Assembly: GCF_011064595.1 (NCBI RefSeq)
Contig: NZ_JAALJI010000019.1
Coordinates: forward strand, 1 to 64,000
Direction of reading: 5' to 3'
DNA: 64,000 bases
Source of the DNA: Paludisphaera soli
Lineage (GTDB): Bacteria > Planctomycetota > Planctomycetia > Isosphaerales > Isosphaeraceae
Shown: piece after piece, positions 1 through 64,000 of the stretch
Layout: the number at the start of each line of letters is the position of its first letter
Numbering within the stretch: position 1 is the first letter of the stretch
Translations under genes and position numbers: made by a program
The notes under the pieces: generated by a model
The model's input: the letters and a program-made list of their open reading frames with translations, nothing else
Database searches by the model: none
Told to the model about the DNA's origin: nothing

Positions 1-3000
1 AGTCGGGGCACCTGAGCGGAAGGGGCGAGGCTGGCTCCACAAGCACCTCGACGCCGGTCCCCCGGCGCAGCAGTCGCACGTCGGCACGTCGGCGGCGGGT
101 CGGCCGTCGACGTCCCGGCCCTGGACGACCTGGTGCAGGGCCGCCCGCATGACCGGGTCGTGGGCCAACTCGGTGGCGATGTGGCGGCCGAGGAGCCGGT
201 AGAGGCTCATCTTGGCGGGGGTGTAGAACTGGTCGACCGGGTCGTCGTCGGGGAAGGCCGACGATCGGGCCGCGAGCAGCAGCCCGTCCCCCTCGTCGCC
301 GGTGAGCGTGGGCCGCAGGTAGACCAAAAGCCCCTTCCGCCCGCCCGGATACAGGAGTTGCGCGAAGACGAAGTGCTCCCGGGCGAAGTCGCCGGGGGCC
401 TCGGCTCTCGCCTTCGACCTCGGGGTGTGGCCGTCGCCGTTGACGTGGGCGGCGTGGCCGTCGCCGTTGCCGTTGGCATGGGGCGACTCGGGGGAGGCCG
501 GGCTGGACCGGCCGGCGGGTATCGCGCACGCGTCGTTCGGGGCGTCGCTTGGCAGGACGAGGTCCAGGCCCACCCCGCCGGAGCGCTGGCAATCGGTCTC
601 CGGGCAGCCGCACGCGGCCACCGACCGATCGTCGAGCCAGGCCCGGTAGGCCGTCGAGCTCAGGAAGGGCCCGACCTGGACGCCGTCGACCCCCGCCTGC
701 TGGAGAACCTGGATGAGGGCGTCGAACCGCCGCTCGGCCGCCGCCCCCCGCTCCTCCTGCCCGCAGTCCGACGCCACGATCAGGGCGCATCGACGCTGGA
801 GCAGGACGTAGAGGCCCAGGTTCTCCACGTGCGCGCCGTCGGTGAGCATGAACCGGCAGTCCCCCTCGCCGTCGACCCCCAGCGACTGGTACAGGTGGAA
901 GAGCAGGCTCTCCGCCGGGGACCGCGCTTCGAACCGCTTCGGGTCGCGGACCCAGTAGCCGGTCTGGATGTTGAGCAGGTGGAGCACGGCCGAGAGGGCC
1001 GGGTTGGCGATGGTGCCGGGGGCGAGGAACGCCCCCGAGGTCGCCACGATGTTGCCGATGTCCATGTGGTTCCGCCGGGCGAAGGACTCGCGGTCGCGGC
1101 CGCGGATCCAGTGGCCGGTGAAGCCCGAGCCCGCCGAGAGGGGCGAGAACGTGAAGATGTTCTCCGGGAGGTTGGGCTCCACGCCGAGCGATCGGTTCCC
1201 CTCCAGCGTGGCATTGATGAGCAGCAGGGGCGCCCGTCGGGGGCCGGACGCCCCGGGGCCGTCCTCCGACGGGCGGCAGCCCCGGTAGGTGCGGCCCGTC
1301 TGATACAGCCAGCGCTCCGTCTTGGCCTCCCGCCGGATGCCCACCCAGCAGTCGATGACGTGGTCCCGGTAGAACTTCTGGAGCGCGAAGGCGTTCACGT
1401 CGACGGCGCAGGTGATCAGCCAGATGGCGGCTGCGAAGGCGAAGATCCAGAGCCGCGCCCACTGGTCCTCCCGCCAGACGATCGAGGCGAAGACCGTATG
1501 CTGGCCTCGGTCGCGGACCTGGCCGCGCGCGTAGAGCTGCAGGGCCAGCCGGTTGTTGTTCCGCAGGGCCGCCTGCGCGGCGGGCTTCGCGAGGGCCTCG
1601 GGCCCGAGCGCGGCGAGGCTCGCGGCCTGCCGGCGATAATCCCGGTCGAGCGTCTCGTAACGGTCCTTGACCTCTTGCGGCGTCCCGGCGTCGTGGGAGG
1701 CGGCGGCGTCGGGGATGGACTCCCAGAGGTTCGGCCGGGAGAGGACGTCATCGGAGATCCGTTGCACGTACCGGCCCTCCAGCCTGTCGCGATCGTGCAG
1801 CAGGCGGTAGAGCCGCGCGGCGGGGGGCTCGAAGATGGCCTCCAACCGGGCCGCGACGGCCCGCTTCACGTCGAGTCCCCGGATCGCCTTCCAGCCGGCG
1901 GCGAGCCGTCCCCACCAGTCGATGTTACGGAACGCCTGCCACCGTTCCGTCCACCAGGAACGCCCCGTCCGCCCCCCAAAGCCGGCCATGACGGAGATCT
2001 CCTCCGGCGGCGGCCCCTCGGGAGCCTCGACCGATCCCGGACCGAACGCCCCGCCCGCCTCGGCCCGCCACGATTCCGGCGCCCCGACGCCGAGGACGCC
2101 GCCGGCCACGCGCTGGACCCAAGGGAGGGACTCCAGCAGGTGGATCTCGGCGAGGTCGAGTCGCTCGCGCTCCCAGGGATATACCTGCTTCCTGGCGTCC
2201 GTGAGCTGCTTCGCCAGCGGCTGCCAGGGGTTCATCTCGGCGCTCGACGCCGCGTCGCGGGCGACCTTCTCCCAGAACCGTTCGGAGTCGCGGAGGTCGG
2301 AAGGGTGGAAGGCCGCGGATTTCAGGTCTTTCCGCCAACTGAGATATCCCGAGACGTTCTCCCGCGCGACCGTGCTGAACAGCACGAAGATCAGCAGGAG
2401 GACGAAGCCGTAGCTGCACAGGAAGATCACGACCCGGAAGACCGGCTCCCACCCGAGGCTCTCCCGCAACGACGCCCGCCCGCCCCGCTGCTCCGAGGCC
2501 TCCTCGACCCGCCGGACGCTGCGGAAGAGGTCCTTGGGGAACAGGAAGCCCAGCGAGACCACCCCGAGGGCGATCCAGGCCAGGGTATAGAGGCGGTCCC
2601 CCTGCTCGCCGAGCCATCGCGAACGCTCCGCGAGTTTCTCCAGCTGATCGGGGTCGGAGCTCACCGTGTTCAGCCCCACGTCCCCGGTGGCCACCAGGCC
2701 CGCGAAGCAGAAGAGGGCCACCAGCGGCGGGATCAGCAGCGAACTCCGCAAGGGCGACCGCTCCGGCTGGTTCCACAGCCGAGCGATCCAGCCCAGGCCG
2801 ATCCGGGCCCAGCCCGGCCGAGGCCCGTCCGCGAATCGCCGCTCCAGGGCCCTCCCAAGCCGATCGAAGCCGCGCCTCAGGAGCGAGCGGAGGCCGATCG
2901 CGGCCGCGAGCCATCGGAGCGGCCGGCCCAGCAAGAGGACCACGCAGACCGTCAGGATCACGGCGATCGGCAACAGGAGCAGCAGGAACTGGGGGAGGAA

Positions 3001-3804
3001 GCTCAGGGTCCCCACCATGCTGGGGTACTCCCCTCGATTGAGCCAGATGAGGCAGGTGTACCAGGCCACGGCGAGGATCGATCCGGCGAACCAGAGGTAG
3101 GTCAGATACTTCCTCCATCGCGACGTCGTGTCGATCCAGTAGCCCGCGAGGAAGGTCCCCAGCGTGATCCAGAAGGGCGCGAAGCCCCGGGAGACGTCGG
3201 TGCCCAGGCCCATCGCGTACCAGAAGATGTTCGCGTCCGGGGCGTCGAGCATCCGCATCACGAAGGCGGTCAGGGCGAGCGCCGCGATCAGGAGCGAGCC
3301 CGTCTTCACGAGCTGGAAGGCCACCCCCAGGAACCAGACTCCCACCCCCCAGAGCCACCCCGGAACCGTCTTCGAGGTCAGCGAGACCTTGCCGAACCAC
3401 TCCGAGCCGCCGGGGAGCATCGACGTCGCCAGGTGCCCCGCCGCATAGCTCCCGCCCGACACGCTGGAGACGTAGTCGAAGTACTCCAGGTGCCTCCGAT
3501 CCCCGTCCGCCTCGCCCGGGGGCTTCAGCTTCTCGGGCGGCGGCGAATAAGGGAGCTGGTCCAGCCCCTCCAGCAGCCCCAGGCTGAAGCAGGCCGAGCG
3601 GACCCCCCCGCCGGAGAAGCTCAGCCCCGCCAGCTGCGCCTCGCCTTCCCTGTAGCCGAGTTCCTCGCGACGTTCGGCGATCTCTCGGGCCTCCGCTCGC
3701 CTCAGCTCGGCGAAGCCGAACGGCCCCTCCGGGACGGGCTCCGGCTGGCCGACGACGGCATCGGCCGGGGCGTCTTCCTGGCGTGGGATGTTCACATGGG
3801 GCAT
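1..3804 (-). CDS. Patatin-like/cPLA2-like phospholipase with internal membrane region (3-prime end outside window)
   Basis: The frame is open from the ATG at 3804 to the left edge, giving at least 1268 residues and no stop. GAGGTGA lies 5 nt before the start. Hydrolase landmarks are a glycine-rich oxyanion motif SFSGGGVRS (about residues 62-70), the nucleophile motif SSVSGGS (about 113-119, closest to the cPLA2 form GLSGS) and a distant DGAHVENLG with the catalytic Asp near residue 989. This is the Ser-Asp dyad of patatin-like lipases. Between nucleophile and Asp lie several hydrophobic segments (about residues 150-450 and again near 700-720), so the fold is split by membrane-spanning inserts. 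The predicted role is acyl hydrolysis of membrane lipids; the substrate cannot be read from sequence. It diverges from Hen1 across 187 bp. Confidence 0.82.
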   Translation of the reverse strand, partial: MPHVNIPRQEDAPADAVVGQPEPVPEGPFGFAELRRAEAREIAERREELGYREGEAQLAGLSFSGGGVRSACFSLGLLEGLDQLPYSPPPEKLKPPGEADGDRRHLEYFDYVSSVSGGSYAAGHLATSMLPGGSEWFGKVSLTSKTVPGWLWGVGVWFLGVAFQLVKTGSLLIAALALTAFVMRMLDAPDANIFWYAMGLGTDVSRGFAPFWITLGTFLAGYWIDTTSRWRKYLTYLWFAGSILAVAWYTCLIWLNRGEYPSMVGTLSFLPQFLLLLLPIAVILTVCVVLLLGRPLRWLAAAIGLRSLLRRGFDRLGRALERRFADGPRPGWARIGLGWIARLWNQPERSPLRSSLLIPPLVALFCFAGLVATGDVGLNTVSSDPDQLEKLAERSRWLGEQGDRLYTLAWIALGVVSLGFLFPKDLFRSVRRVEEASEQRGGRASLRESLGWEPVFRVVIFLCSYGFVLLLIFVLFSTVARENVSGYLSWRKDLKSAAFHPSDLRDSERFWEKVARDAASSAEMNPWQPLAKQLTDARKQVYPWERERLDLAEIHLLESLPWVQRVAGGVLGVGAPESWRAEAGGAFGPGSVEAPEGPPPEEISVMAGFGGRTGRSWWTERWQAFRNIDWWGRLAAGWKAIRGLDVKRAVAARLEAIFEPPAARLYRLLHDRDRLEGRYVQRISDDVLSRPNLWESIPDAAASHDAGTPQEVKDRYETLDRDYRRQAASLAALGPEALAKPAAQAALRNNNRLALQLYARGQVRDRGQHTVFASIVWREDQWARLWIFAFAAAIWLITCAVDVNAFALQKFYRDHVIDCWVGIRREAKTERWLYQTGRTYRGCRPSEDGPGASGPRRAPLLLINATLEGNRSLGVEPNLPENIFTFSPLSAGSGFTGHWIRGRDRESFARRNHMDIGNIVATSGAFLAPGTIANPALSAVLHLLNIQTGYWVRDPKRFEARSPAESLLFHLYQSLGVDGEGDCRFMLTDGAHVENLGLYVLLQRRCALIVASDCGQEERGAAAERRFDALIQVLQQAGVDGVQVGPFLSSTAYRAWLDDRSVAACGCPETDCQRSGGVGLDLVLPSDAPNDACAIPAGRSSPASPESPHANGNGDGHAAHVNGDGHTPRSKARAEAPGDFAREHFVFAQLLYPGGRKGLLVYLRPTLTGDEGDGLLLAARSSAFPDDDPVDQFYTPAKMSLYRLLGRHIATELAHDPVMRAALHQVVQGRDVDGRPAADVPTCDCCAGGPASRCLWSQPRPFRSGAPT

Positions 3805-3991
3805 GATGTCACCTCGCGGTGGACCGCGGGCGCTCCCTCCTCGGCGTCCGCGATGGGGACTCGAACGGCCGTCCAGGCGTTTTTAACGCAAGCCGACGCG
3901 CTTTCTTACACGATTCCGAACGAACCCGAGCGACCGTCGCCGTGTCCTCCAGGCCCGGAGGGCGAGCCGAGACCATCGGAGGGGCCGAGCG

Positions 3992-5392
3992 ATGCTGCTG
4001 ACGATCACGACCACGAGGAGGCCGGCCGACGACCTGGGCTATCTGCTGCACAAGCATCCCGGGCGGTTCCAGGGCTATGACCTGAGCTTCGGGCACGCTC
4101 GGGTGTTCTACCCGGAGGCGGGCGCGGATCGCTGCTCCGCCTGCCTGATGCTGGACGTGGACCCGGTGGGCCTGGTGCGCGGCCGGGGGAGCGGCGAGGG
4201 GATGCTCGATCGCTACGTCAACGACCGGCCCTATGCGGCGTCGTCGCTCCTGAGCACGGCGATCGCGCAGGTCTACGGCTCGGCCATGCAGGGGCGTTGC
4301 AAGGACCGGCCCGAACTGGCGTCGACCCCCCTCCCCTTCGAGGCCCGGATCGACGTGCTGCCGGTCCGGGGCGGCGAGGCGTTCCTCCGCGCCGTGTTCG
4401 AGCCGCTCGGTTACCGCGTCGACGCCGACCGCGTGCCGCTCGACGAGCAGTTCCCCGACTGGGGGGAGAGCCCGTACTTCGCCGTCACGATCGCCGCCGA
4501 GACGACCCTGGCGAGCCTGCTGACGCATCTTTACGTCCTGATCCCGGTCTTCGACGACGCCAAGCATTACTACGTCGGCCCCGACGAGCTGGAGAAGCTG
4601 CTGGACAAGGGGGCCGGCTGGCTCGCGGACCACCCGGAGAAGGATGAGATCGCCCGCCGTTACCTCCGGCGCGGGGCCGGCCTCTACCGCCAGGCCCTCG
4701 CCCGGCTCGCCCCCGAGCAGCCCGAGGCCGTCGAGGCCGACGGCGAGGAAGCGGCCGCGCGCGTCGAGGAGGCGGTCGAGAGGCCCATGAGCCTCAACGA
4801 CCAGCGCCTGGGAGCGGTGCTGGCGGCCCTCCGCGCCTCCGGGGCCCGGCGCGTCCTGGACCTCGGCTGCGGCGAGGGCAAGCTGCTCCGGCTCCTGCTC
4901 AAGGACCCGCAGTTCGCCGAGATCGTCGGCGTGGACGTGGCGATGCGGACGCTCGAAACGGCCCGCGACCGCCTCCACCTGGACCGCCTCCCCGAGCGTC
5001 AGGCCGCGCGAATCAAGCTGATGCAGGGCTCGCTGACCTACCGCGACCGCCGCCTGGAAGGCTACGACGCCGCGGCCGTCGTCGAGGTCGTCGAGCACCT
5101 GGACCCGCCCCGGCTCGCCGCCTTCGAGAACGCGCTGTTCGCGTCCGCCCGGCCGGCGACGGTCGTCCTGACGACCCCGAACCGCGAGTACAACGCCACC
5201 TGGGAGAACCTCGGCCCCGACCGCCTCCGCCACCCCGACCACCGCTTCGAATGGACCCGCACCGAGTTCCGCGCCTGGGCCGAGGCCGTCGCCGTCCGCC
5301 ACGGATACTCCGTCCGTTTCGTCGCCGTCGGCCCCGAAGACGCCGCCCTCGGCCCGCCGACCCAGATGGGGGTGTTCACCCGTGGATCTTGA
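3992..5392 (+). CDS. hen1: 3-prime terminal RNA ribose 2-prime-O-methyltransferase Hen1
   Basis: A 466-residue protein starting MLLTITTT, the usual start of bacterial Hen1. The N-terminal domain (about 1-240) is the bacteria-specific part that activates the partner ligase. The C-terminal methyltransferase carries the SAM-binding motif LDLGCGEGK near 289-297 and the metal-binding EVVEH near 365, with a later His in HPDHRFEWT. The known role is methylation of the 2-prime-OH at the 3-prime end of a cleaved RNA (for example a tRNA cut by a ribotoxin) before Pnkp seals it, so that the repaired site resists re-cleavage. The usual partner Pnkp is encoded 3.6 kb downstream on the same strand rather than directly adjacent. 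The end overlaps the next gene by 11 bp. Confidence 0.93.
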   Translation: MLLTITTTRRPADDLGYLLHKHPGRFQGYDLSFGHARVFYPEAGADRCSACLMLDVDPVGLVRGRGSGEGMLDRYVNDRPYAASSLLSTAIAQVYGSAMQGRCKDRPELASTPLPFEARIDVLPVRGGEAFLRAVFEPLGYRVDADRVPLDEQFPDWGESPYFAVTIAAETTLASLLTHLYVLIPVFDDAKHYYVGPDELEKLLDKGAGWLADHPEKDEIARRYLRRGAGLYRQALARLAPEQPEAVEADGEEAAARVEEAVERPMSLNDQRLGAVLAALRASGARRVLDLGCGEGKLLRLLLKDPQFAEIVGVDVAMRTLETARDRLHLDRLPERQAARIKLMQGSLTYRDRRLEGYDAAAVVEVVEHLDPPRLAAFENALFASARPATVVLTTPNREYNATWENLGPDRLRHPDHRFEWTRTEFRAWAEAVAVRHGYSVRFVAVGPEDAALGPPTQMGVFTRGS

Positions 5393-6191
5393 ATCGATCG
5401 ACCCGAAGGACGACCCGCGATCCGTCGACGACCTGTTCAACGCGGCCCTCGTCGAGCCCGACGAGATTCTCGCCTGGGACGCCGTGATGGCGCTCCACGA
5501 GATCGGGACGCGCGAGGTCCTGGACCGCGCGCTCTCGCTCTGCGCCGGTGCCTGTCCGTTCGAACGCGCTCGCGGGGCCGACGTCCTCGGGAAGCTGACG
5601 CTCCCGGAGCCGTCGGAGTCGGGAAGGCGCCTTCGCGCCTTGCTCGAGATGCTGGAGCAAGAGACGGACGCGGGCGCACTGCAGGCGATCCTCGCCGCGT
5701 TGGGGCACCAGGCCTGGTCGGCCGAGGCCGTCTCCGCCGCCGCCGATCGGAGCGCGCATCCCGACCCGGAGGTGCGAGATGCGGTGGTCCACGCGCTGAT
5801 GGGCCTGTCCGACCCTCGGGCGATCGAATCCCTGATCGAACTCTCGCGCGACCCGGAGCCCCACGTCCGCGATTGGGCCACTTTCGCGCTGGGAAGTCAA
5901 ATTGACGACGACACGCCCGCGATCCGCGAGGCCCTGGCCGCGCGTCTCGCCGACGAGGACGAGGAGACGCAAGCCGAAGCGGTCGTCGGCTTGGCCCGCC
6001 GAGGCGATCGTCGCGCCCTGCCGTGCATCCGCGACGAACTGACCTCGGGACGGCCGATGATCCTCCACGTCGAGGCCGCCGCCCTGATCGCCGAGCCCGA
6101 ACTCCACCCCCTGTTGCTCGCGCTGCGCGGGAGGTGGGATGCGGACCCCAGGGGGCTTGAGGATGCGATCCGGGCCTGCACCCCGGGTTGA
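5382..6191 (+). CDS. HEAT-repeat protein in the Hen1-Pnkp locus
   Basis: A 269-residue protein from a GTG start inside the last codons of hen1 (11 bp overlap), which implies translational coupling. The sequence is made almost entirely of helical HEAT/PBS-lyase-type repeats, with recurring patterns such as DPEVRDAVVHALMGLSDPRA and DPEPHVRDWATFALG. No signal peptide, membrane segment or catalytic motif is visible, so it is probably a cytoplasmic scaffold or adaptor. Its coupling to hen1 suggests a role near RNA repair, for example bringing substrate or partners together, but that is inference from position only. Confidence 0.85.
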   Translation: MDLESIDPKDDPRSVDDLFNAALVEPDEILAWDAVMALHEIGTREVLDRALSLCAGACPFERARGADVLGKLTLPEPSESGRRLRALLEMLEQETDAGALQAILAALGHQAWSAEAVSAAADRSAHPDPEVRDAVVHALMGLSDPRAIESLIELSRDPEPHVRDWATFALGSQIDDDTPAIREALAARLADEDEETQAEAVVGLARRGDRRALPCIRDELTSGRPMILHVEAAALIAEPELHPLLLALRGRWDADPRGLEDAIRACTPG

Positions 6192-6304
6192 GGACGCAGG
6201 CTCTCCCGAATCGCCCAGGGCGTCGGCCCCGTCGCGGCCGTCGGTAGGATGGGCGTGCGTCCTCTTGGATGTGGTTCGCGACGATCGGGGACGAGGAGGG
6301 GACG

Positions 6305-7576
6305 ATGGCGACCATCGAGAGACTGGGACTCGAAGAGATCGAACGCCGCGTCTGCGACGTGGCCTCGGAGCAGCTCAGCATCCCGCGCGCGAAGCTCGCG
6401 CCGGGGCTGCGGATCGTGCAGGACCTCCACGTCGACAGCCTGGACCTGGTCGAGCTGTTCATGGAGGTGGAGGAGGCGTTCGACGTGACCCTGCCGGATC
6501 GATCGGCGGACCCAGTGTTCAAGGCCGTGTTCACCCGCCCGGACTTCCGGCTCGCCGACCTGGCCGAGCTGGTCTACCTCGTGCAGGGGTCCGGGGCCCC
6601 CAGGAGCGATCGGGGCCGGGACGGCGAGGGTGATGCGCACACGACGATCGCGGGCTTCACGCAGCTCGGTGGCCGCTGGGAGGGCCGGTCGCCCGTGTGG
6701 GAGGTCCCGATCGCCGACGGGGCCGTGATGAGTTACCGCCGTCGGACCGATGGCATGCGATGCCTGCCGATCCCGTCGGCCGTCGCGGAACTTGGCGATG
6801 AGAACCCGGACGCCCCTCGCGACGAGCGGCCCGTGCGGCGGGTGGAGATCGACGCCTTCGTGATCGACGCCGAGCCGGTCTCGACGACCGCCTACTGCCG
6901 GTTCCTGAACTCGATCGGCGAGGTCGGGCCCGACGTGCTCGCGGACTGGTTCGTCCTGCACCCGGACGACGACCGCGACGAGCACCATCTCGTCCGGCGC
7001 GAGGGGTCGACCTGGCGTCCCCTGCCGGGCGTCGACCGCAAGCCGATGATCCTGGTCTCGTGGTTCGGCGCGAACGCGTATTCGCTATGGGCCCTGGGCT
7101 GCGACTGGCGACGCTACGGCGGCGGGGCGGGAGACCCCGAGGGCTTCCTGCCGACGGAGGCCCAGTGGGAGTACGCCTCGCGGGGCGCCTCGCGGCGAAC
7201 CTTTCCCTGGGGCGAGGCGTCTCCCTCGCCGGAGCTGTTGCAGTTCGGCCGGCACCGCAGGGGGGCGTCGTACGTCCCCGCGACCCTGCCGATGGCCGAC
7301 GTGAACGTCGACCTGGGCGTCTCGCCGTTCGGGGCCCGGCACATGGCGGGGAACGTCTGGCATTGGTGCCGCGACTGGTACGCGGCCGATTTCCCCGGCC
7401 GCCCCGAAGCCTCCGCGCCGAACCCCGCGAACCGGACGCCGACCGGCGTCCGCGCCGAGCGCGGGGGGAGCTGGGTCGGCCCCGCCTCCCTCTGCCGAAG
7501 CTCCGCCCGCCGCGGCCGCCCCCCCTCGGCTCGGGGCCGCTGCCTGGGCTTCCGCTGCGTCGCCCCCCTGCCCTGA
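6305..7576 (+). CDS. Acyl carrier-like domain fused to formylglycine-generating-enzyme (SUMF1/FGE-sulfatase) domain
   Basis: 423 residues. The ATG at 6305 is preferred over one 36 bp upstream because gaggagggg lies just before it. Residues 1-90 form an acyl/peptidyl carrier domain with the phosphopantetheine site VDSLDLVEL (Ser45). After a short Asp/Gly linker comes an FGE-sulfatase domain (about 150-423) with the family hallmarks PTEAQWEYASRG, FPWGE, MAGNVWHWCRDWY, RGGSW and a GFRC end. The FGE fold includes sulfatase-activating oxidases and many proteins of other function. The paired active-site cysteines of true FGE are not clearly present; the only Cys near that place is in LCRSSARR. A carrier domain fused to this fold, inside an RNA-repair locus, is unusual. 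A TAGGAT box at 6245-6250 could be its own promoter. Confidence 0.85.
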   Translation: MATIERLGLEEIERRVCDVASEQLSIPRAKLAPGLRIVQDLHVDSLDLVELFMEVEEAFDVTLPDRSADPVFKAVFTRPDFRLADLAELVYLVQGSGAPRSDRGRDGEGDAHTTIAGFTQLGGRWEGRSPVWEVPIADGAVMSYRRRTDGMRCLPIPSAVAELGDENPDAPRDERPVRRVEIDAFVIDAEPVSTTAYCRFLNSIGEVGPDVLADWFVLHPDDDRDEHHLVRREGSTWRPLPGVDRKPMILVSWFGANAYSLWALGCDWRRYGGGAGDPEGFLPTEAQWEYASRGASRRTFPWGEASPSPELLQFGRHRRGASYVPATLPMADVNVDLGVSPFGARHMAGNVWHWCRDWYAADFPGRPEASAPNPANRTPTGVRAERGGSWVGPASLCRSSARRGRPPSARGRCLGFRCVAPLP

Positions 7577-7595
7577 CCGAATCCCGGAGCCCCGC

Positions 7596-8909
7596 ATGCG
7601 GATCGTCGACTTCTCGCCTCCGGCCTCCCCCACCCTCGACCAGCAGCGCGACGCCCTGCGCAAGGGCTTCGGCCGCGCGCGGATGTGGGCCGAGGTCGGG
7701 AAGCTGGAGGACGGGCCTTTGCTGGAGGCCTGCCTGACCGACTTTCGGTTCGACCGGCAGCTCGAAGGGACGCGCGGACGATGGCTCGCGGAGATCGTCC
7801 GCGCCGCCGACGCGATGGGCCGCTTCCGCGTGCCGATCCTGCGAGCCCTGGATGAGCGCGATGACGCGAACGCCGGGCAACTCTGCGAGCTGGCCTTCGC
7901 CTACGCGAAAGCGGGCGACGACGCGTTCCGCTCATCGCTCTACCGGATCGTGGAGGCCGGCCCCGATGACGAGGGCTGGCTCCTGGTCGAGGACGAGGTC
8001 CTCGATCTTGACGGGGAGCCGGCGTTCCTGCTTTTGGCGCGGCTCCGGGGGGAGTCGCTGCGGCATCGTGGCTGGCAATGGAGCGACGACTCGTTCATCC
8101 GCCATTCTGGCGAGATCCTCGGCGAGGAACGACGGGATCGCCTTCTGCGCGAGTCGGGCGATGCGTTGGTTGCTGCGTTCGAGGAGCGACGGCGTCGCCA
8201 CGAGGAGGCCGAAGCGGCGGAACATGCGGCCGAGCCACCCTATCGGGAGCGGATGCGGTCGATCGCGGTGGAGGCCGTCCTGGAGGCGGCCGAGTCGACG
8301 GAGAGCCGCCTTTACTTCTAGTTCCAGGGTTGGGGGAGCTTCGCCGACTCGGATGGAAGGGAAGCGGTCTTCACCCGGCTCCTGGAATCCACCGACCGGA
8401 GGTTCCAGGCGCGTCTGGCGAGGGTTTTCTACCGGCCCGGCTTTCCGCGGTTCGACCCTCGGCTGCTGCCGCTCTGCCTGGATGCGGACCCGGCCATCAG
8501 GAACCCCACGATCCAGGCGCTGGCGAAGGTCGACGACCCGGCCGTGCGGGAATTCGCCCTGGCGGAGATCGCGGGCGGGCCCGGAGGCGCGGCCGTCGTG
8601 GAGCTGCTGATCCATCATTTTCGCCCCGGCGACGAACGGTTGATCCTCGAATCCATCGATCCGCCCGAGGACGAGGCCGAGCGTCACTGGCTGTTCCAGG
8701 ACGTGCGTCGAATCCTGGAGGCCAACCCAGAAGCCGATGCGCTCCCTTTGGCCCTCGTCGGCTACGCCTCGACGCCGTGCAGTTTCTGCCGCGAGGGGTT
8801 CGTCGCCCTTCTCCACGAACGCGGCCTGATGCCGGCCTGGATGGTCGAGGAGGCCCGGTTCGACGCCGACGGGCGGACCCGAAGATTCGACGAGAATGCC
8901 GACGGCTGA
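7596..8909 (+). pseudogene. Hypothetical protein gene interrupted by one in-frame amber codon
   Basis: One reading frame runs from the ATG at 7596 to the stop at 8907-8909, broken only by TAG at 8319-8321. The upstream part is 241 residues ending RLYF. The frame resumes immediately with FQGWGSFADSDG and continues for 195 residues without another stop, in matching high-GC codon use. Together they would make about 437 residues. The downstream part contains a HEAT-like stretch (DDPAVREFALAEIAGG) and a Cys pair, CSFC. I do not recognise the family. The gene is placed 19 bp after the carrier/FGE gene and just before Pnkp, co-directional. The amber may be a recent nonsense mutation, a sequencing error or a readthrough site; a one-base change from a Tyr, Trp or Gln codon would restore the frame. 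Confidence 0.7.
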
Positions 8910-8960
8910 AGGCTCGAACCGGATCGACCTGCCCGTCAGCATGAAGAGATGCCGGATTCG

Positions 8961-8983
8961 CCTTCCCCCCTGGTGGGGGATGG
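8961..8983. repeat. Short CCTTCCCCC/GGGGGATGG hairpin repeat before Pnkp
   Basis: A near-palindrome with arms CCTTCCCCC and GGGGGATGG. It is a single-hairpin member of the palindromic element family also seen at 13631, 22683, 52091 and 61492. It lies 24 bp before the Pnkp start and could fold in the leader of that mRNA, but no effect can be inferred from sequence alone. Confidence 0.5.
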
Positions 8984-9006
8984 AAATTATGGATCGAGAG
9001 TTTCGC

Positions 9007-11613
9007 ATGACCCTGTCCATCCCCAAGCTCTCCCTCGTCGTCCTGGTCGGCCCCAGCGGGTCGGGGAAGAGTACGTTCGCGAGGCGGTGTTTCGCGGCGA
9101 CGGAGGTGCTTTCGTCGGACGCCTGCCGGGGGATGGTGTCGGACGACGAGAACGATCAGGAGGCGACGAACGACGCGTTCGACGTGCTGCATTACGTCGC
9201 GGCGAAGCGGCTGGCGCGCGGGAAGCTGACGGTCGTGGACGCGACCAACGTCCAGCCCGAGTCGCGTCGGCCGCTCGTGGAGCTGGCGAGGAAGTATCAC
9301 TGCCTGCCGGTCGCGATCGTGCTCGACGTGCCGGAGTCTGTCTGCCACGAACGCAACCGAGGCCGCGACGACCGCGCGTTCGGACCGCACGTCGTGCGCA
9401 ACCAGGCGTCGCAGCTCCGGCGCTCGTTCCGGGGGCTCCGCAAGGAGGGCTTCCGCCACGTCTACGTCCTGCGCACGCCCGAGGAGGTCGACGCGGCCGA
9501 GATCGTCCGCACCCCGCTCTGGAACGACCGCACCGACGATCATGGTCCGTTCGACCTGATCGGCGACGTCCACGGCTGCGGCGACGAACTGGAGGCGCTG
9601 CTGGCCCGGCTGGGCTACGAGCCCTCGCCCGTCGAACCGGGGACGTCCCCCCTCCTCTCCGGGCCGCTCTACACGCACCCCGAGGGCCGCAGGGCGGTCT
9701 TCGTGGGCGACCTGGTGGATCGCGGACCGCGCGTGGTCGACGTGCTCCGCATCGCGGCCACGATGGTCAAGCACGGCTCGGCCCTCTGCGTGCCGGGCAA
9801 CCACGACATGAAGCTGCTGAAGAAGCTGCGCGGGAAGGACGTGCAGGTCACGCACGGCCTGGCCGAGACGCTGGCCGAGATCGACGCCCTGCCCGCCGAA
9901 ACGCGCGAGCCGTTCGTCCGCGAGCTGGCCGAGTTCCTCGACGGCCTGGTGAGCCACTACGTCCTCGACGGCGGCGAGCTGGTGGTCGCGCACGCCGGGA
10001 TGAAGGCGGAGATGCAGGGCCGGGGCTCCGGTCGCGTCCGCGACTTCGCCCTCTACGGCGAGACGACGGGGGAGACCGACGAGTTCGGGCTCCCCGTCCG
10101 CGTGAACTGGACGGCCGAGTATCGCGGCAAGGCGGCCGTCGTCTACGGCCACACGCCCGTCCCCGCGCCCGAGTGGCTCAACCGCACCGTGAACATCGAC
10201 ACCGGCTGCGTCTTCGGCGGCGCGCTCACGGCCCTGCGCTGGCCCGAGCGCGCGTTCGTCTCCGTCCCCGCCGCGCGCGTCTATCGCGAACCGTCCCGGC
10301 CGTTCCTGCCGGTCGAGGCCGAGTCCCCGGCCCCCTCGGCGCAGCAGGAGCACGACCGGACGCTCGACCTGGAGGACGTGATCGGCAAGCGGATCATCCC
10401 CACCCGGCTTCGCGGGAACGTCACGATCCGCGAGGAGAACGCCGCCGCGGCCCTGGAGGTCATGAGCCGGTTCGCCGTCGATCCGCGCTGGCTGATCTAC
10501 CTGCCGCCGACGATGTCGCCGACCGAGACCAGCCGCGAGGCCGGCCTGCTGGAGCACCCGGCCGAGGCCTTCGCGTACTACCGCACCCAGGGGGCGCCGA
10601 GGGTCGTCTGCCAGGAGAAGCACATGGGCTCGCGAGCCGTGGTCGTCGCCTGCCGCGACGAGGCCGTCGCGCGCGAGCGGTTCGGCGTGGATACCGGCGA
10701 GCTGGGCGTGGTCGTCACCCGCACCGGGCGTCGGTTCTTCAACGACGCCGACCTGGAGCGGCGGTTCCTGGACCGCGTCCGCGAGGCGCTCACCTCGGCC
10801 GAGGTCTGGGGCCGACTGGAGACGAACTGGGCGCTTCTGGACTGCGAGCTGATGCCCTGGTCGGCCAAGGCTCGCGAGCTGCTGCGGTCCCAGTACGCGG
10901 CCGTCGGCGCGGCGGGGTCGGCGGCCCTCCCGCGCGCGGCCGAGGCGCTCGAACGGGCCTCGCGGCGGCTGGAGGGGGACGAGTTGGCGAAGCTCCGCGA
11001 GGCCGAGTCGACGGTCCATCGCCGGGCCGACGAGGTCGGCCGGTTCGTGGCCTCGTATCGCCGCTACTGCTGGCCGGTGGCGGGGCTGGAAGACTACAAG
11101 CTCGCCCCGTTCCACCTGCTCGCCACCGAGGGCCGCACGCACGTCGACAAGGACCACGCCTGGCACATGGAGACGCTGGCCGAGGTCTGCCGGGCCGACC
11201 CGGAACTGCTCCGCGCGACGCCCTACCGGATCGTCGACGTGACCGATCCGGCGAGCGAGGCCGAGGGGATCGCCTGGTGGGAGGAGCTGACCGGGCGCGG
11301 CGGCGAGGGGATGGTCGTCAAGCCGCTCCCCTTCCTGCTCAAGGGGGCGAAGGGCCTGGCGCAGCCGGCGGTGAAGTGCCGGGGCCGGGAGTACCTGCGT
11401 ATCATCTACGGGCCCGAGTACACGGCCGAGGCGAACCTGTCGCGGCTGCGGTCGCGGGGCCTGGGCCGCAAGCGGTCGCTGGCGCTCGGCGAGTTCGCGC
11501 TGGGGGTCGAGGCCCTGGAGCGGTTCGTCCGGGGCGAGCCCCTGCGACGGGTCCACGAGTGCGTCTTCGGGGTCCTCGCCCTGGAGAGCGAGCCGGTGGA
11601 CCCCCGGCTCTAA
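9007..11613 (+). CDS. pnkp: Polynucleotide kinase-phosphatase-ligase Pnkp (RNA end healing and sealing)
   Basis: 868 residues with three catalytic modules. The N-terminal 5-prime kinase has P-loop GPSGSGKST near residues 15-23. The central metallophosphoesterase (2,3-phosphatase) has GDVHGCGDE near 186, GDLVDRGPR and GNHD near 265. The C-terminal adenylyltransferase/ligase has nucleotidyl lysine K538 in QEKHMGSRA and EGMVVKP near 766. The enzyme heals and, with Hen1, reseals broken RNA. The ATG at 9007 is chosen because family members begin immediately before the P-loop with MTL-like residues; in-frame ATGs at 8980 and 8989 are possible. The gene follows the broken gene on the same strand and is the last gene of the locus. 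Confidence 0.95.
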   Translation: MTLSIPKLSLVVLVGPSGSGKSTFARRCFAATEVLSSDACRGMVSDDENDQEATNDAFDVLHYVAAKRLARGKLTVVDATNVQPESRRPLVELARKYHCLPVAIVLDVPESVCHERNRGRDDRAFGPHVVRNQASQLRRSFRGLRKEGFRHVYVLRTPEEVDAAEIVRTPLWNDRTDDHGPFDLIGDVHGCGDELEALLARLGYEPSPVEPGTSPLLSGPLYTHPEGRRAVFVGDLVDRGPRVVDVLRIAATMVKHGSALCVPGNHDMKLLKKLRGKDVQVTHGLAETLAEIDALPAETREPFVRELAEFLDGLVSHYVLDGGELVVAHAGMKAEMQGRGSGRVRDFALYGETTGETDEFGLPVRVNWTAEYRGKAAVVYGHTPVPAPEWLNRTVNIDTGCVFGGALTALRWPERAFVSVPAARVYREPSRPFLPVEAESPAPSAQQEHDRTLDLEDVIGKRIIPTRLRGNVTIREENAAAALEVMSRFAVDPRWLIYLPPTMSPTETSREAGLLEHPAEAFAYYRTQGAPRVVCQEKHMGSRAVVVACRDEAVARERFGVDTGELGVVVTRTGRRFFNDADLERRFLDRVREALTSAEVWGRLETNWALLDCELMPWSAKARELLRSQYAAVGAAGSAALPRAAEALERASRRLEGDELAKLREAESTVHRRADEVGRFVASYRRYCWPVAGLEDYKLAPFHLLATEGRTHVDKDHAWHMETLAEVCRADPELLRATPYRIVDVTDPASEAEGIAWWEELTGRGGEGMVVKPLPFLLKGAKGLAQPAVKCRGREYLRIIYGPEYTAEANLSRLRSRGLGRKRSLALGEFALGVEALERFVRGEPLRRVHECVFGVLALESEPVDPRL

Positions 11614-11622
11614 TCGGCCGGA

Positions 11623-11652
11623 CGCCGGGCCCCGTGAGGAGGGGGCCCGGCG
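11623..11652. terminator. Hairpin terminator between convergent Pnkp and dienelactone hydrolase genes
   Basis: A perfect 11-bp stem, CGCCGGGCCCC at 11623-11633 and its complement at 11642-11652, with an 8-nt loop. It lies 10 bp after the Pnkp stop and 20 bp from the end of the opposing gene, so it could serve both strands. There is no strong U tract on either side. Confidence 0.65.
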
Positions 11653-11672
11653 ACTCTCGACCGGTTCGGGGC

Positions 11673-12554
<882 letters not shown>

Positions 12555-12664
12555 GCGTCTGCTCCCCTGAACTCGTCCGAAGATCATGGTCAATCGACCC
12601 TGGTCATCATAACGAGCATCCGGGCCGGCTGAACGGGGTAGCCTGCGAACTCGGGCGGCGGACC

Positions 12665-13465
12665 TCATCGCGCCGGACGGATCTCGACGTTGCGGAACCA
12701 GATTTCGGCGGCCTCGATTTCCAGCGCTATCCGGCCCTTGGTCAGCGGCTTCGGGTCGCCGGGCTTCGCGGGGTCGTCGAAGCGGACGGCGGTCCCGTGG
12801 TTGACGACCTGGCCGTTGAGCAGGTGGGTGACCTCGGCCCCTTTGCAGATGATCTCCACGTCGTTCCAGCCGTCGCGCTCGGGGACCTCGGCCAGCCGAT
12901 GCTGGTAGTCGATCCCCTTCAGGCCGAGGACCTTGGGCTCGCCTCCGCGGTCGACGGGGAGGAACGTCGGATAGTCGGGCGATTTGGCGTCGCGGGTCTT
13001 GGGGTCGATGGCGGTGTCGAGCTGCATGCCGAAGAGGGCGATCAGGTCACCGACGTTGGTCTCCTCGATCTGATACTGGAGCGACCGGGGCCAGACGGCG
13101 TCGGGGCCGGTGATGTGGTAGTACAGACCAGCGTCCTTCTTGAGGGCGTAGCGGGGCTCGAACTTCTTGTCGCCCCACTTGTACTGGAGCCGCAGGTGGT
13201 AGTCGCCGTGCTCCTGCTCGGTGCCGATGTAGCCCATCACCACCTTGGCCTTGTCCTCGAAGTTCTTGTACAGGTGGATCGCGCCGTCCTCGATGGTGAT
13301 GATCCCGTCGGGGTCGGAGTTCCGGCCGTGCTCCTGGAGGAACGTGTACCAGCCGTCCAGGTCCTTGCCGTTGAACAGCGGCGTCCAGCCGCCGTCCGAC
13401 GAATCCGGGGGCGCCGCCAGCGCGAGGGCCGAGGCCAGGGCCAGACAGGGGATTGAGAGGAGCAT
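12665..13465 (-). CDS. DUF1080 (3-keto-disaccharide hydrolase-like) secreted protein
   Basis: 266 residues with a cleavable signal peptide ([20 protein letters not shown]). The mature part begins with the DUF1080 signature [18 protein letters not shown] and ends with the family-typical [19 protein letters not shown]. The fold is a concanavalin/LamG-like beta sandwich. Members are abundant in Planctomycetes and some act as 3-keto-glycoside hydrolases; the substrate here is not determinable. It sits between a PVC haem protein gene and a dienelactone hydrolase gene, all minus strand, compatible with extracellular breakdown of a carbon source. A hairpin repeat element lies 166 bp upstream. Confidence 0.88.
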
Positions 13466-13630
13466 CGGTCACCGCCTTCGGGAGGAATCGAGTTGGGGTT
13501 GGTGATGTCGGGACTCAAGGCACATGCTAAACGAGCCAGGCGCGCCGGGCGATCGAGTCGCGAACGCCGGCGAGTCAGGGCCGGATGGGGAGCACCAAGG
13601 CGGACGAGCGACGACGGCGATCCCTTCTTC

Positions 13631-13754
13631 CCTTCCCCCCCGGTGGGGGAAGGGCGATTGGCAGCTTCCCGCCCGCTTGATTCTCCGGTCGGTTTCCGTG
13701 CTCGTCTTCCCCCTCATCCGGCCTTCGGCCACCTTCCCCCGCCAGGGGGGAAGG
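13631..13754. repeat. Palindromic repeat element, short copy
   Basis: A 124-bp intergenic element. The left hairpin (CCTTCCCCCC to GGGGGAAGG, 13631-13653) and the right hairpin (CCTTCCCCCGCCAGGGGGG, ending 13754) flank a less conserved middle. The inner side of the right arm reads CCCCCTCATCCGGCC, as in the full copies at 52091-52288 and 61492-61686. It encodes nothing. Confidence 0.72.
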
Positions 13755-13778
13755 ATTTTCAGGTGCTCACTCGTGCCG

Positions 13779-16670
13779 TCACGGCTGGCGGAGGAACGCG
13801 ATTAAGTCGGCAAGGCCCTGCTCGCCCAGGGCGTCTTCGAAGCCCTCGGGCATGAGGGAGCGGCCGCTGCGGCGGACGGCCTCGATCTCGGTGCGGAGGA
13901 TGGATTGCTCGATCCCCTCGGCCCCGCGGAGCTTCAGGCTGGCGGCGGTCTCCTCGGCGAGCAGGCCCGAGAGCGTCTGGCCGCGTTTGGTCAGGACCGT
14001 GAAGGCGACGAAGTCGGGCGAGACGTCGGCGTTGGGGTCGAGCACGTCCTTCAAAAGGGCCGACGCGGGCCGGCTGGCCACCCCCGAGAGGTCGGGGCCG
14101 ACCTTGTAGCCGTCGCCCCGGTGCTGGTGGCAGGTCCGGCAGTTCTTGACGAACAGCTCGCGGCCCCGCGCGACGTCGCCTTCGAGCGCGAGGGCCGACT
14201 GGAACTTCGCCACGACCTCGGCGCGGTCGCGGGGCGTCCGCGATTCCAGAAGGGCCGAGACGCGCCGGGCGACCTCGGGGTCGGACGACGACCGGAGCGA
14301 CTCGCGCTCGGCGGGGGTCAGCTCGGAAAGGCCCACCACGTCGTCCTCGATCGCCTCGACGAGCCCTCCGGCCAGCGGGGCCGAGCGGACCATCGCGGCG
14401 AGCACGGCGCGTCGGGGGGCGATCGCGATCGACTCCCAGGACTCGAAGATCCGCCCCGCCAGCGGCGCCGAGGCGACCTCGGCGATCGCGTCGGCCGCGG
14501 CCGCCTGCACCGCCGGGGGCTGGTCGGCCCCCAGGAGCGTCGGCACGAACTCGGCGGCGGCGTCGGGGCGGAACCGCGACAGCAGGGTCAACGCCCGGGC
14601 GCGGTCGGCCGCCTCGGCGTCGGTCGCGGCGACCGTCTCGCCGGCGCGATCGAGCAAGACGGCGAGGCCTTCGAAGCCCGCCTCGCCGGCCAGCTCGCGC
14701 GGCGGCTTGCCGGCGCGGGCGAGGCCGTCGGACAGGCCCAGCAGGAGAGCGAGGCGGCCGGCCGAGCCCTCGCCGGCGGCGGGAGGCCGGAGCGCGGCGG
14801 ACAGGGCCTTCAGCTCGTCGGGGTTCGCCCGCACGCCCAGGATCGAGGCCGTCGCCCCGAGGAGGCGGGCCTGGCCCGGCGTCGCGGTCGCGAGCCATTC
14901 GGGATGCGCCTTGAGCAGCGACGCGAGGAACGGCGAGGCGGTGTCGCGGAGGCCGCTCAGCACGGCCAGACGCGTCCACTCGTCCTCGGCGTCGCGGGCG
15001 GCGACCTTCGCCAGCGACTCGACGGCGGCCGGGGCGCTCGAATCGCCCAGGACGATCGCCGCCTGGAAGCGGACCCGCGGCTCGCCGTCATCCGCCAGGG
15101 TCGCGACCGCGTTGAGCAGGTCGGGTCGGCCGGCGGCGAGCTTGGCGGCGGCCTCGCGGACGTCGGCCGAGGGGTCGGCCAGCAAGCCGGCGACGGTCGC
15201 GTCGTCGAGCGCGCCGAGGCCGTCGAGCGTCCAGGCCGCATGGATCCGGCCGAGGGGCCTGGCGGACGCCTTCGCCAGCGCCGCCAGGGCCGGGACCGCG
15301 GCCCTGTCGCCCCGGGTGACGAGCAGCCGCTGGGCCGCGTCGCGACGCCAGCCGTTGGGGTTTTCCAGCAGGGCGGCCAGCGCCTCGGCGGACGCGCCGC
15401 CCAGGCGCGGAGGCGGGGCCGTTTTGGCGCCCTTGCGAGCGATCCGCCAGATCCGACCCCGGTTCATCCAGCGCTTGAATTCGATCGAGTCGCGGACGTC
15501 GGCCGGGACGAACGCCGGGTGCTCCACCATCTCGCGGTAGAAGTCGACGACGTAGAGGGCGCCGTCGGGCCCCGTGGCGGTGTTCACCGGTCGGAAGAAC
15601 GGATCGGTGGAGGCGAGGAACTCGCGGTCGGCCTCGGCGCGGCGAGCGAGGAACGTCGGCCCCTGGTGCTCCAGGATTCGGCGCTGGACGAGATTCGTGA
15701 GCGATTCGCCGAAGAACGCGTTCCCGACGTAGCCGTCGCCCAGCAGGTCGCCGCGGTAGATCGTGGGGCCGCAGCTCGCGTTGAAGTAGGTGGTGGACTC
15801 GCGGTTGAACGTGGTCGGCGGCGGGCTGATCGGGAAGACGCGGCCGCCGTCGGCGGGGTCGAGGATCGTCGCCACCGACGCCGACTCCGCCAGGTACGGG
15901 TTGCGGGCGAGGGCCTTCTCCTCCAGGACGACGTGGCGGATGGGCATGGTGTTCCACGAGGGGAAACGCCGGCCCCAGTCGTCGCGCGGGAGGCCGAACT
16001 GGCTGAAGCCCGAGACGACCTCGACCGCGCCGGTGTCGGGGCGGAAGCGAAAGTCGTGGAAACGCAGGGGGACGACGGCCGACTCGGGATCCTCGGGCCG
16101 TCGCACCGCGCCGTCGCTGCGGCCGTTCGCGCCGTAGACCCAGTTGTCGGAGCCCCAGGTCAGGCCGTTGACGCGGAGTTGCGTGTTCCCCTCGGCGAAC
16201 CCGGTGAGCACGACCTTGCGCACGTCGGCGACGCCGTCGCCGTCCTCGTCCTTGAGGAACAGGATGTCGGGCGCTGCGGTGACGAGCACGCCGCCGTTCC
16301 AGGGGAGGACGCCGTTGGGGAAGTTCAGGCCCTCGGCGAACGTCGAGGCGCGCTCGTATCGGCCGTCGCCGTCGCGGTCCTCCAGCAGCCGCACCTTGCC
16401 CGAGGCGGGGCCGACGGGATAGTCGAGCATCTCGGCGACGAACAGCCGGCCGTCCTCGTCCCAGGCCGCCGCGACCGGGCTGCAGACGTCAGGCTCGGAC
16501 GCGACCAGCTCGATCGTCAGCTCGGGGTCGATCAGCCGGAGCGTCGCCTTCGCCTGTTCGGGCGGGAGCGGCCCCGGCGCGGGATCGGCGGCGAGGGATG
16601 CGCCGGTCCAGAGCGTTGCGGCGAGCCACACGGCGCCGATCCGCCGCGAGAGGGGGGGGATGTTCGGCAT
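13779..16670 (-). CDS. PVC-type haem-binding protein (glucose-dehydrogenase-like propeller, HEAT region, C-terminal cytochrome c)
   Basis: 963 residues from the ATG at 16670 (GAAGGA upstream). Order: signal peptide ending SLAADP; a six-bladed propeller of the membrane-bound dehydrogenase type (about 50-450) with calcium-like repeats DRDGDGRYE and DEDGDGVAD; an alpha-helical HEAT-like region (about 470-780); and a C-terminal c-type haem module with NCRTCHQHRGDGYKVGPDLS. The single CxxCH gives one covalent haem. This architecture is characteristic of Planctomycetes-Verrucomicrobia and is thought to support periplasmic oxidation, often of sugars, with electron transfer through the haem. Neighbouring DUF1080 and ceramidase-like genes fit an exported catabolic set. 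Repeat elements flank both ends. Confidence 0.9.
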   Translation of the reverse strand: MPNIPPLSRRIGAVWLAATLWTGASLAADPAPGPLPPEQAKATLRLIDPELTIELVASEPDVCSPVAAAWDEDGRLFVAEMLDYPVGPASGKVRLLEDRDGDGRYERASTFAEGLNFPNGVLPWNGGVLVTAAPDILFLKDEDGDGVADVRKVVLTGFAEGNTQLRVNGLTWGSDNWVYGANGRSDGAVRRPEDPESAVVPLRFHDFRFRPDTGAVEVVSGFSQFGLPRDDWGRRFPSWNTMPIRHVVLEEKALARNPYLAESASVATILDPADGGRVFPISPPPTTFNRESTTYFNASCGPTIYRGDLLGDGYVGNAFFGESLTNLVQRRILEHQGPTFLARRAEADREFLASTDPFFRPVNTATGPDGALYVVDFYREMVEHPAFVPADVRDSIEFKRWMNRGRIWRIARKGAKTAPPPRLGGASAEALAALLENPNGWRRDAAQRLLVTRGDRAAVPALAALAKASARPLGRIHAAWTLDGLGALDDATVAGLLADPSADVREAAAKLAAGRPDLLNAVATLADDGEPRVRFQAAIVLGDSSAPAAVESLAKVAARDAEDEWTRLAVLSGLRDTASPFLASLLKAHPEWLATATPGQARLLGATASILGVRANPDELKALSAALRPPAAGEGSAGRLALLLGLSDGLARAGKPPRELAGEAGFEGLAVLLDRAGETVAATDAEAADRARALTLLSRFRPDAAAEFVPTLLGADQPPAVQAAAADAIAEVASAPLAGRIFESWESIAIAPRRAVLAAMVRSAPLAGGLVEAIEDDVVGLSELTPAERESLRSSSDPEVARRVSALLESRTPRDRAEVVAKFQSALALEGDVARGRELFVKNCRTCHQHRGDGYKVGPDLSGVASRPASALLKDVLDPNADVSPDFVAFTVLTKRGQTLSGLLAEETAASLKLRGAEGIEQSILRTEIEAVRRSGRSLMPEGFEDALGEQGLADLIAFLRQP

Positions 16671-16733
16671 GCGGAGTCCTTCGGGGCGGGTTTCGACTGC
16701 GTCTCGAAAGCGGAGGCTTGATTCCCTTCTCCC

Positions 16734-16881
16734 CTTGAGTGAGAAGGTGCCCCGCAGGGGCGGATGCGGGGTCGACGTCCGGCGGCTGTTGGACGGCTCG
16801 TCGGCCCGCATCCCGAGCGGCCTGGTGGGTCGACCCCTCATCCGGCCGTCCCGGCCACCTTCTCCCTCAAGGGGAGAAGGG
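16734..16881. repeat. Palindromic repeat element, CCCTTCTCCCC variant
   Basis: A 148-bp element between the ceramidase-like and PVC haem protein genes. The ends are inverted (CCCTTCTCCCCTTGAG at the left, CTCAAGGGGAGAAGGG at the right), and each inner side carries the GGATG/CATCC block of the family. Internally it also holds a GGGTCGAC...GTCGACCC inverted pair. It is non-coding and differs from the other copies by a TCTCC core instead of TCCCC. Confidence 0.7.
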
Positions 16882-16901
16882 AAGACGAGGAGGCTCATCG
16901 A

Positions 16902-18272
16902 TCAGGGGTTCGTCGCGTCATCATGCAGGGTCTTGAGCAGGCCCAAAGCCTCGTCGACGATCTGCTCGCCGACGCCGGGCGAGGTATAGCTGTGGAGGCC
17001 GGTCCAGGTCTGGTAGCCGCCCAGCTCGAACCCCTTGCGGTCGGGGACGTAGCCGATGTAGTCGTTGGCCAGCTCGAAGACGAAGGTGTCGCGGAACGGG
17101 CTCCGGCGCTTGATGTCCTGGCCCAGCACGGTGAAGAACTCGGCCGGGACGCCCACCACGGCGGTGTCGCCGATGCGGATAGCCTGGACCCAGGTCTTGC
17201 GCTCCTCGCCCTTGCGGGGGGCCAGCTCCTTGCGCATGTCGCGGAAGACGTCGACGACGAACTGGGCGATCTGGGGGTGGTCCTTCAGCTTGTACGCCTC
17301 GTAGGCGACGACCGCCGCGTCGTCCTTGGCGTCGTCGAAGTCGCGGACCTTGACGGTGATCTCCTTGCGGATCCCCTTCACGCGGTCGACAGGCCGGGGC
17401 TCGGCCTTGGCCAGCGCGGCGACGACCGCCGCCTTCATGCGGATGATCATCTCGTCGGCCTTCAGCTCCAGGTTATGAGTGGAGCCGGACGCCCCTTCGA
17501 AGAAGAGGGTCGTCCCCCCCAGCTCCTTCTCCAGCTCCTGGGCGGCCAGGCCGTAGAAGCTGGGCGAGCGGACGCCGGGCGTGCGGGAGCCGATCGTGTG
17601 GGTGGAGTGGTTGAACATCAGCGCCTCGAGCGAACCATCCGGCCGGCGGAACGCCCAGACCGGCAGCTCGGGGTCGAACGGGCCGGTGGGGCGGACGAAG
17701 TCGTCGGTGGCGCCGGTCCAGTAGATCATCCCGTTGGAGAGCAGCAGCCGGCTGTTGCGGCCGACCGACGACTCCTCGCCCAGCCGGAACGACATCGTCG
17801 CCGGCGCCAGCCGGGCGTTCGCCGCGACGGCCGCCTCGACGGCCTTATCGCCGGCGTGCTTGGTGAACGCCTCCTCGCGGCGGTAGCCGTGGATCGAGCA
17901 GGTCGTCGGCGCGTGGTGGGTGTGGGTGGCGTTGATCAGGACGTTGTCGAACGGGACGCCGGTCGCCGCCTCGATCCGCCGGGCGGCGTCGTCGAGCACG
18001 TCGCGCTCGATCATCAGGACGTCCAGCTCCACCAGGGCGGCCTTGGCCCCCTGGGGGTCCTGGATCACGACGGCCGAGGCCCGCAGCTCGCCCTCCTGGC
18101 CGGTCGCCTTGCCGGGGCCGATCCCGCCGCCGATCACCATCGAGTCGTCGGCCGTCAGGTTCGCGGCGGCCGCGCCGACCATCAGCTCGCCGGCGAGGGC
18201 CGCGGCGGGAAGCGTCGCCGAGGCCGTCGTCAGCGACAGGCCGAGCGCGAGGCTCAAGAATGTCCGTTGCAT
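16902..18272 (-). CDS. Neutral/alkaline ceramidase-like secreted hydrolase
   Basis: 456 residues with a signal peptide (hydrophobic residues 4-28, ending ALAGE). The mature N-terminus, ELMVGAAAANLTADDSMVIG, and the metal-site motif NATHTHHAPTTCS (about 115-127), with a later NHSTHTIG, match the neutral ceramidase N-terminal domain family common in Planctomycetes. The C-terminal part has FELANDYIGYVPDRKGFELG and ends in the usual GVGEQIVDEAL segment. True ceramidases cleave the N-acyl bond of ceramide. Most bacterial members are uncharacterised and shorter, as here, so lipid amidase activity is only a possibility. GGGAGA stands 10 nt before the ATG. Confidence 0.82.
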   Translation of the reverse strand: MQRTFLSLALGLSLTTASATLPAAALAGELMVGAAAANLTADDSMVIGGGIGPGKATGQEGELRASAVVIQDPQGAKAALVELDVLMIERDVLDDAARRIEAATGVPFDNVLINATHTHHAPTTCSIHGYRREEAFTKHAGDKAVEAAVAANARLAPATMSFRLGEESSVGRNSRLLLSNGMIYWTGATDDFVRPTGPFDPELPVWAFRRPDGSLEALMFNHSTHTIGSRTPGVRSPSFYGLAAQELEKELGGTTLFFEGASGSTHNLELKADEMIIRMKAAVVAALAKAEPRPVDRVKGIRKEITVKVRDFDDAKDDAAVVAYEAYKLKDHPQIAQFVVDVFRDMRKELAPRKGEERKTWVQAIRIGDTAVVGVPAEFFTVLGQDIKRRSPFRDTFVFELANDYIGYVPDRKGFELGGYQTWTGLHSYTSPGVGEQIVDEALGLLKTLHDDATNP

Positions 18273-18314
18273 CGTCGCGGTGTCTCCCGGTTGCGGAAAT
18301 CGTCTCGTGGAAAG

Positions 18315-18342
18315 GCGGCGCGCCGGGCGGCCGGCGCGCCGC
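18315..18342 (-). terminator. Hairpin terminator after lipoprotein gene
   Basis: A perfect 12-bp stem (GCGGCGCGCCGG, 18315-18326, with its complement at 18331-18342) and a 4-nt loop. On the minus strand it is followed by CCTTTCC. It stands 27 bp after the lipoprotein stop and before the ceramidase-like gene, so it probably ends the DUF1559-lipoprotein transcript. Confidence 0.65.
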
Positions 18343-18368
18343 GGGAGAGGAGGTCTCGGGACGGAACG

Positions 18369-18596
18369 TCAGGGCCGGGCCTTCGCCTTCCCTTTTACCT
18401 TGGCGGTCTTCGCCAGGTCCATCGGCGACTGCTCCAGCGGGGGAGCCGCCGGCATCGTCCCGGGGGGCAGGTTGGTGGGGGTGCCGGCCAGCCGGTCCTC
18501 CGACCCGCAGCCGGCGGCCAGCAGGGCGGCGATCAGCGCCGCCGCGAGGGGGGCCGTCGCTCGCGACTTCGTCGTCCTGGGGGTCGTCCTCTTCAT
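18369..18596 (-). CDS. Small lipoprotein paired with DUF1559 gene
   Basis: 75 residues. The ATG at 18596 has GGAGAG upstream. A basic N-terminus (MKRTTPRTTKSR) and hydrophobic stretch end in the lipobox LLAAGC, so the Cys near position 30 would be lipidated after signal peptidase II cleavage. The short mature part is Pro/Ala/Lys-rich with no domain. Small lipoproteins directly after DUF1559 genes are typical of planctomycete genomes; the second pair in this window (23935-25538) has the same order. Probably outer-envelope associated; function unknown. Confidence 0.8.
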   Translation of the reverse strand: MKRTTPRTTKSRATAPLAAALIAALLAAGCGSEDRLAGTPTNLPPGTMPAAPPLEQSPMDLAKTAKVKGKAKARP

Positions 18597-18631
18597 GGGA
18601 ACTCTCCGTTGAGCGTCGAAGCGGCGGTTCG

Positions 18632-19711
18632 TCAGTAGGAGTCGGCGCTGAGGACCTCGCCGCCGTTGCGGCTGCCGAGCGCCCACCAGGCCGGCAAGCT
18701 GATCGAGTCCTTGATGAATCGGACGGAGCCGTCGGCCAGGGCCACGTTCACGCCGCCGGCGTGGTTGCTGCTCGCCGCCGCCGAGCCCGTCGGGCCGACG
18801 AACTGGACGTACGGGATGTCGCCGGCGTTGCCGCACTGCAGGCTGTTCGGCCGGGCGACGTGCATGTAGTTCACCAGGCAGACGTGGGTCGGGTACCCCA
18901 GGAGCCAGTTGAAGCCGAGGTAGGCCGAGGCCGTCGCGTTGGCCGTGGTCGTCATGGGCAGGGCCTGGCAGGCCTGAGCCATCCGCAGCGCGCCGTCGGC
19001 CCCGGTGCCGACCCCCGAGCTATCCGTCCCCGGGAAGATCACCCGCTTCGCGTCCTTGTGGCCGGGCGTCATCGCCGCGACCCCCGGGGCGATCCCCAGG
19101 CCGATCAGGTGCTCGCTGAACGCCGCGGTGTTCGACGTCCCGTCGGTGATCGACGAGATTCGGACCATCCCCGAGCCGCCCCCCCAGCCGTTCGTGCCGA
19201 TCCCGCCGTTGAGCTTCAGGTCCTTGGGCGGCACGATCGTCCCGCTGTAGGCCTGGATCTGGCCGGGGCCGCCGTAGTTGCCCACGTAGCTGCACGTCGC
19301 CCACGGGTAGCCCGGCCGCTGGCCGATCGACTCCGACGGGCAGAGCAAGGCCGCCACCTGCGTGTAGCCCGCCGTCGTGATCTGCAGGCCGTAGTTGCCC
19401 TGCATGAAGTTCATCGAGTCGAAGAGCGCGTTCTGCTCGATCTGCGGCAGGATCGCCACCGTCCAGGCCCAGGAGAAGCCCGAATCCTGGATCTCCGACG
19501 TCGGATAATTGCACTGCATCGGCATCACGTCATACGTCGAGATGTAGTTCTGGGCGGCCAGCCCCAGCTGCTTCAGGTTGTTGACGCACTGGGCGCGTCG
19601 GGCCGCCTCCCGCGCCGACTGCACGGCCGGCAGCAAGAGCGCGATGAGGACGGCGATGATCGCGATGACCACCAGCAGCTCGATCAGGGTGAATCCACGG
19701 CTCCGGCGCAT
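18632..19711 (-). CDS. DUF1559 protein with prepilin-type N-terminal leader (copy 1)
   Basis: 359 residues; GAGGAG lies about 10 nt before the ATG at 19711. The class III leader [18 protein letters not shown] has the prepilin peptidase site between Gly and Phe with Glu at mature position 5, followed by the conserved [17 protein letters not shown]. The rest is the DUF1559 (SBP_bac_10) domain, ending [18 protein letters not shown] as the family does. These pseudopilin-like proteins are massively expanded in Planctomycetes and are probably surface or periplasmic; their exact role is unsettled. A small lipoprotein gene follows 35 bp downstream. Confidence 0.93.
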
Positions 19712-20210
19712 TGGTCGTGACTCCTCGGGACCTGGGACGTGCAAGGGGGTCGGCAAGGACGGTCGTAGCGAACGCGTCGTCGCGCCCGCGGCGGCGGGAG
19801 GGCCGGGTGGCGCGTCGGAGAGGATGGGGCGCGTCGGCTCGGCGACTCGCCGTTCCGAAGAAGTTAAACAATCGTCGAGCACGAATGGAATTGAGCTTTT
19901 ATGCAATCCTGATTAAGGAATCGTGTCAGCCCGGCCCGTCGCGTCGTCCCGGTCCCCGAAGCGGTGCGGCCCCGCCGAGAGACACCGACGGCCTTCGCGC
20001 CGCAGCCTCGGGGCCACGCCCGCACCTCGCGGCGGCGCCCCGGACCGCGCGGGGGAGCCCGGCCCGACCGCCCCGACGAAGCCCCCCTCGACGCCGCCCG
20101 CCGTCGCGGATGGAGGAATCGCTCCGCCCCGGTGGACGCTGGACCGCCGCACTTCCGGCCGGTAGCATAAGCCGACGCCACTCCGAGACGGACCACCCGA
20201 CGGGCCCGCC
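19712..20210. other. Divergent intergenic region between DUF1559 copy 1 and XylR-like regulator
   Basis: About 500 bp with no convincing gene. A markedly AT-rich patch at about 19860-19925 stands out from the GC-rich surroundings and is a likely promoter region for the minus-strand DUF1559 gene. A TAGCAT box at 20163-20168, 42 bp before the regulator start, is a possible -10 element for the plus strand. The rest is GC-rich with small self-complementary stretches and nothing recognisable. Confidence 0.5.
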
Positions 20211-21449
20211 ATGCCATCACGACGACGCCGCCGCCGCGCCGGGCCCCCGCACGTCGCGTTCATCATCGAGACCTCGATGGCCTACGGCCGCGAGATCCTC
20301 CACGGCACCGTCCAGTACGTCCGCGAGAACGGGCCCTGGACGGTCTTCTTCGAACCTCGGTCGATGCAGGACCCGGCCCCCCCCTGGCTGGAGGACTGGG
20401 ACGGCGACGGCATCATCACCACGCTCTACCCCCAGTTCTCCGAGCTGATCCGCCGCACGGGCATCCCCACCATCGACCTCGACGACCAGGAGCCGCGCTC
20501 CGGGCTCCCCACCGTGCGAAGCGACCAGCTCGCCATCGGCGCCATGGCCGCCGCGCACCTGATCGAGCGCGGGTTCACGCGGTTCGGCTTCTTCGGCTAC
20601 CCCCAGTTCGAGTGGTCGCGGCTGCGGCTGGAGGCCTTCCGCCGCGCCGTCGCCGCCGCCGGGTTCTCTTGCGAGGAGTACGAGCCGGCCCACGCGGTCT
20701 CCTGGGGGCACCAGATGCCCGCCTGGGAGGCCGAGATCGACCGCGTGGCGCGCTGGATCGACGGCCTGCCGAAGCCGATGGGGCTGATGGCCTGCAACGA
20801 CTTCCGGGGCGTCCAGGCGCTCGACGCCTGCCGGCGGGCCGACGTGGCCGTCCCCGAGGAGGTCGCCGTGATCGGCGTGGACGACGAGATCCTCGCCTGC
20901 GAGCTGGCCCAGCCCTCGCTCTCCAGCATCATCCCGGACTGCCGGCGGATCGGCTACGAGGCCGCCCGCCTGCTCGACGGCGTCCTGGCCGGCGGGGCCC
21001 CCCCGCCCCGCTCGCTGCTGGTCCCGCCGCTGGGGATCTCGGTCCGCCAGTCCAGCGACGTGACGGCGATCCCCGACCCGATCGTCGCCGACGCCATGCG
21101 GTTCATCCGCGAGCACGCCTGCCGGGGCATCCGCCTGGACGACGTGGTGCGGCACGCCGGGATCTCCCGCAGCTCGCTCCACCGCCGGTTCCGCGCCTCG
21201 ACCGGTCGGACGATCCACGACGCCATCGCCGGGATGCGGATGGACCGGGTCAAGCGGCTGCTCGTCGAGACCGAGCTCCCCCTGCACGCCGTCGCCGAGC
21301 GCGTCGGCTTCGCCCACGTCGAGTACCTCGTCGCCGCCTTCCGCAAGGCCTTCGGCGCGACCCCGGGGGCCTACCGCAAGGCCCATCGCCCGGAGCCCTC
21401 GCGGCACGCCCCCGCCCGACCCCGCGCTGGGGGGCGGGCCGCCGACTGA
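20211..21449 (+). CDS. XylR-like transcription regulator (periplasmic-binding-like sensor plus AraC HTH)
   Basis: 412 residues. After a basic tail, residues 13-290 form a LacI/PBP-like ligand-binding domain with family phrases HVAFIIETSMAYGREILHG, ACNDFRGVQALDACR and VAVIGVDDE. Residues 300-395 form an AraC-type double helix-turn-helix (GISRSSLHRRFRASTGRTIH, then VAERVGFAHVEYLVAAFRK). This is the layout of the E. coli xylose activator XylR, and planctomycetes carry many copies with unknown ligands. No sugar-catabolic gene is adjacent; it diverges from the DUF1559/lipoprotein/ceramidase-like run, which is one plausible target. Confidence 0.9.
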   Translation: MPSRRRRRRAGPPHVAFIIETSMAYGREILHGTVQYVRENGPWTVFFEPRSMQDPAPPWLEDWDGDGIITTLYPQFSELIRRTGIPTIDLDDQEPRSGLPTVRSDQLAIGAMAAAHLIERGFTRFGFFGYPQFEWSRLRLEAFRRAVAAAGFSCEEYEPAHAVSWGHQMPAWEAEIDRVARWIDGLPKPMGLMACNDFRGVQALDACRRADVAVPEEVAVIGVDDEILACELAQPSLSSIIPDCRRIGYEAARLLDGVLAGGAPPPRSLLVPPLGISVRQSSDVTAIPDPIVADAMRFIREHACRGIRLDDVVRHAGISRSSLHRRFRASTGRTIHDAIAGMRMDRVKRLLVETELPLHAVAERVGFAHVEYLVAAFRKAFGATPGAYRKAHRPEPSRHAPARPRAGGRAAD

Positions 21450-21586
21450 GCGAGCCCGAGCTTCCCGCGGATTTCGCGTGCGGCCCGGGAATTGCTTGGC
21501 GTATGCTGGGCGGACCGACGTGCGGCACGCAAGCCCGCGGGGACGTGATCCGGAGAGAGCCAGCCGCCCGCACGGGAGCGACGACC

Positions 21587-22615
21587 ATGACCGCGATGCC
21601 GGTGAAGTTCGAGACCTCGCATTACGAGTTCCTGGTCAGTCCGCTCAGCTCCTCGTCCGCGCGACCGGCCGCGCGGGAGGCCTCCAGCACCAAGGTGCGG
21701 GTGGACCTGGCGGCGACCTCGCACCCGGGCAAGGTGAGGTCCCGGAACGAAGACCACTACATGGTCGCCAAGGCCTCGCGACGCATCGACGTCCTTCTGA
21801 ACAACCTGCCCGCCGGCGAGCTGCCCGACGAGATCGGCGAGGACGCCTACTCGATGGTCGTCGCCGACGGCATGGGGGGCATGAACGCCGGCGACGTGGC
21901 CAGCATGCTGGCGATCAGCACCGGCGTCCGCCTGGCGGACAAGTCGGTGAAGTGGGGCTTCAAGATCAACGAGCGCGAGGCCCGCGACCTGCTCAATCGG
22001 ATGAGCCTGTACTTCCAGGAGATCGACCTCCGCCTCACCCACAAGAGCGACGCCGACCGCCGCCTCTTCGGCATGGGGACCACGCTGACGCTCGCCTACA
22101 GCGTGGGCGCGCACCTGTTCCTCATCCACGTCGGCGACTCCCGCGCCTACCTCTTCCGGCGCGGCGAGCTGATCCAGCTCACGCACGACCACACAGTCGC
22201 CCAGGCCCTGGCCGACGCCGGCCAGATCAAGCCCGACGAGGTCCGCACCCACGCCCGGCGCAACACCCTGACCAACTACCTCGGCGGCCACCGCGGCAAG
22301 ATCCGGGCCGACGTCCGCTGGAGCCGCCTGGAGGACGGGGACCGCCTCCTCGTCTGCAGCGACGGCCTCACCGACATGGTGGACGACGCCGGCGTGGCCG
22401 CGATCCTGGCCCGCGGCGAGACCTCCCAGCAGGCCGTCGACCTCCTGCTGGAGAAGGCCCTCGACGCCGGCGGCAAGGACAACGTCACCCTGATCGTCGC
22501 CGGCTACCACATCCCCCCCGCCGAGTTCCTGGGCGTCCGCGAGGTCCAGGCCCAGCCCGCCCAGGCCGAGCGCTCCACCGTCGTCGACACCGGCGAATTC
22601 CCCCCGCCGCAATGA
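21587..22615 (+). CDS. PP2C-family Ser/Thr protein phosphatase
   Basis: 342 residues from the ATG at 21587 (GGGAG upstream). After a variable 40-residue N-terminus the PP2C core is complete: HPGKVRSRNEDHY, VVADGMGGMNAGDVAS with the metal-binding Asp, GTTLTLAYSV, HVGDSRAYLFR, CSDGLTDMV and GGKDNVTLIVAG. It is a soluble, metal-dependent phosphatase that presumably opposes Hanks-type kinases such as the one at 39476-42832, although pairing is only inferred. A TATGCT box at 21502-21507 is a candidate -10. No membrane segment is visible. Confidence 0.92.
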   Translation: MTAMPVKFETSHYEFLVSPLSSSSARPAAREASSTKVRVDLAATSHPGKVRSRNEDHYMVAKASRRIDVLLNNLPAGELPDEIGEDAYSMVVADGMGGMNAGDVASMLAISTGVRLADKSVKWGFKINEREARDLLNRMSLYFQEIDLRLTHKSDADRRLFGMGTTLTLAYSVGAHLFLIHVGDSRAYLFRRGELIQLTHDHTVAQALADAGQIKPDEVRTHARRNTLTNYLGGHRGKIRADVRWSRLEDGDRLLVCSDGLTDMVDDAGVAAILARGETSQQAVDLLLEKALDAGGKDNVTLIVAGYHIPPAEFLGVREVQAQPAQAERSTVVDTGEFPPPQ

Positions 22616-22682
22616 CCCGACGAGGCCGTTGCCCATTGTGAACGCGGCCGGAGGCTGGATCGAGAAAGCCATGGCCGATCGT

Positions 22683-22705
22683 CCTTCCCCCCTCGTGGGG
22701 GAAGG
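22683..22705. repeat. Single-hairpin member of the palindromic repeat family
   Basis: CCTTCCCCCC-TCGT-GGGGGAAGG between the convergent PP2C and pseudouridine synthase genes. Its location after both genes suits a terminator role as well; its arms match those of the longer elements. Confidence 0.6.
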
Positions 22706-22717
22706 CAAGAAGGCCCG

Positions 22718-23629
22718 TCAGCCCTGATCGGCGACCTTCACCACGCCGTAATCGTGCTTCAACTGGTCGGTCAGGGTGGTGAAATCCTTCGGGACCGGGG
22801 CCTCGACGCGGATGGGCTGGCCGGAGAGGGGGTGGATGAAGCCCAGGGACGCGGCATGCAGCGCCTGGCGATGGAACCGGATCGGGAACTTCGGCCGGCC
22901 CCGACGGCCGTAGACCGGGTCGCCGACGACCGTATGCTCGAGCGCCGCGAGGTGGATGCGGATCTGGTGCGTCCGGCCGGTCTCCAGCCGCACGGCGACC
23001 AGGCTGGCGACGGTCCCGTAGCTCTCGATCACGCGGAAGTGGGTCGTCGCCGGGATGCCGACGCCGGGCTCGCGCGAGACCCCCCGGCGGTTGTCGCCGG
23101 CGTCGTCCACCAGGGGGATGTCGATGCGTCCCTCGGGGGTGATGAACACCCCTTCCACCACCGCGAGGTAGTCGCGCTCGATCGTGTGGGTGCGGAACAG
23201 CTCCTGGAACGGCCGCAGGGCGCGCGGCGAGGTCACCAGCAGGATCACCCCGGACGTGAGCTGGTCGATCCGGTGGACGATCCCGACGTAGGGCTTCTTG
23301 ACCCCCCGCTTGTGGATCTGATACCGCCCGGCTCGTTCCAGCAGGGTGTCGCGTTCGCGAAGCTCCGTGGGCTGGACGAGGAGCCCGGGGGGCTTGTCGA
23401 TGACGAGGACGTCGCGGTCCTCGTACAGCACGGTCAGCCGACGCTCGGCCAGGTCGGCCCGGGGCCGGTTGGGGTGGAACGACAGCTCGTCGTCGGGGCC
23501 GACTTCCTCGGCCGGGTCGACCCGGCGCACGCCCCCGACGTCGACCTGGCCGCGCTCGACCGCCTCGCGCGCGGCGCGTCGAGAGAGCTGGAAACGCTCG
23601 GCCACGATCTTGTCGAGCCGGACCTTCAT
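22718..23629 (-). CDS. RluA-family pseudouridine synthase with S4 domain
   Basis: 303 residues from the ATG at 23629. Residues 1-60 are an S4 RNA-binding domain (MKVRLDKIVAERF...SRRAAREAVERGQVDV). The catalytic domain follows with VLVIDKPPGLLVQPT, the active-site motif HRIDQLTSGVILL (catalytic Asp) and RLETGRTHQIRIHLA. It isomerises uridine to pseudouridine in 23S rRNA or tRNA. The usual HRLD is HRID here, a mild change. Position specificity (RluD, RluC or other) cannot be assigned. It converges on the PP2C gene. Confidence 0.9.
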   Translation of the reverse strand: MKVRLDKIVAERFQLSRRAAREAVERGQVDVGGVRRVDPAEEVGPDDELSFHPNRPRADLAERRLTVLYEDRDVLVIDKPPGLLVQPTELRERDTLLERAGRYQIHKRGVKKPYVGIVHRIDQLTSGVILLVTSPRALRPFQELFRTHTIERDYLAVVEGVFITPEGRIDIPLVDDAGDNRRGVSREPGVGIPATTHFRVIESYGTVASLVAVRLETGRTHQIRIHLAALEHTVVGDPVYGRRGRPKFPIRFHRQALHAASLGFIHPLSGQPIRVEAPVPKDFTTLTDQLKHDYGVVKVADQG

Positions 23630-23934
23630 CGGAGCATCGCCTTCCACCTGGGCCTCCCGGACCGCGAATTCTTCGGATCGTGAGAGGCCAGTATAGCCGC
23701 TCGCGGCCGCCGGGTCACACCGACCTGCCGCGAAGTCTCCGACGGCATCGACGGCCGGGCCGGATCTTAGAAATGGAATGCCGAAAATTGAATTGTCGCA
23801 TCCTGGGGAGGCTCCTATGGTGAGTGCACCTCTCCGTCCCTCGCCTCGAATCCTTGCGTCCTCGTTCCCCCTCGTGACGTGATTCGCCGGCCGTCCGCCT
23901 CCCACTCGGACGACTTGCGGAGGAGTATCTTTCC
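23630..23934. other. Divergent promoter region between pseudouridine synthase and DUF1559 copy 2
   Basis: A 305-bp gap without a gene. An AT-rich patch at about 23764-23802 (containing GAAAATTGAATTG) probably carries the promoter for the DUF1559 gene; AGGAG at about 23920-23924 is that gene's ribosome site. No operator palindrome is clear. Confidence 0.45.
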
Positions 23935-24969
23935 ATGGCCACCACGCACCGAAGCGAGCCTCGTCGCGGGTTCACGCTGATCGAGCTGCTCGTCGTCATC
24001 GCCATCATCGCGGTGTTGATCGCCCTCCTCCTCCCCGCGGTGCAGTCGGCCCGCGAGGCCGCCCGCCGCTCGCAGTGCACGAACAACCTGAAGCAGATCG
24101 GCCTGGCGATGCACAACTACGAGTCGGCCCACGGCTCGTTCCCGCCGGCCAAGCTCTGGTCGGCCACGTCCGGCATCACGCTCACCAACGACGCCGGCGG
24201 CCAGGGCCTGGTGCTCAACACCACCGCCTTCGTCCTGATCCTGCCGCAGCTCGAACAGACGGCGATGGCCAACGCGTACAACTACAGCCTGCCGTCGTGC
24301 CCGGCGACCAACACCGTGAACCTGACCCCGGTGGGGGGGCCGTCCTCGTACCTGGCCAACACCACGGTCACCACGTCGATCCTCTCGGCCTACAACTGCC
24401 CCTCGGACGACATGGTCCAGCCCTACAACCCGACGGCCGCGACGACCAACGGCGCCTACAACGGCTTCCTCTCGCAGCGCTGCAACTACGCCCTGCCCGC
24501 CGCCATCTATTACGAGAACGGCAACGGCCGCTCGCACACCACCCGCCCCCGCGACGGCGGCGTCTTCTCGTTCAACGACGGCTCGACGAAGCTGGCGAAC
24601 ATCACCGACGGCACCAGCAACACCACCCTCGTGCTGGAGTCTCGGAAGGAGAAGACCAGCGCGGCGTACGGCCCCTACTGGGGCCAGGGCGTCTGGACCT
24701 CGACCCATGCCCTGGTCTACCCGAAGTCCACCACCTCGTGGCCCGGCACCATGCCGAACGGCGTGGCGCTGACGACCCAGGTCTCCGTGGCCAACAACCC
24801 CAAGCGGCTCGGCTACGCCTGGACGAACAGCAGCCGGCACCCCGGCGGCGTCAACGTGGCCTTCGCCGACGGCTCGGTCAAGTTCATCAAGAACTCGATC
24901 GACGCGGCCGCCTGGCACGGCATCCAGACCATCGGCGCCGGCGAGGTCGTCAGCGCCGACTCGCTCTGA
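23935..24969 (+). CDS. DUF1559 protein with prepilin-type N-terminal leader (copy 2)
   Basis: 344 residues. Leader [18 protein letters not shown] with the prepilin cleavage site, then [20 protein letters not shown] and the DUF1559 domain, ending [20 protein letters not shown] and the typical GEVVSADSL tail. The first 60 residues are nearly identical to copy 1, while the middle diverges, as is usual for this expanded family. A regulatory-like lipoprotein gene follows 104 bp downstream on the same strand. Confidence 0.94.
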
Positions 24970-25073
24970 CCCGGACCTCTCCGACGAACCCGGGCCGGTC
25001 CGGCCCCTCGGTGCGGAGCGTCCGGCCGGCCGGGTTCTTCCCTTGGCTCCCCAGCAGGAATGGATCGACGCCG

Positions 25074-25538
25074 ATGAAACGAGTCCCGACGCTCGCGTTC
25101 GCCTGGGCCCTGATCGCCGCCTCGGGCTGCGGCTCCGGCCCCAAGTTCGTCCCCGTCACCGGCACCATCACCCTGAACAGCGAGCCCCTGGCCGACGTCT
25201 CGGTGATGTTCCTCCCCGAAGGCTCCGACGGATCCCTCACCGCCGAGGGCATGACCGACTCCAGTGGCAAGTACACCCTGATGACCCGGGACGTACCCGG
25301 CGCGGCGGTCGGCAAGTACAAGGCCGTCGTGACCCGTCTCGGCGCCCCGGGGGCGAGTACCGATCCCGCCTTCCAGGAAGACGCTTTCATGGCCTCGCTG
25401 TCGGCCCCGGCCCCGGCGAAGAAGAAGGGCGTCTCCAAGAACGACCCGATCGAGTACACCGAGGACCGAGAGGTCGTCGACGAGCCCAACCCCGTCCACG
25501 ACATCGACGTGAAGGTCAAGGCCGAGGCCGCCCCCTGA
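25074..25538 (+). CDS. Lipoprotein with carboxypeptidase-regulatory/Ig-like fold, paired with DUF1559 copy 2
   Basis: 154 residues. The signal peptide MKRVPTLAFAWALIAASGC ends in a lipobox with Cys19. The mature part starts KFVPVTGTITLNSEPLADVS, the typical first strands of the transthyretin-like/carboxypeptidase-regulatory domain found in hundreds of planctomycete lipoproteins downstream of DUF1559 genes. The C-terminus is charged and contains a Lys-rich linker. Probably exposed in the periplasm; function unknown. It is followed by a strong hairpin. Confidence 0.88.
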   Translation: MKRVPTLAFAWALIAASGCGSGPKFVPVTGTITLNSEPLADVSVMFLPEGSDGSLTAEGMTDSSGKYTLMTRDVPGAAVGKYKAVVTRLGAPGASTDPAFQEDAFMASLSAPAPAKKKGVSKNDPIEYTEDREVVDEPNPVHDIDVKVKAEAAP

Positions 25539-25570
25539 CCCCGGACCTCGGCTCCACCCGGGCGAACCAG

Positions 25571-25614
25571 GAACCCCCGCGCCGCCCTCCCCGCCGAGGC
25601 CGTCGCGGGGGTTC
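25571..25614 (+). terminator. Hairpin terminator after DUF1559-lipoprotein pair
   Basis: A perfect 11-bp stem, GAACCCCCGCG at 25571-25581 and CGCGGGGGTTC at 25604-25614, with a 22-nt loop, followed by TTCGTTCCT. It lies 32 bp after the lipoprotein stop and closes the two-gene unit. Confidence 0.72.
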
Positions 25615-26138
25615 TTCGTTCCTGGAGTCGCGGTCGTGATCCATACTCAACCTGGCGGGCTCCGTCCGCGGCCGGCGGGCTCGTCGGGCGAGGGGTCGGA
25701 AGGGCCCACTCGCGAGCGGGCGAATCGCGCCCGAAGCGCGCCGAACGAAGCCAATTTTTCTCTGAATCCTAAGCTGTTATTATTCATGGGTTTACGGTGA
25801 CAAAACGACCTCTAGGAGGCGCGCGAACGAACCCAATCGAAGCCAACCGTCGGGCCGTCGAGGCGGGGCCTTCGACTCGGGCCGGAGCGGATCCCCGGCG
25901 GGCCTTGGCTTCGGATGGAAGTTTCCCCGATCAACGCCGAGGGGGCGCGACGGCCGACCTTCCGGCCCGCGGAATCGCGCGGTTCGGGGGCCCGAAACCG
26001 TCCTCCTTCGGACTTCCCCGCCGGCGGCGGGCGGCCAAGGGGGCGGACTCGTCGGCCGGGGATCGGTCGGGTACACTGGATAAATAGTCAGCGGCGTGGG
26101 GCGGCGGTCGGGGCGGATCGGATCGGAGCGGCCGGTTC
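25615..26138. other. Intergenic region before XPB-like helicase
   Basis: About 520 bp with no supported gene. An AT-rich island at about 25750-25800 is flanked by two copies of the CGAACGAA(G/C)CCAAT repeat. A TACACT box at 26072-26077, 62 bp before the helicase start, is a possible -10 element. The remaining sequence is GC-rich and shows no motif I recognise. Confidence 0.45.
25742..25837. repeat. Two direct copies of the CGAACGAA(G/C)CCAAT motif
   Basis: CGAACGAAGCCAAT at 25742-25755 and CGAACGAACCCAAT at 25824-25837, same orientation, 68 bp apart; the second continues into CGAAGCCAAC. The same motif recurs as inverted repeats at 44631-44735. Flanking sequence is not shared, so only the short core is repeated. 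Confidence 0.6.
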
Positions 26139-27557
26139 ATGAGCGAGGGCGGGGCGAACGCGGAAAAGGGCGAGACGGCCCCCTTGCGGCTGGCCTTCGA
26201 CCGGGGCACGGTGGTCGTCGAGGGGTTGCCCGAACACGACGGGTCCGGCCTCCCCGGCCTCCGCTACGACCCCCGGACGAAGCTCCACCGCGCCGAGGCG
26301 ATCTGGTATCGCCCACTGGTCGAGCACCTGCGCGCCAGGAAGGTCGCCTATAACGACGAGGCCCGGGGCTACGGGCCGACGCAGACGCCCTGGAAGATCC
26401 AGGTTGCGAAGGAGGCGTTCCCGCACCAGGTCGAGGGGCTGGACGCCTGGTGGAAGGCCGGCGGGCGCGGGGTCGTCGTCCTGCCCACGGGCACGGGCAA
26501 GACCCACCTGGCGAACATGGCGATCGAGAAGGCCGGTCGGCCCACACTTATCGTCACCCCGACCATCGACCTCATGAATCAGTGGTACGACGAGCTGACG
26601 ATGAGCTTCGGCGTCGAGGTCGGCCTGCTCGGCGGCGGCTACAACGACGTCCAGCCCATCACCGTCACCACCTATGATTCGGCCTACATCAACATGGAGC
26701 GGCTGGGCGACCGCTTCGGCCTGCTGGTCTTCGACGAGTGCCACCACCTGCCGGGGGCGACCTACGGGCTCTCGGCCGTCGCCTCGATCGCGCCGTTCCG
26801 GCTGGGGCTGACCGCCACCCCGGAGCGTGCCGACAACGCGCACACGCACCTGGATCAATTGATCGGTCCGATCGTCTACCGTCGCGAGATCACCCAGCTC
26901 CGGGGGCGGTTCCTCGCCGAGTACCAGACCATCCCGCTGTTCGTCGCCCTGAGCGACGAGGAGCGGCTCATCTACGAGAACGCCCGCGAGTGCTATCGGG
27001 CGTTCATCAGCGGCTCGGGGATCGACATGCGCCGGCCCGACGGCTGGAGCCGGTTCCTGTTCCTGGCATTCCGATCCCCCGAGGGCCGCGAGGCTTTCCA
27101 CGCCTACCGCCGCCAGCGCGAGCTGGCCCTGGCCGCCCCCGCCAAGCTCAAGCTGCTGGACCGGCTGCTCGACCGCCACAACCAGGACCGCGTGCTGATC
27201 TTCACCCACGACAACGCCACCGTCTACACCATCGCCCGCCGGTTCCTCGTCCCGGTCATCACCCACCAGACCAAGACCAAGGAACGCCGGGAGATCCTCC
27301 TGCGGTTCAACTCGGGCGCCTACCCGATCGTGGCGACGAGCAAGGTGCTGAACGAGGGGGTGAACGTCCCGGAGGCCAACGTCGCCATCATCCTGAGCGG
27401 CTCCGGCTCCGTCCGCGAGCACGTCCAGCGCCTGGGCCGCATCCTCCGCAAGTCGGGCGACAAGCAGGCCGTGCTCTACGAAGTCGTCACCCGGGGCACC
27501 GTCGAGGAATACACGTCCAACCGTCGGCGGCAGCACAGCGCCTACGACGGCGATTGA
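26139..27557 (+). CDS. XPB/Rad25-type superfamily 2 DNA helicase
   Basis: 472 residues. An N-terminal damage-recognition-like segment (about 12-85, LHRAEAIWYRPLVEHLR) is followed by two RecA-like domains. Motif I is LPTGTGKTHLA near 115, motif II DECHH near 199, motif III LTATPERAD, and motif VI VQRLGRILRKSG in the second domain. The length and layout match archaeal/bacterial XPB, a 3-to-5 helicase of nucleotide excision repair. In archaea and some bacteria its partner is the nuclease Bax1 (DUF790), which is encoded here at 31823-33109. The two are separated by a SulP transporter and an unknown gene. A short RED-like element is not obvious. Confidence 0.9.
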   Translation: MSEGGANAEKGETAPLRLAFDRGTVVVEGLPEHDGSGLPGLRYDPRTKLHRAEAIWYRPLVEHLRARKVAYNDEARGYGPTQTPWKIQVAKEAFPHQVEGLDAWWKAGGRGVVVLPTGTGKTHLANMAIEKAGRPTLIVTPTIDLMNQWYDELTMSFGVEVGLLGGGYNDVQPITVTTYDSAYINMERLGDRFGLLVFDECHHLPGATYGLSAVASIAPFRLGLTATPERADNAHTHLDQLIGPIVYRREITQLRGRFLAEYQTIPLFVALSDEERLIYENARECYRAFISGSGIDMRRPDGWSRFLFLAFRSPEGREAFHAYRRQRELALAAPAKLKLLDRLLDRHNQDRVLIFTHDNATVYTIARRFLVPVITHQTKTKERREILLRFNSGAYPIVATSKVLNEGVNVPEANVAIILSGSGSVREHVQRLGRILRKSGDKQAVLYEVVTRGTVEEYTSNRRRQHSAYDGD

Positions 27558-27740
27558 CGGCCGGTCGACGCCCTTGACAGCGACGTCGGAAAGTCGTCTG
27601 CTGGACTCACCCGCCGCGATGTCGCGGTCGTTAGACGATCTCTAACCCCCCCATTCGGCCGGCGGCCGCTTGCGCGCCGCACACGCGGCGAAGACGACGC
27701 GCAGGCGCCCCATCAGGGCGATGCGCCGCAGGGGGCGACG

Positions 27741-29747
27741 ATGAGCGGGTCCGAGGGGCTCAAGGCGGCGGAAGGCGAGGGGACGGGGCACTCCCCGACG
27801 CAGGCGCAGGAGAAGCCGGCCAACGGCGTGGCGGGGCTGAAGCACTGGCGGCACGACATGACGGCGGGCCTGCTGGTCTCCCTGATCTCGCTGCCGCTGT
27901 CGCTGGGGATCGCGGTGGCGTCGGGGGCCCCGCCGATCGCGGGCCTGTTCTCGGCGATCATCGCCGGGCTGCTGCTCCCCTTCCTGGGCGGGTCGTACGT
28001 GACGATCAGCGGGCCGGCGGCCGGGCTGGCGCCCGTGCTGCTCGCCGCGATGCTGACCCTGGGGCGGGGCGACCTGGCGACCGGATATCCCCTGCTCCTG
28101 GTCGTGATCTCGATCGTCGGCGTCATCCAGATCGTGCTCAGCGCCCTCAAGGCGGCCCGCTTCAGCGCGATCTTCCCGGCGGCGGTGGTGGAGGGGATGC
28201 TGGCCTCGATCGGCCTGATGATCATCGCCAAGCAGCTCCCGAACTTCCTGGGCGCCAAGTACCACGCGCACGAGTTCTTCGAGTACTTCGCCGAGACTCC
28301 GGCGGCCTTCCGGCACATGCAGCCCCGGGTCTTCGGGCTGGGCGTGGTGTGCCTGGCGCTGCTGTTCGCGCTCGGCTCGCGGCGCGCCGGGTCGCTCCGG
28401 AAGATCCCCCCCCAGCTGACGGTCGTCGTGCTGGGCATCGTCCTCGGCCGGGCGCTGGGCCTCGGGGACGGCGCGCTGATCCACCTGCCCGACCAGATCC
28501 TCGGGCACGGGATCGTCCTGCCGAACTTCACCGGCCTGTTCGGCGATCCGGCCCTCTGGGGCGCGGCCCTGGCCGCCGTCGTGACGTTGACGATGGTCGA
28601 CGGGGTGGAGTCGCTGGCGACCGCCCAGGCGATCGACAAGATCGACCCGTTCCGGAGGAAGTCGAGCCCGAACCGGGTCCTCTTCTCAATGGGGGCATTG
28701 AACATCGCGTCGAGCCTGGCCGGCGGCCTGACGATCATCCCGGGCGGGGTGAAGAGCAAGGCCTGCATCGTCGGCGGCGGGCGGACGCTGTGGGCGAACT
28801 TCTACAACGCCCTCTTCCTCCTCTTCTTCCTGTTCGTCGCGAGGCCGCTGATCGGCATGATCCCCCTGGCGGCGCTGGCGGCGATCCTGATCCACACCGG
28901 ATACAAGATGAGCGAGCCGGCCGTGTGGCGGCACGTCGGCCGCATCGGCCGCGAGCAGCTCGGCCTTTTCACGATCACGGTGGTCGCCACCCTCCTGACC
29001 GACCTGCTGATCGGGATCGGCGTGGGGATCGTCGCCAAGCTGGCCTTGAACCTGGCGTTCGCCGCTCGGGGCGAGGGGCCCTTCGAGGCGATCGCGAAGG
29101 CCCCCGGGCACCTGGCCGCCTTATTCCGCAGCCCGGTGGCCGGGGCTTCCGTCGAGGGGGGCTCGTACCACGTCCGCTTCGACGGGCCGCTCGTCTGCTT
29201 CAACTCGCTGCCGGTCAACCGCGCGCTGGCCGCGATCCCCCGCCAGGCGGATCGGCTCTTCCTGCACTTCCAGGAGGGCGTGACGGTCATCGACCACACG
29301 ACCTGCGAGAACCTGATCCACTTCGCCGAGGAGTTCGAGCACTCGGGGCGCGGGGCGGCCGAATTCGTCGGCATGGAGCTGCTCGGGAGGCTCTCCGACC
29401 ACGAGTCCTGCACCCGGATCCGCCAGATCAACCTGCCCGGCCCGGTCGCCCCCCGGCCGTCGCGAGCCATCCTCGGCGATCTCTGGGGCGGCCTGCCCAT
29501 CCTGTCCGCCGCGTCCGCCCTCCAGGGCCTGGCGATGGACGAGGCCATCAAGGACGCCTTCGACGAGCAGCCGGTCCACGCCGACCACCCCCGAGGGGTC
29601 CTGGTCCGGCTGGGGATGGTGCCGGTCGACCGCTACGTCAGGCACCCCGAGGGGGACCTCGCCGCCTTCTCCCTCCAGCAGCGCGACCCCCGCGGCGTCG
29701 ACTACGCCTCCGCGCCCGACGCGGAGCGGGCCCGGCCGATCATGTAG
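27741..29747 (+). CDS. SulP-family anion transporter
   Basis: 668 residues. After a polar 35-residue N-terminus, 10-12 hydrophobic segments span about 40-430 with SulP motifs WRHDMTAGLLVSLISLPLSLG, SGPAAGLAPV and FSMGALNIASSLAGGLTIIP. The C-terminal part (about 440-580) contains a STAS-like segment around LHFQEGVTVIDHTTCENL. Family members move sulfate, bicarbonate or other anions with Na+ or H+; substrate cannot be told from sequence, and no carbonic anhydrase gene is adjacent. TTGACA at 27574-27579 might be a -35 element, but no good -10 follows. Confidence 0.9.
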   Translation: MSGSEGLKAAEGEGTGHSPTQAQEKPANGVAGLKHWRHDMTAGLLVSLISLPLSLGIAVASGAPPIAGLFSAIIAGLLLPFLGGSYVTISGPAAGLAPVLLAAMLTLGRGDLATGYPLLLVVISIVGVIQIVLSALKAARFSAIFPAAVVEGMLASIGLMIIAKQLPNFLGAKYHAHEFFEYFAETPAAFRHMQPRVFGLGVVCLALLFALGSRRAGSLRKIPPQLTVVVLGIVLGRALGLGDGALIHLPDQILGHGIVLPNFTGLFGDPALWGAALAAVVTLTMVDGVESLATAQAIDKIDPFRRKSSPNRVLFSMGALNIASSLAGGLTIIPGGVKSKACIVGGGRTLWANFYNALFLLFFLFVARPLIGMIPLAALAAILIHTGYKMSEPAVWRHVGRIGREQLGLFTITVVATLLTDLLIGIGVGIVAKLALNLAFAARGEGPFEAIAKAPGHLAALFRSPVAGASVEGGSYHVRFDGPLVCFNSLPVNRALAAIPRQADRLFLHFQEGVTVIDHTTCENLIHFAEEFEHSGRGAAEFVGMELLGRLSDHESCTRIRQINLPGPVAPRPSRAILGDLWGGLPILSAASALQGLAMDEAIKDAFDEQPVHADHPRGVLVRLGMVPVDRYVRHPEGDLAAFSLQQRDPRGVDYASAPDAERARPIM

Positions 29748-29864
29748 CCGGCGGCGGCCCCCGGTCGCCGCGTCGGATCGCAGCTCCTCCTCCCGCGATC
29801 GACCGCGACGCAAACCCGATCGCGCGGGCGCCCTTCTCGGGTTCGGCCGGCCCAGGAGGGGGGC

Positions 29865-31271
29865 TCAGGGCCAGGAGAGGATCTCGCCGTCCGCGTCGAA
29901 CTGGACCTCGAACCCGCGTCCTTCGTCCCAGGGCACGCCGAAATGGATCTCCGCGTGGACCGGCCTGTCGTCATGACGCGTCAGCACGATCGCCCCACCC
30001 TCGACGGCCCCCAGCAACTTCCCCGCGGAGAGCTCGCCGCCGTCGTCCTCGTACTCCGCGCGTTCGTCGGCGGGGAGGGAATGGGAGGCCACGCCGCGTA
30101 AGACGTCGAGGACGTGCCGCTCCAGGCCGGGACGAAGTTCGGGCCAGCGTGCCCGGAGTCGGCCGCATTCGTCGCACAACGCGTCGAGGGCCGAGGCCAC
30201 GCGCGACGGGTCGGCTCGCTTCTCGAGGACGACCCTGAAGCCCAACTGGATGTCGGTCCAGTCGCAGGTCAGGCCGGCCGGCTCGTCCCACCAGATGGAG
30301 GGGGTGTCGCGGTCGTACGAGACTTCGAAAGGCCCGATCGCGGCGAGCCGGGCGTTCACGCGCTCATCGCGGCACGGCTTGGGATGGAGCGCCTCGGGGT
30401 GGGCGTCGCGAAACCGCTCGACCTCGCGGAGCCACGCCCGGACCTCGGGCGTCAGGTCTTCGGGAGGCTTGCCGGCGAAGCCTTCGTACTCGGCCAGGAC
30501 CTTCCGCAACGCCTTGTTGAGTCTGGGGGACTCGGGCGGCTCCTTCGCCGCAAGGGCGTTGAGCCTGTCGAGTTGTTCGTGGAGGCCGCCGATCGCGTCG
30601 CGCTGATATCTCAGATGATTCGAGCGTTTGATCCGTCGCGCCCGGTCTTCTTCGGCGAGTCGGGGGTCGAAGTCGGGACTCTTGCGAGGGTCGCCGTGTT
30701 TCTCGACGTCGCGGGCCAGGTCGTCCTGGTGGGCCGCGACGTACGCGTCGATCAGGCGCCCGACCTCCTCGCGGGTCTCGACCCCGTCGAACGGCCGGGA
30801 CTGCGGGCCGGCCTCCGGGGGCCCGCCGGGGCCGCCCCCCAGGACGTGCGAGACCCCGACGGCGACGTCCTCGCGCAGCCCCTGGATGATCCTCGCCACC
30901 TCCCCGGGGTCGTGGTTGCCGTCCCGCACGATCTCCTGGGCCTGAGAGAGGAGGGAGGGCCGGGCGGGAGACGATCGAAGGTCCCGGACGATCCCGGACG
31001 CCCCGATCGCTTCGAGGGCCCGCAAGGTCAGCGAGACCTGCAAGCCCACGTGCCCGTAGACGAACGCCCTCCGCCAGAGCTGCGGGTCGATCCCCCGGTC
31101 GTTCTCGTCCAGGAATCGGACCGCGATCACCGTGTTCGCGCCGGCCTCGGACAGCTGCGCGTGGAGCATCTTGAACGTATCGCCCGGGCTCGCGGCGGCC
31201 AGGGCCGTGCCGGAGAAGAACCACCAGTCGTGATAATCGGCCGCGTCTCGGAAGTAGGCCGGCGCGCTCAT
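29865..31271 (-). CDS. Hypothetical protein between SulP and Bax1 genes
   Basis: 468 residues from the ATG at 31271 (MSAPAYFRDAADYHDWWFFS). No signal peptide or membrane segment. The N-terminal 170 residues are alpha/beta with a GIDPQLWRRAFVYGH stretch. The middle (about 180-330) is strongly charged and helical, rich in Arg, Glu and Asp. The last 140 residues look like a separate beta-rich domain (VSYDRDTPSIWWDEP, GFEVQFDADGEI). I do not recognise the family and see no catalytic motif. It is on the opposite strand to all neighbours and interrupts the XPB-Bax1 pair. The start has only a weak ribosome site; the open frame extends 134 codons upstream. Confidence 0.7.
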   Translation of the reverse strand: MSAPAYFRDAADYHDWWFFSGTALAAASPGDTFKMLHAQLSEAGANTVIAVRFLDENDRGIDPQLWRRAFVYGHVGLQVSLTLRALEAIGASGIVRDLRSSPARPSLLSQAQEIVRDGNHDPGEVARIIQGLREDVAVGVSHVLGGGPGGPPEAGPQSRPFDGVETREEVGRLIDAYVAAHQDDLARDVEKHGDPRKSPDFDPRLAEEDRARRIKRSNHLRYQRDAIGGLHEQLDRLNALAAKEPPESPRLNKALRKVLAEYEGFAGKPPEDLTPEVRAWLREVERFRDAHPEALHPKPCRDERVNARLAAIGPFEVSYDRDTPSIWWDEPAGLTCDWTDIQLGFRVVLEKRADPSRVASALDALCDECGRLRARWPELRPGLERHVLDVLRGVASHSLPADERAEYEDDGGELSAGKLLGAVEGGAIVLTRHDDRPVHAEIHFGVPWDEGRGFEVQFDADGEILSWP

Positions 31272-31822
31272 GGAAATCCACCCACGGCCGCGCCCGGGCC
31301 ACGGCCCGTCTCGCCCTTCTCGAGGAACCGATCGTGAACGGGCCACGTCCCCCGCCAGTGCCGGGCGGCGACCGGGGGAAGCCCAGGATTCCGGCCCGGT
31401 CGTTCGGGCTGGGCCTCGGGCTCTCGCCTGGACCGGGGACGGCCCGTCGCCCGCCCTTCCGAGCCGCTCGACCTCGACGCGCGGCGCCTTGGCCTGCCGT
31501 CGGATCGGGTGGAGGAGTTGCTCGGCGGATCGCCCGCCATCCCTCGACCGTGGTTTTACACGAGCGGGCGGGCGAATCGCTACAGGCAAGCGGTCGGAGG
31601 ACCGGCGGATCGCACCACTTCCGGGCCCGCGATCGGGTAAGATGGATCCCCGTGCGGCGCGGAGCGAAGACAACCCGGAACGGCCCGGCGGGCCGGACGA
31701 AGCGAGGACGAAGTGGACGAACCCAGCCGACCCGGCGAGCCAGGCCGCGCCCCGCGCCGCTCGTCCCGAGTCGCCCCCGCGCCGGGCCGACCGGCGCGAG
31801 GCGAGCCCGAGGGGGCCCCCCG
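31272..31822. other. Divergent intergenic region upstream of Bax1
   Basis: 551 bp without a supported gene. A TAAGAT box at 31638-31643 in the context GGTAAGATGG is a candidate -10 for the plus strand, about 180 bp before the Bax1 start. The rest is GC-rich, with no repeats found. Open frames cross it on both strands, but their composition (Arg/Pro/Gly-rich) is that of non-coding shadows. Confidence 0.4.
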
Positions 31823-33109
31823 ATGCTGACCGGCGACCTGGTGCGGGTGAGGACCAGCAAGGAGCGGGTCCTGCCGCTCTACCTGAACCGCGAGAGCGCG
31901 CAGTGGCTGGAGGCCGCCGAGAGCCTGCTGGCGATCTTCCGCGAGGGGGTCGGCATGACCCGGGGCGAGATCGAGGGGGAGATCGACGAGCTGTTCGGCG
32001 GCGGCGGCAAGGCGACGCTCGTGCATCGCGGCCTGGCGAAGGTCCTGGAGGACGGCGCCGAGTTCGAGGTCGTCGCCGACGTCCCTCCCGACGTCATCCG
32101 CGAGAAGGTCTTCACCGCCGCCGCCGCCCACCGCAAGGCCCTCGCCCAGGCCCACCCCCACGACGGCAACCCGCTGCCCGAGGCCGGCCGAGGCCCCCGC
32201 CCCCCCTTCCGCCGCGACGAGGTCCTGGAGGCCGTGGCCCAGGAGCTGAAGGTCGAGCCGAAGACCCTGATCGACGGCCTCTTCGCCGACCTCCGCGACG
32301 AAAACCGGATGCTCTCGTTTCAGGACATGACCGCCCAGCGGCTGGTCGACCGCTACAACACGGCGCTCGCTCAGGCGGTCCTTCTGCGGTCGGTCCGGGT
32401 GATGGTCGAGGTCCGGGGCGAGACCCCCGCGCGGTATCGCCAGCTCTTCCGCCAGCTCAAGTTCCACCGGCTCCTCTACCGCGTGACCGGCTCGATGCGC
32501 GAGGGCTACACGTTCCACATCGACGGCCCCCTGAGCCTGTTCAGCGCGACGACGCGGTACGGCCTCCAGATGGCGCTCTTCCTCCCCACGCTGCTCCGCT
32601 GCCACGATTTCCGCCTCGACGCCGAGCTGCGCTGGGGGCCGAAGCGCGAGCCCCGCAGCTTCCACGTCGACGCCAACGTCGGCCTGGTGTCGCACACGGC
32701 CGACACGGGCGTCTACGTCCCGCCCGAGGTCCCCGCCTTCGCCGAACGCTTCCGCCAGGTCGCCCCCGCCTGGGACCTGACCGAGACCACCGAGATCGTC
32801 GAACTCGGCCGCGAGGGGGTCTGGGTCCCGGACTATCGCGCCGTGCACAGGAAGACCGGCGTGGACGTGTTCGTCGAGGTCGTCGGCTTCTGGAAGAAGG
32901 CCACGCTCGACCGCCTGCTGGACCAGCTCCCGCGCCTGGGGCCCCCCCGGTTCGTGATGGTCGTTTCCGAGAAGTTGAAGGTCGACGAGGACGCGCTGGA
33001 GAAGCTCCCCGGCCCGATCCTCTGGTTCAAGGAAATCCCCAGCGCCCCCGAGCTGGCGGCGCTGCTGGAGCGGTTCCTCCCCGGTAAACAGGAAAGCATG
33101 CTGAAATGA
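31823..33109 (+). CDS. DUF790 nuclease, Bax1-like partner of XPB
   Basis: 428 residues from the ATG at 31823. The opening MLTGDLVRVRTSKERVLPLY is the DUF790/Bax1 signature. The C-terminal part holds a PD-(D/E)xK-type nuclease core: VWVPDYRAVH near 333-342 followed by VDVFVEVVGFWKK, with Asp336 and the Glu of VEVV as likely metal ligands. Bax1 binds XPB in archaea and forms a helicase-nuclease pair that cuts near DNA lesions; the matching helicase is 4 kb upstream. The stop overlaps the start of the KDPG aldolase gene (ATGA), so the two are co-translated although functionally unrelated. Confidence 0.88.
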   Translation: MLTGDLVRVRTSKERVLPLYLNRESAQWLEAAESLLAIFREGVGMTRGEIEGEIDELFGGGGKATLVHRGLAKVLEDGAEFEVVADVPPDVIREKVFTAAAAHRKALAQAHPHDGNPLPEAGRGPRPPFRRDEVLEAVAQELKVEPKTLIDGLFADLRDENRMLSFQDMTAQRLVDRYNTALAQAVLLRSVRVMVEVRGETPARYRQLFRQLKFHRLLYRVTGSMREGYTFHIDGPLSLFSATTRYGLQMALFLPTLLRCHDFRLDAELRWGPKREPRSFHVDANVGLVSHTADTGVYVPPEVPAFAERFRQVAPAWDLTETTEIVELGREGVWVPDYRAVHRKTGVDVFVEVVGFWKKATLDRLLDQLPRLGPPRFVMVVSEKLKVDEDALEKLPGPILWFKEIPSAPELAALLERFLPGKQESMLK

Positions 33110-33756
33110 GTCGCGAGAAGAACCTCAGGCGGATCCTCGAAGGCGGCATCGTGGCGGTCGTCCGGGCGGAGTCGGGCGAGTCCCTGGTGAAGGTCGTCGA
33201 GGCCCTGGCCGACGGCGGCGTGACGGCGGCCGAGATCACCTTCACCGTCCCCGACGCCCTGGACGTGATCCGCGACGCCCGCCGCGCCCTGGGCGACGCC
33301 GTGGTCCTGGGCGCCGGCACGGTGCTCGACCCCGAGACCGCCCGGGCGGCGATCCTCGCCGGGGCCGAATACCTCGTCAGCCCGACCGTGAACCTTGAGG
33401 TGATCCGCCTGGCCCGCCGCTACGACAAGGCGGTGATGCCCGGCGCGTTCACCCCCACCGAGATCCTCGCCGCCTGGGAGGCCGGGGCCGACGTGGTGAA
33501 GGTCTTCCCGGCCGAGATCGGCGGCCCCCCGTTCCTGAAAGCCGTGCGCGGGCCCCTGCCCCAGGTCCGGCTCATGCCCACCGGCGGCGTCGACCTGGCC
33601 ACGGCCGATGCGTTCCTGAAGGCCGGCGCGTGCTGCCTGGGCGTCGGCGGCTCGCTCGTCGAGCCCAAGGCCGTCGCCGCCGGCGACTTCGCCCGCATCC
33701 GCGACCTGGCCTCGAAATACGCCGCGATCGTCAAGGCGTTCCGCGCGACGGCCTGA
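33106..33756 (+). CDS. eda: 2-dehydro-3-deoxy-phosphogluconate / 4-hydroxy-2-oxoglutarate aldolase
   Basis: 216 residues, typical for the family. A TIM-barrel class I aldolase: GGIVAVVRAESGE, the general-base Glu in AAEITFTVP, and the Schiff-base lysine K132 in DVVKVFPAE, followed by MPTGGVDLATADAFL. It splits KDPG to pyruvate and glyceraldehyde-3-phosphate in the Entner-Doudoroff pathway, or acts on related 2-keto acids. It overlaps the Bax1 gene by 4 bp. No other Entner-Doudoroff gene is in the window, so it may serve galactonate or uronate breakdown. Confidence 0.92.
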   Translation: MSREKNLRRILEGGIVAVVRAESGESLVKVVEALADGGVTAAEITFTVPDALDVIRDARRALGDAVVLGAGTVLDPETARAAILAGAEYLVSPTVNLEVIRLARRYDKAVMPGAFTPTEILAAWEAGADVVKVFPAEIGGPPFLKAVRGPLPQVRLMPTGGVDLATADAFLKAGACCLGVGGSLVEPKAVAAGDFARIRDLASKYAAIVKAFRATA

Positions 33757-33842
33757 GGCCGGTTCGCCGGCGGCGGTCTCGCCGGGCCTTCGCGAGGAGA
33801 GGACGCGTCCCGAGACGAACACCCCCTGGAGCCGAGCCGCCG

Positions 33843-34901
33843 ATGAACCACCCCCGTCGCAGGCGTCCTTTCGGGCCGCTCTTCTGGTCCACCCTGGCGG
33901 TCGCGGGGCTGGCGGTCCTGGGCCTGGCCGTCCGCGAGGTGGATTCTCGCTGGGGGCCTTCGTGGCGGGCCCGCGGCCTCGCGGCCGAGATGCGGAACCC
34001 CGACCCCCGGGTCGGCCTGCCCGCCGCCCGCGCTCTGAGTAAGGCCGGCGATCCCGCGATCCCGAGGCTGGTCGAGGCCCTGCGGGACGGCGACCCCGCC
34101 GTCCGTCGCCGCGCCTCCTGGGCCCTCGGGCTCGTGATCCCCCTGCCGGCGGCGGCGATCCCGGCCCTGGGCGCCGCGATCCGCGACGACGACGCGGAGG
34201 TTCGGCGGCGGGCGGCCGACGCCCTGGCCCGCTTCGGGCCCGAGGCCGCCTCGCAGGCCGCCGCGCTGAGAGCCGCGCTGGGCGACCCCGACCCGGACGT
34301 CCGCTTCGGCGCAGCCCGTTGCCTGGCACGGGTCGAGGCGAGCGAGTCCGAGGCTCTGCGGCAAGGCGTCCTGGACCTCCTGACCGTCCCGGTCGTCCAC
34401 CGCCTCGCCGATCCCGGCGGCGTCCCGAACGATCCCGACCCCACCGCCCCGGCCGACCTGCTCAAACGGATGAGCCCCGAGACGCAGGCCCGCGGCGTGG
34501 GCCTCCTGGCCAGCCTGCTCGGGTCCGACGACGCGCCCGCCCGCCGCGCCGCGGCCGCGTCCCTGCTCGTCCTCTCCGATGCGGCCGGCCCCGCCTCGCC
34601 GGAGCTGGAGAAGGCGTCGCGGTCGGACGACCTCGCGACGCGCTGCCTGGCGACGCTGGCCCTGGTGGAGATGGAAGGCTGGGAGCGAGGCCGGGCGCGG
34701 GCGACGCTGCGCGAGCTGCTCGAAGCGGGGGCCTTGCATCCCGGCGTCGTCCCGCCCCGGACCTTGCAGGAAGTGCAGTGGGTGCTGACCGCGAACCTGG
34801 AGGGGGGCTCGGAGATCTATCAGCCGGTCCACGTCCTGCGCGACCTGGCGGTCGAGCTGAGCCGGGCGGGGGCCCGCCCCGCGCCGGCCTCGCCCGAGTG
34901 A
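33843..34901 (+). CDS. Membrane-anchored HEAT-repeat protein
   Basis: 352 residues. A basic tail (MNHPRRRRPFG) precedes one hydrophobic helix (about 12-29), then the chain is built of HEAT repeats (NPDPRVGLPAARALSKAGDP, DGDPAVRRRASWALG, DDDAEVRRRAADALARFGP, DPDPDVRFGAARCLARV). Predicted topology is cytoplasmic N-terminus with repeats in the periplasm. It is probably a protein-interaction scaffold of unknown partner. The ribosome site is weak (GGAG 15 nt upstream). It converges on the histidine kinase gene with a 7-bp gap. Confidence 0.83.
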   Translation: MNHPRRRRPFGPLFWSTLAVAGLAVLGLAVREVDSRWGPSWRARGLAAEMRNPDPRVGLPAARALSKAGDPAIPRLVEALRDGDPAVRRRASWALGLVIPLPAAAIPALGAAIRDDDAEVRRRAADALARFGPEAASQAAALRAALGDPDPDVRFGAARCLARVEASESEALRQGVLDLLTVPVVHRLADPGGVPNDPDPTAPADLLKRMSPETQARGVGLLASLLGSDDAPARRAAAASLLVLSDAAGPASPELEKASRSDDLATRCLATLALVEMEGWERGRARATLRELLEAGALHPGVVPPRTLQEVQWVLTANLEGGSEIYQPVHVLRDLAVELSRAGARPAPASPE

Positions 34902-34908
34902 GCAGGCC

Positions 34909-37900
34909 TCAGCCCCGGGGGGCGAGTTCGGCCAGGAGGCGTTCGAGGTCGGCGAAGTCGACGGGCTTGACGAGGTGGGCGTCGCAGCCGGCGGCGCGGG
35001 AGAGGTCGCGGTCGGCCTGCTGGCCCCAGCCGGTGAGGGCGACGACGAGGATCCCGCGGCCCCAGGGGGCCTCGCGGATCCGGCGGGTGGCGTCGTAGCC
35101 GTTGAGCCGGGGCATGCCGACGTCCATCAGGATGACGTCGGGGCGGAAGTCCTCGGCGGCGGCGACGGCCTCCAGGCCGTCGTGGGCCACCCGGACGCGG
35201 CTCCCCAGGAGCTTGAGGATCTCGGCCATCGAGGCGGCCGAGTCGCGGCTGTCGTCGACGACCAGGATGCGGAGCCGGCCTATCGCCGGGCCGGCGTCGG
35301 GGTGAGGTTCCTCGCTCGCGGCAGCCTCGGCCTCGGCCGGGACGGGGAGGCGGACGGTGAACGTGCTGCCGAGGCCGGGGCCCTCGCTGGCGGCGGCGAC
35401 CGTGCCGCCGTGCATCTCGACGAGGCCCCTCACCAGGGCCAGGCCGATGCCCAGGCCCCCGGCCATGCGCTCGTCGCCGCGGTCGACCTGCGAGAACATG
35501 TCGAACAGCCGGGGGAGCGCCTCCGGCGGGATGCCGAGGCCGTCGTCGCCGACCTCGACGACCACCTCGGTCCCCTCGCGACGCGACGAGAGCCGGATCC
35601 GCCCCCCCCGGGGGGTGTACTTGGCCGAGTTGGTCAGCAGGTTGCCGAAGACCTGGGCGAGCCGGGTCACGTCGGCGTCGAGCCGGACCGGGCCGGCGGC
35701 GAGGTCGACGGCCAGCTCGTGCCCCGAGGCGTCGATCAGCGGCCTGGCCGTCTCGACGGCGGCGGCGACCACCTCGTCCAGGGTCACCGGCCCGCGCCGC
35801 AGCTCCAGCTTGTTCTGGTTGATCCGCGAGACGTCCAGCAGGTCGTCGATCAGCCGGACCATGTGGCCCAGCTGCCGCGACATCATGTCGCGCGCCCAGG
35901 CCACGGGGGCCGGGACCTCGGCCTGGCGCATGAGCTGCAGGCCGTTGCGGAGCGGGGCCAGCGGGTTGCGCAGCTCGTGCGCCAGGAGGGCCAGGAACTC
36001 GACCTTGCGGCGGTCCTCCTCGCGAAGCTCGGCGTAGAGGCGGGCGTTCTCGACGGCCACCGCGGCGACGTGGGCGAGCTGGACGATCACCGCCTCGTCC
36101 AGCTCGGTGAAGTCCCCCTCCTCCTTGTCGGAGAGCTGCAGCAGGCCGAGGCTGCGGCCGTCGCGGCCGACGAGCGGGGCGGCGAGCCAGCCCCGCATCG
36201 GCGGGTGCTCGGCGGCGTGGCCGCTGAAGTTCCGCCAGCCGGGGTGGGCCTCCAGCTCGGCCTGGGTCAATCGCATCGGCCGGCCCGACCGGGCGACCCG
36301 GGCGTAGATCCCCGCGCCGGTCGGCTCGACCGCGAAGTCGCGCCATCGGGCGTACTTGTCGGACATCGAGACGGTCGTGATCGCCTGGGCCCAGTCGTCG
36401 CCGACGGTCAGGCTGCTGACCGCCTGGTGGGCGCCGACGACGCCCCTCGTCTGCTCGACCATCGCCCGGAGCACGCCCTCGAGCGATCCGGCGGCGTGGA
36501 TCGCCAGCGCCGCGTCGGCCATCCGCCGCAAGAGCCGCGATCGCTCCCGCTCGCGGAGGAGCAGCCGCGCCTGCCGCTCCTCGTCGCGCTTCTGGGCGCT
36601 CACGTCCACGGTCACGCCGTCGAACCGGATCGGCGTCCCGTCGGGGGCGTACGACGCGCCGCCGATCGCCCGGATCCACTTCATGTCGCCGGTGGTCGGC
36701 TCGACCGTCCGGTAGTGGACGTCGTAGCCGACCCGCCCGCCGATCGAGGACTCGATCCCCCGACGCGTCGGCTCGCGGTCCTCGGGGTGGATCCGCGCGT
36801 AGAAGTCGTCGAGCGTCGGCCGGGACGAGGCGGGGAGGTGGAAATGCTGCTTGACCCGCTCGTCCCAGGTCATGTCGAACGAGGGGAGGTCGCAGTACCA
36901 GAAGCCGACGCCGGAGAGCCGCACGGCGTAGTCCAGCCGCGACCGGCTCTCGGCCAGGGCCCGCGCCGCGGCGGCCCGCTCCGAGACGTCGCGCGAGACG
37001 GCCAGCATGTGGAACCTGCCCCCGGGCGCGGGCATCGGCCCGGCCGAGGACTCCATGTGGCGGCGGGTGCCGCGCCGGCCGATCATCTCGTATTCGAGCG
37101 TCCCGCGCTCGCCCCGGCAGACCCGCGCGATGAAGGCGGCGAAGGCCTCGCGATGCTCGGGCGCGATCGACTCGCCGATCGGGCGGCCGACGACCTCGCC
37201 GGCCTCGGCCTCGACCATCGCCAGCCCCGCCGGGTTCATCTGGAGCACCCGCCCCGACGCGTCGACGAGCTTGACGCAGTCGGGCGTGGTCTCGACCATC
37301 GCCCGGTACCGCGCCTCGCTCGCCTTCAGCTCGCGCGTGACCCGGGCCCGCTCCAGCGACTCCCAGCAGCGGTCGACGACCGTGCGCAAGAGGGCGACCT
37401 CCTCGTCGGTCCAGCGCCGTGGGGAGGCCTGGTGGACGGCCATCGCGGCGATCAGCCGGCCCTCCTTGTGCAGCGGCACGCAGACCACCGCCCGGATCCG
37501 CGTCGCCCGGTAGGCCTCGCGGTCCTCCCCCGCCTCGGCGTCGACCTCGGAGTCCTCCAGGACGAACGGCTCGTTGGCCGCCATCCGCCGCTCCAGGGCG
37601 GCCCCGAAGGCGGCCAGCGGCCAGCGGCCCACGATGCTGGGGACCCCCCGCGCGTGGTCGCCGGTGATCACGAAGACCGACTCGTCCTCGACCTCGGCGT
37701 AGGCGCAGCGGTCGGCCCCCAGGTGCTCGGCCAGCAGCCTCGCGGCGACGGCCGGGATCTCGCCCGGGTCGGTCGCCTCCTGCGAGGCCGTCGCCAGGTC
37801 CACCAGGAAGCGCAGCCGCCCCTCGCTCGCCCGCAGGGCGCGCTCGGCGGCCTTCGCGGCCGAGACGTCCCGCGCGATCTTGGAGGCGGCCACCACCCGG

Positions 37901-38676
37901 CCCCCGTCGTCGAACACCGGCGACATGGTCGCCGCGATCTCCACCCGGCTCCCGTCCTTCCGCATCCGGACGGTCTCGAACGGCTCGACCCGCTCCCCGC
38001 GCCGCAGCTTGGAGAGGATGAACTCCTCCTCGCCCATCCGCTCGGGAGGGATGATGAGCGACGCCAGCGGCCGGCCCACCGCCTCCTCGCGGCTCCAGCC
38101 GAACAGCCGCTCCGCGCCGGCGTTCCAGGAACGCACCACGCCGTCCAGGTCCTTGCTCACGATCGCGTCGTCCGAGGACTCCACGATCGCCGCCAGCCGC
38201 GCCTGAGCCGCGTGCGCATCGCGCCGCTCGCTGACGTCCCGAAAGACCAGGACGGCCCCGATCGCCGCGCCGGCCTCGTCGAACATCGGCGCGGCGCTGT
38301 CGTCGATCGGCCGCTCGGTCCCGTCGCGGGCGATCAGGACCGTGTGATTGGCCAGGCCGACGACCTTCCCCTCGCGGAGGGCGCGGATCGCCGGGTTCTC
38401 GACCTCGGCCCGGGTGTGCTGGTTGACGATCCGGAAGACCTCGACCAGCGGGCGGCCCGCCGCCTCGGCGGTCGTCCAGCCGGTCAGCCCCTCGGCGGCC
38501 GGGTTCAGGTAGGTCACCCGGCCCTCGGCGTCGGTGCTGACCACGCCGTCGCCGATGCTGGCCAGGGTGATCCGCAGCCGCTCGCGGTCGGCCCGCGAGC
38601 CCGCCTCCGGCACCTCCCGCGATCCTCCCGAGGCGTCAGGCCCCGCGCGCTCACCCTCGTGTCCGGCCGACGTCAT
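34909..38676 (-). CDS. Hybrid sensor histidine kinase with multiple PAS and GAF domains
   Basis: 1255 residues with no signal peptide or membrane segment, so a soluble sensor. Order: PAS (about 30-145), PAS (about 150-275), GAF (about 285-455), PAS (about 460-580), PAS (about 590-715, PAS_3 type), GAF (about 735-885), HisKA with phospho-acceptor His900 in LLAHELRNP, HATPase (NLLTNSAKY, DDGLGIPP, GGLGIGLALV) and a C-terminal receiver with Asp1185 in LMDVGMPRLNG. There is no DNA-binding output, so phosphate must pass to another protein. No separate response regulator lies nearby. It diverges from the sigma factor gene across 221 bp. Confidence 0.93.
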   Translation of the reverse strand: MTSAGHEGERAGPDASGGSREVPEAGSRADRERLRITLASIGDGVVSTDAEGRVTYLNPAAEGLTGWTTAEAAGRPLVEVFRIVNQHTRAEVENPAIRALREGKVVGLANHTVLIARDGTERPIDDSAAPMFDEAGAAIGAVLVFRDVSERRDAHAAQARLAAIVESSDDAIVSKDLDGVVRSWNAGAERLFGWSREEAVGRPLASLIIPPERMGEEEFILSKLRRGERVEPFETVRMRKDGSRVEIAATMSPVFDDGGRVVAASKIARDVSAAKAAERALRASEGRLRFLVDLATASQEATDPGEIPAVAARLLAEHLGADRCAYAEVEDESVFVITGDHARGVPSIVGRWPLAAFGAALERRMAANEPFVLEDSEVDAEAGEDREAYRATRIRAVVCVPLHKEGRLIAAMAVHQASPRRWTDEEVALLRTVVDRCWESLERARVTRELKASEARYRAMVETTPDCVKLVDASGRVLQMNPAGLAMVEAEAGEVVGRPIGESIAPEHREAFAAFIARVCRGERGTLEYEMIGRRGTRRHMESSAGPMPAPGGRFHMLAVSRDVSERAAAARALAESRSRLDYAVRLSGVGFWYCDLPSFDMTWDERVKQHFHLPASSRPTLDDFYARIHPEDREPTRRGIESSIGGRVGYDVHYRTVEPTTGDMKWIRAIGGASYAPDGTPIRFDGVTVDVSAQKRDEERQARLLLRERERSRLLRRMADAALAIHAAGSLEGVLRAMVEQTRGVVGAHQAVSSLTVGDDWAQAITTVSMSDKYARWRDFAVEPTGAGIYARVARSGRPMRLTQAELEAHPGWRNFSGHAAEHPPMRGWLAAPLVGRDGRSLGLLQLSDKEEGDFTELDEAVIVQLAHVAAVAVENARLYAELREEDRRKVEFLALLAHELRNPLAPLRNGLQLMRQAEVPAPVAWARDMMSRQLGHMVRLIDDLLDVSRINQNKLELRRGPVTLDEVVAAAVETARPLIDASGHELAVDLAAGPVRLDADVTRLAQVFGNLLTNSAKYTPRGGRIRLSSRREGTEVVVEVGDDGLGIPPEALPRLFDMFSQVDRGDERMAGGLGIGLALVRGLVEMHGGTVAAASEGPGLGSTFTVRLPVPAEAEAAASEEPHPDAGPAIGRLRILVVDDSRDSAASMAEILKLLGSRVRVAHDGLEAVAAAEDFRPDVILMDVGMPRLNGYDATRRIREAPWGRGILVVALTGWGQQADRDLSRAAGCDAHLVKPVDFADLERLLAELAPRG

Positions 38677-38897
38677 CCCCGCCTCCGCCCGTCATGGCGC
38701 CGCCTCCCTGCCCCGCACCGACCCTCGAATGGTCGTCGGATTGTATCAAGTTCACGTCCACATGTTCAAACCGACGCGCAGGTCGGGGCGATTCCCGCCG
38801 GCCCGCCGGATTTCGCGTGAGGACCGCCGCCGGCCGTCGTCATGATGGAGGGAGGATCGCGGACCGGGCCGCGACGGGCTGGGATGGGGGGCGAGCG

Positions 38898-39479
38898 ATG
38901 ATCGAAGAGGCGAGGCGGGGCGACGCGTCGGCGCTCGGGAAGCTCCTGGAGGGGCATCGCCGCCGGCTGCGGGCGGCGGTCGCGAGGCTCGTCGGCCCCG
39001 CGTGGGGTCTCCGGCTCGACCCCTCCGACCTCGTCCAGGAGGCGTTCCTCCGGGCCGGCCGCGATTTCGCGAGCTTCCGGGGGGCCGACGAGGCCGAGCT
39101 CCAGGCCTGGCTCCGGCGCATCCTGGTCAACCTCCTGACCGATCAGGTCCGTCGCGACCGCCGTCGCGCGACGCGGGGGGGGCGCCCGGCCTCGCTCGAC
39201 GCCCTGCTCGACCGCCCGGGGACGACGGTCCACCGCGCGCTGGCGTCGAGAGGGCCCTCGCCCAGCGAGGCCGCCGCCCGCCGCGAGCGCGCCCTGCTCC
39301 TGGCCGAGGCGGTCGAGCGCCTGCCGGAGGACTATCGGCGGGTCTACCTCCTGCGCACGCTCCACCACCTGCCGTTCGAGGACATCGCCCCGAGGATGCG
39401 ACGCTCGCCTGGGGCCGTCCGCATGCTCTGGGCGCGGGCCCTGGAACGCCTCGGCGGCGAGCTGGGAGGCCGCGCTTGA
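38898..39479 (+). CDS. ECF-type RNA polymerase sigma factor
   Basis: 193 residues from the ATG at 38898 (GGGGGGCGAG upstream). Region 2 is GLRLDPSDLVQEAFLRAGR with FRGADEAELQAWLRRILVN; region 4 is LPEDYRRVYLLRTLHHLPFEDIAPRMRRSPGA split over two helices. It belongs to the planctomycete group of sigma factors encoded next to Hanks-type kinases rather than to anti-sigma factors. The last codons overlap the TTG start of the kinase gene (TTGA), a strong sign of translational coupling. The kinase is therefore the likely controller of its activity. Confidence 0.9.
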   Translation: MIEEARRGDASALGKLLEGHRRRLRAAVARLVGPAWGLRLDPSDLVQEAFLRAGRDFASFRGADEAELQAWLRRILVNLLTDQVRRDRRRATRGGRPASLDALLDRPGTTVHRALASRGPSPSEAAARRERALLLAEAVERLPEDYRRVYLLRTLHHLPFEDIAPRMRRSPGAVRMLWARALERLGGELGGRA

Positions 39480-42400
39480 GCCCCGCCGGGCGCGACGGCG
39501 GCGAGCGGGCCGAGGCCGCGACGGACCGCCGGGAGGACCCGGCCGGCGCGTCGGGCCCGGCCTGGGAGTCGGAGCTGGGCCGACTGCTCGATGAATACCT
39601 CCGCAACGTGGAGGCCGGGCGGCCGTCCGACGCCGAGTTGATCGCCACGCTCCACCCCGAGATCGCCGAGCGGTTCCGGGCCTGCGTCGCCGTCCTGGAC
39701 CTCACCGGCCCGGCCCTCGCCAGGGGCCCCGCCGACGACGACGCCCCCGACGGCACCCGTCTGGGGGACTTCGTCCTGCTCCGGCGGGTCGGCCGGGGGG
39801 GCATGGGAGTCGTCTTCGAGGCCCGCCAGGTCAGCCTGAACCGCAGGGTGGCCGTGAAGGTCCTGCCGCTGGCCTCGGCGCTCGACCCGCTCCGGCTGGC
39901 CCGGTTCCGGATCGAGGCCCAGGCGGCCGCCAAGCTCCACCACACCCACATCGTCCCCGTCTTCTCCGTCGGCTGCGACCAGGGCGTCCACTACTACGCG
40001 ATGCAGTTCATCGAGGGCCGCTCGCTGGCCGACCTCATCAGCGAGATGCGCGCGCACCCGGCCGCCGACGCCGCGGCGAGCGGCGATCCGGCGAGATCGG
40101 CCGAGGCCCCCGCCCCCCCGGTTGACGCGGGACCGATCCTCCGGAGTCGAGGCTCGGCGCACCACCGATGGGTCGCGGACCTCGGCGTGAAGGCGGCCGA
40201 CGCCCTGGAGCACGCCCATCGCCATGGCGTCGTCCATCGCGACGTCAAGCCGGCGAACCTGATGGTGGACGTCGAGGGGGTCCTCTGGGTGACCGATTTC
40301 GGCCTGGCCCGCATGGAGTCCGAACCGGGCCTGACCCTCACCGGCGACCTGCTGGGGACGCTTCGCTACATGAGCCCCGAGCAGTCCTCCGGCGATCCCT
40401 CGCGGGTCGACGGGCGGGCCGACGTCTACTCGCTGGGGGCCACGCTCTACGAGCTGTTGACCCTCCGGCCGGCCCGAGAGGGCGAGGGGCGGGACGCGCT
40501 TCTCGCCGGCCTGGACTCGGACGGGCCCCGGCCCCCGCGCTCCCGCGACCGATCCATCCCCCGCGACCTGGAGACGATCATCCTCCGGGCCATGGCCCGC
40601 GAGCCCGATCGCCGCTACCCGACCGCCGGCGCGCTGGCCGAGGACCTCCGCCGGTTCCTCGACGGCCGTCCGATCCTCGCCCGCCGCCCCAGCCCCTGGA
40701 AGCGCGCCGAACGCTGGGTTCGTCGCCACCGGTCGGCGACGGCCGCGCTCGTCTTCGGCCTCGCCCTGACGGCCGTCGCCGCGGCGGCGGTCGGCGTCCT
40801 CGCGTCCCGGAACCGCGACCTGGCCCGCGTCGAACGCCGGGCCGCCTACATCGTCGACGTGGCCCAGGCGGGCCAGCACGTCTACCGCAACGACCTGGCC
40901 ACGGCCGTCGACCGGCTTGTGCACCACGTCCCCGCACCGGGGGCCGACGACGACCGCGACTTCGCCTGGCGCCTCCTCTGGCGGGCCTGCGAGGCCCGGC
41001 CGCGACGCCTGGAGGGCCATGTGGGCGACGTCTACCACGTTGAGTACGCCCCCGACGGCCGCACCCTCGCCACCGCCGGCGCGGACGCCACGGTCCGCCT
41101 CTGGGACGCCGCGACCGGCTCCCCCCTGCGCGTCTTCCGGGGCCACGCGGGGGACGTCGACTGGGTCGCCTTCTCGCCCGACGGCCGAACCCTCGCCTCA
41201 TGCGGGAACGACGGCACGGTCCGGCTCTGGGACGCCCTCGACGACTCGAAGCCCTCGCGCGTCCACTCCCGCGTCGGCGTCGAGGTCGTCTCGGTCCTCT
41301 TCACCCCCGACGGCAAGAGCCTGATCTCGGGCGACGCACGCGGCCGCGTCGTGGTCCGGAACGCGGCCGACGCCGCCGTGGAACGCGTGCTGCCCTCGCA
41401 GAACACGCGGATCAACGGCATGGCCCTCTCGCCCGACGGCGCCCTCCTGGCGATCGCCTGCGAGGCCCCGCACCTGAGGATCGTGAGGCTCGGCGCGACG
41501 GGCGGGGGGTTTTCGATCGACCACCTCTCGCTGGACGTCCCTTCTATCGTCAACAGCGTGGCGTTCAGCCCGGACGGGAGCCAGGTCGCCTGCTGCGACA
41601 GCTCGGGCCGCGTCCGCCTCGCTTCCACCGGCCCGAAGGCCGTCGCCAGGGGATATCTGGTCGACCCGACCATCAGGCAGGAGGCACTCGCGTTCGCGCC
41701 GGCCGGCGGCCTCCTCGCCACGGCGGGGGGCGACGGGAGCATCGCGATCCATGAGGCCGATTCCCTCCTCTCGATCCGATCGCTCCGGTCCGGCCGGCGT
41801 CGCGCCTGGAGCCTCGCCTACTCGCCGGACGGCCGCACCCTGGCGTCCTCGGGCGACGACGGGTTCGTTGACCTCTGGGACGTCGACGAGCCGCGCGAGC
41901 GCGAGACGAGGCCGCTCCCCGGCACGAACGGCCGGATCGTCTCGGCGACGACGACCCGGCTCGGCCTGGCGATCTTCGGCAGCGCCCCGGACGGCCCCGC
42001 CCGCGCCGAGATCCGGGAGCGAGACGCGGGGCGTGCGGTCCTGGAGCGGGCGTATGGCGGCGGCGGCTGGATGCGCGGCGAGGCCTCCCCCGACGGGGCG
42101 AGGGTGGCCGTGTATCGCGAGGTGGTGGGTGGCCACCGCCTCGAAATCCTCCCGCTCGCGTCCGAAGCGCCGGCGATCGGACTCGATCTCCCCCCCGGCT
42201 TCTCCCCGCCTCGCGGCTCCCCGGCGCACGTCGGAATGAGCTTCTCTCCGGACGGCCGCCGCCTGGTCGCCTCCAACGGCACCGGGGTGGTCGGCGTCTG
42301 GGACGTCGATCGTCCCCGACCGCTCGCCTGGGTCGGCGATGCTTCCTGCTTCGCCCCCCGTTTCCTCCCGGCCGGCGATCGGATCGCCCTGGTCTGCGAC

Positions 42401-42832
42401 GGACATCTGAGGGTCTGGGATCCCTCGACGGGCGTCATGGTCGACCATCCGGGTGCGCCGATGATCCGGGCCGATTCGATCGTCGTCACGCCCGACGGCC
42501 GCCGCGTCGTCGCCGCCTTCCGCCACGACCGGGCTCTCCTCGCCTGGGACCTGAACCAGGCCGGCCGGACGGCCTCGCTCGTCGCCACGGCCGAGGGGCC
42601 GACCGCCCTGGCCGTCTCCCCGGACGGATCCACCCTGGCCGTCGGCGACCAGACGGGCGTGACCACCCTCCTCGACGCCGCCTCGCTCCGGCCCCTCCTG
42701 CCGCTCGCCGGCCCCCCCGCCGAGGTCGTCCATCTCGACTTCTCACCGGACGGCTCCTCCCTCACCGCCGTCCACCAGGGAGACGCCAATCGCCCCGCCT
42801 CGGTGACGACGTGGGCGGATTCGCCTCGCTAA
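39476..42832 (+). CDS. Hanks-type Ser/Thr protein kinase fused to WD40 repeats
   Basis: 1118 residues from a TTG start that overlaps the sigma-factor stop and has GGGAGG 6 nt upstream. Order: N-terminal helical region; kinase domain (about 95-400) with GRGGMGVVFEA, AVKVLP, HRDVKPANLM near 255, DFGLARME and MSPEQSSG; a membrane helix near 422-444 (ALVFGLALTAVAAAAVGVLA); then WD40 repeats from about 515 to the end (GRTLATAGADATVRLWD, GRTLASCGNDGTVRLWD and degenerate later blades). The kinase faces the cytoplasm, and the propeller should face the periplasm as a sensor or binding platform. Partner: the coupled sigma factor. Confidence 0.93.
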   Translation: MSPAGRDGGERAEAATDRREDPAGASGPAWESELGRLLDEYLRNVEAGRPSDAELIATLHPEIAERFRACVAVLDLTGPALARGPADDDAPDGTRLGDFVLLRRVGRGGMGVVFEARQVSLNRRVAVKVLPLASALDPLRLARFRIEAQAAAKLHHTHIVPVFSVGCDQGVHYYAMQFIEGRSLADLISEMRAHPAADAAASGDPARSAEAPAPPVDAGPILRSRGSAHHRWVADLGVKAADALEHAHRHGVVHRDVKPANLMVDVEGVLWVTDFGLARMESEPGLTLTGDLLGTLRYMSPEQSSGDPSRVDGRADVYSLGATLYELLTLRPAREGEGRDALLAGLDSDGPRPPRSRDRSIPRDLETIILRAMAREPDRRYPTAGALAEDLRRFLDGRPILARRPSPWKRAERWVRRHRSATAALVFGLALTAVAAAAVGVLASRNRDLARVERRAAYIVDVAQAGQHVYRNDLATAVDRLVHHVPAPGADDDRDFAWRLLWRACEARPRRLEGHVGDVYHVEYAPDGRTLATAGADATVRLWDAATGSPLRVFRGHAGDVDWVAFSPDGRTLASCGNDGTVRLWDALDDSKPSRVHSRVGVEVVSVLFTPDGKSLISGDARGRVVVRNAADAAVERVLPSQNTRINGMALSPDGALLAIACEAPHLRIVRLGATGGGFSIDHLSLDVPSIVNSVAFSPDGSQVACCDSSGRVRLASTGPKAVARGYLVDPTIRQEALAFAPAGGLLATAGGDGSIAIHEADSLLSIRSLRSGRRRAWSLAYSPDGRTLASSGDDGFVDLWDVDEPRERETRPLPGTNGRIVSATTTRLGLAIFGSAPDGPARAEIRERDAGRAVLERAYGGGGWMRGEASPDGARVAVYREVVGGHRLEILPLASEAPAIGLDLPPGFSPPRGSPAHVGMSFSPDGRRLVASNGTGVVGVWDVDRPRPLAWVGDASCFAPRFLPAGDRIALVCDGHLRVWDPSTGVMVDHPGAPMIRADSIVVTPDGRRVVAAFRHDRALLAWDLNQAGRTASLVATAEGPTALAVSPDGSTLAVGDQTGVTTLLDAASLRPLLPLAGPPAEVVHLDFSPDGSSLTAVHQGDANRPASVTTWADSPR

Positions 42833-42979
42833 ATCTCCAAGGCCGGCGTGACGTCGGCCGCGTCAGGTCGTCTCTCACCGGGGGCGTCGACCCTGGCGCG
42901 CGGCTCGCTCGATGCGAGGACGCTCGCGGCCGCCGCCCACCTCATCCGGATACGACAGGTTTTGTGGAGAACATCGAGG

Positions 42980-43600
42980 ATGCTCAACGTGCGAACTCAT
43001 TCAGCCCTGCTGGCGACCCTGGTCTTCCTGGGAGCCGCGGACGTCCAGGCCGAGCCCATCACCTTCACCCTGGAGACGGTCGCGTCCGGCCATGTGGGGG
43101 GCGTCGCGTTCACCGACGCCGCGTTCACCCTCAGGACCACCGCGGACACCGACGACGTGCGGGGGCCGTTCACAAGCCAGCAATACCTCGTCGACGGCCT
43201 CACGCTCACCGCCTCGATCGCGGGCGTCGGGGACCTGACGCTCTCCAATCTCCACTTCGTCGACATGAGGACGGTCCAGGGGCCTCTGGGCGATCGTGGG
43301 GGAGCGTCCTTCGGCATCCTGGTTTTCTTCGACGAGTCCTTGGCGGGCTATGACCTCAAGTCGGCCGTCGGCCCGACGCTCGGCCTTATCGCCTCGGCCG
43401 GTCCGGGCGTGACGTATGCGACCAGCCTCGGCTCGCTGGAGTTCTCCCGGGTCTCCGACGAGGGGACTTTCACGGCGAGCACCACCATTGCCACCGTGCC
43501 CGAGCCCGCGAGCCTCGCCTTGCTCGCCGTCGGCGCGGGGGCCCTCGGGGTCGTCGCGCGGCGCAGGGCGTCGGCCCTCGGGCGACGCGTTCGCTCGTGA
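42980..43600 (+). CDS. PEP-CTERM sorting-signal protein
   Basis: 206 residues. Signal peptide (residues 1-24, ending DVQA) and a C-terminal sorting tail VPEPASLALLAVGAGALG followed by an Arg-rich end, the hallmark of PEP-CTERM proteins that an exosortase cleaves and attaches to the envelope or releases with exopolysaccharide. The middle is beta-rich with no recognised domain. No exosortase gene is in the window. TGGAGA stands about 9 nt before the ATG. Confidence 0.88.
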   Translation: MLNVRTHSALLATLVFLGAADVQAEPITFTLETVASGHVGGVAFTDAAFTLRTTADTDDVRGPFTSQQYLVDGLTLTASIAGVGDLTLSNLHFVDMRTVQGPLGDRGGASFGILVFFDESLAGYDLKSAVGPTLGLIASAGPGVTYATSLGSLEFSRVSDEGTFTASTTIATVPEPASLALLAVGAGALGVVARRRASALGRRVRS

Positions 43601-43774
43601 CGTTGATAAATCGCGACTTCGCGACGGGATCGTGGGAAGTTCGCTTTTGATCATGTAGGATTGCGACGCGATCCGGCGAGGCCGTGACCCAGCCCGCCGG
43701 GCCCGTCTTTCGGGCCGGGGGACGATCCCCGGCGCGTCGTCATCCTCATCGATCCAATCCGTCGAGTCCGCCCC

Positions 43775-44482
43775 ATGAAAGCCCTCTCGCAGGTGCTCGC
43801 GTTCGCTTGCGCGCTGCTGACATTCGCGACGATCGACGCCGAGGCGGCGAGGCCGCCGGCCCGCCGTCCGACCCGGTCGACGGCCCGGCCGCAGCCCCGG
43901 GCCGTCACGACCCCGGCCCGGTCGAAATCCGCGATCGCCGCCCAGTCCAGGTCGTCACCCCGACGGCCCGCGAGCCGGATGCCGGCCGCCTCGCCGGCCG
44001 TGGCGATCGCGGCCCCGATACCGATCCCGGCCCCGGCACCCGTCCTCAACGCCACTCCGGACTCGCTCGCGCGGCGGATTGTGGAGCTGACGAACGCCGA
44101 GCGGGCCGCCGTCGGGGCGGCCCCGCTGGCCTGGAGCGACCGCCTGGCGTTCGCGGCGGAGGTCCACGCCGACGACCTCGCGTCGCGGGGGATCGTCGAG
44201 CACGTCGTGGACGGCGTCACGCCCTATGACCGCGTGGCGACCGTCGGCGAGGCCGCCGCCTCGGTGGGCGAGAACCTGTTCCGCGCCCTTCCCGTCGCCG
44301 CCGACCCGACGCTGGCCGAGGGTGTCGTCGCCGCCTGGATGAACTCGCCCGACCACCGCGATAACATCCTGGACCCCGCGTTCACCGAGCTGGGCGTGGG
44401 CGTGAGCCTCGACCCGATCCCGGCCGATCCCTCCACGCGGGACCTCTTCGCCGTCCAGGTCTTCGCCCGGCCGATCCGCTGA
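43775..44482 (+). CDS. CAP-domain (SCP/PR1-like) secreted protein
   Basis: 235 residues. Signal peptide (1-24), then a 70-residue Arg/Pro/Ala-rich low-complexity linker, then a CAP domain (about 95-232): RIVELTNAERAAVGAAPLAW, FAAEVHADDLASRG, SVGENLF, WMNSPDHRDNILDPAFTELG. The His and Glu positions of the CAP cavity are present. Bacterial CAP proteins are secreted and of uncertain activity. A TAGGAT box at 43656-43661 may be the -10 of its promoter. Confidence 0.87.
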   Translation: MKALSQVLAFACALLTFATIDAEAARPPARRPTRSTARPQPRAVTTPARSKSAIAAQSRSSPRRPASRMPAASPAVAIAAPIPIPAPAPVLNATPDSLARRIVELTNAERAAVGAAPLAWSDRLAFAAEVHADDLASRGIVEHVVDGVTPYDRVATVGEAAASVGENLFRALPVAADPTLAEGVVAAWMNSPDHRDNILDPAFTELGVGVSLDPIPADPSTRDLFAVQVFARPIR

Positions 44483-44630
44483 GCGTTCGGCCGAGCGCCG
44501 ATCGCGCCGGAATCGCGCTCGCTCCGGCCCGTTCGTGCGCATGATCCAGGTACGGGATGCTGCGTCCCGATGTTTCTTGGCACTGCGGCGCAGGTGCGGA
44601 TGCCGATGTGGCGACGAAAGGAAAAACGCG

Positions 44631-44735
44631 CGAACGAAGCCAATCGCGGAGCGGTGTAAAGCCTTGGTTGAGCAGGACTTAACCCCGAAAACGGCGATTG
44701 GCTTCGTTCGCAGACGAACCCAATTTTGGGTTCGT
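44631..44735. repeat. Inverted CGAACGAAGCCAATCG repeats plus 22-bp palindrome
   Basis: A perfect 16-bp inverted repeat, CGAACGAAGCCAATCG at 44631-44646 and its complement at 44695-44710, with a 48-nt interior. Immediately after it comes the palindrome ACGAACCCAA-TT-TTGGGTTCGT at 44714-44735. The block lies between convergent CAP and malate dehydrogenase genes, so the hairpins may also terminate transcription. The same core motif is at 25742 and 25824. Confidence 0.75.
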
Positions 44736-44747
44736 TCTCGACGTCGA

Positions 44748-45743
44748 TCAGGCGGCCGGGCCGAGGAGGTCCTTGACGGCGTCGCGCTCGGCGATCAGCT
44801 CCTGGGCGGAGGCGTCGAGGCGCTTGCGGGCGTCGTCGTCGATCGGCACGCCGGGGACGATGGACCAGGAGCCTTCGCCCTTGGAGGTGAGCGGGAAGCT
44901 GTAGATCAGGCCCGAGGGGATGCCGTAGCTGCCGTCGGAGACGACGGCGGTGCTGAACCACTCGTCGGCCGGGGTCGGGTGGTAGAGGTTGGCGACCGTG
45001 TCGATGGCGGCGTTGGCGGCCGAGGCGGCCGACGAGGCGCCGCGGGCCTTGATGACGGCGGCCCCGCGCTTGGCGACGGTGGGGATGAAGTTCTCGGTGA
45101 ACCAGGAGTCCTCGCGGATCACCTTCGGGGCGGGCACGCCGGCGATCTCGGCGTTCTTGTAGTCCGGGTACTGGGTGTCGCTGTGGTTGCCCCAGATCGT
45201 GACCTTCTTGACCGAGGAGACCGGCACGCCGGCCTTCTTGGCGATCTGCGCGGTGGCCCGGTTCTGGTCGAGCATGGTCATCGCGAACCAGCGGTCGGCG
45301 CCGACCTTCGGGGCGTGCGACCGGGCGATCAGGGCGTTGGTGTTGCACGGGTTGGCGACGGTCACCACCCGGACGTTGGGCCCGGCCACGTCGTTGACCG
45401 CTTTGCCCATCCCGGTGAAGATCGGCCCGTTGGCGCGGATCAGGTCGGCCCGCGTCATCCCGTCCTTGCGCGGCAGGCCGCCGACGAGGATCACCCAGTC
45501 GGCGTCGGCGAAGGCGACCTCGGCCTTGTCCGAGGCCTTGACCTCGGTCAACAGCGGGAAGGCGCAATCCTCCAGCTCCATGATCGTCCCGTTCAGCGAC
45601 GGCAGCGCCGGGGTGATTTCCAGGAGCTGGAGGGCGACCGGGCGGTCGGGGCCGAACAGGGCGCCCGAGGCGATGCGGAACAGAAGGGCGTATCCGATCT
45701 GGCCGCCGGCCCCGGTGATCGCGACGCGGAGGGGAGTGGACAT
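44748..45743 (-). CDS. mdh: Malate dehydrogenase (type 2)
   Basis: 331 residues from the ATG at 45743; an in-frame ATG at 45776 would add 11 residues. The NAD-binding motif [18 protein letters not shown] is at the N-terminus. Substrate-binding arginines sit in [13 protein letters not shown], the proton-relay motif is [11 protein letters not shown], and the C-terminus shows [17 protein letters not shown]. Length and motifs match group 2 (cytosolic-MDH-like) enzymes. It interconverts malate and oxaloacetate in the citric acid cycle. The gene follows the MFS gene by 73 bp on the same strand. Confidence 0.95.
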
Positions 45744-45816
45744 CTTCGAGGATTCTCCGATTGATCGAGTGAACAAACGTTTCGGGTTGACGGTTGGAGG
45801 GTGGAGGGCGGCCGGA

Positions 45817-47307
45817 TCAGGGCGCCGGCGGGGCCTCGACGGGCGGGGCGGTCTTGACCGGCCTCGGGGCCGCGGCGCGGAGGTTGGCGAGCATCAGGGC
45901 CGATTCGCCCGGCAGGTGGCGGGCCCCGCAGAGCAGGACGACGAATGCGGCCAGCAGCGTCGGCGCCGCGACCAGCATCGCGGCGGCCAGGTTCTCGGGA
46001 GGTCGGCCGCCGACGGCCCGGGGGACGGCCCCCAGCGCGGCCAGGGCCCGGCCGAACGGCGTGGCCATCGCGTCGGCCTGGCCGAAGACCTCGGCGGCCC
46101 AGGCCATCAGCCGGGGCCCCCAGGCGTCCCCCAGCAGGTGCGAGACCGTCAGGGCGGACCCGAACGCGACCCCTCGCATGTTCGGCGCGGCGACCGACGC
46201 CAGGATCGCGTGGCAGGGGCCCAGGTTGGCCGCCAGCAGCGCGACCACCGCGAACAGGACGCCGAACTGCCAGGGCCGGGCCGGTCCCAGGGCCATCACC
46301 AGCCAGAGCGGAGCCGCCAGGAACGCCGCCGCCGCCGGGACCAGGAAGTAGGCCCGGGGGTCGGTCCTCGCCCAGCGGTCGGCCAGCCAGCCGCCGGCCA
46401 GCAGGCCCACGGCCGCCGCCGCCGGCGGGAGGGTCGCGGCCACGATCGCCGCCTGCGGTTCGGAGAGTTTCCGCACCCCCACCAGGAACGTCGGCAGCCA
46501 GGCCTCCAGCCCGCCGATCGCGAACCCGGTGAACGTCAGGCCGAAGACGGCGTACGTGAACGACGAGTTGACCATCAGATCCACGTAGTCCTCGCCGCTC
46601 GCCCCCTCCGCCTCGTGCCGTCGCAGGCGGGGGATCGCGACCCCCTCGCTCACGCCCCGCACCGGGTCGGGCAAGGTCAAGCTCGCCATCGCCAGGACGA
46701 GGGCCGGGGCGCCGGCGAACAGGAACGCGGTCTGCCAGGTCGTGACGTCGGCCAGCGCCGGGCCCAGGCCCAGGGCCGTCGCCGCGCCGACGGGCCCGGC
46801 CAGGAAGTAGACCGCCAGCACCCGCGCGCGGGCCGTCCGGGGGAAGAGGTCCATCAGCATCGTCAGGGCGACGACGCCGAAGGTCGCCGTGCCGACCCCC
46901 ACCAGGGCCCTCGCCCGCTGGAGCGTCCCGAACGACGACGCCAGGCCGGTGCCGACGCTCGCCAGCCCGAAGACGGCGATCCCCAGGGCCAGCAGCCGGG
47001 GGCGCCGCATGCGGTCGCCGAAGAAGCCCAGCGCCGGGGCCGCCAGCGCCGCGGCGATCAGCGGCAGGGTCTCCAGCCAGTCGGCCTGGTCCTCCCAGAG
47101 GTCCAGCTCGAGGCCCAGCGGCCGGATCAGCGCGGTGAAGAGCCAGCGGTCGACCGAGGCCAGGACGTTCGCGAGGAACAGGAAGCCCAGCAGCCCCCAC
47201 GCCCACCACGGAGCCGGCCGGGGGTCGGGGACGCCCCCGAGGGGATCGGGCCGCGTCGTCGGCCTCCGCTCCCCTCCCTCGATCGGCTCGTTGCTCGGCT
47301 GGCTCAC
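45817..47307 (-). CDS. Major facilitator superfamily transporter
   Basis: 496 residues with 12 predicted membrane helices after a 35-residue polar N-terminus. MFS landmarks are [20 protein letters not shown] in helix 1, the loop motif [17 protein letters not shown] between helices 2 and 3, and [16 protein letters not shown] in the second half. It resembles Spinster-like/organic-anion members, but substrate cannot be assigned. Downstream of a sulfatase-like gene and upstream of mdh, all minus strand. Confidence 0.88.
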
Positions 47308-47420
47308 GGACGTGGCACTCCGCTTCGATCGTCCCCTGGTCGACCCGAGCCAGAGTCCAGGAGACGATCGTACGCCACCACCGGCGCGGCGTCCAGGGGG
47401 CGGCCGGCCGCCGTCCCGGG

Positions 47421-48923
47421 TCAGCCGCGGCGGGCGACGTCGCGGATGGGTGGGAGTTCGTCGAGCCCTTCGCGCGGGACGGCCTCGACGAACCGTCGGA
47501 GGGCGAGTTCCAGGTGCTCGGCGGCCTCGCCGTGCTGCTCGATGACGTTGTTCTGGTCCCAGCGGTCCTCGGGCTTGCGGTACAGTTCGGGGCGTCGCGG
47601 CTCCTCGGGGTCGTCGACCAGGGGGAGAATCATGTGCCAGACGTGGGTGCGGATGGCGTACTCCTCCACGTCCATGCCCATCACGGCGTAGTCGCGGATC
47701 TTGGTCTGCTCGCCCCGGATGAGCGGCAGGAGGTCGCGGCCGTGGATCGGCGGCGCGTCGTCGGGGGGCTGGACGCCGAAGAAGCCCAGGAGCGTCGGCA
47801 GCAGGTCGACGGTCTGGACGATCGCCTGGTGGCGCATGCCGCCGTGCTTCGCCCCGGGCATCCTCACGATCAGCGGGGTGTGGACCAGCTCCTCATAGAG
47901 CCAGGGGCGGAACCGGCGGACGTAGCCGTGCTCGCCCAGGGGCTCCCCCTGGTCGCTCGTGAAGATCAGGAGCGTGTCCTCGTCGCGGCCCAGGCGTTCG
48001 AGCGCGTCGAACAGCTCGCCGAGCCAGCGGTCGACCAGGGTGACGGCCCCGGCGTAGGTGCGGCGGAGGCGGTACAGCTCGGCCTCGCCGATCACGTCGC
48101 CCACGGCGCCGGCGGGGACGTCGATCAGCACGGGGACGTCCTCGACGTCGATCTCGGGCTCGTCCTCGTCGGAGTCGTCCACGAGGTCCCCCTCGTCGTC
48201 GGACTCGAACTCGTCGGGCTCGATGGTGGCGTACTGGTCGCGATACGGGTCGGGGAGGTCCCAGGGCCCGTGGGGGCTGAACAAGTCGAGCCAGAGCAGG
48301 AACGGCTCGGGGTCGTCCTTCCGGCGGTCGAGCCAGTCGATCGCCGCCTTGACGGTGCGGGCCGCGCCGGTGTTCTCCTCCCGGTCGGTCCGCAGGGCCT
48401 TGCGGTTGCGGAGGAACTGCTCCCAGCGGGTCCGCCAGCGCTCGGCCGATTCGGGGTCGTCCTCGTCCTCGGGCGGCAGGCGCAGGCCGGGCTCGTCCTC
48501 CAGGCGGACGCCCCGGGCGCGGGGGTCGTCGGCGGGGATGTAGGGGTCGTAGCCCTGGCCCCGGATCCAGATCACGTCGTCGAACCCGCGGCCGTAGCCC
48601 ATGCCGGTCTCGCGCAGGAACGGCACGTCGGAGATCAGGGCCGTCCGCACGCCTTGAGGGCTGAGGAGGTCGGGGAGGATCCGCTCGTCCGGGCGTAGGG
48701 GGGTCCAGCCGAGGTCGGGGTCGGTCAGGCCGTATCGGCCCGTCCACCAGCTCCTCCGGGTGGGGAGCGTGGTCAGGTTCTCCGGGAAGTGGTGGTCGAA
48801 GACGACCCCCTGCGCGGCCAGGCGGTCGAGGTTGGGCGTCTCGATCCACGCGTTCCCGTAGGCCCCGAGGAATCCAAGATGCACGCTGTTGCAGGCGACG
48901 ACGATGGCGTTCATGGGGCCCAT
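47421..48923 (-). CDS. Sulfatase/alkaline-phosphatase-superfamily protein with degenerate active site
   Basis: 500 residues from the ATG at 48923; the ATG at 48914 (MNAIVVACNS) is equally possible and fits the family start better. The fold is clear: LGFLGAYGNAWIETPNLDRL, FHFPEN-like region, TSDQGEPLGEHGYVRR, HTPLIVRMPG and the C-terminal YRKPEDRWDQNNV. Counting from 48914, key residues are changed: Asn9 replaces a metal-binding Asp, TLPTR (49-53) replaces CxPSR so no formylglycine precursor Cys or Ser exists, and SDQGE replaces SDHGE. It is therefore unlikely to be a standard sulfatase. An acidic insert (DEFESDDEGDLVDDSDEDE, about 235-255) is also unusual. DUF2079 gene upstream, 24-bp gap. 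Confidence 0.85.
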   Translation of the reverse strand: MGPMNAIVVACNSVHLGFLGAYGNAWIETPNLDRLAAQGVVFDHHFPENLTTLPTRRSWWTGRYGLTDPDLGWTPLRPDERILPDLLSPQGVRTALISDVPFLRETGMGYGRGFDDVIWIRGQGYDPYIPADDPRARGVRLEDEPGLRLPPEDEDDPESAERWRTRWEQFLRNRKALRTDREENTGAARTVKAAIDWLDRRKDDPEPFLLWLDLFSPHGPWDLPDPYRDQYATIEPDEFESDDEGDLVDDSDEDEPEIDVEDVPVLIDVPAGAVGDVIGEAELYRLRRTYAGAVTLVDRWLGELFDALERLGRDEDTLLIFTSDQGEPLGEHGYVRRFRPWLYEELVHTPLIVRMPGAKHGGMRHQAIVQTVDLLPTLLGFFGVQPPDDAPPIHGRDLLPLIRGEQTKIRDYAVMGMDVEEYAIRTHVWHMILPLVDDPEEPRRPELYRKPEDRWDQNNVIEQHGEAAEHLELALRRFVEAVPREGLDELPPIRDVARRG

Positions 48924-48947
48924 TGTAATGACGCGCCCGCCCTTCGA

Positions 48948-50372
48948 CTACGGCGTCTCCGCTCGCCTCAAAACGACCAGCGACGGCCCCCGGTGGACCA
49001 CGGCGAACCCCTGCGGGGTGAACGTGACCGCCGGGTCGCGGCCGGGGACCTTCCAGAAGATCCAGCGGAACTCCGGGCCGAGCTGGGGGTACCCCTTGGG
49101 CTCGTTGATCGTCAGCACGTGGCTGTACAGGGCCTTGCGCGACGAGAGCGGGGCCGTGAACTCGTACGAGGCCAGCACCGCGTCGTCCGGCTCGACCTGG
49201 CGGGCCCAGGCCCAGTAGGGCTCCACGTCGGCGGCGGCGACCGGCGGCGGGATCGCCTCCATCCGCCGCAGCGTCTCCCGCAGGCCGAACGCCGACGACC
49301 CCGCCGCCGCCAGCCAGACCAGCGCCAGGATCGCAGGCCCGCCGCGCCGGCCTTCCAGCCGGGCCGCCAGCCGGGAAAAGCCGATCAGCCCGGCGGCCAG
49401 CATGGTCGCGACCGTCGGCACAGCGTAGCGGACGTGGTGCCACGAAGGCTCCGCCAGCATCCGCATCGCCCACTGGCCGTTGCATAGGCTCCAGAGCCAG
49501 GGCGCCGCCAAAAGCGCCGCGGCGGGCGAAAGCAGGGCCAGCCAGAGCCAGGGGCCCAGGCCGTCGCGCACCACCCAGAACATCGTCCCGAGCGTCTCGA
49601 CGAGGGTCGGCTTGCCGCCCAGGAACTGGTCGACGTACGCCTCGGGCCCGCGGCTGCTGACCACCAGGAACAGGTAGCCGAAGAACGCGAAGAGCATCCA
49701 ACCCAGGCCGACGTCGAACAGGACGAGCCGCCAGAGGGCCTTGCGGCCGACGTCCTCGTCCTCGCGGGCGGGCAGGAACGCCAGGCTGGCGACGATGATC
49801 GCGAACTCCTGCCGGCAGGCGAGCATCCCCGCCACCCCCGCCGCCGCCAGCCCGGCCCGCCGACTCCGCACGCCCTGGTAGGCCCAGAGCACGAACGGGA
49901 TCCCCATCGACAGCTCCCGGAAGTCGTTCCAGGCGAGCGGCCAGATCAGCGGCGCCATCGGCACCAGGGCCGTCGCCGCCAGCGCCGCTCGGGTCGAGCC
50001 CGACTCCGACCGGGCGAGCGTGAAGGCCGCCGGGATCAGCCACCAGAAGATCACGTTCTGGACGACCAACAGCGTGCGAGGGTCCGGGAACGCCGCGTAC
50101 AGAGGCGCGATCAGGAATCGCACCGGCGCCAGGTAGTTCGACTTCCAGACCGACGGGCCCTCGATCGCGTAGGCCGCGATCGGTTGCACGGAGAGGACCC
50201 CGTCCCCCTTCGTCAGCGCCCAGTACCACTGGTTGTAATAGGCCAGGTCCCACGACCACCCCAGTTGCAGGTCGTGATACCGCCGGAGCGCCTGCGTGGT
50301 CGTGGTCGCCGTGAGCACGGCCGTGAGCAAGGCCACCAGCAGCCAGGAGCCGATCCGCCCGTCGATCCGCAT
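48948..50372 (-). CDS. DUF2079 multi-spanning membrane protein
   Basis: 474 residues with about 10 hydrophobic segments starting at residue 8. The DUF2079 pattern is visible near the N-terminus (DLAYYNQWYWALTKGD, NYLAPVRFLIAPLYAAFPDP) and in RQEFAIIV. The fold resembles GT-C membrane glycosyltransferases, and the first loop carries the acidic DLAYYNQ typical of that group, so a lipid-linked sugar transferase is possible. The C-terminal 100 residues form a soluble periplasmic domain. It is immediately upstream of, and probably co-transcribed with, the sulfatase-like gene. Confidence 0.85.
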   Translation of the reverse strand: MRIDGRIGSWLLVALLTAVLTATTTTQALRRYHDLQLGWSWDLAYYNQWYWALTKGDGVLSVQPIAAYAIEGPSVWKSNYLAPVRFLIAPLYAAFPDPRTLLVVQNVIFWWLIPAAFTLARSESGSTRAALAATALVPMAPLIWPLAWNDFRELSMGIPFVLWAYQGVRSRRAGLAAAGVAGMLACRQEFAIIVASLAFLPAREDEDVGRKALWRLVLFDVGLGWMLFAFFGYLFLVVSSRGPEAYVDQFLGGKPTLVETLGTMFWVVRDGLGPWLWLALLSPAAALLAAPWLWSLCNGQWAMRMLAEPSWHHVRYAVPTVATMLAAGLIGFSRLAARLEGRRGGPAILALVWLAAAGSSAFGLRETLRRMEAIPPPVAAADVEPYWAWARQVEPDDAVLASYEFTAPLSSRKALYSHVLTINEPKGYPQLGPEFRWIFWKVPGRDPAVTFTPQGFAVVHRGPSLVVLRRAETP

Positions 50373-50552
50373 GAAGGATCTCCCGTCGCCTCACCCAGCC
50401 GGGGCCTCCCCGGACCGATCGTCGCATTATAAGCAATCGGCGGCGCGCATCGGCGCGGCGATTCGCGTCGCCGGCCCTTCCGCCCCTCGGGTGGGTTAGG
50501 ATGGCCGGGCGGGATTGGGTCGAGGAGGGGCGGTCCATCGAGGAGCAGAGAC

Positions 50553-51410
50553 ATGACGCGGCGACGATGGTTCGGCGCGGGGGCTTCGGCGGCGGTCGTC
50601 CTGATCGGGACGGCCGCCCTGCCGATCGGCGGAGGCGACCGGGAGCCCGCCAGGCCGCCGCTCTGGGAGATCCTGGCGAAGCTCCAGGAGGGGCGGTTCG
50701 TCGACCTGACGCACGCGTTCGAGCCCGGCGTGCCGCACTGGTCGGGCGCGCCCGACGAGGCGGTCGAGACGCTCTACGATCACGAACCGGCGCGGGGCAG
50801 CATGGGCTCCGGCCTGCTGATGCACCGCTACAGCCTGGTCGGCCAGTGGGGGACCCACGTCGACCCGCCCGCCCACTTCGTCAAGGGCCTGCGGACGGTG
50901 GACCAGATCGACGTCCGCGAGATGGTCCTGCCGCTCGTCGTGATCGACGTGCACGAGGCGGTCGCCCGCGACGCGGACTACACGGCGACCCTGGACGACG
51001 TGCTCGCCTGGGAACGTCGGCGCGGCCCGATCCCCGACGGCGCGTTCGTCGCACTGCGGACCGATTGGTCGAAGCGCTGGCCAGACCCGGAAATGATGCG
51101 CAACCCGGACGCGCGAGGCGTCTCGCACACGCCCGGCTGGGGGCGCGAGGCTTTGCGTCACATCCTGGAGACTCGCGGGGCCACCGCCATAGGCCACGAG
51201 ACCCTGGACACCGACCCGGGATCGGCCACGAGTCGGGGCGACTACGGCCTGGAGCGGTACGTCCTGGGCCGGGATCGGTATCAGATCGAGGCCCTCACGA
51301 ACCTGGATCAGTTGCCCGAGGCGGGCGCGATCGTCGTGGCGGCCTTCCCCAGGCCGCGCGGGGGCTCGGGCTTCCCGGCCCGCGTCTTCTCGATCGCTCC
51401 GAAGCCGTGA
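50553..51410 (+). CDS. Cyclase-family (kynurenine formamidase-like) metal hydrolase, exported
   Basis: 285 residues with an N-terminal Tat-like leader (MTRRRWFGAGASAAVVLIGTA). The cyclase-family metal motif is QWGTHVDPPAHF near 106-117, preceded by FVDLTHAFEPGVPHWSG and followed by GHETLDTDPGSA with the catalytic His/Glu. Known relatives hydrolyse N-formylkynurenine or act as isatin hydrolases; here an exported form with unknown substrate. TAGGAT at 50497-50502 is a candidate -10 element 50 bp before the start. The gene diverges from the DUF2079 gene. Confidence 0.87.
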   Translation: MTRRRWFGAGASAAVVLIGTAALPIGGGDREPARPPLWEILAKLQEGRFVDLTHAFEPGVPHWSGAPDEAVETLYDHEPARGSMGSGLLMHRYSLVGQWGTHVDPPAHFVKGLRTVDQIDVREMVLPLVVIDVHEAVARDADYTATLDDVLAWERRRGPIPDGAFVALRTDWSKRWPDPEMMRNPDARGVSHTPGWGREALRHILETRGATAIGHETLDTDPGSATSRGDYGLERYVLGRDRYQIEALTNLDQLPEAGAIVVAAFPRPRGGSGFPARVFSIAPKP

Positions 51411-51417
51411 CGGCGGC

Positions 51418-51753
51418 TCAGTCCACGCGCGGGTCCTCGGCCGCGACCGGGGGGAGGTCGAGCACGCCGCGGACCGTCGTGCGGCGGGCGACGCGCTCGC
51501 CCGGGATCGGCGTCTCCTCGGGACGGACTGTGATGTCACGCGCGGTCTCGTCGCGGTTCCAGAGTCGGTCGACTCCCAGACGGTCGAGCAGCGGCTCGCG
51601 CTGGACCTTGGAAGTCCGGGCGAACGGCGAGGGGTTGTCGAACGAGACCGCGCACTCGGGCTCGCACGGGCGATGCAGGCAGCGCGAGCCGGCGCAGCCG
51701 CTGAGGGCGAGGATCGTGGTCCCGACGACCAGGGGCCGGATCGTTCCGCGCAT
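51418..51753 (-). CDS. Small lipoprotein, Cys-rich N-terminus
   Basis: 111 residues. A strong ribosome site (AGGAGG 8 nt upstream) fixes the ATG at 51753. Signal peptide with lipobox LALSGC; just after it come four more cysteines within CAGSRCLHRPCEPEC, then a polar, Arg-rich tail (REPLLDRLGVDRLWNRDETA). I do not recognise a domain. Probably outer- or inner-membrane anchored. It converges on the cyclase gene with a 7-bp gap. Confidence 0.75.
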   Translation of the reverse strand: MRGTIRPLVVGTTILALSGCAGSRCLHRPCEPECAVSFDNPSPFARTSKVQREPLLDRLGVDRLWNRDETARDITVRPEETPIPGERVARRTTVRGVLDLPPVAAEDPRVD

Positions 51754-52090
51754 GGGTCTCCCTCCTGACCCGCGCGTGGCGCGGGCCTCGTGAAATTGCA
51801 GAACCGCCGAGAGTGGCGGAATGTCCTGGGCTCGACGCGAGGCCGACCTAGCTGCCGGGCTCGAAGTGATGGACATCCCTAAAGCAACCGCGGCGCCGAA
51901 TCCCACGCGCTGCCCGCGAGAGGCCCGGCGGGGGGTGGCTTCGCGAGGGTCCGGGAAACCTGGTAAGCCTGGGCCCGCCTCAGGAAGCAGGACGGCGGGC
52001 GTCGGCCAGACGCGCGGGGCGACCCAGTCCAGGAAGCGGGAAACCGGGTGCCGTCTCGCGCAAGCGCCGCATTCGGATGGTTGATGACTC
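51754..52090. other. Intergenic stretch upstream of lipoprotein gene
   Basis: 337 bp with no supported gene; GC-rich, with no recognised motif except the lipoprotein ribosome site at its left end. A full-length palindromic repeat element starts right after it. Confidence 0.4.
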
Positions 52091-52288
52091 CCTTCCACCC
52101 TGGCGGGGGAAGGTGGCCCGCAGGGCGGGATGAAGGGGGGGGCGGGCAGGACGACTCTCGGTGTTTCAACAGGGCCTTCCGAGGCCGTCGGCCGTACGGG
52201 CCGAGCTTCGAAATCCCCCGACTCCCCGCGAGCGTCCCCCCCTCAACCGACCCCTGCGGGGTCTGCCTTCCCCCGCCAGGGGGGAAGG
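52091..52288. repeat. Full-length (about 200 bp) palindromic repeat element, copy A
   Basis: 198 bp with inverted arms. The left arm begins CCTTCCACCCTGGCGGGGGA, then AAGGTGGCCCG; the right arm ends GCCTTCCCCCGCCAGGGGGG, then AAGG. Each arm is itself a hairpin. The interior shares GAGGCCGTCGGCC and CGACTCCCCGCGAGCGTCC with copy B at 61492-61686, although the surrounding genes are unrelated. It encodes no protein and looks like a non-autonomous, MITE- or REP-like element. Confidence 0.78.
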
Positions 52289-52328
52289 CGTCGGTACGCC
52301 CGTCCTTCGAATTGATGGGGTCGGCCCC

Positions 52329-55300
52329 TCAGCCGCCGGGCTTGGGGGCCGGGCTGGGGTTCTTAAGCGATTCCAGGTACGCGATGAGGTCGGCGAAGTC
52401 GGTGGGGGCGATGCCCTCGGCCAGTCCGGGGGGCATGATCGAGACGTCGCCGCGCTTGCGGTCCTCGATGCGGTCGGCCTCGATCCGCACGAGCTTGGCG
52501 TCGGAGTCCTGGATCTCCACGGCGTCGGCGGTGTCGGACTTGAGGACGCCCGAGACGACCCGGCCGTCGTCGAGGGCCAGGACCACCGGCTCATACCCGC
52601 TGGAGATCTTCGCCGAGGGCTGCAGCACGGCCGTGATCAGTTCGTCCCTCGGGTACTTGGCCCCGACGCTCGACAGCTCCGGCCCGACCGTCGACCCGCC
52701 GGGGGCGACGGCGTGGCACTTGATGCACGCCAGGCCCTTCAGGTCCTCGAAGATCGCCTTGCCCTTCGCCGGGTCGCCGCCCCCCATGACCGCCCGGGCG
52801 CGGTAGGCCTCGGGGTCGAAGCCGCCGGCCGCCGGCTCCTTCAGGAAGGCGTAGTCGGCCGCGCCCGCGACGGCCACCGAGAAGTCCCAGGGGCCGCCGT
52901 CGTTGCCGCAGCGTACGACGATCCTGTTGGCCCCCCGCTTCAGCTTGACCTCGAAGCGGTCGGCCTCGGGCGAGTAGCCCCGGTTCTTGGGGAAGTCGTA
53001 GACCTGTTCGCCGTCCACCCAGACGGTCAGGGTGTCGTCCGAGCCCACGGCGAACGAGGCGACGCGGTCGGTCGGGCTCTCGACCTCGGCGACGGCGAAG
53101 GCCGAGCGGTCCCCGCCGCCGACGATCCGTTCCAGGTTGACCCGGCCGCGACGGTCGCGCGGCTGGACGGCCTTCCACGAGACCTTACGGCCGTCGAGTC
53201 CGTCCAGCTCCGCCTTGGGGTCGATCGATCCGTCGAGCGGGAACGGCGGCGGGGCCTCCTTCTCGAAGGGGCCGACGACCTGCCAGGCGAGGATCGGCGC
53301 GGTCACGGTGAACGCCTCGCGGAGGTCGGCCACGGCGGCGGCCGGCAGTTCGCGACGCGCCGCCAGTTGGTCGAGCCGGGGGACGGCCTGATCCTTGAGC
53401 CGGGCGAGCGCGGCGGCCGCCCGCTTGCGGAGCGCGGGGCTCCTGTCGCCCAGCGCGCCGAGGTAGACCGGCATCGCCTCGAAGACAGGGTTGGCGGCCA
53501 GGGCCTCGACCGCCTCGTACCGCACGTCCTCGCGGTCGGCTGCGGCGATCAGGGCGGGGACCGACGCCGGGTCGGCGAGCGTCCCGAGCGCCTCGACGGC
53601 CCGCTTGCGGACCTCCAGGGCCGGGTCGTCGAGCCGTCCCCGGATGGCGGCGAGGGCCGAGTCGGGCGCCTCGCCCTTCCGATCCCCCAGCACCGAGGCC
53701 AAGGCGTCGACGGCCGCCTCGCGGACGGCCGGCGCGGGGTTGTCGAGGGTCTTGACCAGGGCCGAGACCGCCGAGCCGGCCTGGAAGCGGCCGAGTGCCG
53801 CGACCACCCCCTTGCGGCGGTCGTCGCCCAGCGAGGGGTCGTCCAGCACCCCCAGCAGCACATCGGTCGCGCGGTCGCCGCCGATCGCCTCCACCGCCTG
53901 CAGGGCGGCGTCGCGGACCGCCTGGGGGCCGTCCGGGTCGCGAACGACCGAGGCCAGCGCGGGGAGCGCCTCGGCGTCGCCCAGGACGCCGAGGGCGCGG
54001 GCGAAGGCGGCGCGGGCGTCGGGGTCGGCCTCGTCCGGGAACCGGGCACGGACGAGGTCCTTCGCGGACTCGTCCTTCACCTCGGCCGCGGCGTCGGCGG
54101 CTGCGGCCCGGACGGCCGGCGCGGGGTCGCCGATCCGGGCCCGGATCGCGTCCAGCACGAAGGGCGTCTCCTCCCAGTCGACGGTCCTCGCCGGGGCCTT
54201 CCCCTTCGCGGGCTGGGTCCCCCACCACTTGCCGTCCCACGGGGGCGTCTCGCGGGCCGACGAGGCCAGCCGGCGCACGGCCAGGGCCCGTTCGGACGCC
54301 TCCCCGCCGCCGGCCGCGAAGTCGGCCAGCACCTTCACCGCCTCCTTGCGATAGACCCCTTCGAGGGCCAGCAGCAGCCCATCACGAACCTTGGAATCGG
54401 GCGACGCGAGCCCCTGCCCCACCCTGTCCCAGTCGCCGATCCGGGCCAGGGCCTTGCGGGCGGAGAAAGCGAGGTAGGGGTCGGGGTCGGCGACGATCGG
54501 CGTGATCGCCGCGACGGCCTCGGGCGCGCCGACCCGCCCCAGGGCGACGATGGCCTGGAGCCTCACCGAGGGCTCGGGGTCGTTCAGCCTGGCGACGAGC
54601 GCGTCGGTCGCGATCGGCCCGTAATCCAGCCCGATCGCGCGGGCGGCCTGGGCGCGGACGTCGGCCGAGGAGTCGTCCAGGGCGGCGATCAGGGGCTCGA
54701 TCCCGAGCGGCGAGCGGGGGGCGATCCCGGCGACGGCCCAGGTCAAGTGCCGGCGGGCGACCTCGGGGGTCTCGGGCTTCGCCAGCGCGGCCGTCACGTC
54801 GGCCAGGGCCGCTTCGCCCCGAGCGATCAGCGCGTGCTGGGCGCGGAGCCGTTCGGCCCGCGCAGGGTGGTCGAGCTGGGCGATCAGCGCGGGCGTCGGG
54901 TCGGCGTCGGAGCCCCGGGGCCGGCGGGCCGGGGCCCGGTCCGCGCCCTCGCCGGCGTAGGTCACGGCGTAGACGCGGCCGAGTTTGTCCTTCTTCTCGC
55001 CCCAGCCCCCCATCGACCAGTCGGCGACGTACATCGTCTCGCCGTCGTGGGAGAGGGCCAGGTCGATCGGCCGGAAGTCCTCGACCTCGCCGGGCTGGAC
55101 GAAGTCGATCACGTCGGCGACCTCGAAGCTCGCCCCCTTGGGCTTGAACCGGAAGGCCCGCACGGAGCGCTTGCCCCACTCGGCCCAGAAGGCCCGGCCC
55201 CGGAACTCCTCGGGCCAGGCGTCTTCCTCGTAGACGACGCCGCCGCACGGGGAGCCGCCGCCGTACTCGGCCATGTGGGGGAGGATCCTGTCCTTGCGGT

Positions 55301-56096
55301 CGTGGTAGTCGAAGGGGTAGCCGAAATAGCCGCCGTCGACGTGATGCTCGACCCGCGTCCACCAGCCCAGGCCGTCGTCGGTGTTGTCGTAGGTGAAGAG
55401 GTGGTCGCGGGCGTCGAGGTTCGGCTCCAGGTGGTTGCGCGTGCCGGAGGAGAGGACTTCCAGCCCGGTCCCGTCGGGCCGGCAGCGGACCACGCCGCCC
55501 CCCTTGAGCTGAATCGTCCGGCCGTCGGGCCCGGTGGCCTTCGGGACCCCCTTGTCCCCCACCGAGATGTAGAGGCAGCCGTCCATGCCGATCTGGATGC
55601 CCGAGACGATGTGGTCGTTCAGCATGTTCGGGAAGCCGGGGCCGACCCCCATGTCGGTGAACAGCTCTTTCCGCTCGTCGGCCTTGCCGTCGCCGTCGGT
55701 GTCGCGGAGGACGGTCAGGTTGGGCATGTTCATGACGTACAGCGCGCCGTCGCGCCAGAGCATGCCGAAAACGGCGTTGAGCCCCTCGGCGAAGACCGTC
55801 GGCTCCTGCCCCGGCCGGAACAGCAGGACGCGGTCGATGGGCTTGTCGGCCGGGCCGATCTGGTCCATCGGGTCCTCGCCGACGAACAGCGAACCGTCGG
55901 GCGCCGTGGCGAGCTGGCACGGGTAAGACACCGCCGGAACCGCCGCGACCAGGCGGATCTTGAAGCCGTCGGGCACCTTCGGCAGCTCGCCGCGGGCGGA
56001 GGAACCGAGCGAGAGCCCGACCAGGGCGATCGCCCCGAGGAGCCGGGATGATCGCGGGAGGGCGGACCGCGTCCGCGGAAGAGGGGCCGAGGGCAT
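52329..56096 (-). CDS. PVC-type haem-binding protein with HEAT repeats and C-terminal cytochrome c (second copy)
   Basis: 1255 residues from the ATG at 56096 (AGGA upstream). Order: signal peptide ending SSARGE; a dehydrogenase-type propeller (about 40-420) with DTDGDGKADER and YVADWSMGGWGEK; a long HEAT region (about 450-960); a PA14/discoidin-like beta module (FAVGSDDTLTVWVDGEQVYD); and a C-terminal haem c module with CIKCHAVAPGGSTVGPELS and the usual MPPGLAEGIAPTDFADLIAY end. One covalent haem is predicted. Probably a periplasmic oxidoreductase; the extra beta module, absent from the copy at 13779-16670, may bind carbohydrate. Confidence 0.9.
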   Translation of the reverse strand: MPSAPLPRTRSALPRSSRLLGAIALVGLSLGSSARGELPKVPDGFKIRLVAAVPAVSYPCQLATAPDGSLFVGEDPMDQIGPADKPIDRVLLFRPGQEPTVFAEGLNAVFGMLWRDGALYVMNMPNLTVLRDTDGDGKADERKELFTDMGVGPGFPNMLNDHIVSGIQIGMDGCLYISVGDKGVPKATGPDGRTIQLKGGGVVRCRPDGTGLEVLSSGTRNHLEPNLDARDHLFTYDNTDDGLGWWTRVEHHVDGGYFGYPFDYHDRKDRILPHMAEYGGGSPCGGVVYEEDAWPEEFRGRAFWAEWGKRSVRAFRFKPKGASFEVADVIDFVQPGEVEDFRPIDLALSHDGETMYVADWSMGGWGEKKDKLGRVYAVTYAGEGADRAPARRPRGSDADPTPALIAQLDHPARAERLRAQHALIARGEAALADVTAALAKPETPEVARRHLTWAVAGIAPRSPLGIEPLIAALDDSSADVRAQAARAIGLDYGPIATDALVARLNDPEPSVRLQAIVALGRVGAPEAVAAITPIVADPDPYLAFSARKALARIGDWDRVGQGLASPDSKVRDGLLLALEGVYRKEAVKVLADFAAGGGEASERALAVRRLASSARETPPWDGKWWGTQPAKGKAPARTVDWEETPFVLDAIRARIGDPAPAVRAAAADAAAEVKDESAKDLVRARFPDEADPDARAAFARALGVLGDAEALPALASVVRDPDGPQAVRDAALQAVEAIGGDRATDVLLGVLDDPSLGDDRRKGVVAALGRFQAGSAVSALVKTLDNPAPAVREAAVDALASVLGDRKGEAPDSALAAIRGRLDDPALEVRKRAVEALGTLADPASVPALIAAADREDVRYEAVEALAANPVFEAMPVYLGALGDRSPALRKRAAAALARLKDQAVPRLDQLAARRELPAAAVADLREAFTVTAPILAWQVVGPFEKEAPPPFPLDGSIDPKAELDGLDGRKVSWKAVQPRDRRGRVNLERIVGGGDRSAFAVAEVESPTDRVASFAVGSDDTLTVWVDGEQVYDFPKNRGYSPEADRFEVKLKRGANRIVVRCGNDGGPWDFSVAVAGAADYAFLKEPAAGGFDPEAYRARAVMGGGDPAKGKAIFEDLKGLACIKCHAVAPGGSTVGPELSSVGAKYPRDELITAVLQPSAKISSGYEPVVLALDDGRVVSGVLKSDTADAVEIQDSDAKLVRIEADRIEDRKRGDVSIMPPGLAEGIAPTDFADLIAYLESLKNPSPAPKPGG

Positions 56097-56418
56097 GGGG
56101 CGCGTCCTGTGGTGGGGATCGGATGAGCGTTCGACGAGGGATGGCCGCGATTGTACAACCCCTGTCGAATGGGCGGCAACCTCGCGACCCCAGGCTCCGA
56201 CCTCGCCGCCCAATCGGCGATTTCCTTCGCCAGACCCCCTAGCCCTCCCATGTCGCTCTCGCTCGGGAGATGGCGACCGTTGCAATCGGCCGGGACGGAC
56301 GAATCGTTTCAAGCGGGCCGACGCAAGGGGTCGATAAGACCGCCGTAGGCCGTGCGTCCGGACCAAGGACGAAGGGACGCGCGGCGACGGCTGGACACGC
56401 GGCCGGGAGATCGAGACT
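56097..56418. other. Divergent promoter region
   Basis: 322 bp between the PVC haem protein and the Ig-like secreted protein. No gene is supported. GGGAGA at about 56404-56409 serves the GTG start at 56419. No clear -10/-35 pair or operator palindrome was found. Confidence 0.4.
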
Positions 56419-58236
56419 GTGGCGAACAAGGCGACCCAGGACGGATGGAAGGCGGGTGCGATCCGGGCATGGGCCCTGACGCTCGGCCTCCTCGCGCCCT
56501 GGCCTCCCGCCTCGGCCGCCCCCGGCGACGATCAGGTCGCGCCGATCTACCACAAGGAGCGCTCGTTCCGGATCCCGTTCGACCTGGGGGGCCAGGACCT
56601 CTCGCGGATCAAGGAGCTGCAGCTCTGGGCCTCGGAGGACGCCGGGTTCCACTGGAACTCCGTGAGCCGGACGACGCCCGACCAGAAGGTCTTCACGTTC
56701 CGGGCCCGCCGCGACGGCGAGTACTGGTTCGCGGTCCGGACCATGTCGACCAGCGGCCAATTCTCCCCCGCGACCGACGAGACGATCCGGCCGGGCCTGA
56801 AGGTGATCGTGGACACCCTGCCGCCGAGCCTGGTCCTGGAGGCGAACGGCCGCCAGGGGAGCCTGGCGAAGGTGCGTTGGGAGGTCAAGGACGAGAACCT
56901 GGACCTGAAGTCGCTCGCCGTGGAGTATCAGGTCGCCGGCGCCCGCGACTGGAAGCGGGTGCCGATCCGCCGCGCCACCGCGCTGGGGACGGAATCCTGG
57001 GACGCGAACACGGTGGAGTCGATCCGGGTGCGGGCCTCGGTGGCGGACCGGGCGGGGAACGTGGCGCAGCAGCAGATCGAGCTGTCCGAGGGGGCCTCGG
57101 CCCCGCTGGACATGTCGTCCATCGATCCCGAAGGGGCCTCGGCCCCGCCGGTGGAGCCGTTCCGCCGGAGCCGCTCGCCGATCGAGCCCGACTCCAGCTT
57201 CACGCCGGTCGAGGACGATCCGGCCCCGGCCTCCCGCCCCGTCGCGGGGGCCTGGGGCAGCGAGGGCAAGCGGCCGATCGCCCGGCAGGCCCGCGCGGGG
57301 TCGGACGCCCTGGTGAACTCGTCGCCGCCGGCCCCGGACTGGGACGCCGGCTCTCGATCCGGGGGCGCCGGCTCGCCCGCGCCGGCCGCGGCCTCGGAAT
57401 TCGCCGGGTCGACGGACTCGGCCGGGATGGGGGCCTCCAATCGCCCCCCCGGATTCCCGGATCCGTTCCCGAACCCCGAGCCGGCCTCGAGCGCCGGCGG
57501 TTTCCCCAGCCCGATGGGCGGCGGCGGCCTCGCCGACGGGGCGGGCCCCGGCCCCGAGGGGGGCGGCGGGACGATGCTGGTAGGCGACCCGCGATTCAAG
57601 CTTCAGTACGCGGTCGACGACGCGGGGCCCGGGGGCCCGGCGGTCGTCGAGCTTTGGATGACCCGCGACGGCGGCCGGACCTGGATCCGTCGCGGCGAGG
57701 ACCCCGACCGCACCTCCCCGATAGACGTCGACCTCGGCGGCGAGGGAACCTTCGGCATCAGCCTGGTCGCCCGCTCCAGCTCGGGCCTGGGTGACCAGCC
57801 CCCCTCGTCCGGCGACCGTCCCCAGACCTGGGTGGAGGTCGATTCCACGCCGCCCAGCGTCCAGCTCTTCCCGGTCCAGATCGGCTCCGGCGTCCACGCC
57901 GGCAAGGTCGCGATCTCGTGGCGGGCGGGGGACCTGCACCTGGCCCCCAAGCCCGTCTCGATCCTCTGGCGCCCCGAGCAGGCGGGGGCGTCGTGGGTGC
58001 CGGTGGTCGACTCGCAGGACGCGGTCGGCCAGTTCGTCTGGACCGTCCCCCCCAACTTCCCGCCCAAGTTCCACGTCCGGGTCGAGGCGGTCGACAACGC
58101 GGGCAACCGCAACGGGGCCGAGACCTCCGAGGCCAACCCCGTCATGGTCGACCGCAGCCGACCCAAGAGCCGGATCATCGGCCTCGACTCCAACGCCCGC
58201 TCCGGCGACGGGCCGAGCGCCCACCCCATCCGCTGA
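56419..58236 (+). CDS. Secreted protein with Ig/fibronectin-like domains and low-complexity linker
   Basis: 605 residues from a GTG start with GGGAGA upstream. Signal peptide (about 12-36, ending SAAP). Three beta-rich blocks are seen: residues 40-135 (DGEYWFAVRTMSTSGQFSP), 140-220 (PPSLVLEANGRQG...VRASVADRAGNVAQ) and 400-590 (TPPSVQLFPVQIG...VRVEAVDNAGNRNG). The repeated DNAGN/DRAGN ends are typical of Ig-like folds. A Pro/Gly/Ser/Ala-rich linker of about 170 residues separates them. No catalytic motif; probably an envelope or surface structural protein. It precedes deoC by 104 bp. Confidence 0.78.
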   Translation: MANKATQDGWKAGAIRAWALTLGLLAPWPPASAAPGDDQVAPIYHKERSFRIPFDLGGQDLSRIKELQLWASEDAGFHWNSVSRTTPDQKVFTFRARRDGEYWFAVRTMSTSGQFSPATDETIRPGLKVIVDTLPPSLVLEANGRQGSLAKVRWEVKDENLDLKSLAVEYQVAGARDWKRVPIRRATALGTESWDANTVESIRVRASVADRAGNVAQQQIELSEGASAPLDMSSIDPEGASAPPVEPFRRSRSPIEPDSSFTPVEDDPAPASRPVAGAWGSEGKRPIARQARAGSDALVNSSPPAPDWDAGSRSGGAGSPAPAAASEFAGSTDSAGMGASNRPPGFPDPFPNPEPASSAGGFPSPMGGGGLADGAGPGPEGGGGTMLVGDPRFKLQYAVDDAGPGGPAVVELWMTRDGGRTWIRRGEDPDRTSPIDVDLGGEGTFGISLVARSSSGLGDQPPSSGDRPQTWVEVDSTPPSVQLFPVQIGSGVHAGKVAISWRAGDLHLAPKPVSILWRPEQAGASWVPVVDSQDAVGQFVWTVPPNFPPKFHVRVEAVDNAGNRNGAETSEANPVMVDRSRPKSRIIGLDSNARSGDGPSAHPIR

Positions 58237-58340
58237 CGCCTCGTCGCACGCTCCCCTTGCCAGTCAGGGCTGCGCGGGCCACAATCGGCCCGATCGACCC
58301 ACCACCCACGAGACCTCCCCCCTCCCGGAGCCCGCGCGCG

Positions 58341-59030
58341 ATGGCCCTCGAACTGACCTACGACCTGATCGCCAAGCGGATCGACCATTCGCTCCTCCAG
58401 CCCACCCTGACCGAGGAGGAGATGGAGGCCGGCTGCCGCGTGGCCGCCGAGTACGGCGTCGCCAGCGTCTGCATCAAGCCCTTCGCCGTCCCTCTGGCCG
58501 CTCGAATCCTGCGCGGGACGGGGGTGGAGGTGGGGACGACGATCGGCTTCCCGCACGGCGGCCACGCCACGAGCGTCAAGGTGTTCGAATCCCAACAGGC
58601 CATCGACGACGGGGCGACCGAGCTGGACATGGTCGTCAACATCGGCCAGGTCCTCGGCGGCCAGTGGGCCGCCGTGGCCGTCGACATCCGGGCCGTCGTC
58701 GAGACCGCCCACGAGCGCGACGCGGTGGTGAAGGTGATCTTCGAGAACTGCTACCTGACCGACGAGCAGAAGATCCGCCTCTGCCACATCTGCGGCGATG
58801 TCGGCGCCGATTACGTCAAGACCTCGACCGGCTACGGCACCGGCGGGGCGACCCACGAGGACCTGATCCTCATGCGCAAGTCGTCCCCCCCGGGCGTGAA
58901 GCTCAAGGCCGCCGGCGGCGTCCGCACGCTCGACCAGGCCATCGCCGTCGTCGAGCTTGGCTGCGACCGCTTCGGGGCCTCCAAGACCGCCGAGATCCTC
59001 GACGAGCTGAAAGGCCGCCTCGCCCGCTGA
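58341..59030 (+). CDS. deoC: Deoxyribose-phosphate aldolase
   Basis: 229 residues, normal length. Class I aldolase barrel: RIDHSLLQPTLTEEE, TIGFPHGGH, ELDMVVNIG, VKVIFENCYLTDE with one active-site Lys, and DYVKTSTGYGTGGAT with the Schiff-base Lys, then KAAGGVRT. It cleaves 2-deoxyribose-5-phosphate to acetaldehyde and glyceraldehyde-3-phosphate in nucleoside salvage. No other deo gene is adjacent. It converges on DUF1559 copy 3, with an 18-bp gap. Confidence 0.95.
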   Translation: MALELTYDLIAKRIDHSLLQPTLTEEEMEAGCRVAAEYGVASVCIKPFAVPLAARILRGTGVEVGTTIGFPHGGHATSVKVFESQQAIDDGATELDMVVNIGQVLGGQWAAVAVDIRAVVETAHERDAVVKVIFENCYLTDEQKIRLCHICGDVGADYVKTSTGYGTGGATHEDLILMRKSSPPGVKLKAAGGVRTLDQAIAVVELGCDRFGASKTAEILDELKGRLAR

Positions 59031-59048
59031 GTGTCGGCCGTCCGGGGT

Positions 59049-60023
59049 CTACCGATCGGGGCCGATCTCGCCGCCGGCGCGCGTGCCCATCGCCCGCCAG
59101 GTGGCCCGGTCCACCCCTCGGCCGACGAGGCTCACATGCCCGTCGGCGAGGAGGACGTTCACCCCCGAGGGATGTCGGCTGGCCGCCGTGCACGAGCCGA
59201 TGAAGGCCCAGCCCGCACCCGCCTCGTAGCAGCTGCGGGAGTTGGGCTCGGCCCCGTGGTCGTAGAGGGTGCCCATGTGGGCCCCCAGGATCCACCACCC
59301 GCCCTTGGTGTAGCCGTCGACGATAAAGCCATCGGCAGGGGAGGCCGCGCACGCCCGAGCGAACTGTTCCGGATCGTCCGGCCTTGCGACGGGTCCCGTC
59401 GACAGCGGATAGATGTCGCGGGCGGGGTCGCCGGGATCTTCCAGCGTCCTCGGGTTGATGAGCCATTCCGAAACCGCCGCCGTGGTGCTGAGGCCGTCGG
59501 TCGCGTCTCGGAACCCGAAGTGCGCGGCCGGCCGGGGCGGGATCGATCCGCCGTCGATCCCGTAGTCGAACAGGCCCGTCGGGCGATAGCGGGCGATGTC
59601 GCCGGCGTTGCCCGCGTAGCTCGTCCACCTCCCGTCGGGCGGCGTCCGGTCCGAGGGGCAGAGGAAGGCCGCGACGGCCGTCCGCCCGGCCGTGAGGTTG
59701 TAGAACAGGAACGGAGGTGGCGTCTCGAAGTTGATCGAGGCGTAAAGCGCGGACTGCTCCAGGTGGGGGAGCAGGGCCGCGTGGAGGGACTGGCCCCGGC
59801 CCCCCTTCCCTGCCGGCAGGATTTCCCAGGAGCCCGAGTAGGCGTGCAGGGCGAGCCCCATCTGACGCAGGTTGTTGGAGCAGACCGCCCGCCGCGCCGA
59901 CTCGCGCGCCGCCTGCACGGCGGGGAGCAGCAGCGCGATCAGCAGGCCGACGATCGCGACCACCGTCAGCACTTCGATCAGCGTGAAGCCTCGACGCGCG
60001 GCCGGAAGGGCGGGATGGGGCAT
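59049..60023 (-). CDS. DUF1559 protein with prepilin-type leader (copy 3)
   Basis: 324 residues from the ATG at 60023. The leader [20 protein letters not shown] is a variant of the usual LLVVIAII form but keeps the Gly-Phe cleavage site and Glu5. The DUF1559 body has LLPAVQAARESARRAVCSNN and ends ASRHPSGVNVLLADGHVSLV. It is more diverged from copies 1 and 2 than they are from each other and has no lipoprotein partner. An upstream in-frame ATG would add about 20 residues but would put the leader too far in. Confidence 0.9.
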   Translation of the reverse strand: MPHPALPAARRGFTLIEVLTVVAIVGLLIALLLPAVQAARESARRAVCSNNLRQMGLALHAYSGSWEILPAGKGGRGQSLHAALLPHLEQSALYASINFETPPPFLFYNLTAGRTAVAAFLCPSDRTPPDGRWTSYAGNAGDIARYRPTGLFDYGIDGGSIPPRPAAHFGFRDATDGLSTTAAVSEWLINPRTLEDPGDPARDIYPLSTGPVARPDDPEQFARACAASPADGFIVDGYTKGGWWILGAHMGTLYDHGAEPNSRSCYEAGAGWAFIGSCTAASRHPSGVNVLLADGHVSLVGRGVDRATWRAMGTRAGGEIGPDR

Positions 60024-60127
60024 GGCGCCACAGCTCCCCGGGTAGGACGGCGAGGGGCGGATTCGGGACGATGCTCGACGCATCGTAACAGGATCGGCGG
60101 GCCCGTCCAGGAAGATCCTCTCCTCGA

Positions 60128-60847
60128 TCAGGCCGTGCGGTCGTCGCCGCCTCGGCCGCCGCGGTTCAGCGCGCCCGAGCGGAGGATGAAGTAGGCGAGT
60201 TGGGCGACGCCCGTGAGGGTCGCCGCGACGTAGGTCATCGCCGCAGCGTTCAGCACCTTGCCGACGACCACGTCCTCCTCGGGCGAGACCAGGCCCGACT
60301 CCTGGAGCATCGCCCGCGCGCGGCGGCTGGCGTTGAACTCCACCGGGAGGTTCACCACCTGGAACAGCACCGCCAGCGAGAACAAGGCGATCGCGACGTA
60401 CATCAGGGCCGGCCACTGCAGCGCGATGCCGCCGATCAGGAGCAGCATCGAGGCGTTCGAACCCAGCCCCGCCAGCGGCACCATCAAGTTGCGGACGACC
60501 AGGAGCGGGTAGTGCGTCGCGTCCTGGATCGCGTGCCCGGCCTCGTGCGCCGCGACGCCGACCGCCGCGAGCGAATCTTCCTGGTAGTTCCCGGCCGAGA
60601 GTCGCAGCACCTTATGGGACGGATCGTAGTGGTCGGTCAACTGGCCGGCGACCGGCTCGATCGCGACCCCCCTCACGCCCCCTTCTTGCATGACCACCTG
60701 CGCCGCCTGCGCGCCGGTCACCCCCGAGGACGCGCGGTACCGCGACCCTTCGCGGTACGCCGACATGATCCGGGACTGGGCCCAACCGGCCAGCAGCAGG
60801 GCCGGCGTGACCAGGAGCAGATAGAGGGGATCGGCGCCGAAGAACAT
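60128..60847 (-). CDS. Neutral zinc metallopeptidase, YugP-like membrane protein
   Basis: 239 residues from the ATG at 60847. The N-terminus MFFGADPLYLLLVTPALLLA is a membrane helix. The zinc motif VAAHEAGHAIQDA lies near 118-130, followed by two hydrophobic hairpins (LLVVRNLMVPLAG, ALMYVAIALFSLAVLFQVVN) and NLPVEFNASRRA, all matching the YugP/DUF1648-like zinc peptidase family of about 230 residues. Its physiological substrate is unknown. It lies upstream of DUF1559 copy 3 on the same strand. Confidence 0.88.
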   Translation of the reverse strand: MFFGADPLYLLLVTPALLLAGWAQSRIMSAYREGSRYRASSGVTGAQAAQVVMQEGGVRGVAIEPVAGQLTDHYDPSHKVLRLSAGNYQEDSLAAVGVAAHEAGHAIQDATHYPLLVVRNLMVPLAGLGSNASMLLLIGGIALQWPALMYVAIALFSLAVLFQVVNLPVEFNASRRARAMLQESGLVSPEEDVVVGKVLNAAAMTYVAATLTGVAQLAYFILRSGALNRGGRGGDDRTA

Positions 60848-61009
60848 GGGAGCTTGCCTCGCAGGGGTCGGGACGCGACGTCGTCTCGGGACGGAAGCGA
60901 TCATCCGTCATGCGCAAGACTTACGCAAATCCCGATCCGAAAATGAGCCGAGGCGCGAAAAATCGGCCGGGCCACAGGGCCCGGCCGCAATCCGCGTCGA
61001 GGTCGAGGT

Positions 61010-61447
61010 TCAGGCCTCGGGCGCGACAGGTCGAACGAAGGGCCGGCGGGCGTCGAGGCTCCAGGCCCCGCCGCCGTTGGCGACCAGGAAGAGCATCGCG
61101 CCGGCCATCGACAGGTTCTTCATGAACTGGATCGTCTCGGCCTGCGCCGCGTCGCCGCTCACGGCCCAGAAGTTGTGAAAGTAATACGTCGTGGGCACCA
61201 GGAACAGGAACAGCAGCAGCGCGCCGAGGCGCGTCTTGTAGCCGAGGATCACCGAGACGCTCCCCGCGACCAGGAAGAGGATCGCCGGGGCGAGCAGGAG
61301 CTTCGGGGCCGGCACGCCGTGCGCCGCCATGTACTCGGTCACCGCGCCGTAGTTCGGGATCTTGTTCCCCACCGCACTCATCAGGAAGATCGTCGCGAGC
61401 GCCACGCGCCCCACCACGCTGAGCAGACCCTGCCACGCCGGAACCAT
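61010..61447 (-). CDS. DoxX-family membrane protein
   Basis: 145 residues. A strong AAGGAGG 5 nt before the ATG at 61447 decides the start over another ATG 15 bp upstream. Four membrane helices: GRVALATIFLMSAVGNKI, LLLAPAILFLVAGSVSVI, GALLLFLFLVPTTYYFH and NLSMAGAMLFLVANGGGAWS, the DoxX pattern. DoxX proteins occur with redox-stress genes and quinol oxidases. Here pirin and MarR genes lie upstream on the same strand, a common association. Confidence 0.88.
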   Translation of the reverse strand: MVPAWQGLLSVVGRVALATIFLMSAVGNKIPNYGAVTEYMAAHGVPAPKLLLAPAILFLVAGSVSVILGYKTRLGALLLFLFLVPTTYYFHNFWAVSGDAAQAETIQFMKNLSMAGAMLFLVANGGGAWSLDARRPFVRPVAPEA

Positions 61448-61491
61448 GGGAACCTCCTTCATAAAACTTGGGGAACACTTGTGGATTTGTT

Positions 61492-61686
61492 CCTTCCCCC
61501 CTTGCGGGGGAAGGTGGCCCGGAGGGCCGGATGAGGGGGGACGAGCGAGAAGACTGTCGCAGATCCGGGCAGTCTCCCCGAGGCCGTCGGCCATGCAGGC
61601 CGGGCTTCGAATCCCTCGACTCCCCGCGAGCGTCCCCCCCTCATCCGACCGCTTTGCGGTCTGCCTTCCCCCGCCAGGGGGGAAGG
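61492..61686. repeat. Full-length (about 200 bp) palindromic repeat element, copy B
   Basis: 195 bp between the DoxX and pirin genes. The left arm starts CCTTCCCCCCTTGCGGGGGA and the right arm ends GCCTTCCCCCGCCAGGGGGG, then AAGG. The inner arms are GGATGAGGGGGG and CCCCCCCTCATCC, a long inverted repeat. The interior shares GAGGCCGTCGGCC and CGACTCCCCGCGAGCGTCC with copy A. Confidence 0.8.
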
Positions 61687-61707
61687 CATTATCAGCAGGC
61701 CGTCGCC

Positions 61708-62403
61708 TCAGCTCAGGTCGAACAGCATGACCTCGGCGGGCCCGTCGGCGCGGAGGGTCAGGGACGTCTCCTCGCTGACGGCGGCGCCGTCGCTGGTCTC
61801 CAGGGGGACGCCGTTCAGCTCGACCGAGCCCCGCAGGACCTGGAGCCAGGCGTGGCGGCCGGGCTCGATCGATCGCGTCAGCGAGTCGCCGGCGTCGAGG
61901 CTCGCCAGGTGGATCGACGCGTCCTGGTGGATCTTCAGCGAGCCGTCGCGGGCGTCGGGCGAGGCGACCAGTTGCCAGGCGCCCTGGCGCGGGGCCTCGG
62001 GGAACGCCTTCTGCTCGTAGCCGGGCTCCAGGCCGGCCCGCTCGGGGAGCAGCCAGATCTGGTACAGGTGCACCGGCTCGTCGGACGCGTTCATCTCGCT
62101 GTGGCGGACTCCCCTCCCGGCGGTCATGCGTTGGAGTTCCCCGGCGCGGAGGACCGAGGCGTGGCCCATGCTGTCGCGGTGGCCGAGGGCCCCGGACAGG
62201 ACGTAGGTGACGATCTCCATGTCGCGGTGGCCGTGCTCGCCGAACCCGCCGCCGGCCTGGACCACGTCCTCGTTCATCACGCGGAGCGTCCGGAAGCCCA
62301 TGTGCTCGGGGTCGTGGTAGGTGTTGAACGAGAACGTGTACGCCGTCTGGAGCCAGCCGTAGTCGGCGGAGCCGCGGTCGGATGCTTTGCGAATCGTGAT
62401 CAT
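61708..62403 (-). CDS. Pirin family protein (quercetinase-like cupin)
   Basis: 231 residues, typical of the YhaK/YhhW branch. Two cupin domains; the N-terminal one holds the metal site GEHGHRDMEIVTYVLSG with a later GVRHSEMN (three His and a Glu). The C-terminal domain (about 135-231) has lost the metal residues, as in known pirins. Relatives act as quercetin 2,3-dioxygenases or redox-sensing regulators. It lies 64 bp after the MarR gene on the same strand. Confidence 0.92.
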   Translation of the reverse strand: MITIRKASDRGSADYGWLQTAYTFSFNTYHDPEHMGFRTLRVMNEDVVQAGGGFGEHGHRDMEIVTYVLSGALGHRDSMGHASVLRAGELQRMTAGRGVRHSEMNASDEPVHLYQIWLLPERAGLEPGYEQKAFPEAPRQGAWQLVASPDARDGSLKIHQDASIHLASLDAGDSLTRSIEPGRHAWLQVLRGSVELNGVPLETSDGAAVSEETSLTLRADGPAEVMLFDLS

Positions 62404-62467
62404 GACTGCAAATCCTTACATAAATGCCGTGCACGAAGGAACGACGGTCGAAGCGGACGCTCCGCCG

Positions 62468-62944
62468 CTACGGCCCTTCGAGCGGCTCCCGGACCCTATC
62501 CAGCAGGCGGTCGAGCGCGTCCAGCTCGGCCGGCGAGAGGACCGAGCAGACGCGGCCCTGCAGCTCGCGGAGCGGGCCGTCCAGCCCCGCCAGGATCGCC
62601 TCGGCCTTCGGCGTGATGACGACGAAGACCACCCGACGGTCCTCCTCGCAACGCCGACGCTCGACCAGTTCCAGCTTCTCCAGGCGGTCGACCAGGCCGG
62701 TGATGCCGGGGGTCTCGGTGAGCATCCGGCCGGCGATCTCGGTGATCGGCGTCGGCCCGCCGAGCCCCCGGAGGATCCGCAGCACGTTATACTGGGCGTG
62801 CGTCAGGCCGTGCTCGCGGAGCAGCCGGCCCGCGTGCGACTGCACCCGGTCCGCCGTCCGCACGAGGTTCAGCATCGCCGCCTCCTCCTTCGTGCCGAAC
62901 GGCTCCCGCTTGCCGATCCGCCGCCCCAGGTCGCTGCCGGTCAT
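62468..62944 (-). CDS. MarR-family transcriptional regulator
   Basis: 158 residues from the ATG at 62944 (GGGAGGTGG upstream). Winged helix: GLTHAQYNVLRILRGLGG, PITEIAGRMLTETPGITGLV as recognition helix, and the wing ERRRCEEDRRVVFVVITPKA. No conserved redox Cys of the OhrR type near the N-terminus; one Cys sits in the wing (RRRCEEDRR) and one in GRVCSVL. First gene of a likely MarR-pirin-DoxX unit; a palindromic operator overlaps its promoter, so autoregulation is expected. Confidence 0.92.
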   Translation of the reverse strand: MTGSDLGRRIGKREPFGTKEEAAMLNLVRTADRVQSHAGRLLREHGLTHAQYNVLRILRGLGGPTPITEIAGRMLTETPGITGLVDRLEKLELVERRRCEEDRRVVFVVITPKAEAILAGLDGPLRELQGRVCSVLSPAELDALDRLLDRVREPLEGP

Positions 62945-62982
62945 CGCCCACCTCCCGTCGCTCGGCCTCTGTCTCACACGTC

Positions 62983-63014
62983 ATTAGTTTACGCGTCAAT
63001 TAATATCGCGTCAA
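62983..63014 (-). promoter_or_regulatory. MarR promoter with overlapping 22-bp operator palindrome
   Basis: On the minus strand, TTGACG (63009-63014) and TAAACT (62986-62991) are separated by 17 nt, a good sigma-70 promoter about 40 bp from the MarR start. The imperfect palindrome at 62983-63004, centred on ACGCGT, matches its own complement at 18 of 22 positions, and its arms cover the -10 and spacer. This is the usual placement for a MarR repressor site. Confidence 0.65.
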
Positions 63015-63097
63015 GTACCGTCGGTGGATTCCGCTGGACGGCGCGGCCGCGTGCATGGTGTGATCACCGGTCGGATGTGACGGCGAGGGGGGCGATC

Positions 63098-63673
63098 ATG
63101 GCGACGGACGACGCGAAAACGGCCCGGCTCCCCTGCCCCTGGTGCGGCCTGGAGTCGTCGGGGGCGGATACGCGCCGGCCGGGACGCTGCCCGCACTGCG
63201 GGGCTCCGCTGACGACCGCCCGCGCGCCCGAGCCCTACGTACTGGCGGAGCCGATCCCGCCGGCTCCTCCGCCTCCGGTCCCGCCCCCGGCCCCTTCGCG
63301 ACGCACGGTCCGTGTCGCCTGGCGGGACTTCTTCCACGAGACGGCGCGCCGCGGGAGCCTCCTGGAGGGCGAGATCGTCGCCCTGGTCCTGCTCAGCGTG
63401 GCCGACCTCATGACCACGTACCACCTGCTGCGGGCGCACCCGAAGTTCTACGAGTCGAACCCGATCGCCCAGTTCGTCTTCGCCCGCTGGGACATCGCCG
63501 GGATGGCCGTCTTCAAGTTCTCGGTCGTCGCCTTCGTGGTCGTCGTCGGCGAGGTCGTCGAGCGCCGCCGCCCGGGCCTCGGCCGCTTCGTCATCCTCGT
63601 GGGCTGCCTGGCCTCGGCCCTCGTCGTCTTCCAGGGAATGCGGCTGGCCTTCGGCCACCTCGGCGGGGAGTGA
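63098..63673 (+). CDS. Zinc-ribbon membrane protein (DUF5658-like)
   Basis: 191 residues; GAGGGGG lies before the ATG at 63098. Residues 13-37 hold two Cys pairs (CPWCG and CPHCG), a zinc ribbon. A Pro-rich linker (PPAPPPPVPPPAPSRR) follows, then three membrane helices: GEIVALVLLSVADLMTTYHL, AGMAVFKFSVVAFVVVVGEV and FVILVGCLASALVVFQ. The segment HPKFYESNPIAQFVF between helices 1 and 2 is the DUF5658 signature. Function unknown. Confidence 0.8.
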   Translation: MATDDAKTARLPCPWCGLESSGADTRRPGRCPHCGAPLTTARAPEPYVLAEPIPPAPPPPVPPPAPSRRTVRVAWRDFFHETARRGSLLEGEIVALVLLSVADLMTTYHLLRAHPKFYESNPIAQFVFARWDIAGMAVFKFSVVAFVVVVGEVVERRRPGLGRFVILVGCLASALVVFQGMRLAFGHLGGE

Positions 63674-63713
63674 TGGCGTGGCCTCCGACCGAGCGATGGG
63701 AGGGTTGGTTCTG

Positions 63714-64000
63714 ATGGACGAGGCTTCGAGTCAGGCTCTTGAGGAATCGATACGCTTCTACGCCGATCTGCATCAAGAGGTGGAGTCGCCGCCGTGCGGG
63801 GGCATGCTGCGCGGTCTCGGCCCTCGTGGCGTCCGGGTGGTCGCCGAACTCATGCGGGATTCGATCCACGAGGGTGATGCGTCGGTCGCCGGTTATTGCG
63901 TCGACCTCCTCGCCCATTCCGACCTCCCTGGCAGCGTCGAAGCCCTGACCGATATGCTGGCCGCCGCGATCGGCGTCGCACCTTTGCCGGATGAAATCCT
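63714..64000 (+). CDS. Hypothetical protein, cut by the right edge
   Basis: 95 residues visible from the ATG at 63714 (GGGAGGG upstream), open to the end of the window. The sequence starts MDEASSQALEESIRFYADLH and is mainly helical, with LRGLGPRGVRVVAELMRDS and a DLLAHSDLPGSVEAL stretch reminiscent of a HEAT-like or tetratricopeptide helix pair. No family can be assigned from this part. Confidence 0.6.
   Translation, partial: MDEASSQALEESIRFYADLHQEVESPPCGGMLRGLGPRGVRVVAELMRDSIHEGDASVAGYCVDLLAHSDLPGSVEALTDMLAAAIGVAPLPDEI

Follow-up and report, generated by a model that had tools for sequence, protein, structure and literature searches.

Sulfatases are the classical client class of FGE (SUMF1). 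In known bacterial RNA-repair complexes kinase, phosphatase, ligase and methyltransferase activities seal and methylate RNA, and the Hen1-Pnkp system repairs RNA cut by ribotoxins and methylates the junction (PMC4411300, in the part of its text covered here). FGE-fold domains have been described as effectors in conflict systems, including the GAP1-N2 systems of planctomycetes (PMC7159879, likewise covered in part), and the terms "acyl carrier" and "phosphopantetheine" are absent from the text of that paper. Among the titles and beginnings of abstracts that our literature search spanned, there was neither a fusion of an acyl carrier domain to an FGE-fold domain nor a carrier protein in RNA repair; the RNA-repair review of Burroughs and Aravind (2016), the likeliest place for such a mention, lay outside this scope.

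The DNA analyzed here (the window) is a stretch of 64,000 nucleotides from Paludisphaera soli (contig NZ_JAALJI010000019.1, positions 1 to 64,000), in which a genuine open reading frame encodes precisely such a fusion, ACP-FGE (Table 1). An ATG at 6269, upstream of the one that follows the Shine-Dalgarno-like sequence, is probably not the start of this gene, and a scan for promoters and terminators, which says little, found neither. In all 10 close pairs of family members that were compared, six of them drawn from four near relatives, dN was lower than dS in the carrier domain, the FGE domain and the linker, the last of which is far more variable (mean pairwise identity 0.31 among family members) than the carrier (0.52) and the FGE domain (0.61).

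Table 1. Features of the ACP-FGE locus (positions in the window, read 5' to 3')
Feature	Start	End	Strand	Basis or remark
Hen1, RNA 3'-terminal ribose 2'-O-methyltransferase	3992	5392	+	TIGR04074, 690.8 bits (cut-off 340); PF12623, E = 5e-109
HEAT-repeat protein, overlaps end of hen1	5382	6191	+	PF13646, E = 1.5e-22
Shine-Dalgarno-like GAGGAGG	6293	6299	+	Precedes ATG 6305; read directly
ACP-FGE fusion gene	6305	7576	+	423 aa; Pfam, NCBIfam
Carrier domain, residues 8-96	6326	6592	+	PF00550, TIGR00517; limits set from alignments
Ser45 codon, expected phosphopantetheine site	6437	6439	+	Same in 29/29 members
Variable linker, residues 97-143	6593	6733	+	Mean pairwise identity 0.31
FGE-sulfatase domain, residues 150-419	6752	7561	+	PF03781; AF2 model vs FGE structures, Z 26.5
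Gly392 codon, position of human FGE Cys336	7478	7480	+	Alignment; Gly in 29/29
Cys397 codon, position of human FGE Cys341	7493	7495	+	Alignment; Cys in 29/29
Cys413 codon in RCLGFRC; asparagine in human FGE	7541	7543	+	Cys in 29/29 members
Reading frame with one in-frame stop (8319-8321)	7596	8909	+	Between ACP-FGE and Pnkp
Pnkp, polynucleotide kinase-phosphatase-ligase	8971	11613	+	TIGR04075, 1408.6 bits (cut-off 750); PF16542

The fusion recurs in related bacteria. With the best four candidates per genome scored, ACP-FGE was recovered from at least 30 of 397 sampled genomes of the class, in four taxonomic families, and from at least 10 of 392 sampled genomes of the phylum, all of them within the same class; in the window's own taxonomic family it is present in 5 of 45 genomes, and the search of the order covered the same 45. 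One member (G689), a fragment that spans residues 297-427 close to the end of a contig, was excluded from the alignment and the linkage analysis, leaving 29 holders. All 29 full-length members, that of the window included, match both Pfam families (E ≤ 0.001 for PF00550), and hence the fusion is not due to chance; on the same count a chance ORF or a false carrier match was rejected. The assignment of an N-terminal carrier domain joined to a SUMF1/FGE-sulfatase domain, made in an initial annotation of the window, stands in both Pfam and NCBIfam, and the profile search that the annotation had named as a possible refutation of the carrier domain found one, with PF00550 above its cut-off. In a scan of genome contigs only relatives of the FGE domain were present among the matches listed (80 loci). 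Among 188 matching ORFs, taken from these 80 loci and from 78 loci on viral contigs, none matched at Ser45 and one began before residue 90 (L033, at residue 89); the ACP query found no relative in the viral contigs, and among 217 matching plasmid records a single one reaches 80% coverage of the query or more, its match starting at residue 72. ACP-FGE was found in none of the genomes that carry 50 of those 80 contig loci, in a search run without a positive control. A known anti-phage system was rejected, in that PADLOC, run on nine proteins, gave no match for the fusion and only partial matches for Hen1, the HEAT protein and Pnkp.

The carrier domain is matched by the PP-binding family PF00550 over residues 15-66 (score 24.5 bits, cut-off 20.8) and by the acyl_carrier model TIGR00517 (E = 4e-14); as the score of the latter, 52.3 bits, lies below the equivalog cut-off of 70.45, the domain is carrier-like and not AcpP itself. 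The sequence matches of the whole protein in the PDB are to FGE (E = 1e-20) and to ACPs (E = 3e-10). Ser45, which the initial annotation had numbered correctly in the motif VDSLDLVEL, is kept in all 29 members, and Asp44 in 28 of them. The confidence of the AF2 model is low over the carrier half (block means of about 32-71 for residues 1-100, and a mean of 53.8 for a model of the ACP part only); in this low-confidence model the helices follow one another in the expected order, with Ser45 just ahead of one of them. Two PPTase-family genes are encoded in the window's own genome, which makes formation of the holo form possible, and an ordinary AcpP is additionally present in each of the 29 genomes with ACP-FGE, so the carrier of the fusion is an extra one. 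A third carrier protein, common to most of these genomes, was considered as the ancestor of the carrier domain and rejected, as in the six genomes read it has an AESID motif and the carrier domain of the fusion gave no match to it. An AESID-motif carrier protein with a long C-terminal extension was seen in all six genomes read (L257-L262).

The C-terminal domain matches PF03781 over residues 156-419 with 124.3 bits against a cut-off of 23.3 (E = 9e-36), and the NCBIfam FGE-fold models SenA, EgtB, GldK and PvdO all match far below their cut-offs. An AF2 model for which 50 FGE relatives were used has a mean pLDDT of 73 overall; many FGE blocks exceed 90, and confidence is good over most of this domain. 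The top matches of the model in Foldseek were FGE structures (E = 1e-16), and in VIA-align it superposed on 2q17 with a Z-score of 26.5 (243 residues, rmsd 3.3) and on human FGE (2aft) with one of 26.1. PorK (Z 25.2), a Treponema variable protein (Z 25.1) and PvdO likewise lie within 1.5 Z of FGE, and hence the fold alone does not give the function. Comparison with human FGE showed that: 1) the GGS motif is kept; 2) the position of Cys336 is occupied by Gly392, and that of Cys341 by Cys397, in every one of the 29 members; 3) Cys413 aligns with the asparagine directly preceding LGFRC, a residue which we take to be near the active site. The earlier statement that the FGE cysteine pair is not evident therefore holds for the first cysteine but not for the second. 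With one of the two active-site cysteines absent throughout the family, a true FGE by the cysteine criterion was rejected, as was a variable protein of a diversity-generating (DGR) system, since the C-terminal 40 residues are highly conserved in the 29 members.

Besides Ser45, the residues invariant in all 29 members are Cys198, Cys355, Cys397, Cys413, Cys418, His317, His346 and Gly392, and Cys153 is present in 28. In a comparison set of 50 other FGE-fold relatives aligned to ACP-FGE, the same residues occur at these positions in none (His317, His346), one (Cys198, Cys413), two (Gly392), 16 (Cys397) and 41 (Cys355) of the proteins. From these counts, His317, His346, Cys198, Cys413 and Gly392 are the family's own marks, and Cys397 is not special to it. 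It could be argued that the FGE fold serves here as a non-catalytic binding platform and that the carrier, a docking tag or sensor, couples repair to the status of lipids or of coenzyme A: none of the 29 members has the complete canonical copper pair, and the structural or ligand-binding PorK and Treponema variable protein score close to FGE itself. We regard this as quite unlikely, however, given that His317, His346, Cys198 and Cys413, invariant in the family and found in at most one of 50 relatives elsewhere, look like a family-specific functional site.

A different role suggested by the fold is in the maturation of sulfatases or of some other protein; ACP-FGE would then be a diverged maturation factor, the carrier arm would be a thiol donor and the repair neighborhood would be secondary. 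Sulfatase genes were detected in 4 of 28 fetched stretches (mostly of 20 kb) from three genera (g23, g28 and g352), with PF00884 confirmed in two, and one sulfatase-like gene (L147, 10964-12409, + strand) is divergent from ACP-FGE at a distance of 277 bp; none of the four stretches is linked to repair genes at 25 kb. Yet 24 of the 28 stretches are without a sulfatase match, and the bacteria to which the holders belong are presumably sulfatase-rich, so that a few sulfatases near ACP-FGE are expected. As one of the two FGE active-site cysteines is moreover missing in all 29 members, we give this role hardly any credence. In the window a sulfatase-like gene (47472-48914, - strand; tblastn only) lies 40 kb from ACP-FGE.

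The Hen1-Pnkp gene run around ACP-FGE is the best clue to its function. Hen1 and Pnkp, the core of a bacterial RNA-repair system, flank the fusion gene on the same strand, and both had been missed in the initial view of its surroundings. They score far above the cut-offs of TIGR04074 and TIGR04075. A relative of the HEAT protein is also found at the hen1 loci of G001, G002 and G029 (tblastn). The interrupted frame between ACP-FGE and Pnkp comprises 438 codons, both stops counted, for which Pfam recognized no family in 7596-8321 and gave only a sub-threshold match (E = 0.047) in 8544-8909; it represents a broken gene, a pair of short genes or an error in the sequence. The remark that no synthase or ligase for loading is nearby agrees, for loading enzymes, with the scanned genes of the window; in relatives from two genera, however, the gene run that holds ACP-FGE also includes an R2K ATP-grasp gene. 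These surroundings bear on a reading in line with the initial annotation, in which an acyl or peptidyl group on the carrier is modified by the FGE-fold domain as part of a small metabolite-like pathway unrelated to RNA. The carrier motif is indeed intact, and PvdO, CalU17 and ToxD, named for natural-product pathways, are among the structural matches; but no ketosynthase, adenylation or condensation domain was found among the neighbor genes scanned, which are a subset of the neighbors, and the recurrent neighbors are RNA-repair genes, making a pathway of this kind very unlikely.

In relatives, classed as planctomycetes on the basis of gene content (DUF1559 genes), ACP-FGE is found with repair genes in several arrangements. 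In G001 the order is Hen1, HEAT, ACP-FGE, RNA ligase (PF09414), HD/AAA33 protein and Pnkp, and in G643, which belongs to another taxonomic family, the genes for Thg1, RNA ligase, HD/AAA33, Hen1, RlaP, R2K, RlaP, ACP-FGE and Pnkp follow one another on one strand, with spacings around ACP-FGE of about -8, +23 and -13 bp, depending on the start codons; in both genomes ACP-FGE lies inside the repair cassette, where adjacent genes either overlap or are up to about 80 bp apart. The order in G646 is RlaP, EF-Tu-family gene, R2K, Macro and ACP-FGE, and G452 has two RlaP genes, the nearer of which is 1.7 kb from ACP-FGE. In eight of the nine holders of genus g23 ACP-FGE is upstream of, and on the same strand as, RNA ligase, HD/AAA33, Hen1 and Pnkp, with the RNA ligase at about 2-17 kb, Pnkp at 6-21 kb, other genes between ACP-FGE and Pnkp, and RlaP after Pnkp; the ninth (G113) is without Pnkp and RlaP. 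Several further features were observed at these loci. At L177 (6769-9412) an EF-Tu-family gene, an R2K ATP-grasp gene and a Macro-domain gene stand in a row between RlaP and ACP-FGE. PcfJ-like genes lie on the opposite strand between ACP-FGE and the repair cassette at L142, L143, L144, L169, L170 and L172 (one identified by Pfam, the rest by tblastn). An extended RNA-repair set, consisting of RNA ligase (PF09414), an HD-AAA33 kinase fusion, Hen1, Pnkp, RlaP nucleotidyltransferases and Thg1, occurs in varying order at L141, L143, L144, L169, L176 and others. In taxonomic family f101 (e.g. G440, G446 and G455) the Pnkp match is split into two halves that share a frame and are separated by a gap, as if there were an insertion between the phosphatase and ligase parts.

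Linkage was assessed in the 29 genomes, with Pnkp accepted at E ≤ 1e-100 and RlaP at E ≤ 1e-20. One or the other is present in 24 of the 29 holders, and both are absent from five. In 14 of these 24 genomes Pnkp or RlaP is found no more than 25 kb from ACP-FGE (within 5 kb in 5 and within 50 kb in 15), and Pnkp itself is within 25 kb in 11 of the 20 linkage-tested genomes that have it. Linkage at 25 kb spans 7 of 14 genera and 3 of 4 taxonomic families, genus g23 accounting for eight of the 14 linked genomes. As a control we took the other ACP genes of the same genomes (64 loci, 55 of them in genomes with Pnkp or RlaP): none of the 55 is within 25 kb of Pnkp or RlaP, and the only one within 100 kb belongs to the genome of the window. 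When only the first-listed genome per genus is counted, five of the 14 show linkage, for which P = 1.7e-7 if placement is random and genera are treated as independent. Co-occurrence points the same way: Pnkp is present in 20 of 30 holders versus 97 of 367 non-holders (p = 1.3e-5) and RlaP in 24 of 30 versus 135 of 367 (p = 4e-6), absence in draft genomes being uncertain, and hand tallies by genus give 11 of 17 versus 51 of 168 for Pnkp (p = 0.006) and 15 of 17 versus 68 of 168 for RlaP (p = 1.5e-4). Recurrent physical linkage and co-occurrence of ACP-FGE with Pnkp and RlaP, which Hen1 and RNA ligase often join, are well supported. Mapping the linked/unlinked label onto the gene tree takes 7 changes, a value reached or undercut by 28 and 22 of 500 shuffles (mild clustering), and hence linkage has been gained or lost several times.

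The ten genomes unlinked at 25 kb comprise five in which the genes lie on different contigs of draft assemblies and five in which they are on one contig, 44 kb to 2.97 Mb apart. The 15 unlinked loci have neighbors in common only within a genus, except for a DUF1559 cluster and one unnamed cluster. These loci, the 10 of 24 unlinked genomes and the five of 29 holders without Pnkp and RlaP would agree with ACP-FGE being a neighbor by habitat, i.e. a separate metabolic or stress enzyme that shares islands prone to gain and loss with RNA-repair genes and does not work with them, as would the g23 cassettes, whose starts lie about 2-17 kb from ACP-FGE and several of which are separated from it by PcfJ-like and other genes. 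Against such mere cohabitation stand the cassettes of G643 and G001, with ACP-FGE inside them at spacings from overlap to about 80 bp, and the spread of linkage over 7 of 14 genera in 3 families, and we consider it an unlikely, if serious, explanation. Together with the fact that most Pnkp genomes (97 of 117) are without ACP-FGE, the unlinked genomes and the holders without Pnkp and RlaP indicate that ACP-FGE is an optional repair partner at most. In G029, of the window's own genus, Hen1, HEAT and Pnkp stand together without ACP-FGE, and this gene run and the same 97 genomes imply that repair does not need it.

We therefore propose, with a probability of roughly 0.48, that ACP-FGE, a conserved protein of two domains, functions as an optional accessory in a planctomycete-type variety of the Hen1-Pnkp RNA-repair cassette; that its link to RNA repair is a functional one appears rather likely. 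The protein probably works as a thiol or acyl enzyme on a group bound to the carrier, a chemistry that we infer from its domains and conserved residues. In the mechanism envisaged for this accessory, Ser45 would be phosphopantetheinylated by a genome-encoded PPTase, and the variable linker would let the arm enter the cleft of the FGE fold, where Cys397, perhaps with Cys413, would work on the arm thiol or on an arm-bound group by oxidation or by thiol or acyl transfer rather than by formylglycine making. The target of the product might then be the damaged RNA end or a repair protein. The R2K enzymes, found in the same gene run in two genera and predicted to be peptide ligases (PMC4431377, in the part of its text covered), would be candidates for supplying the group. 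Catalysis in cis by the FGE fold on the carrier arm we hold to be doubtful. Studies of FGE are pertinent here, as far as the covered portions of the respective papers go: the C336S mutant of human FGE traps the substrate thiol on Cys341 (PMC4505483), and hence the keeping of the Cys341 position only fits a thiol-anchoring site, and in the copper site of FGE, a bis-thiolate, the cysteine of the substrate binds as the third thiolate (PMC12123546). More speculatively, and as something of a long shot, the thiol of the Ser45 phosphopantetheine could enter the cleft, replace the lost Cys336 ligand and form with Cys397 and Cys413, directly or through a group on the arm, a new copper or thiol center for redox or acyl-transfer chemistry, which would install or remove a group in RNA-end repair; if such a center exists, carrier-protein chemistry would be a step of RNA repair. 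There are hints, then, of a carrier-bound chemical step as part of the repair of broken RNA. A carrier and an FGE-fold domain inside a repair cassette would add to it a thioester- or thiol-borne chemistry, which in the titles and abstract beginnings spanned by the literature search was not found tied to RNA repair, and ACP-FGE is a clean case in which to study the role of an FGE fold that lacks the canonical cysteine pair.

ACP-FGE can be set against several known systems. It shares with AcpP the carrier profile (TIGR00517, E = 4e-14) and the DSL serine motif, but it scores below the equivalog cut-off, has 43% identity over 61 aa to the AcpP of its own genome, and is fused. With FGE (SUMF1) it has in common the fold (Z 26.5 to 2q17 and 26.1 to human 2aft), the GGS motif and the Cys341 position, and differs from it in the glycine at Cys336, the added Cys413, the N-terminal carrier and the presence of a nearby sulfatase in 4 of 28 stretches only. 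The sulfoxide and selenoxide synthases EgtB, SenA and OvsA have the same C-terminal FGE-like fold (SenA matches with E = 2.8e-17, far below its cut-off); enzymes of the EgtB/SenA type carry an N-terminal DinB-type iron-binding domain with histidine ligands, whereas the N-terminal part of ACP-FGE matches carrier families only and the protein gave no match to a DinB domain in Pfam at E ≤ 1. PvdO, ToxD and CalU17 likewise have the FGE fold but belong to other pathways, and we know of no carrier domain fused to them. In genomic terms the system to compare is the bacterial Hen1-Pnkp system, together with Pnkp1-Rnl-Hen1. Unlike those complexes, in which Pnkp, Rnl and Hen1 act without a carrier or FGE-fold subunit in the description given by the covered part of PMC4411300, the cassette in the window has ACP-FGE flanked by Hen1 and Pnkp, and its relatives add to these RNA ligase, RlaP, Thg1 and R2K.
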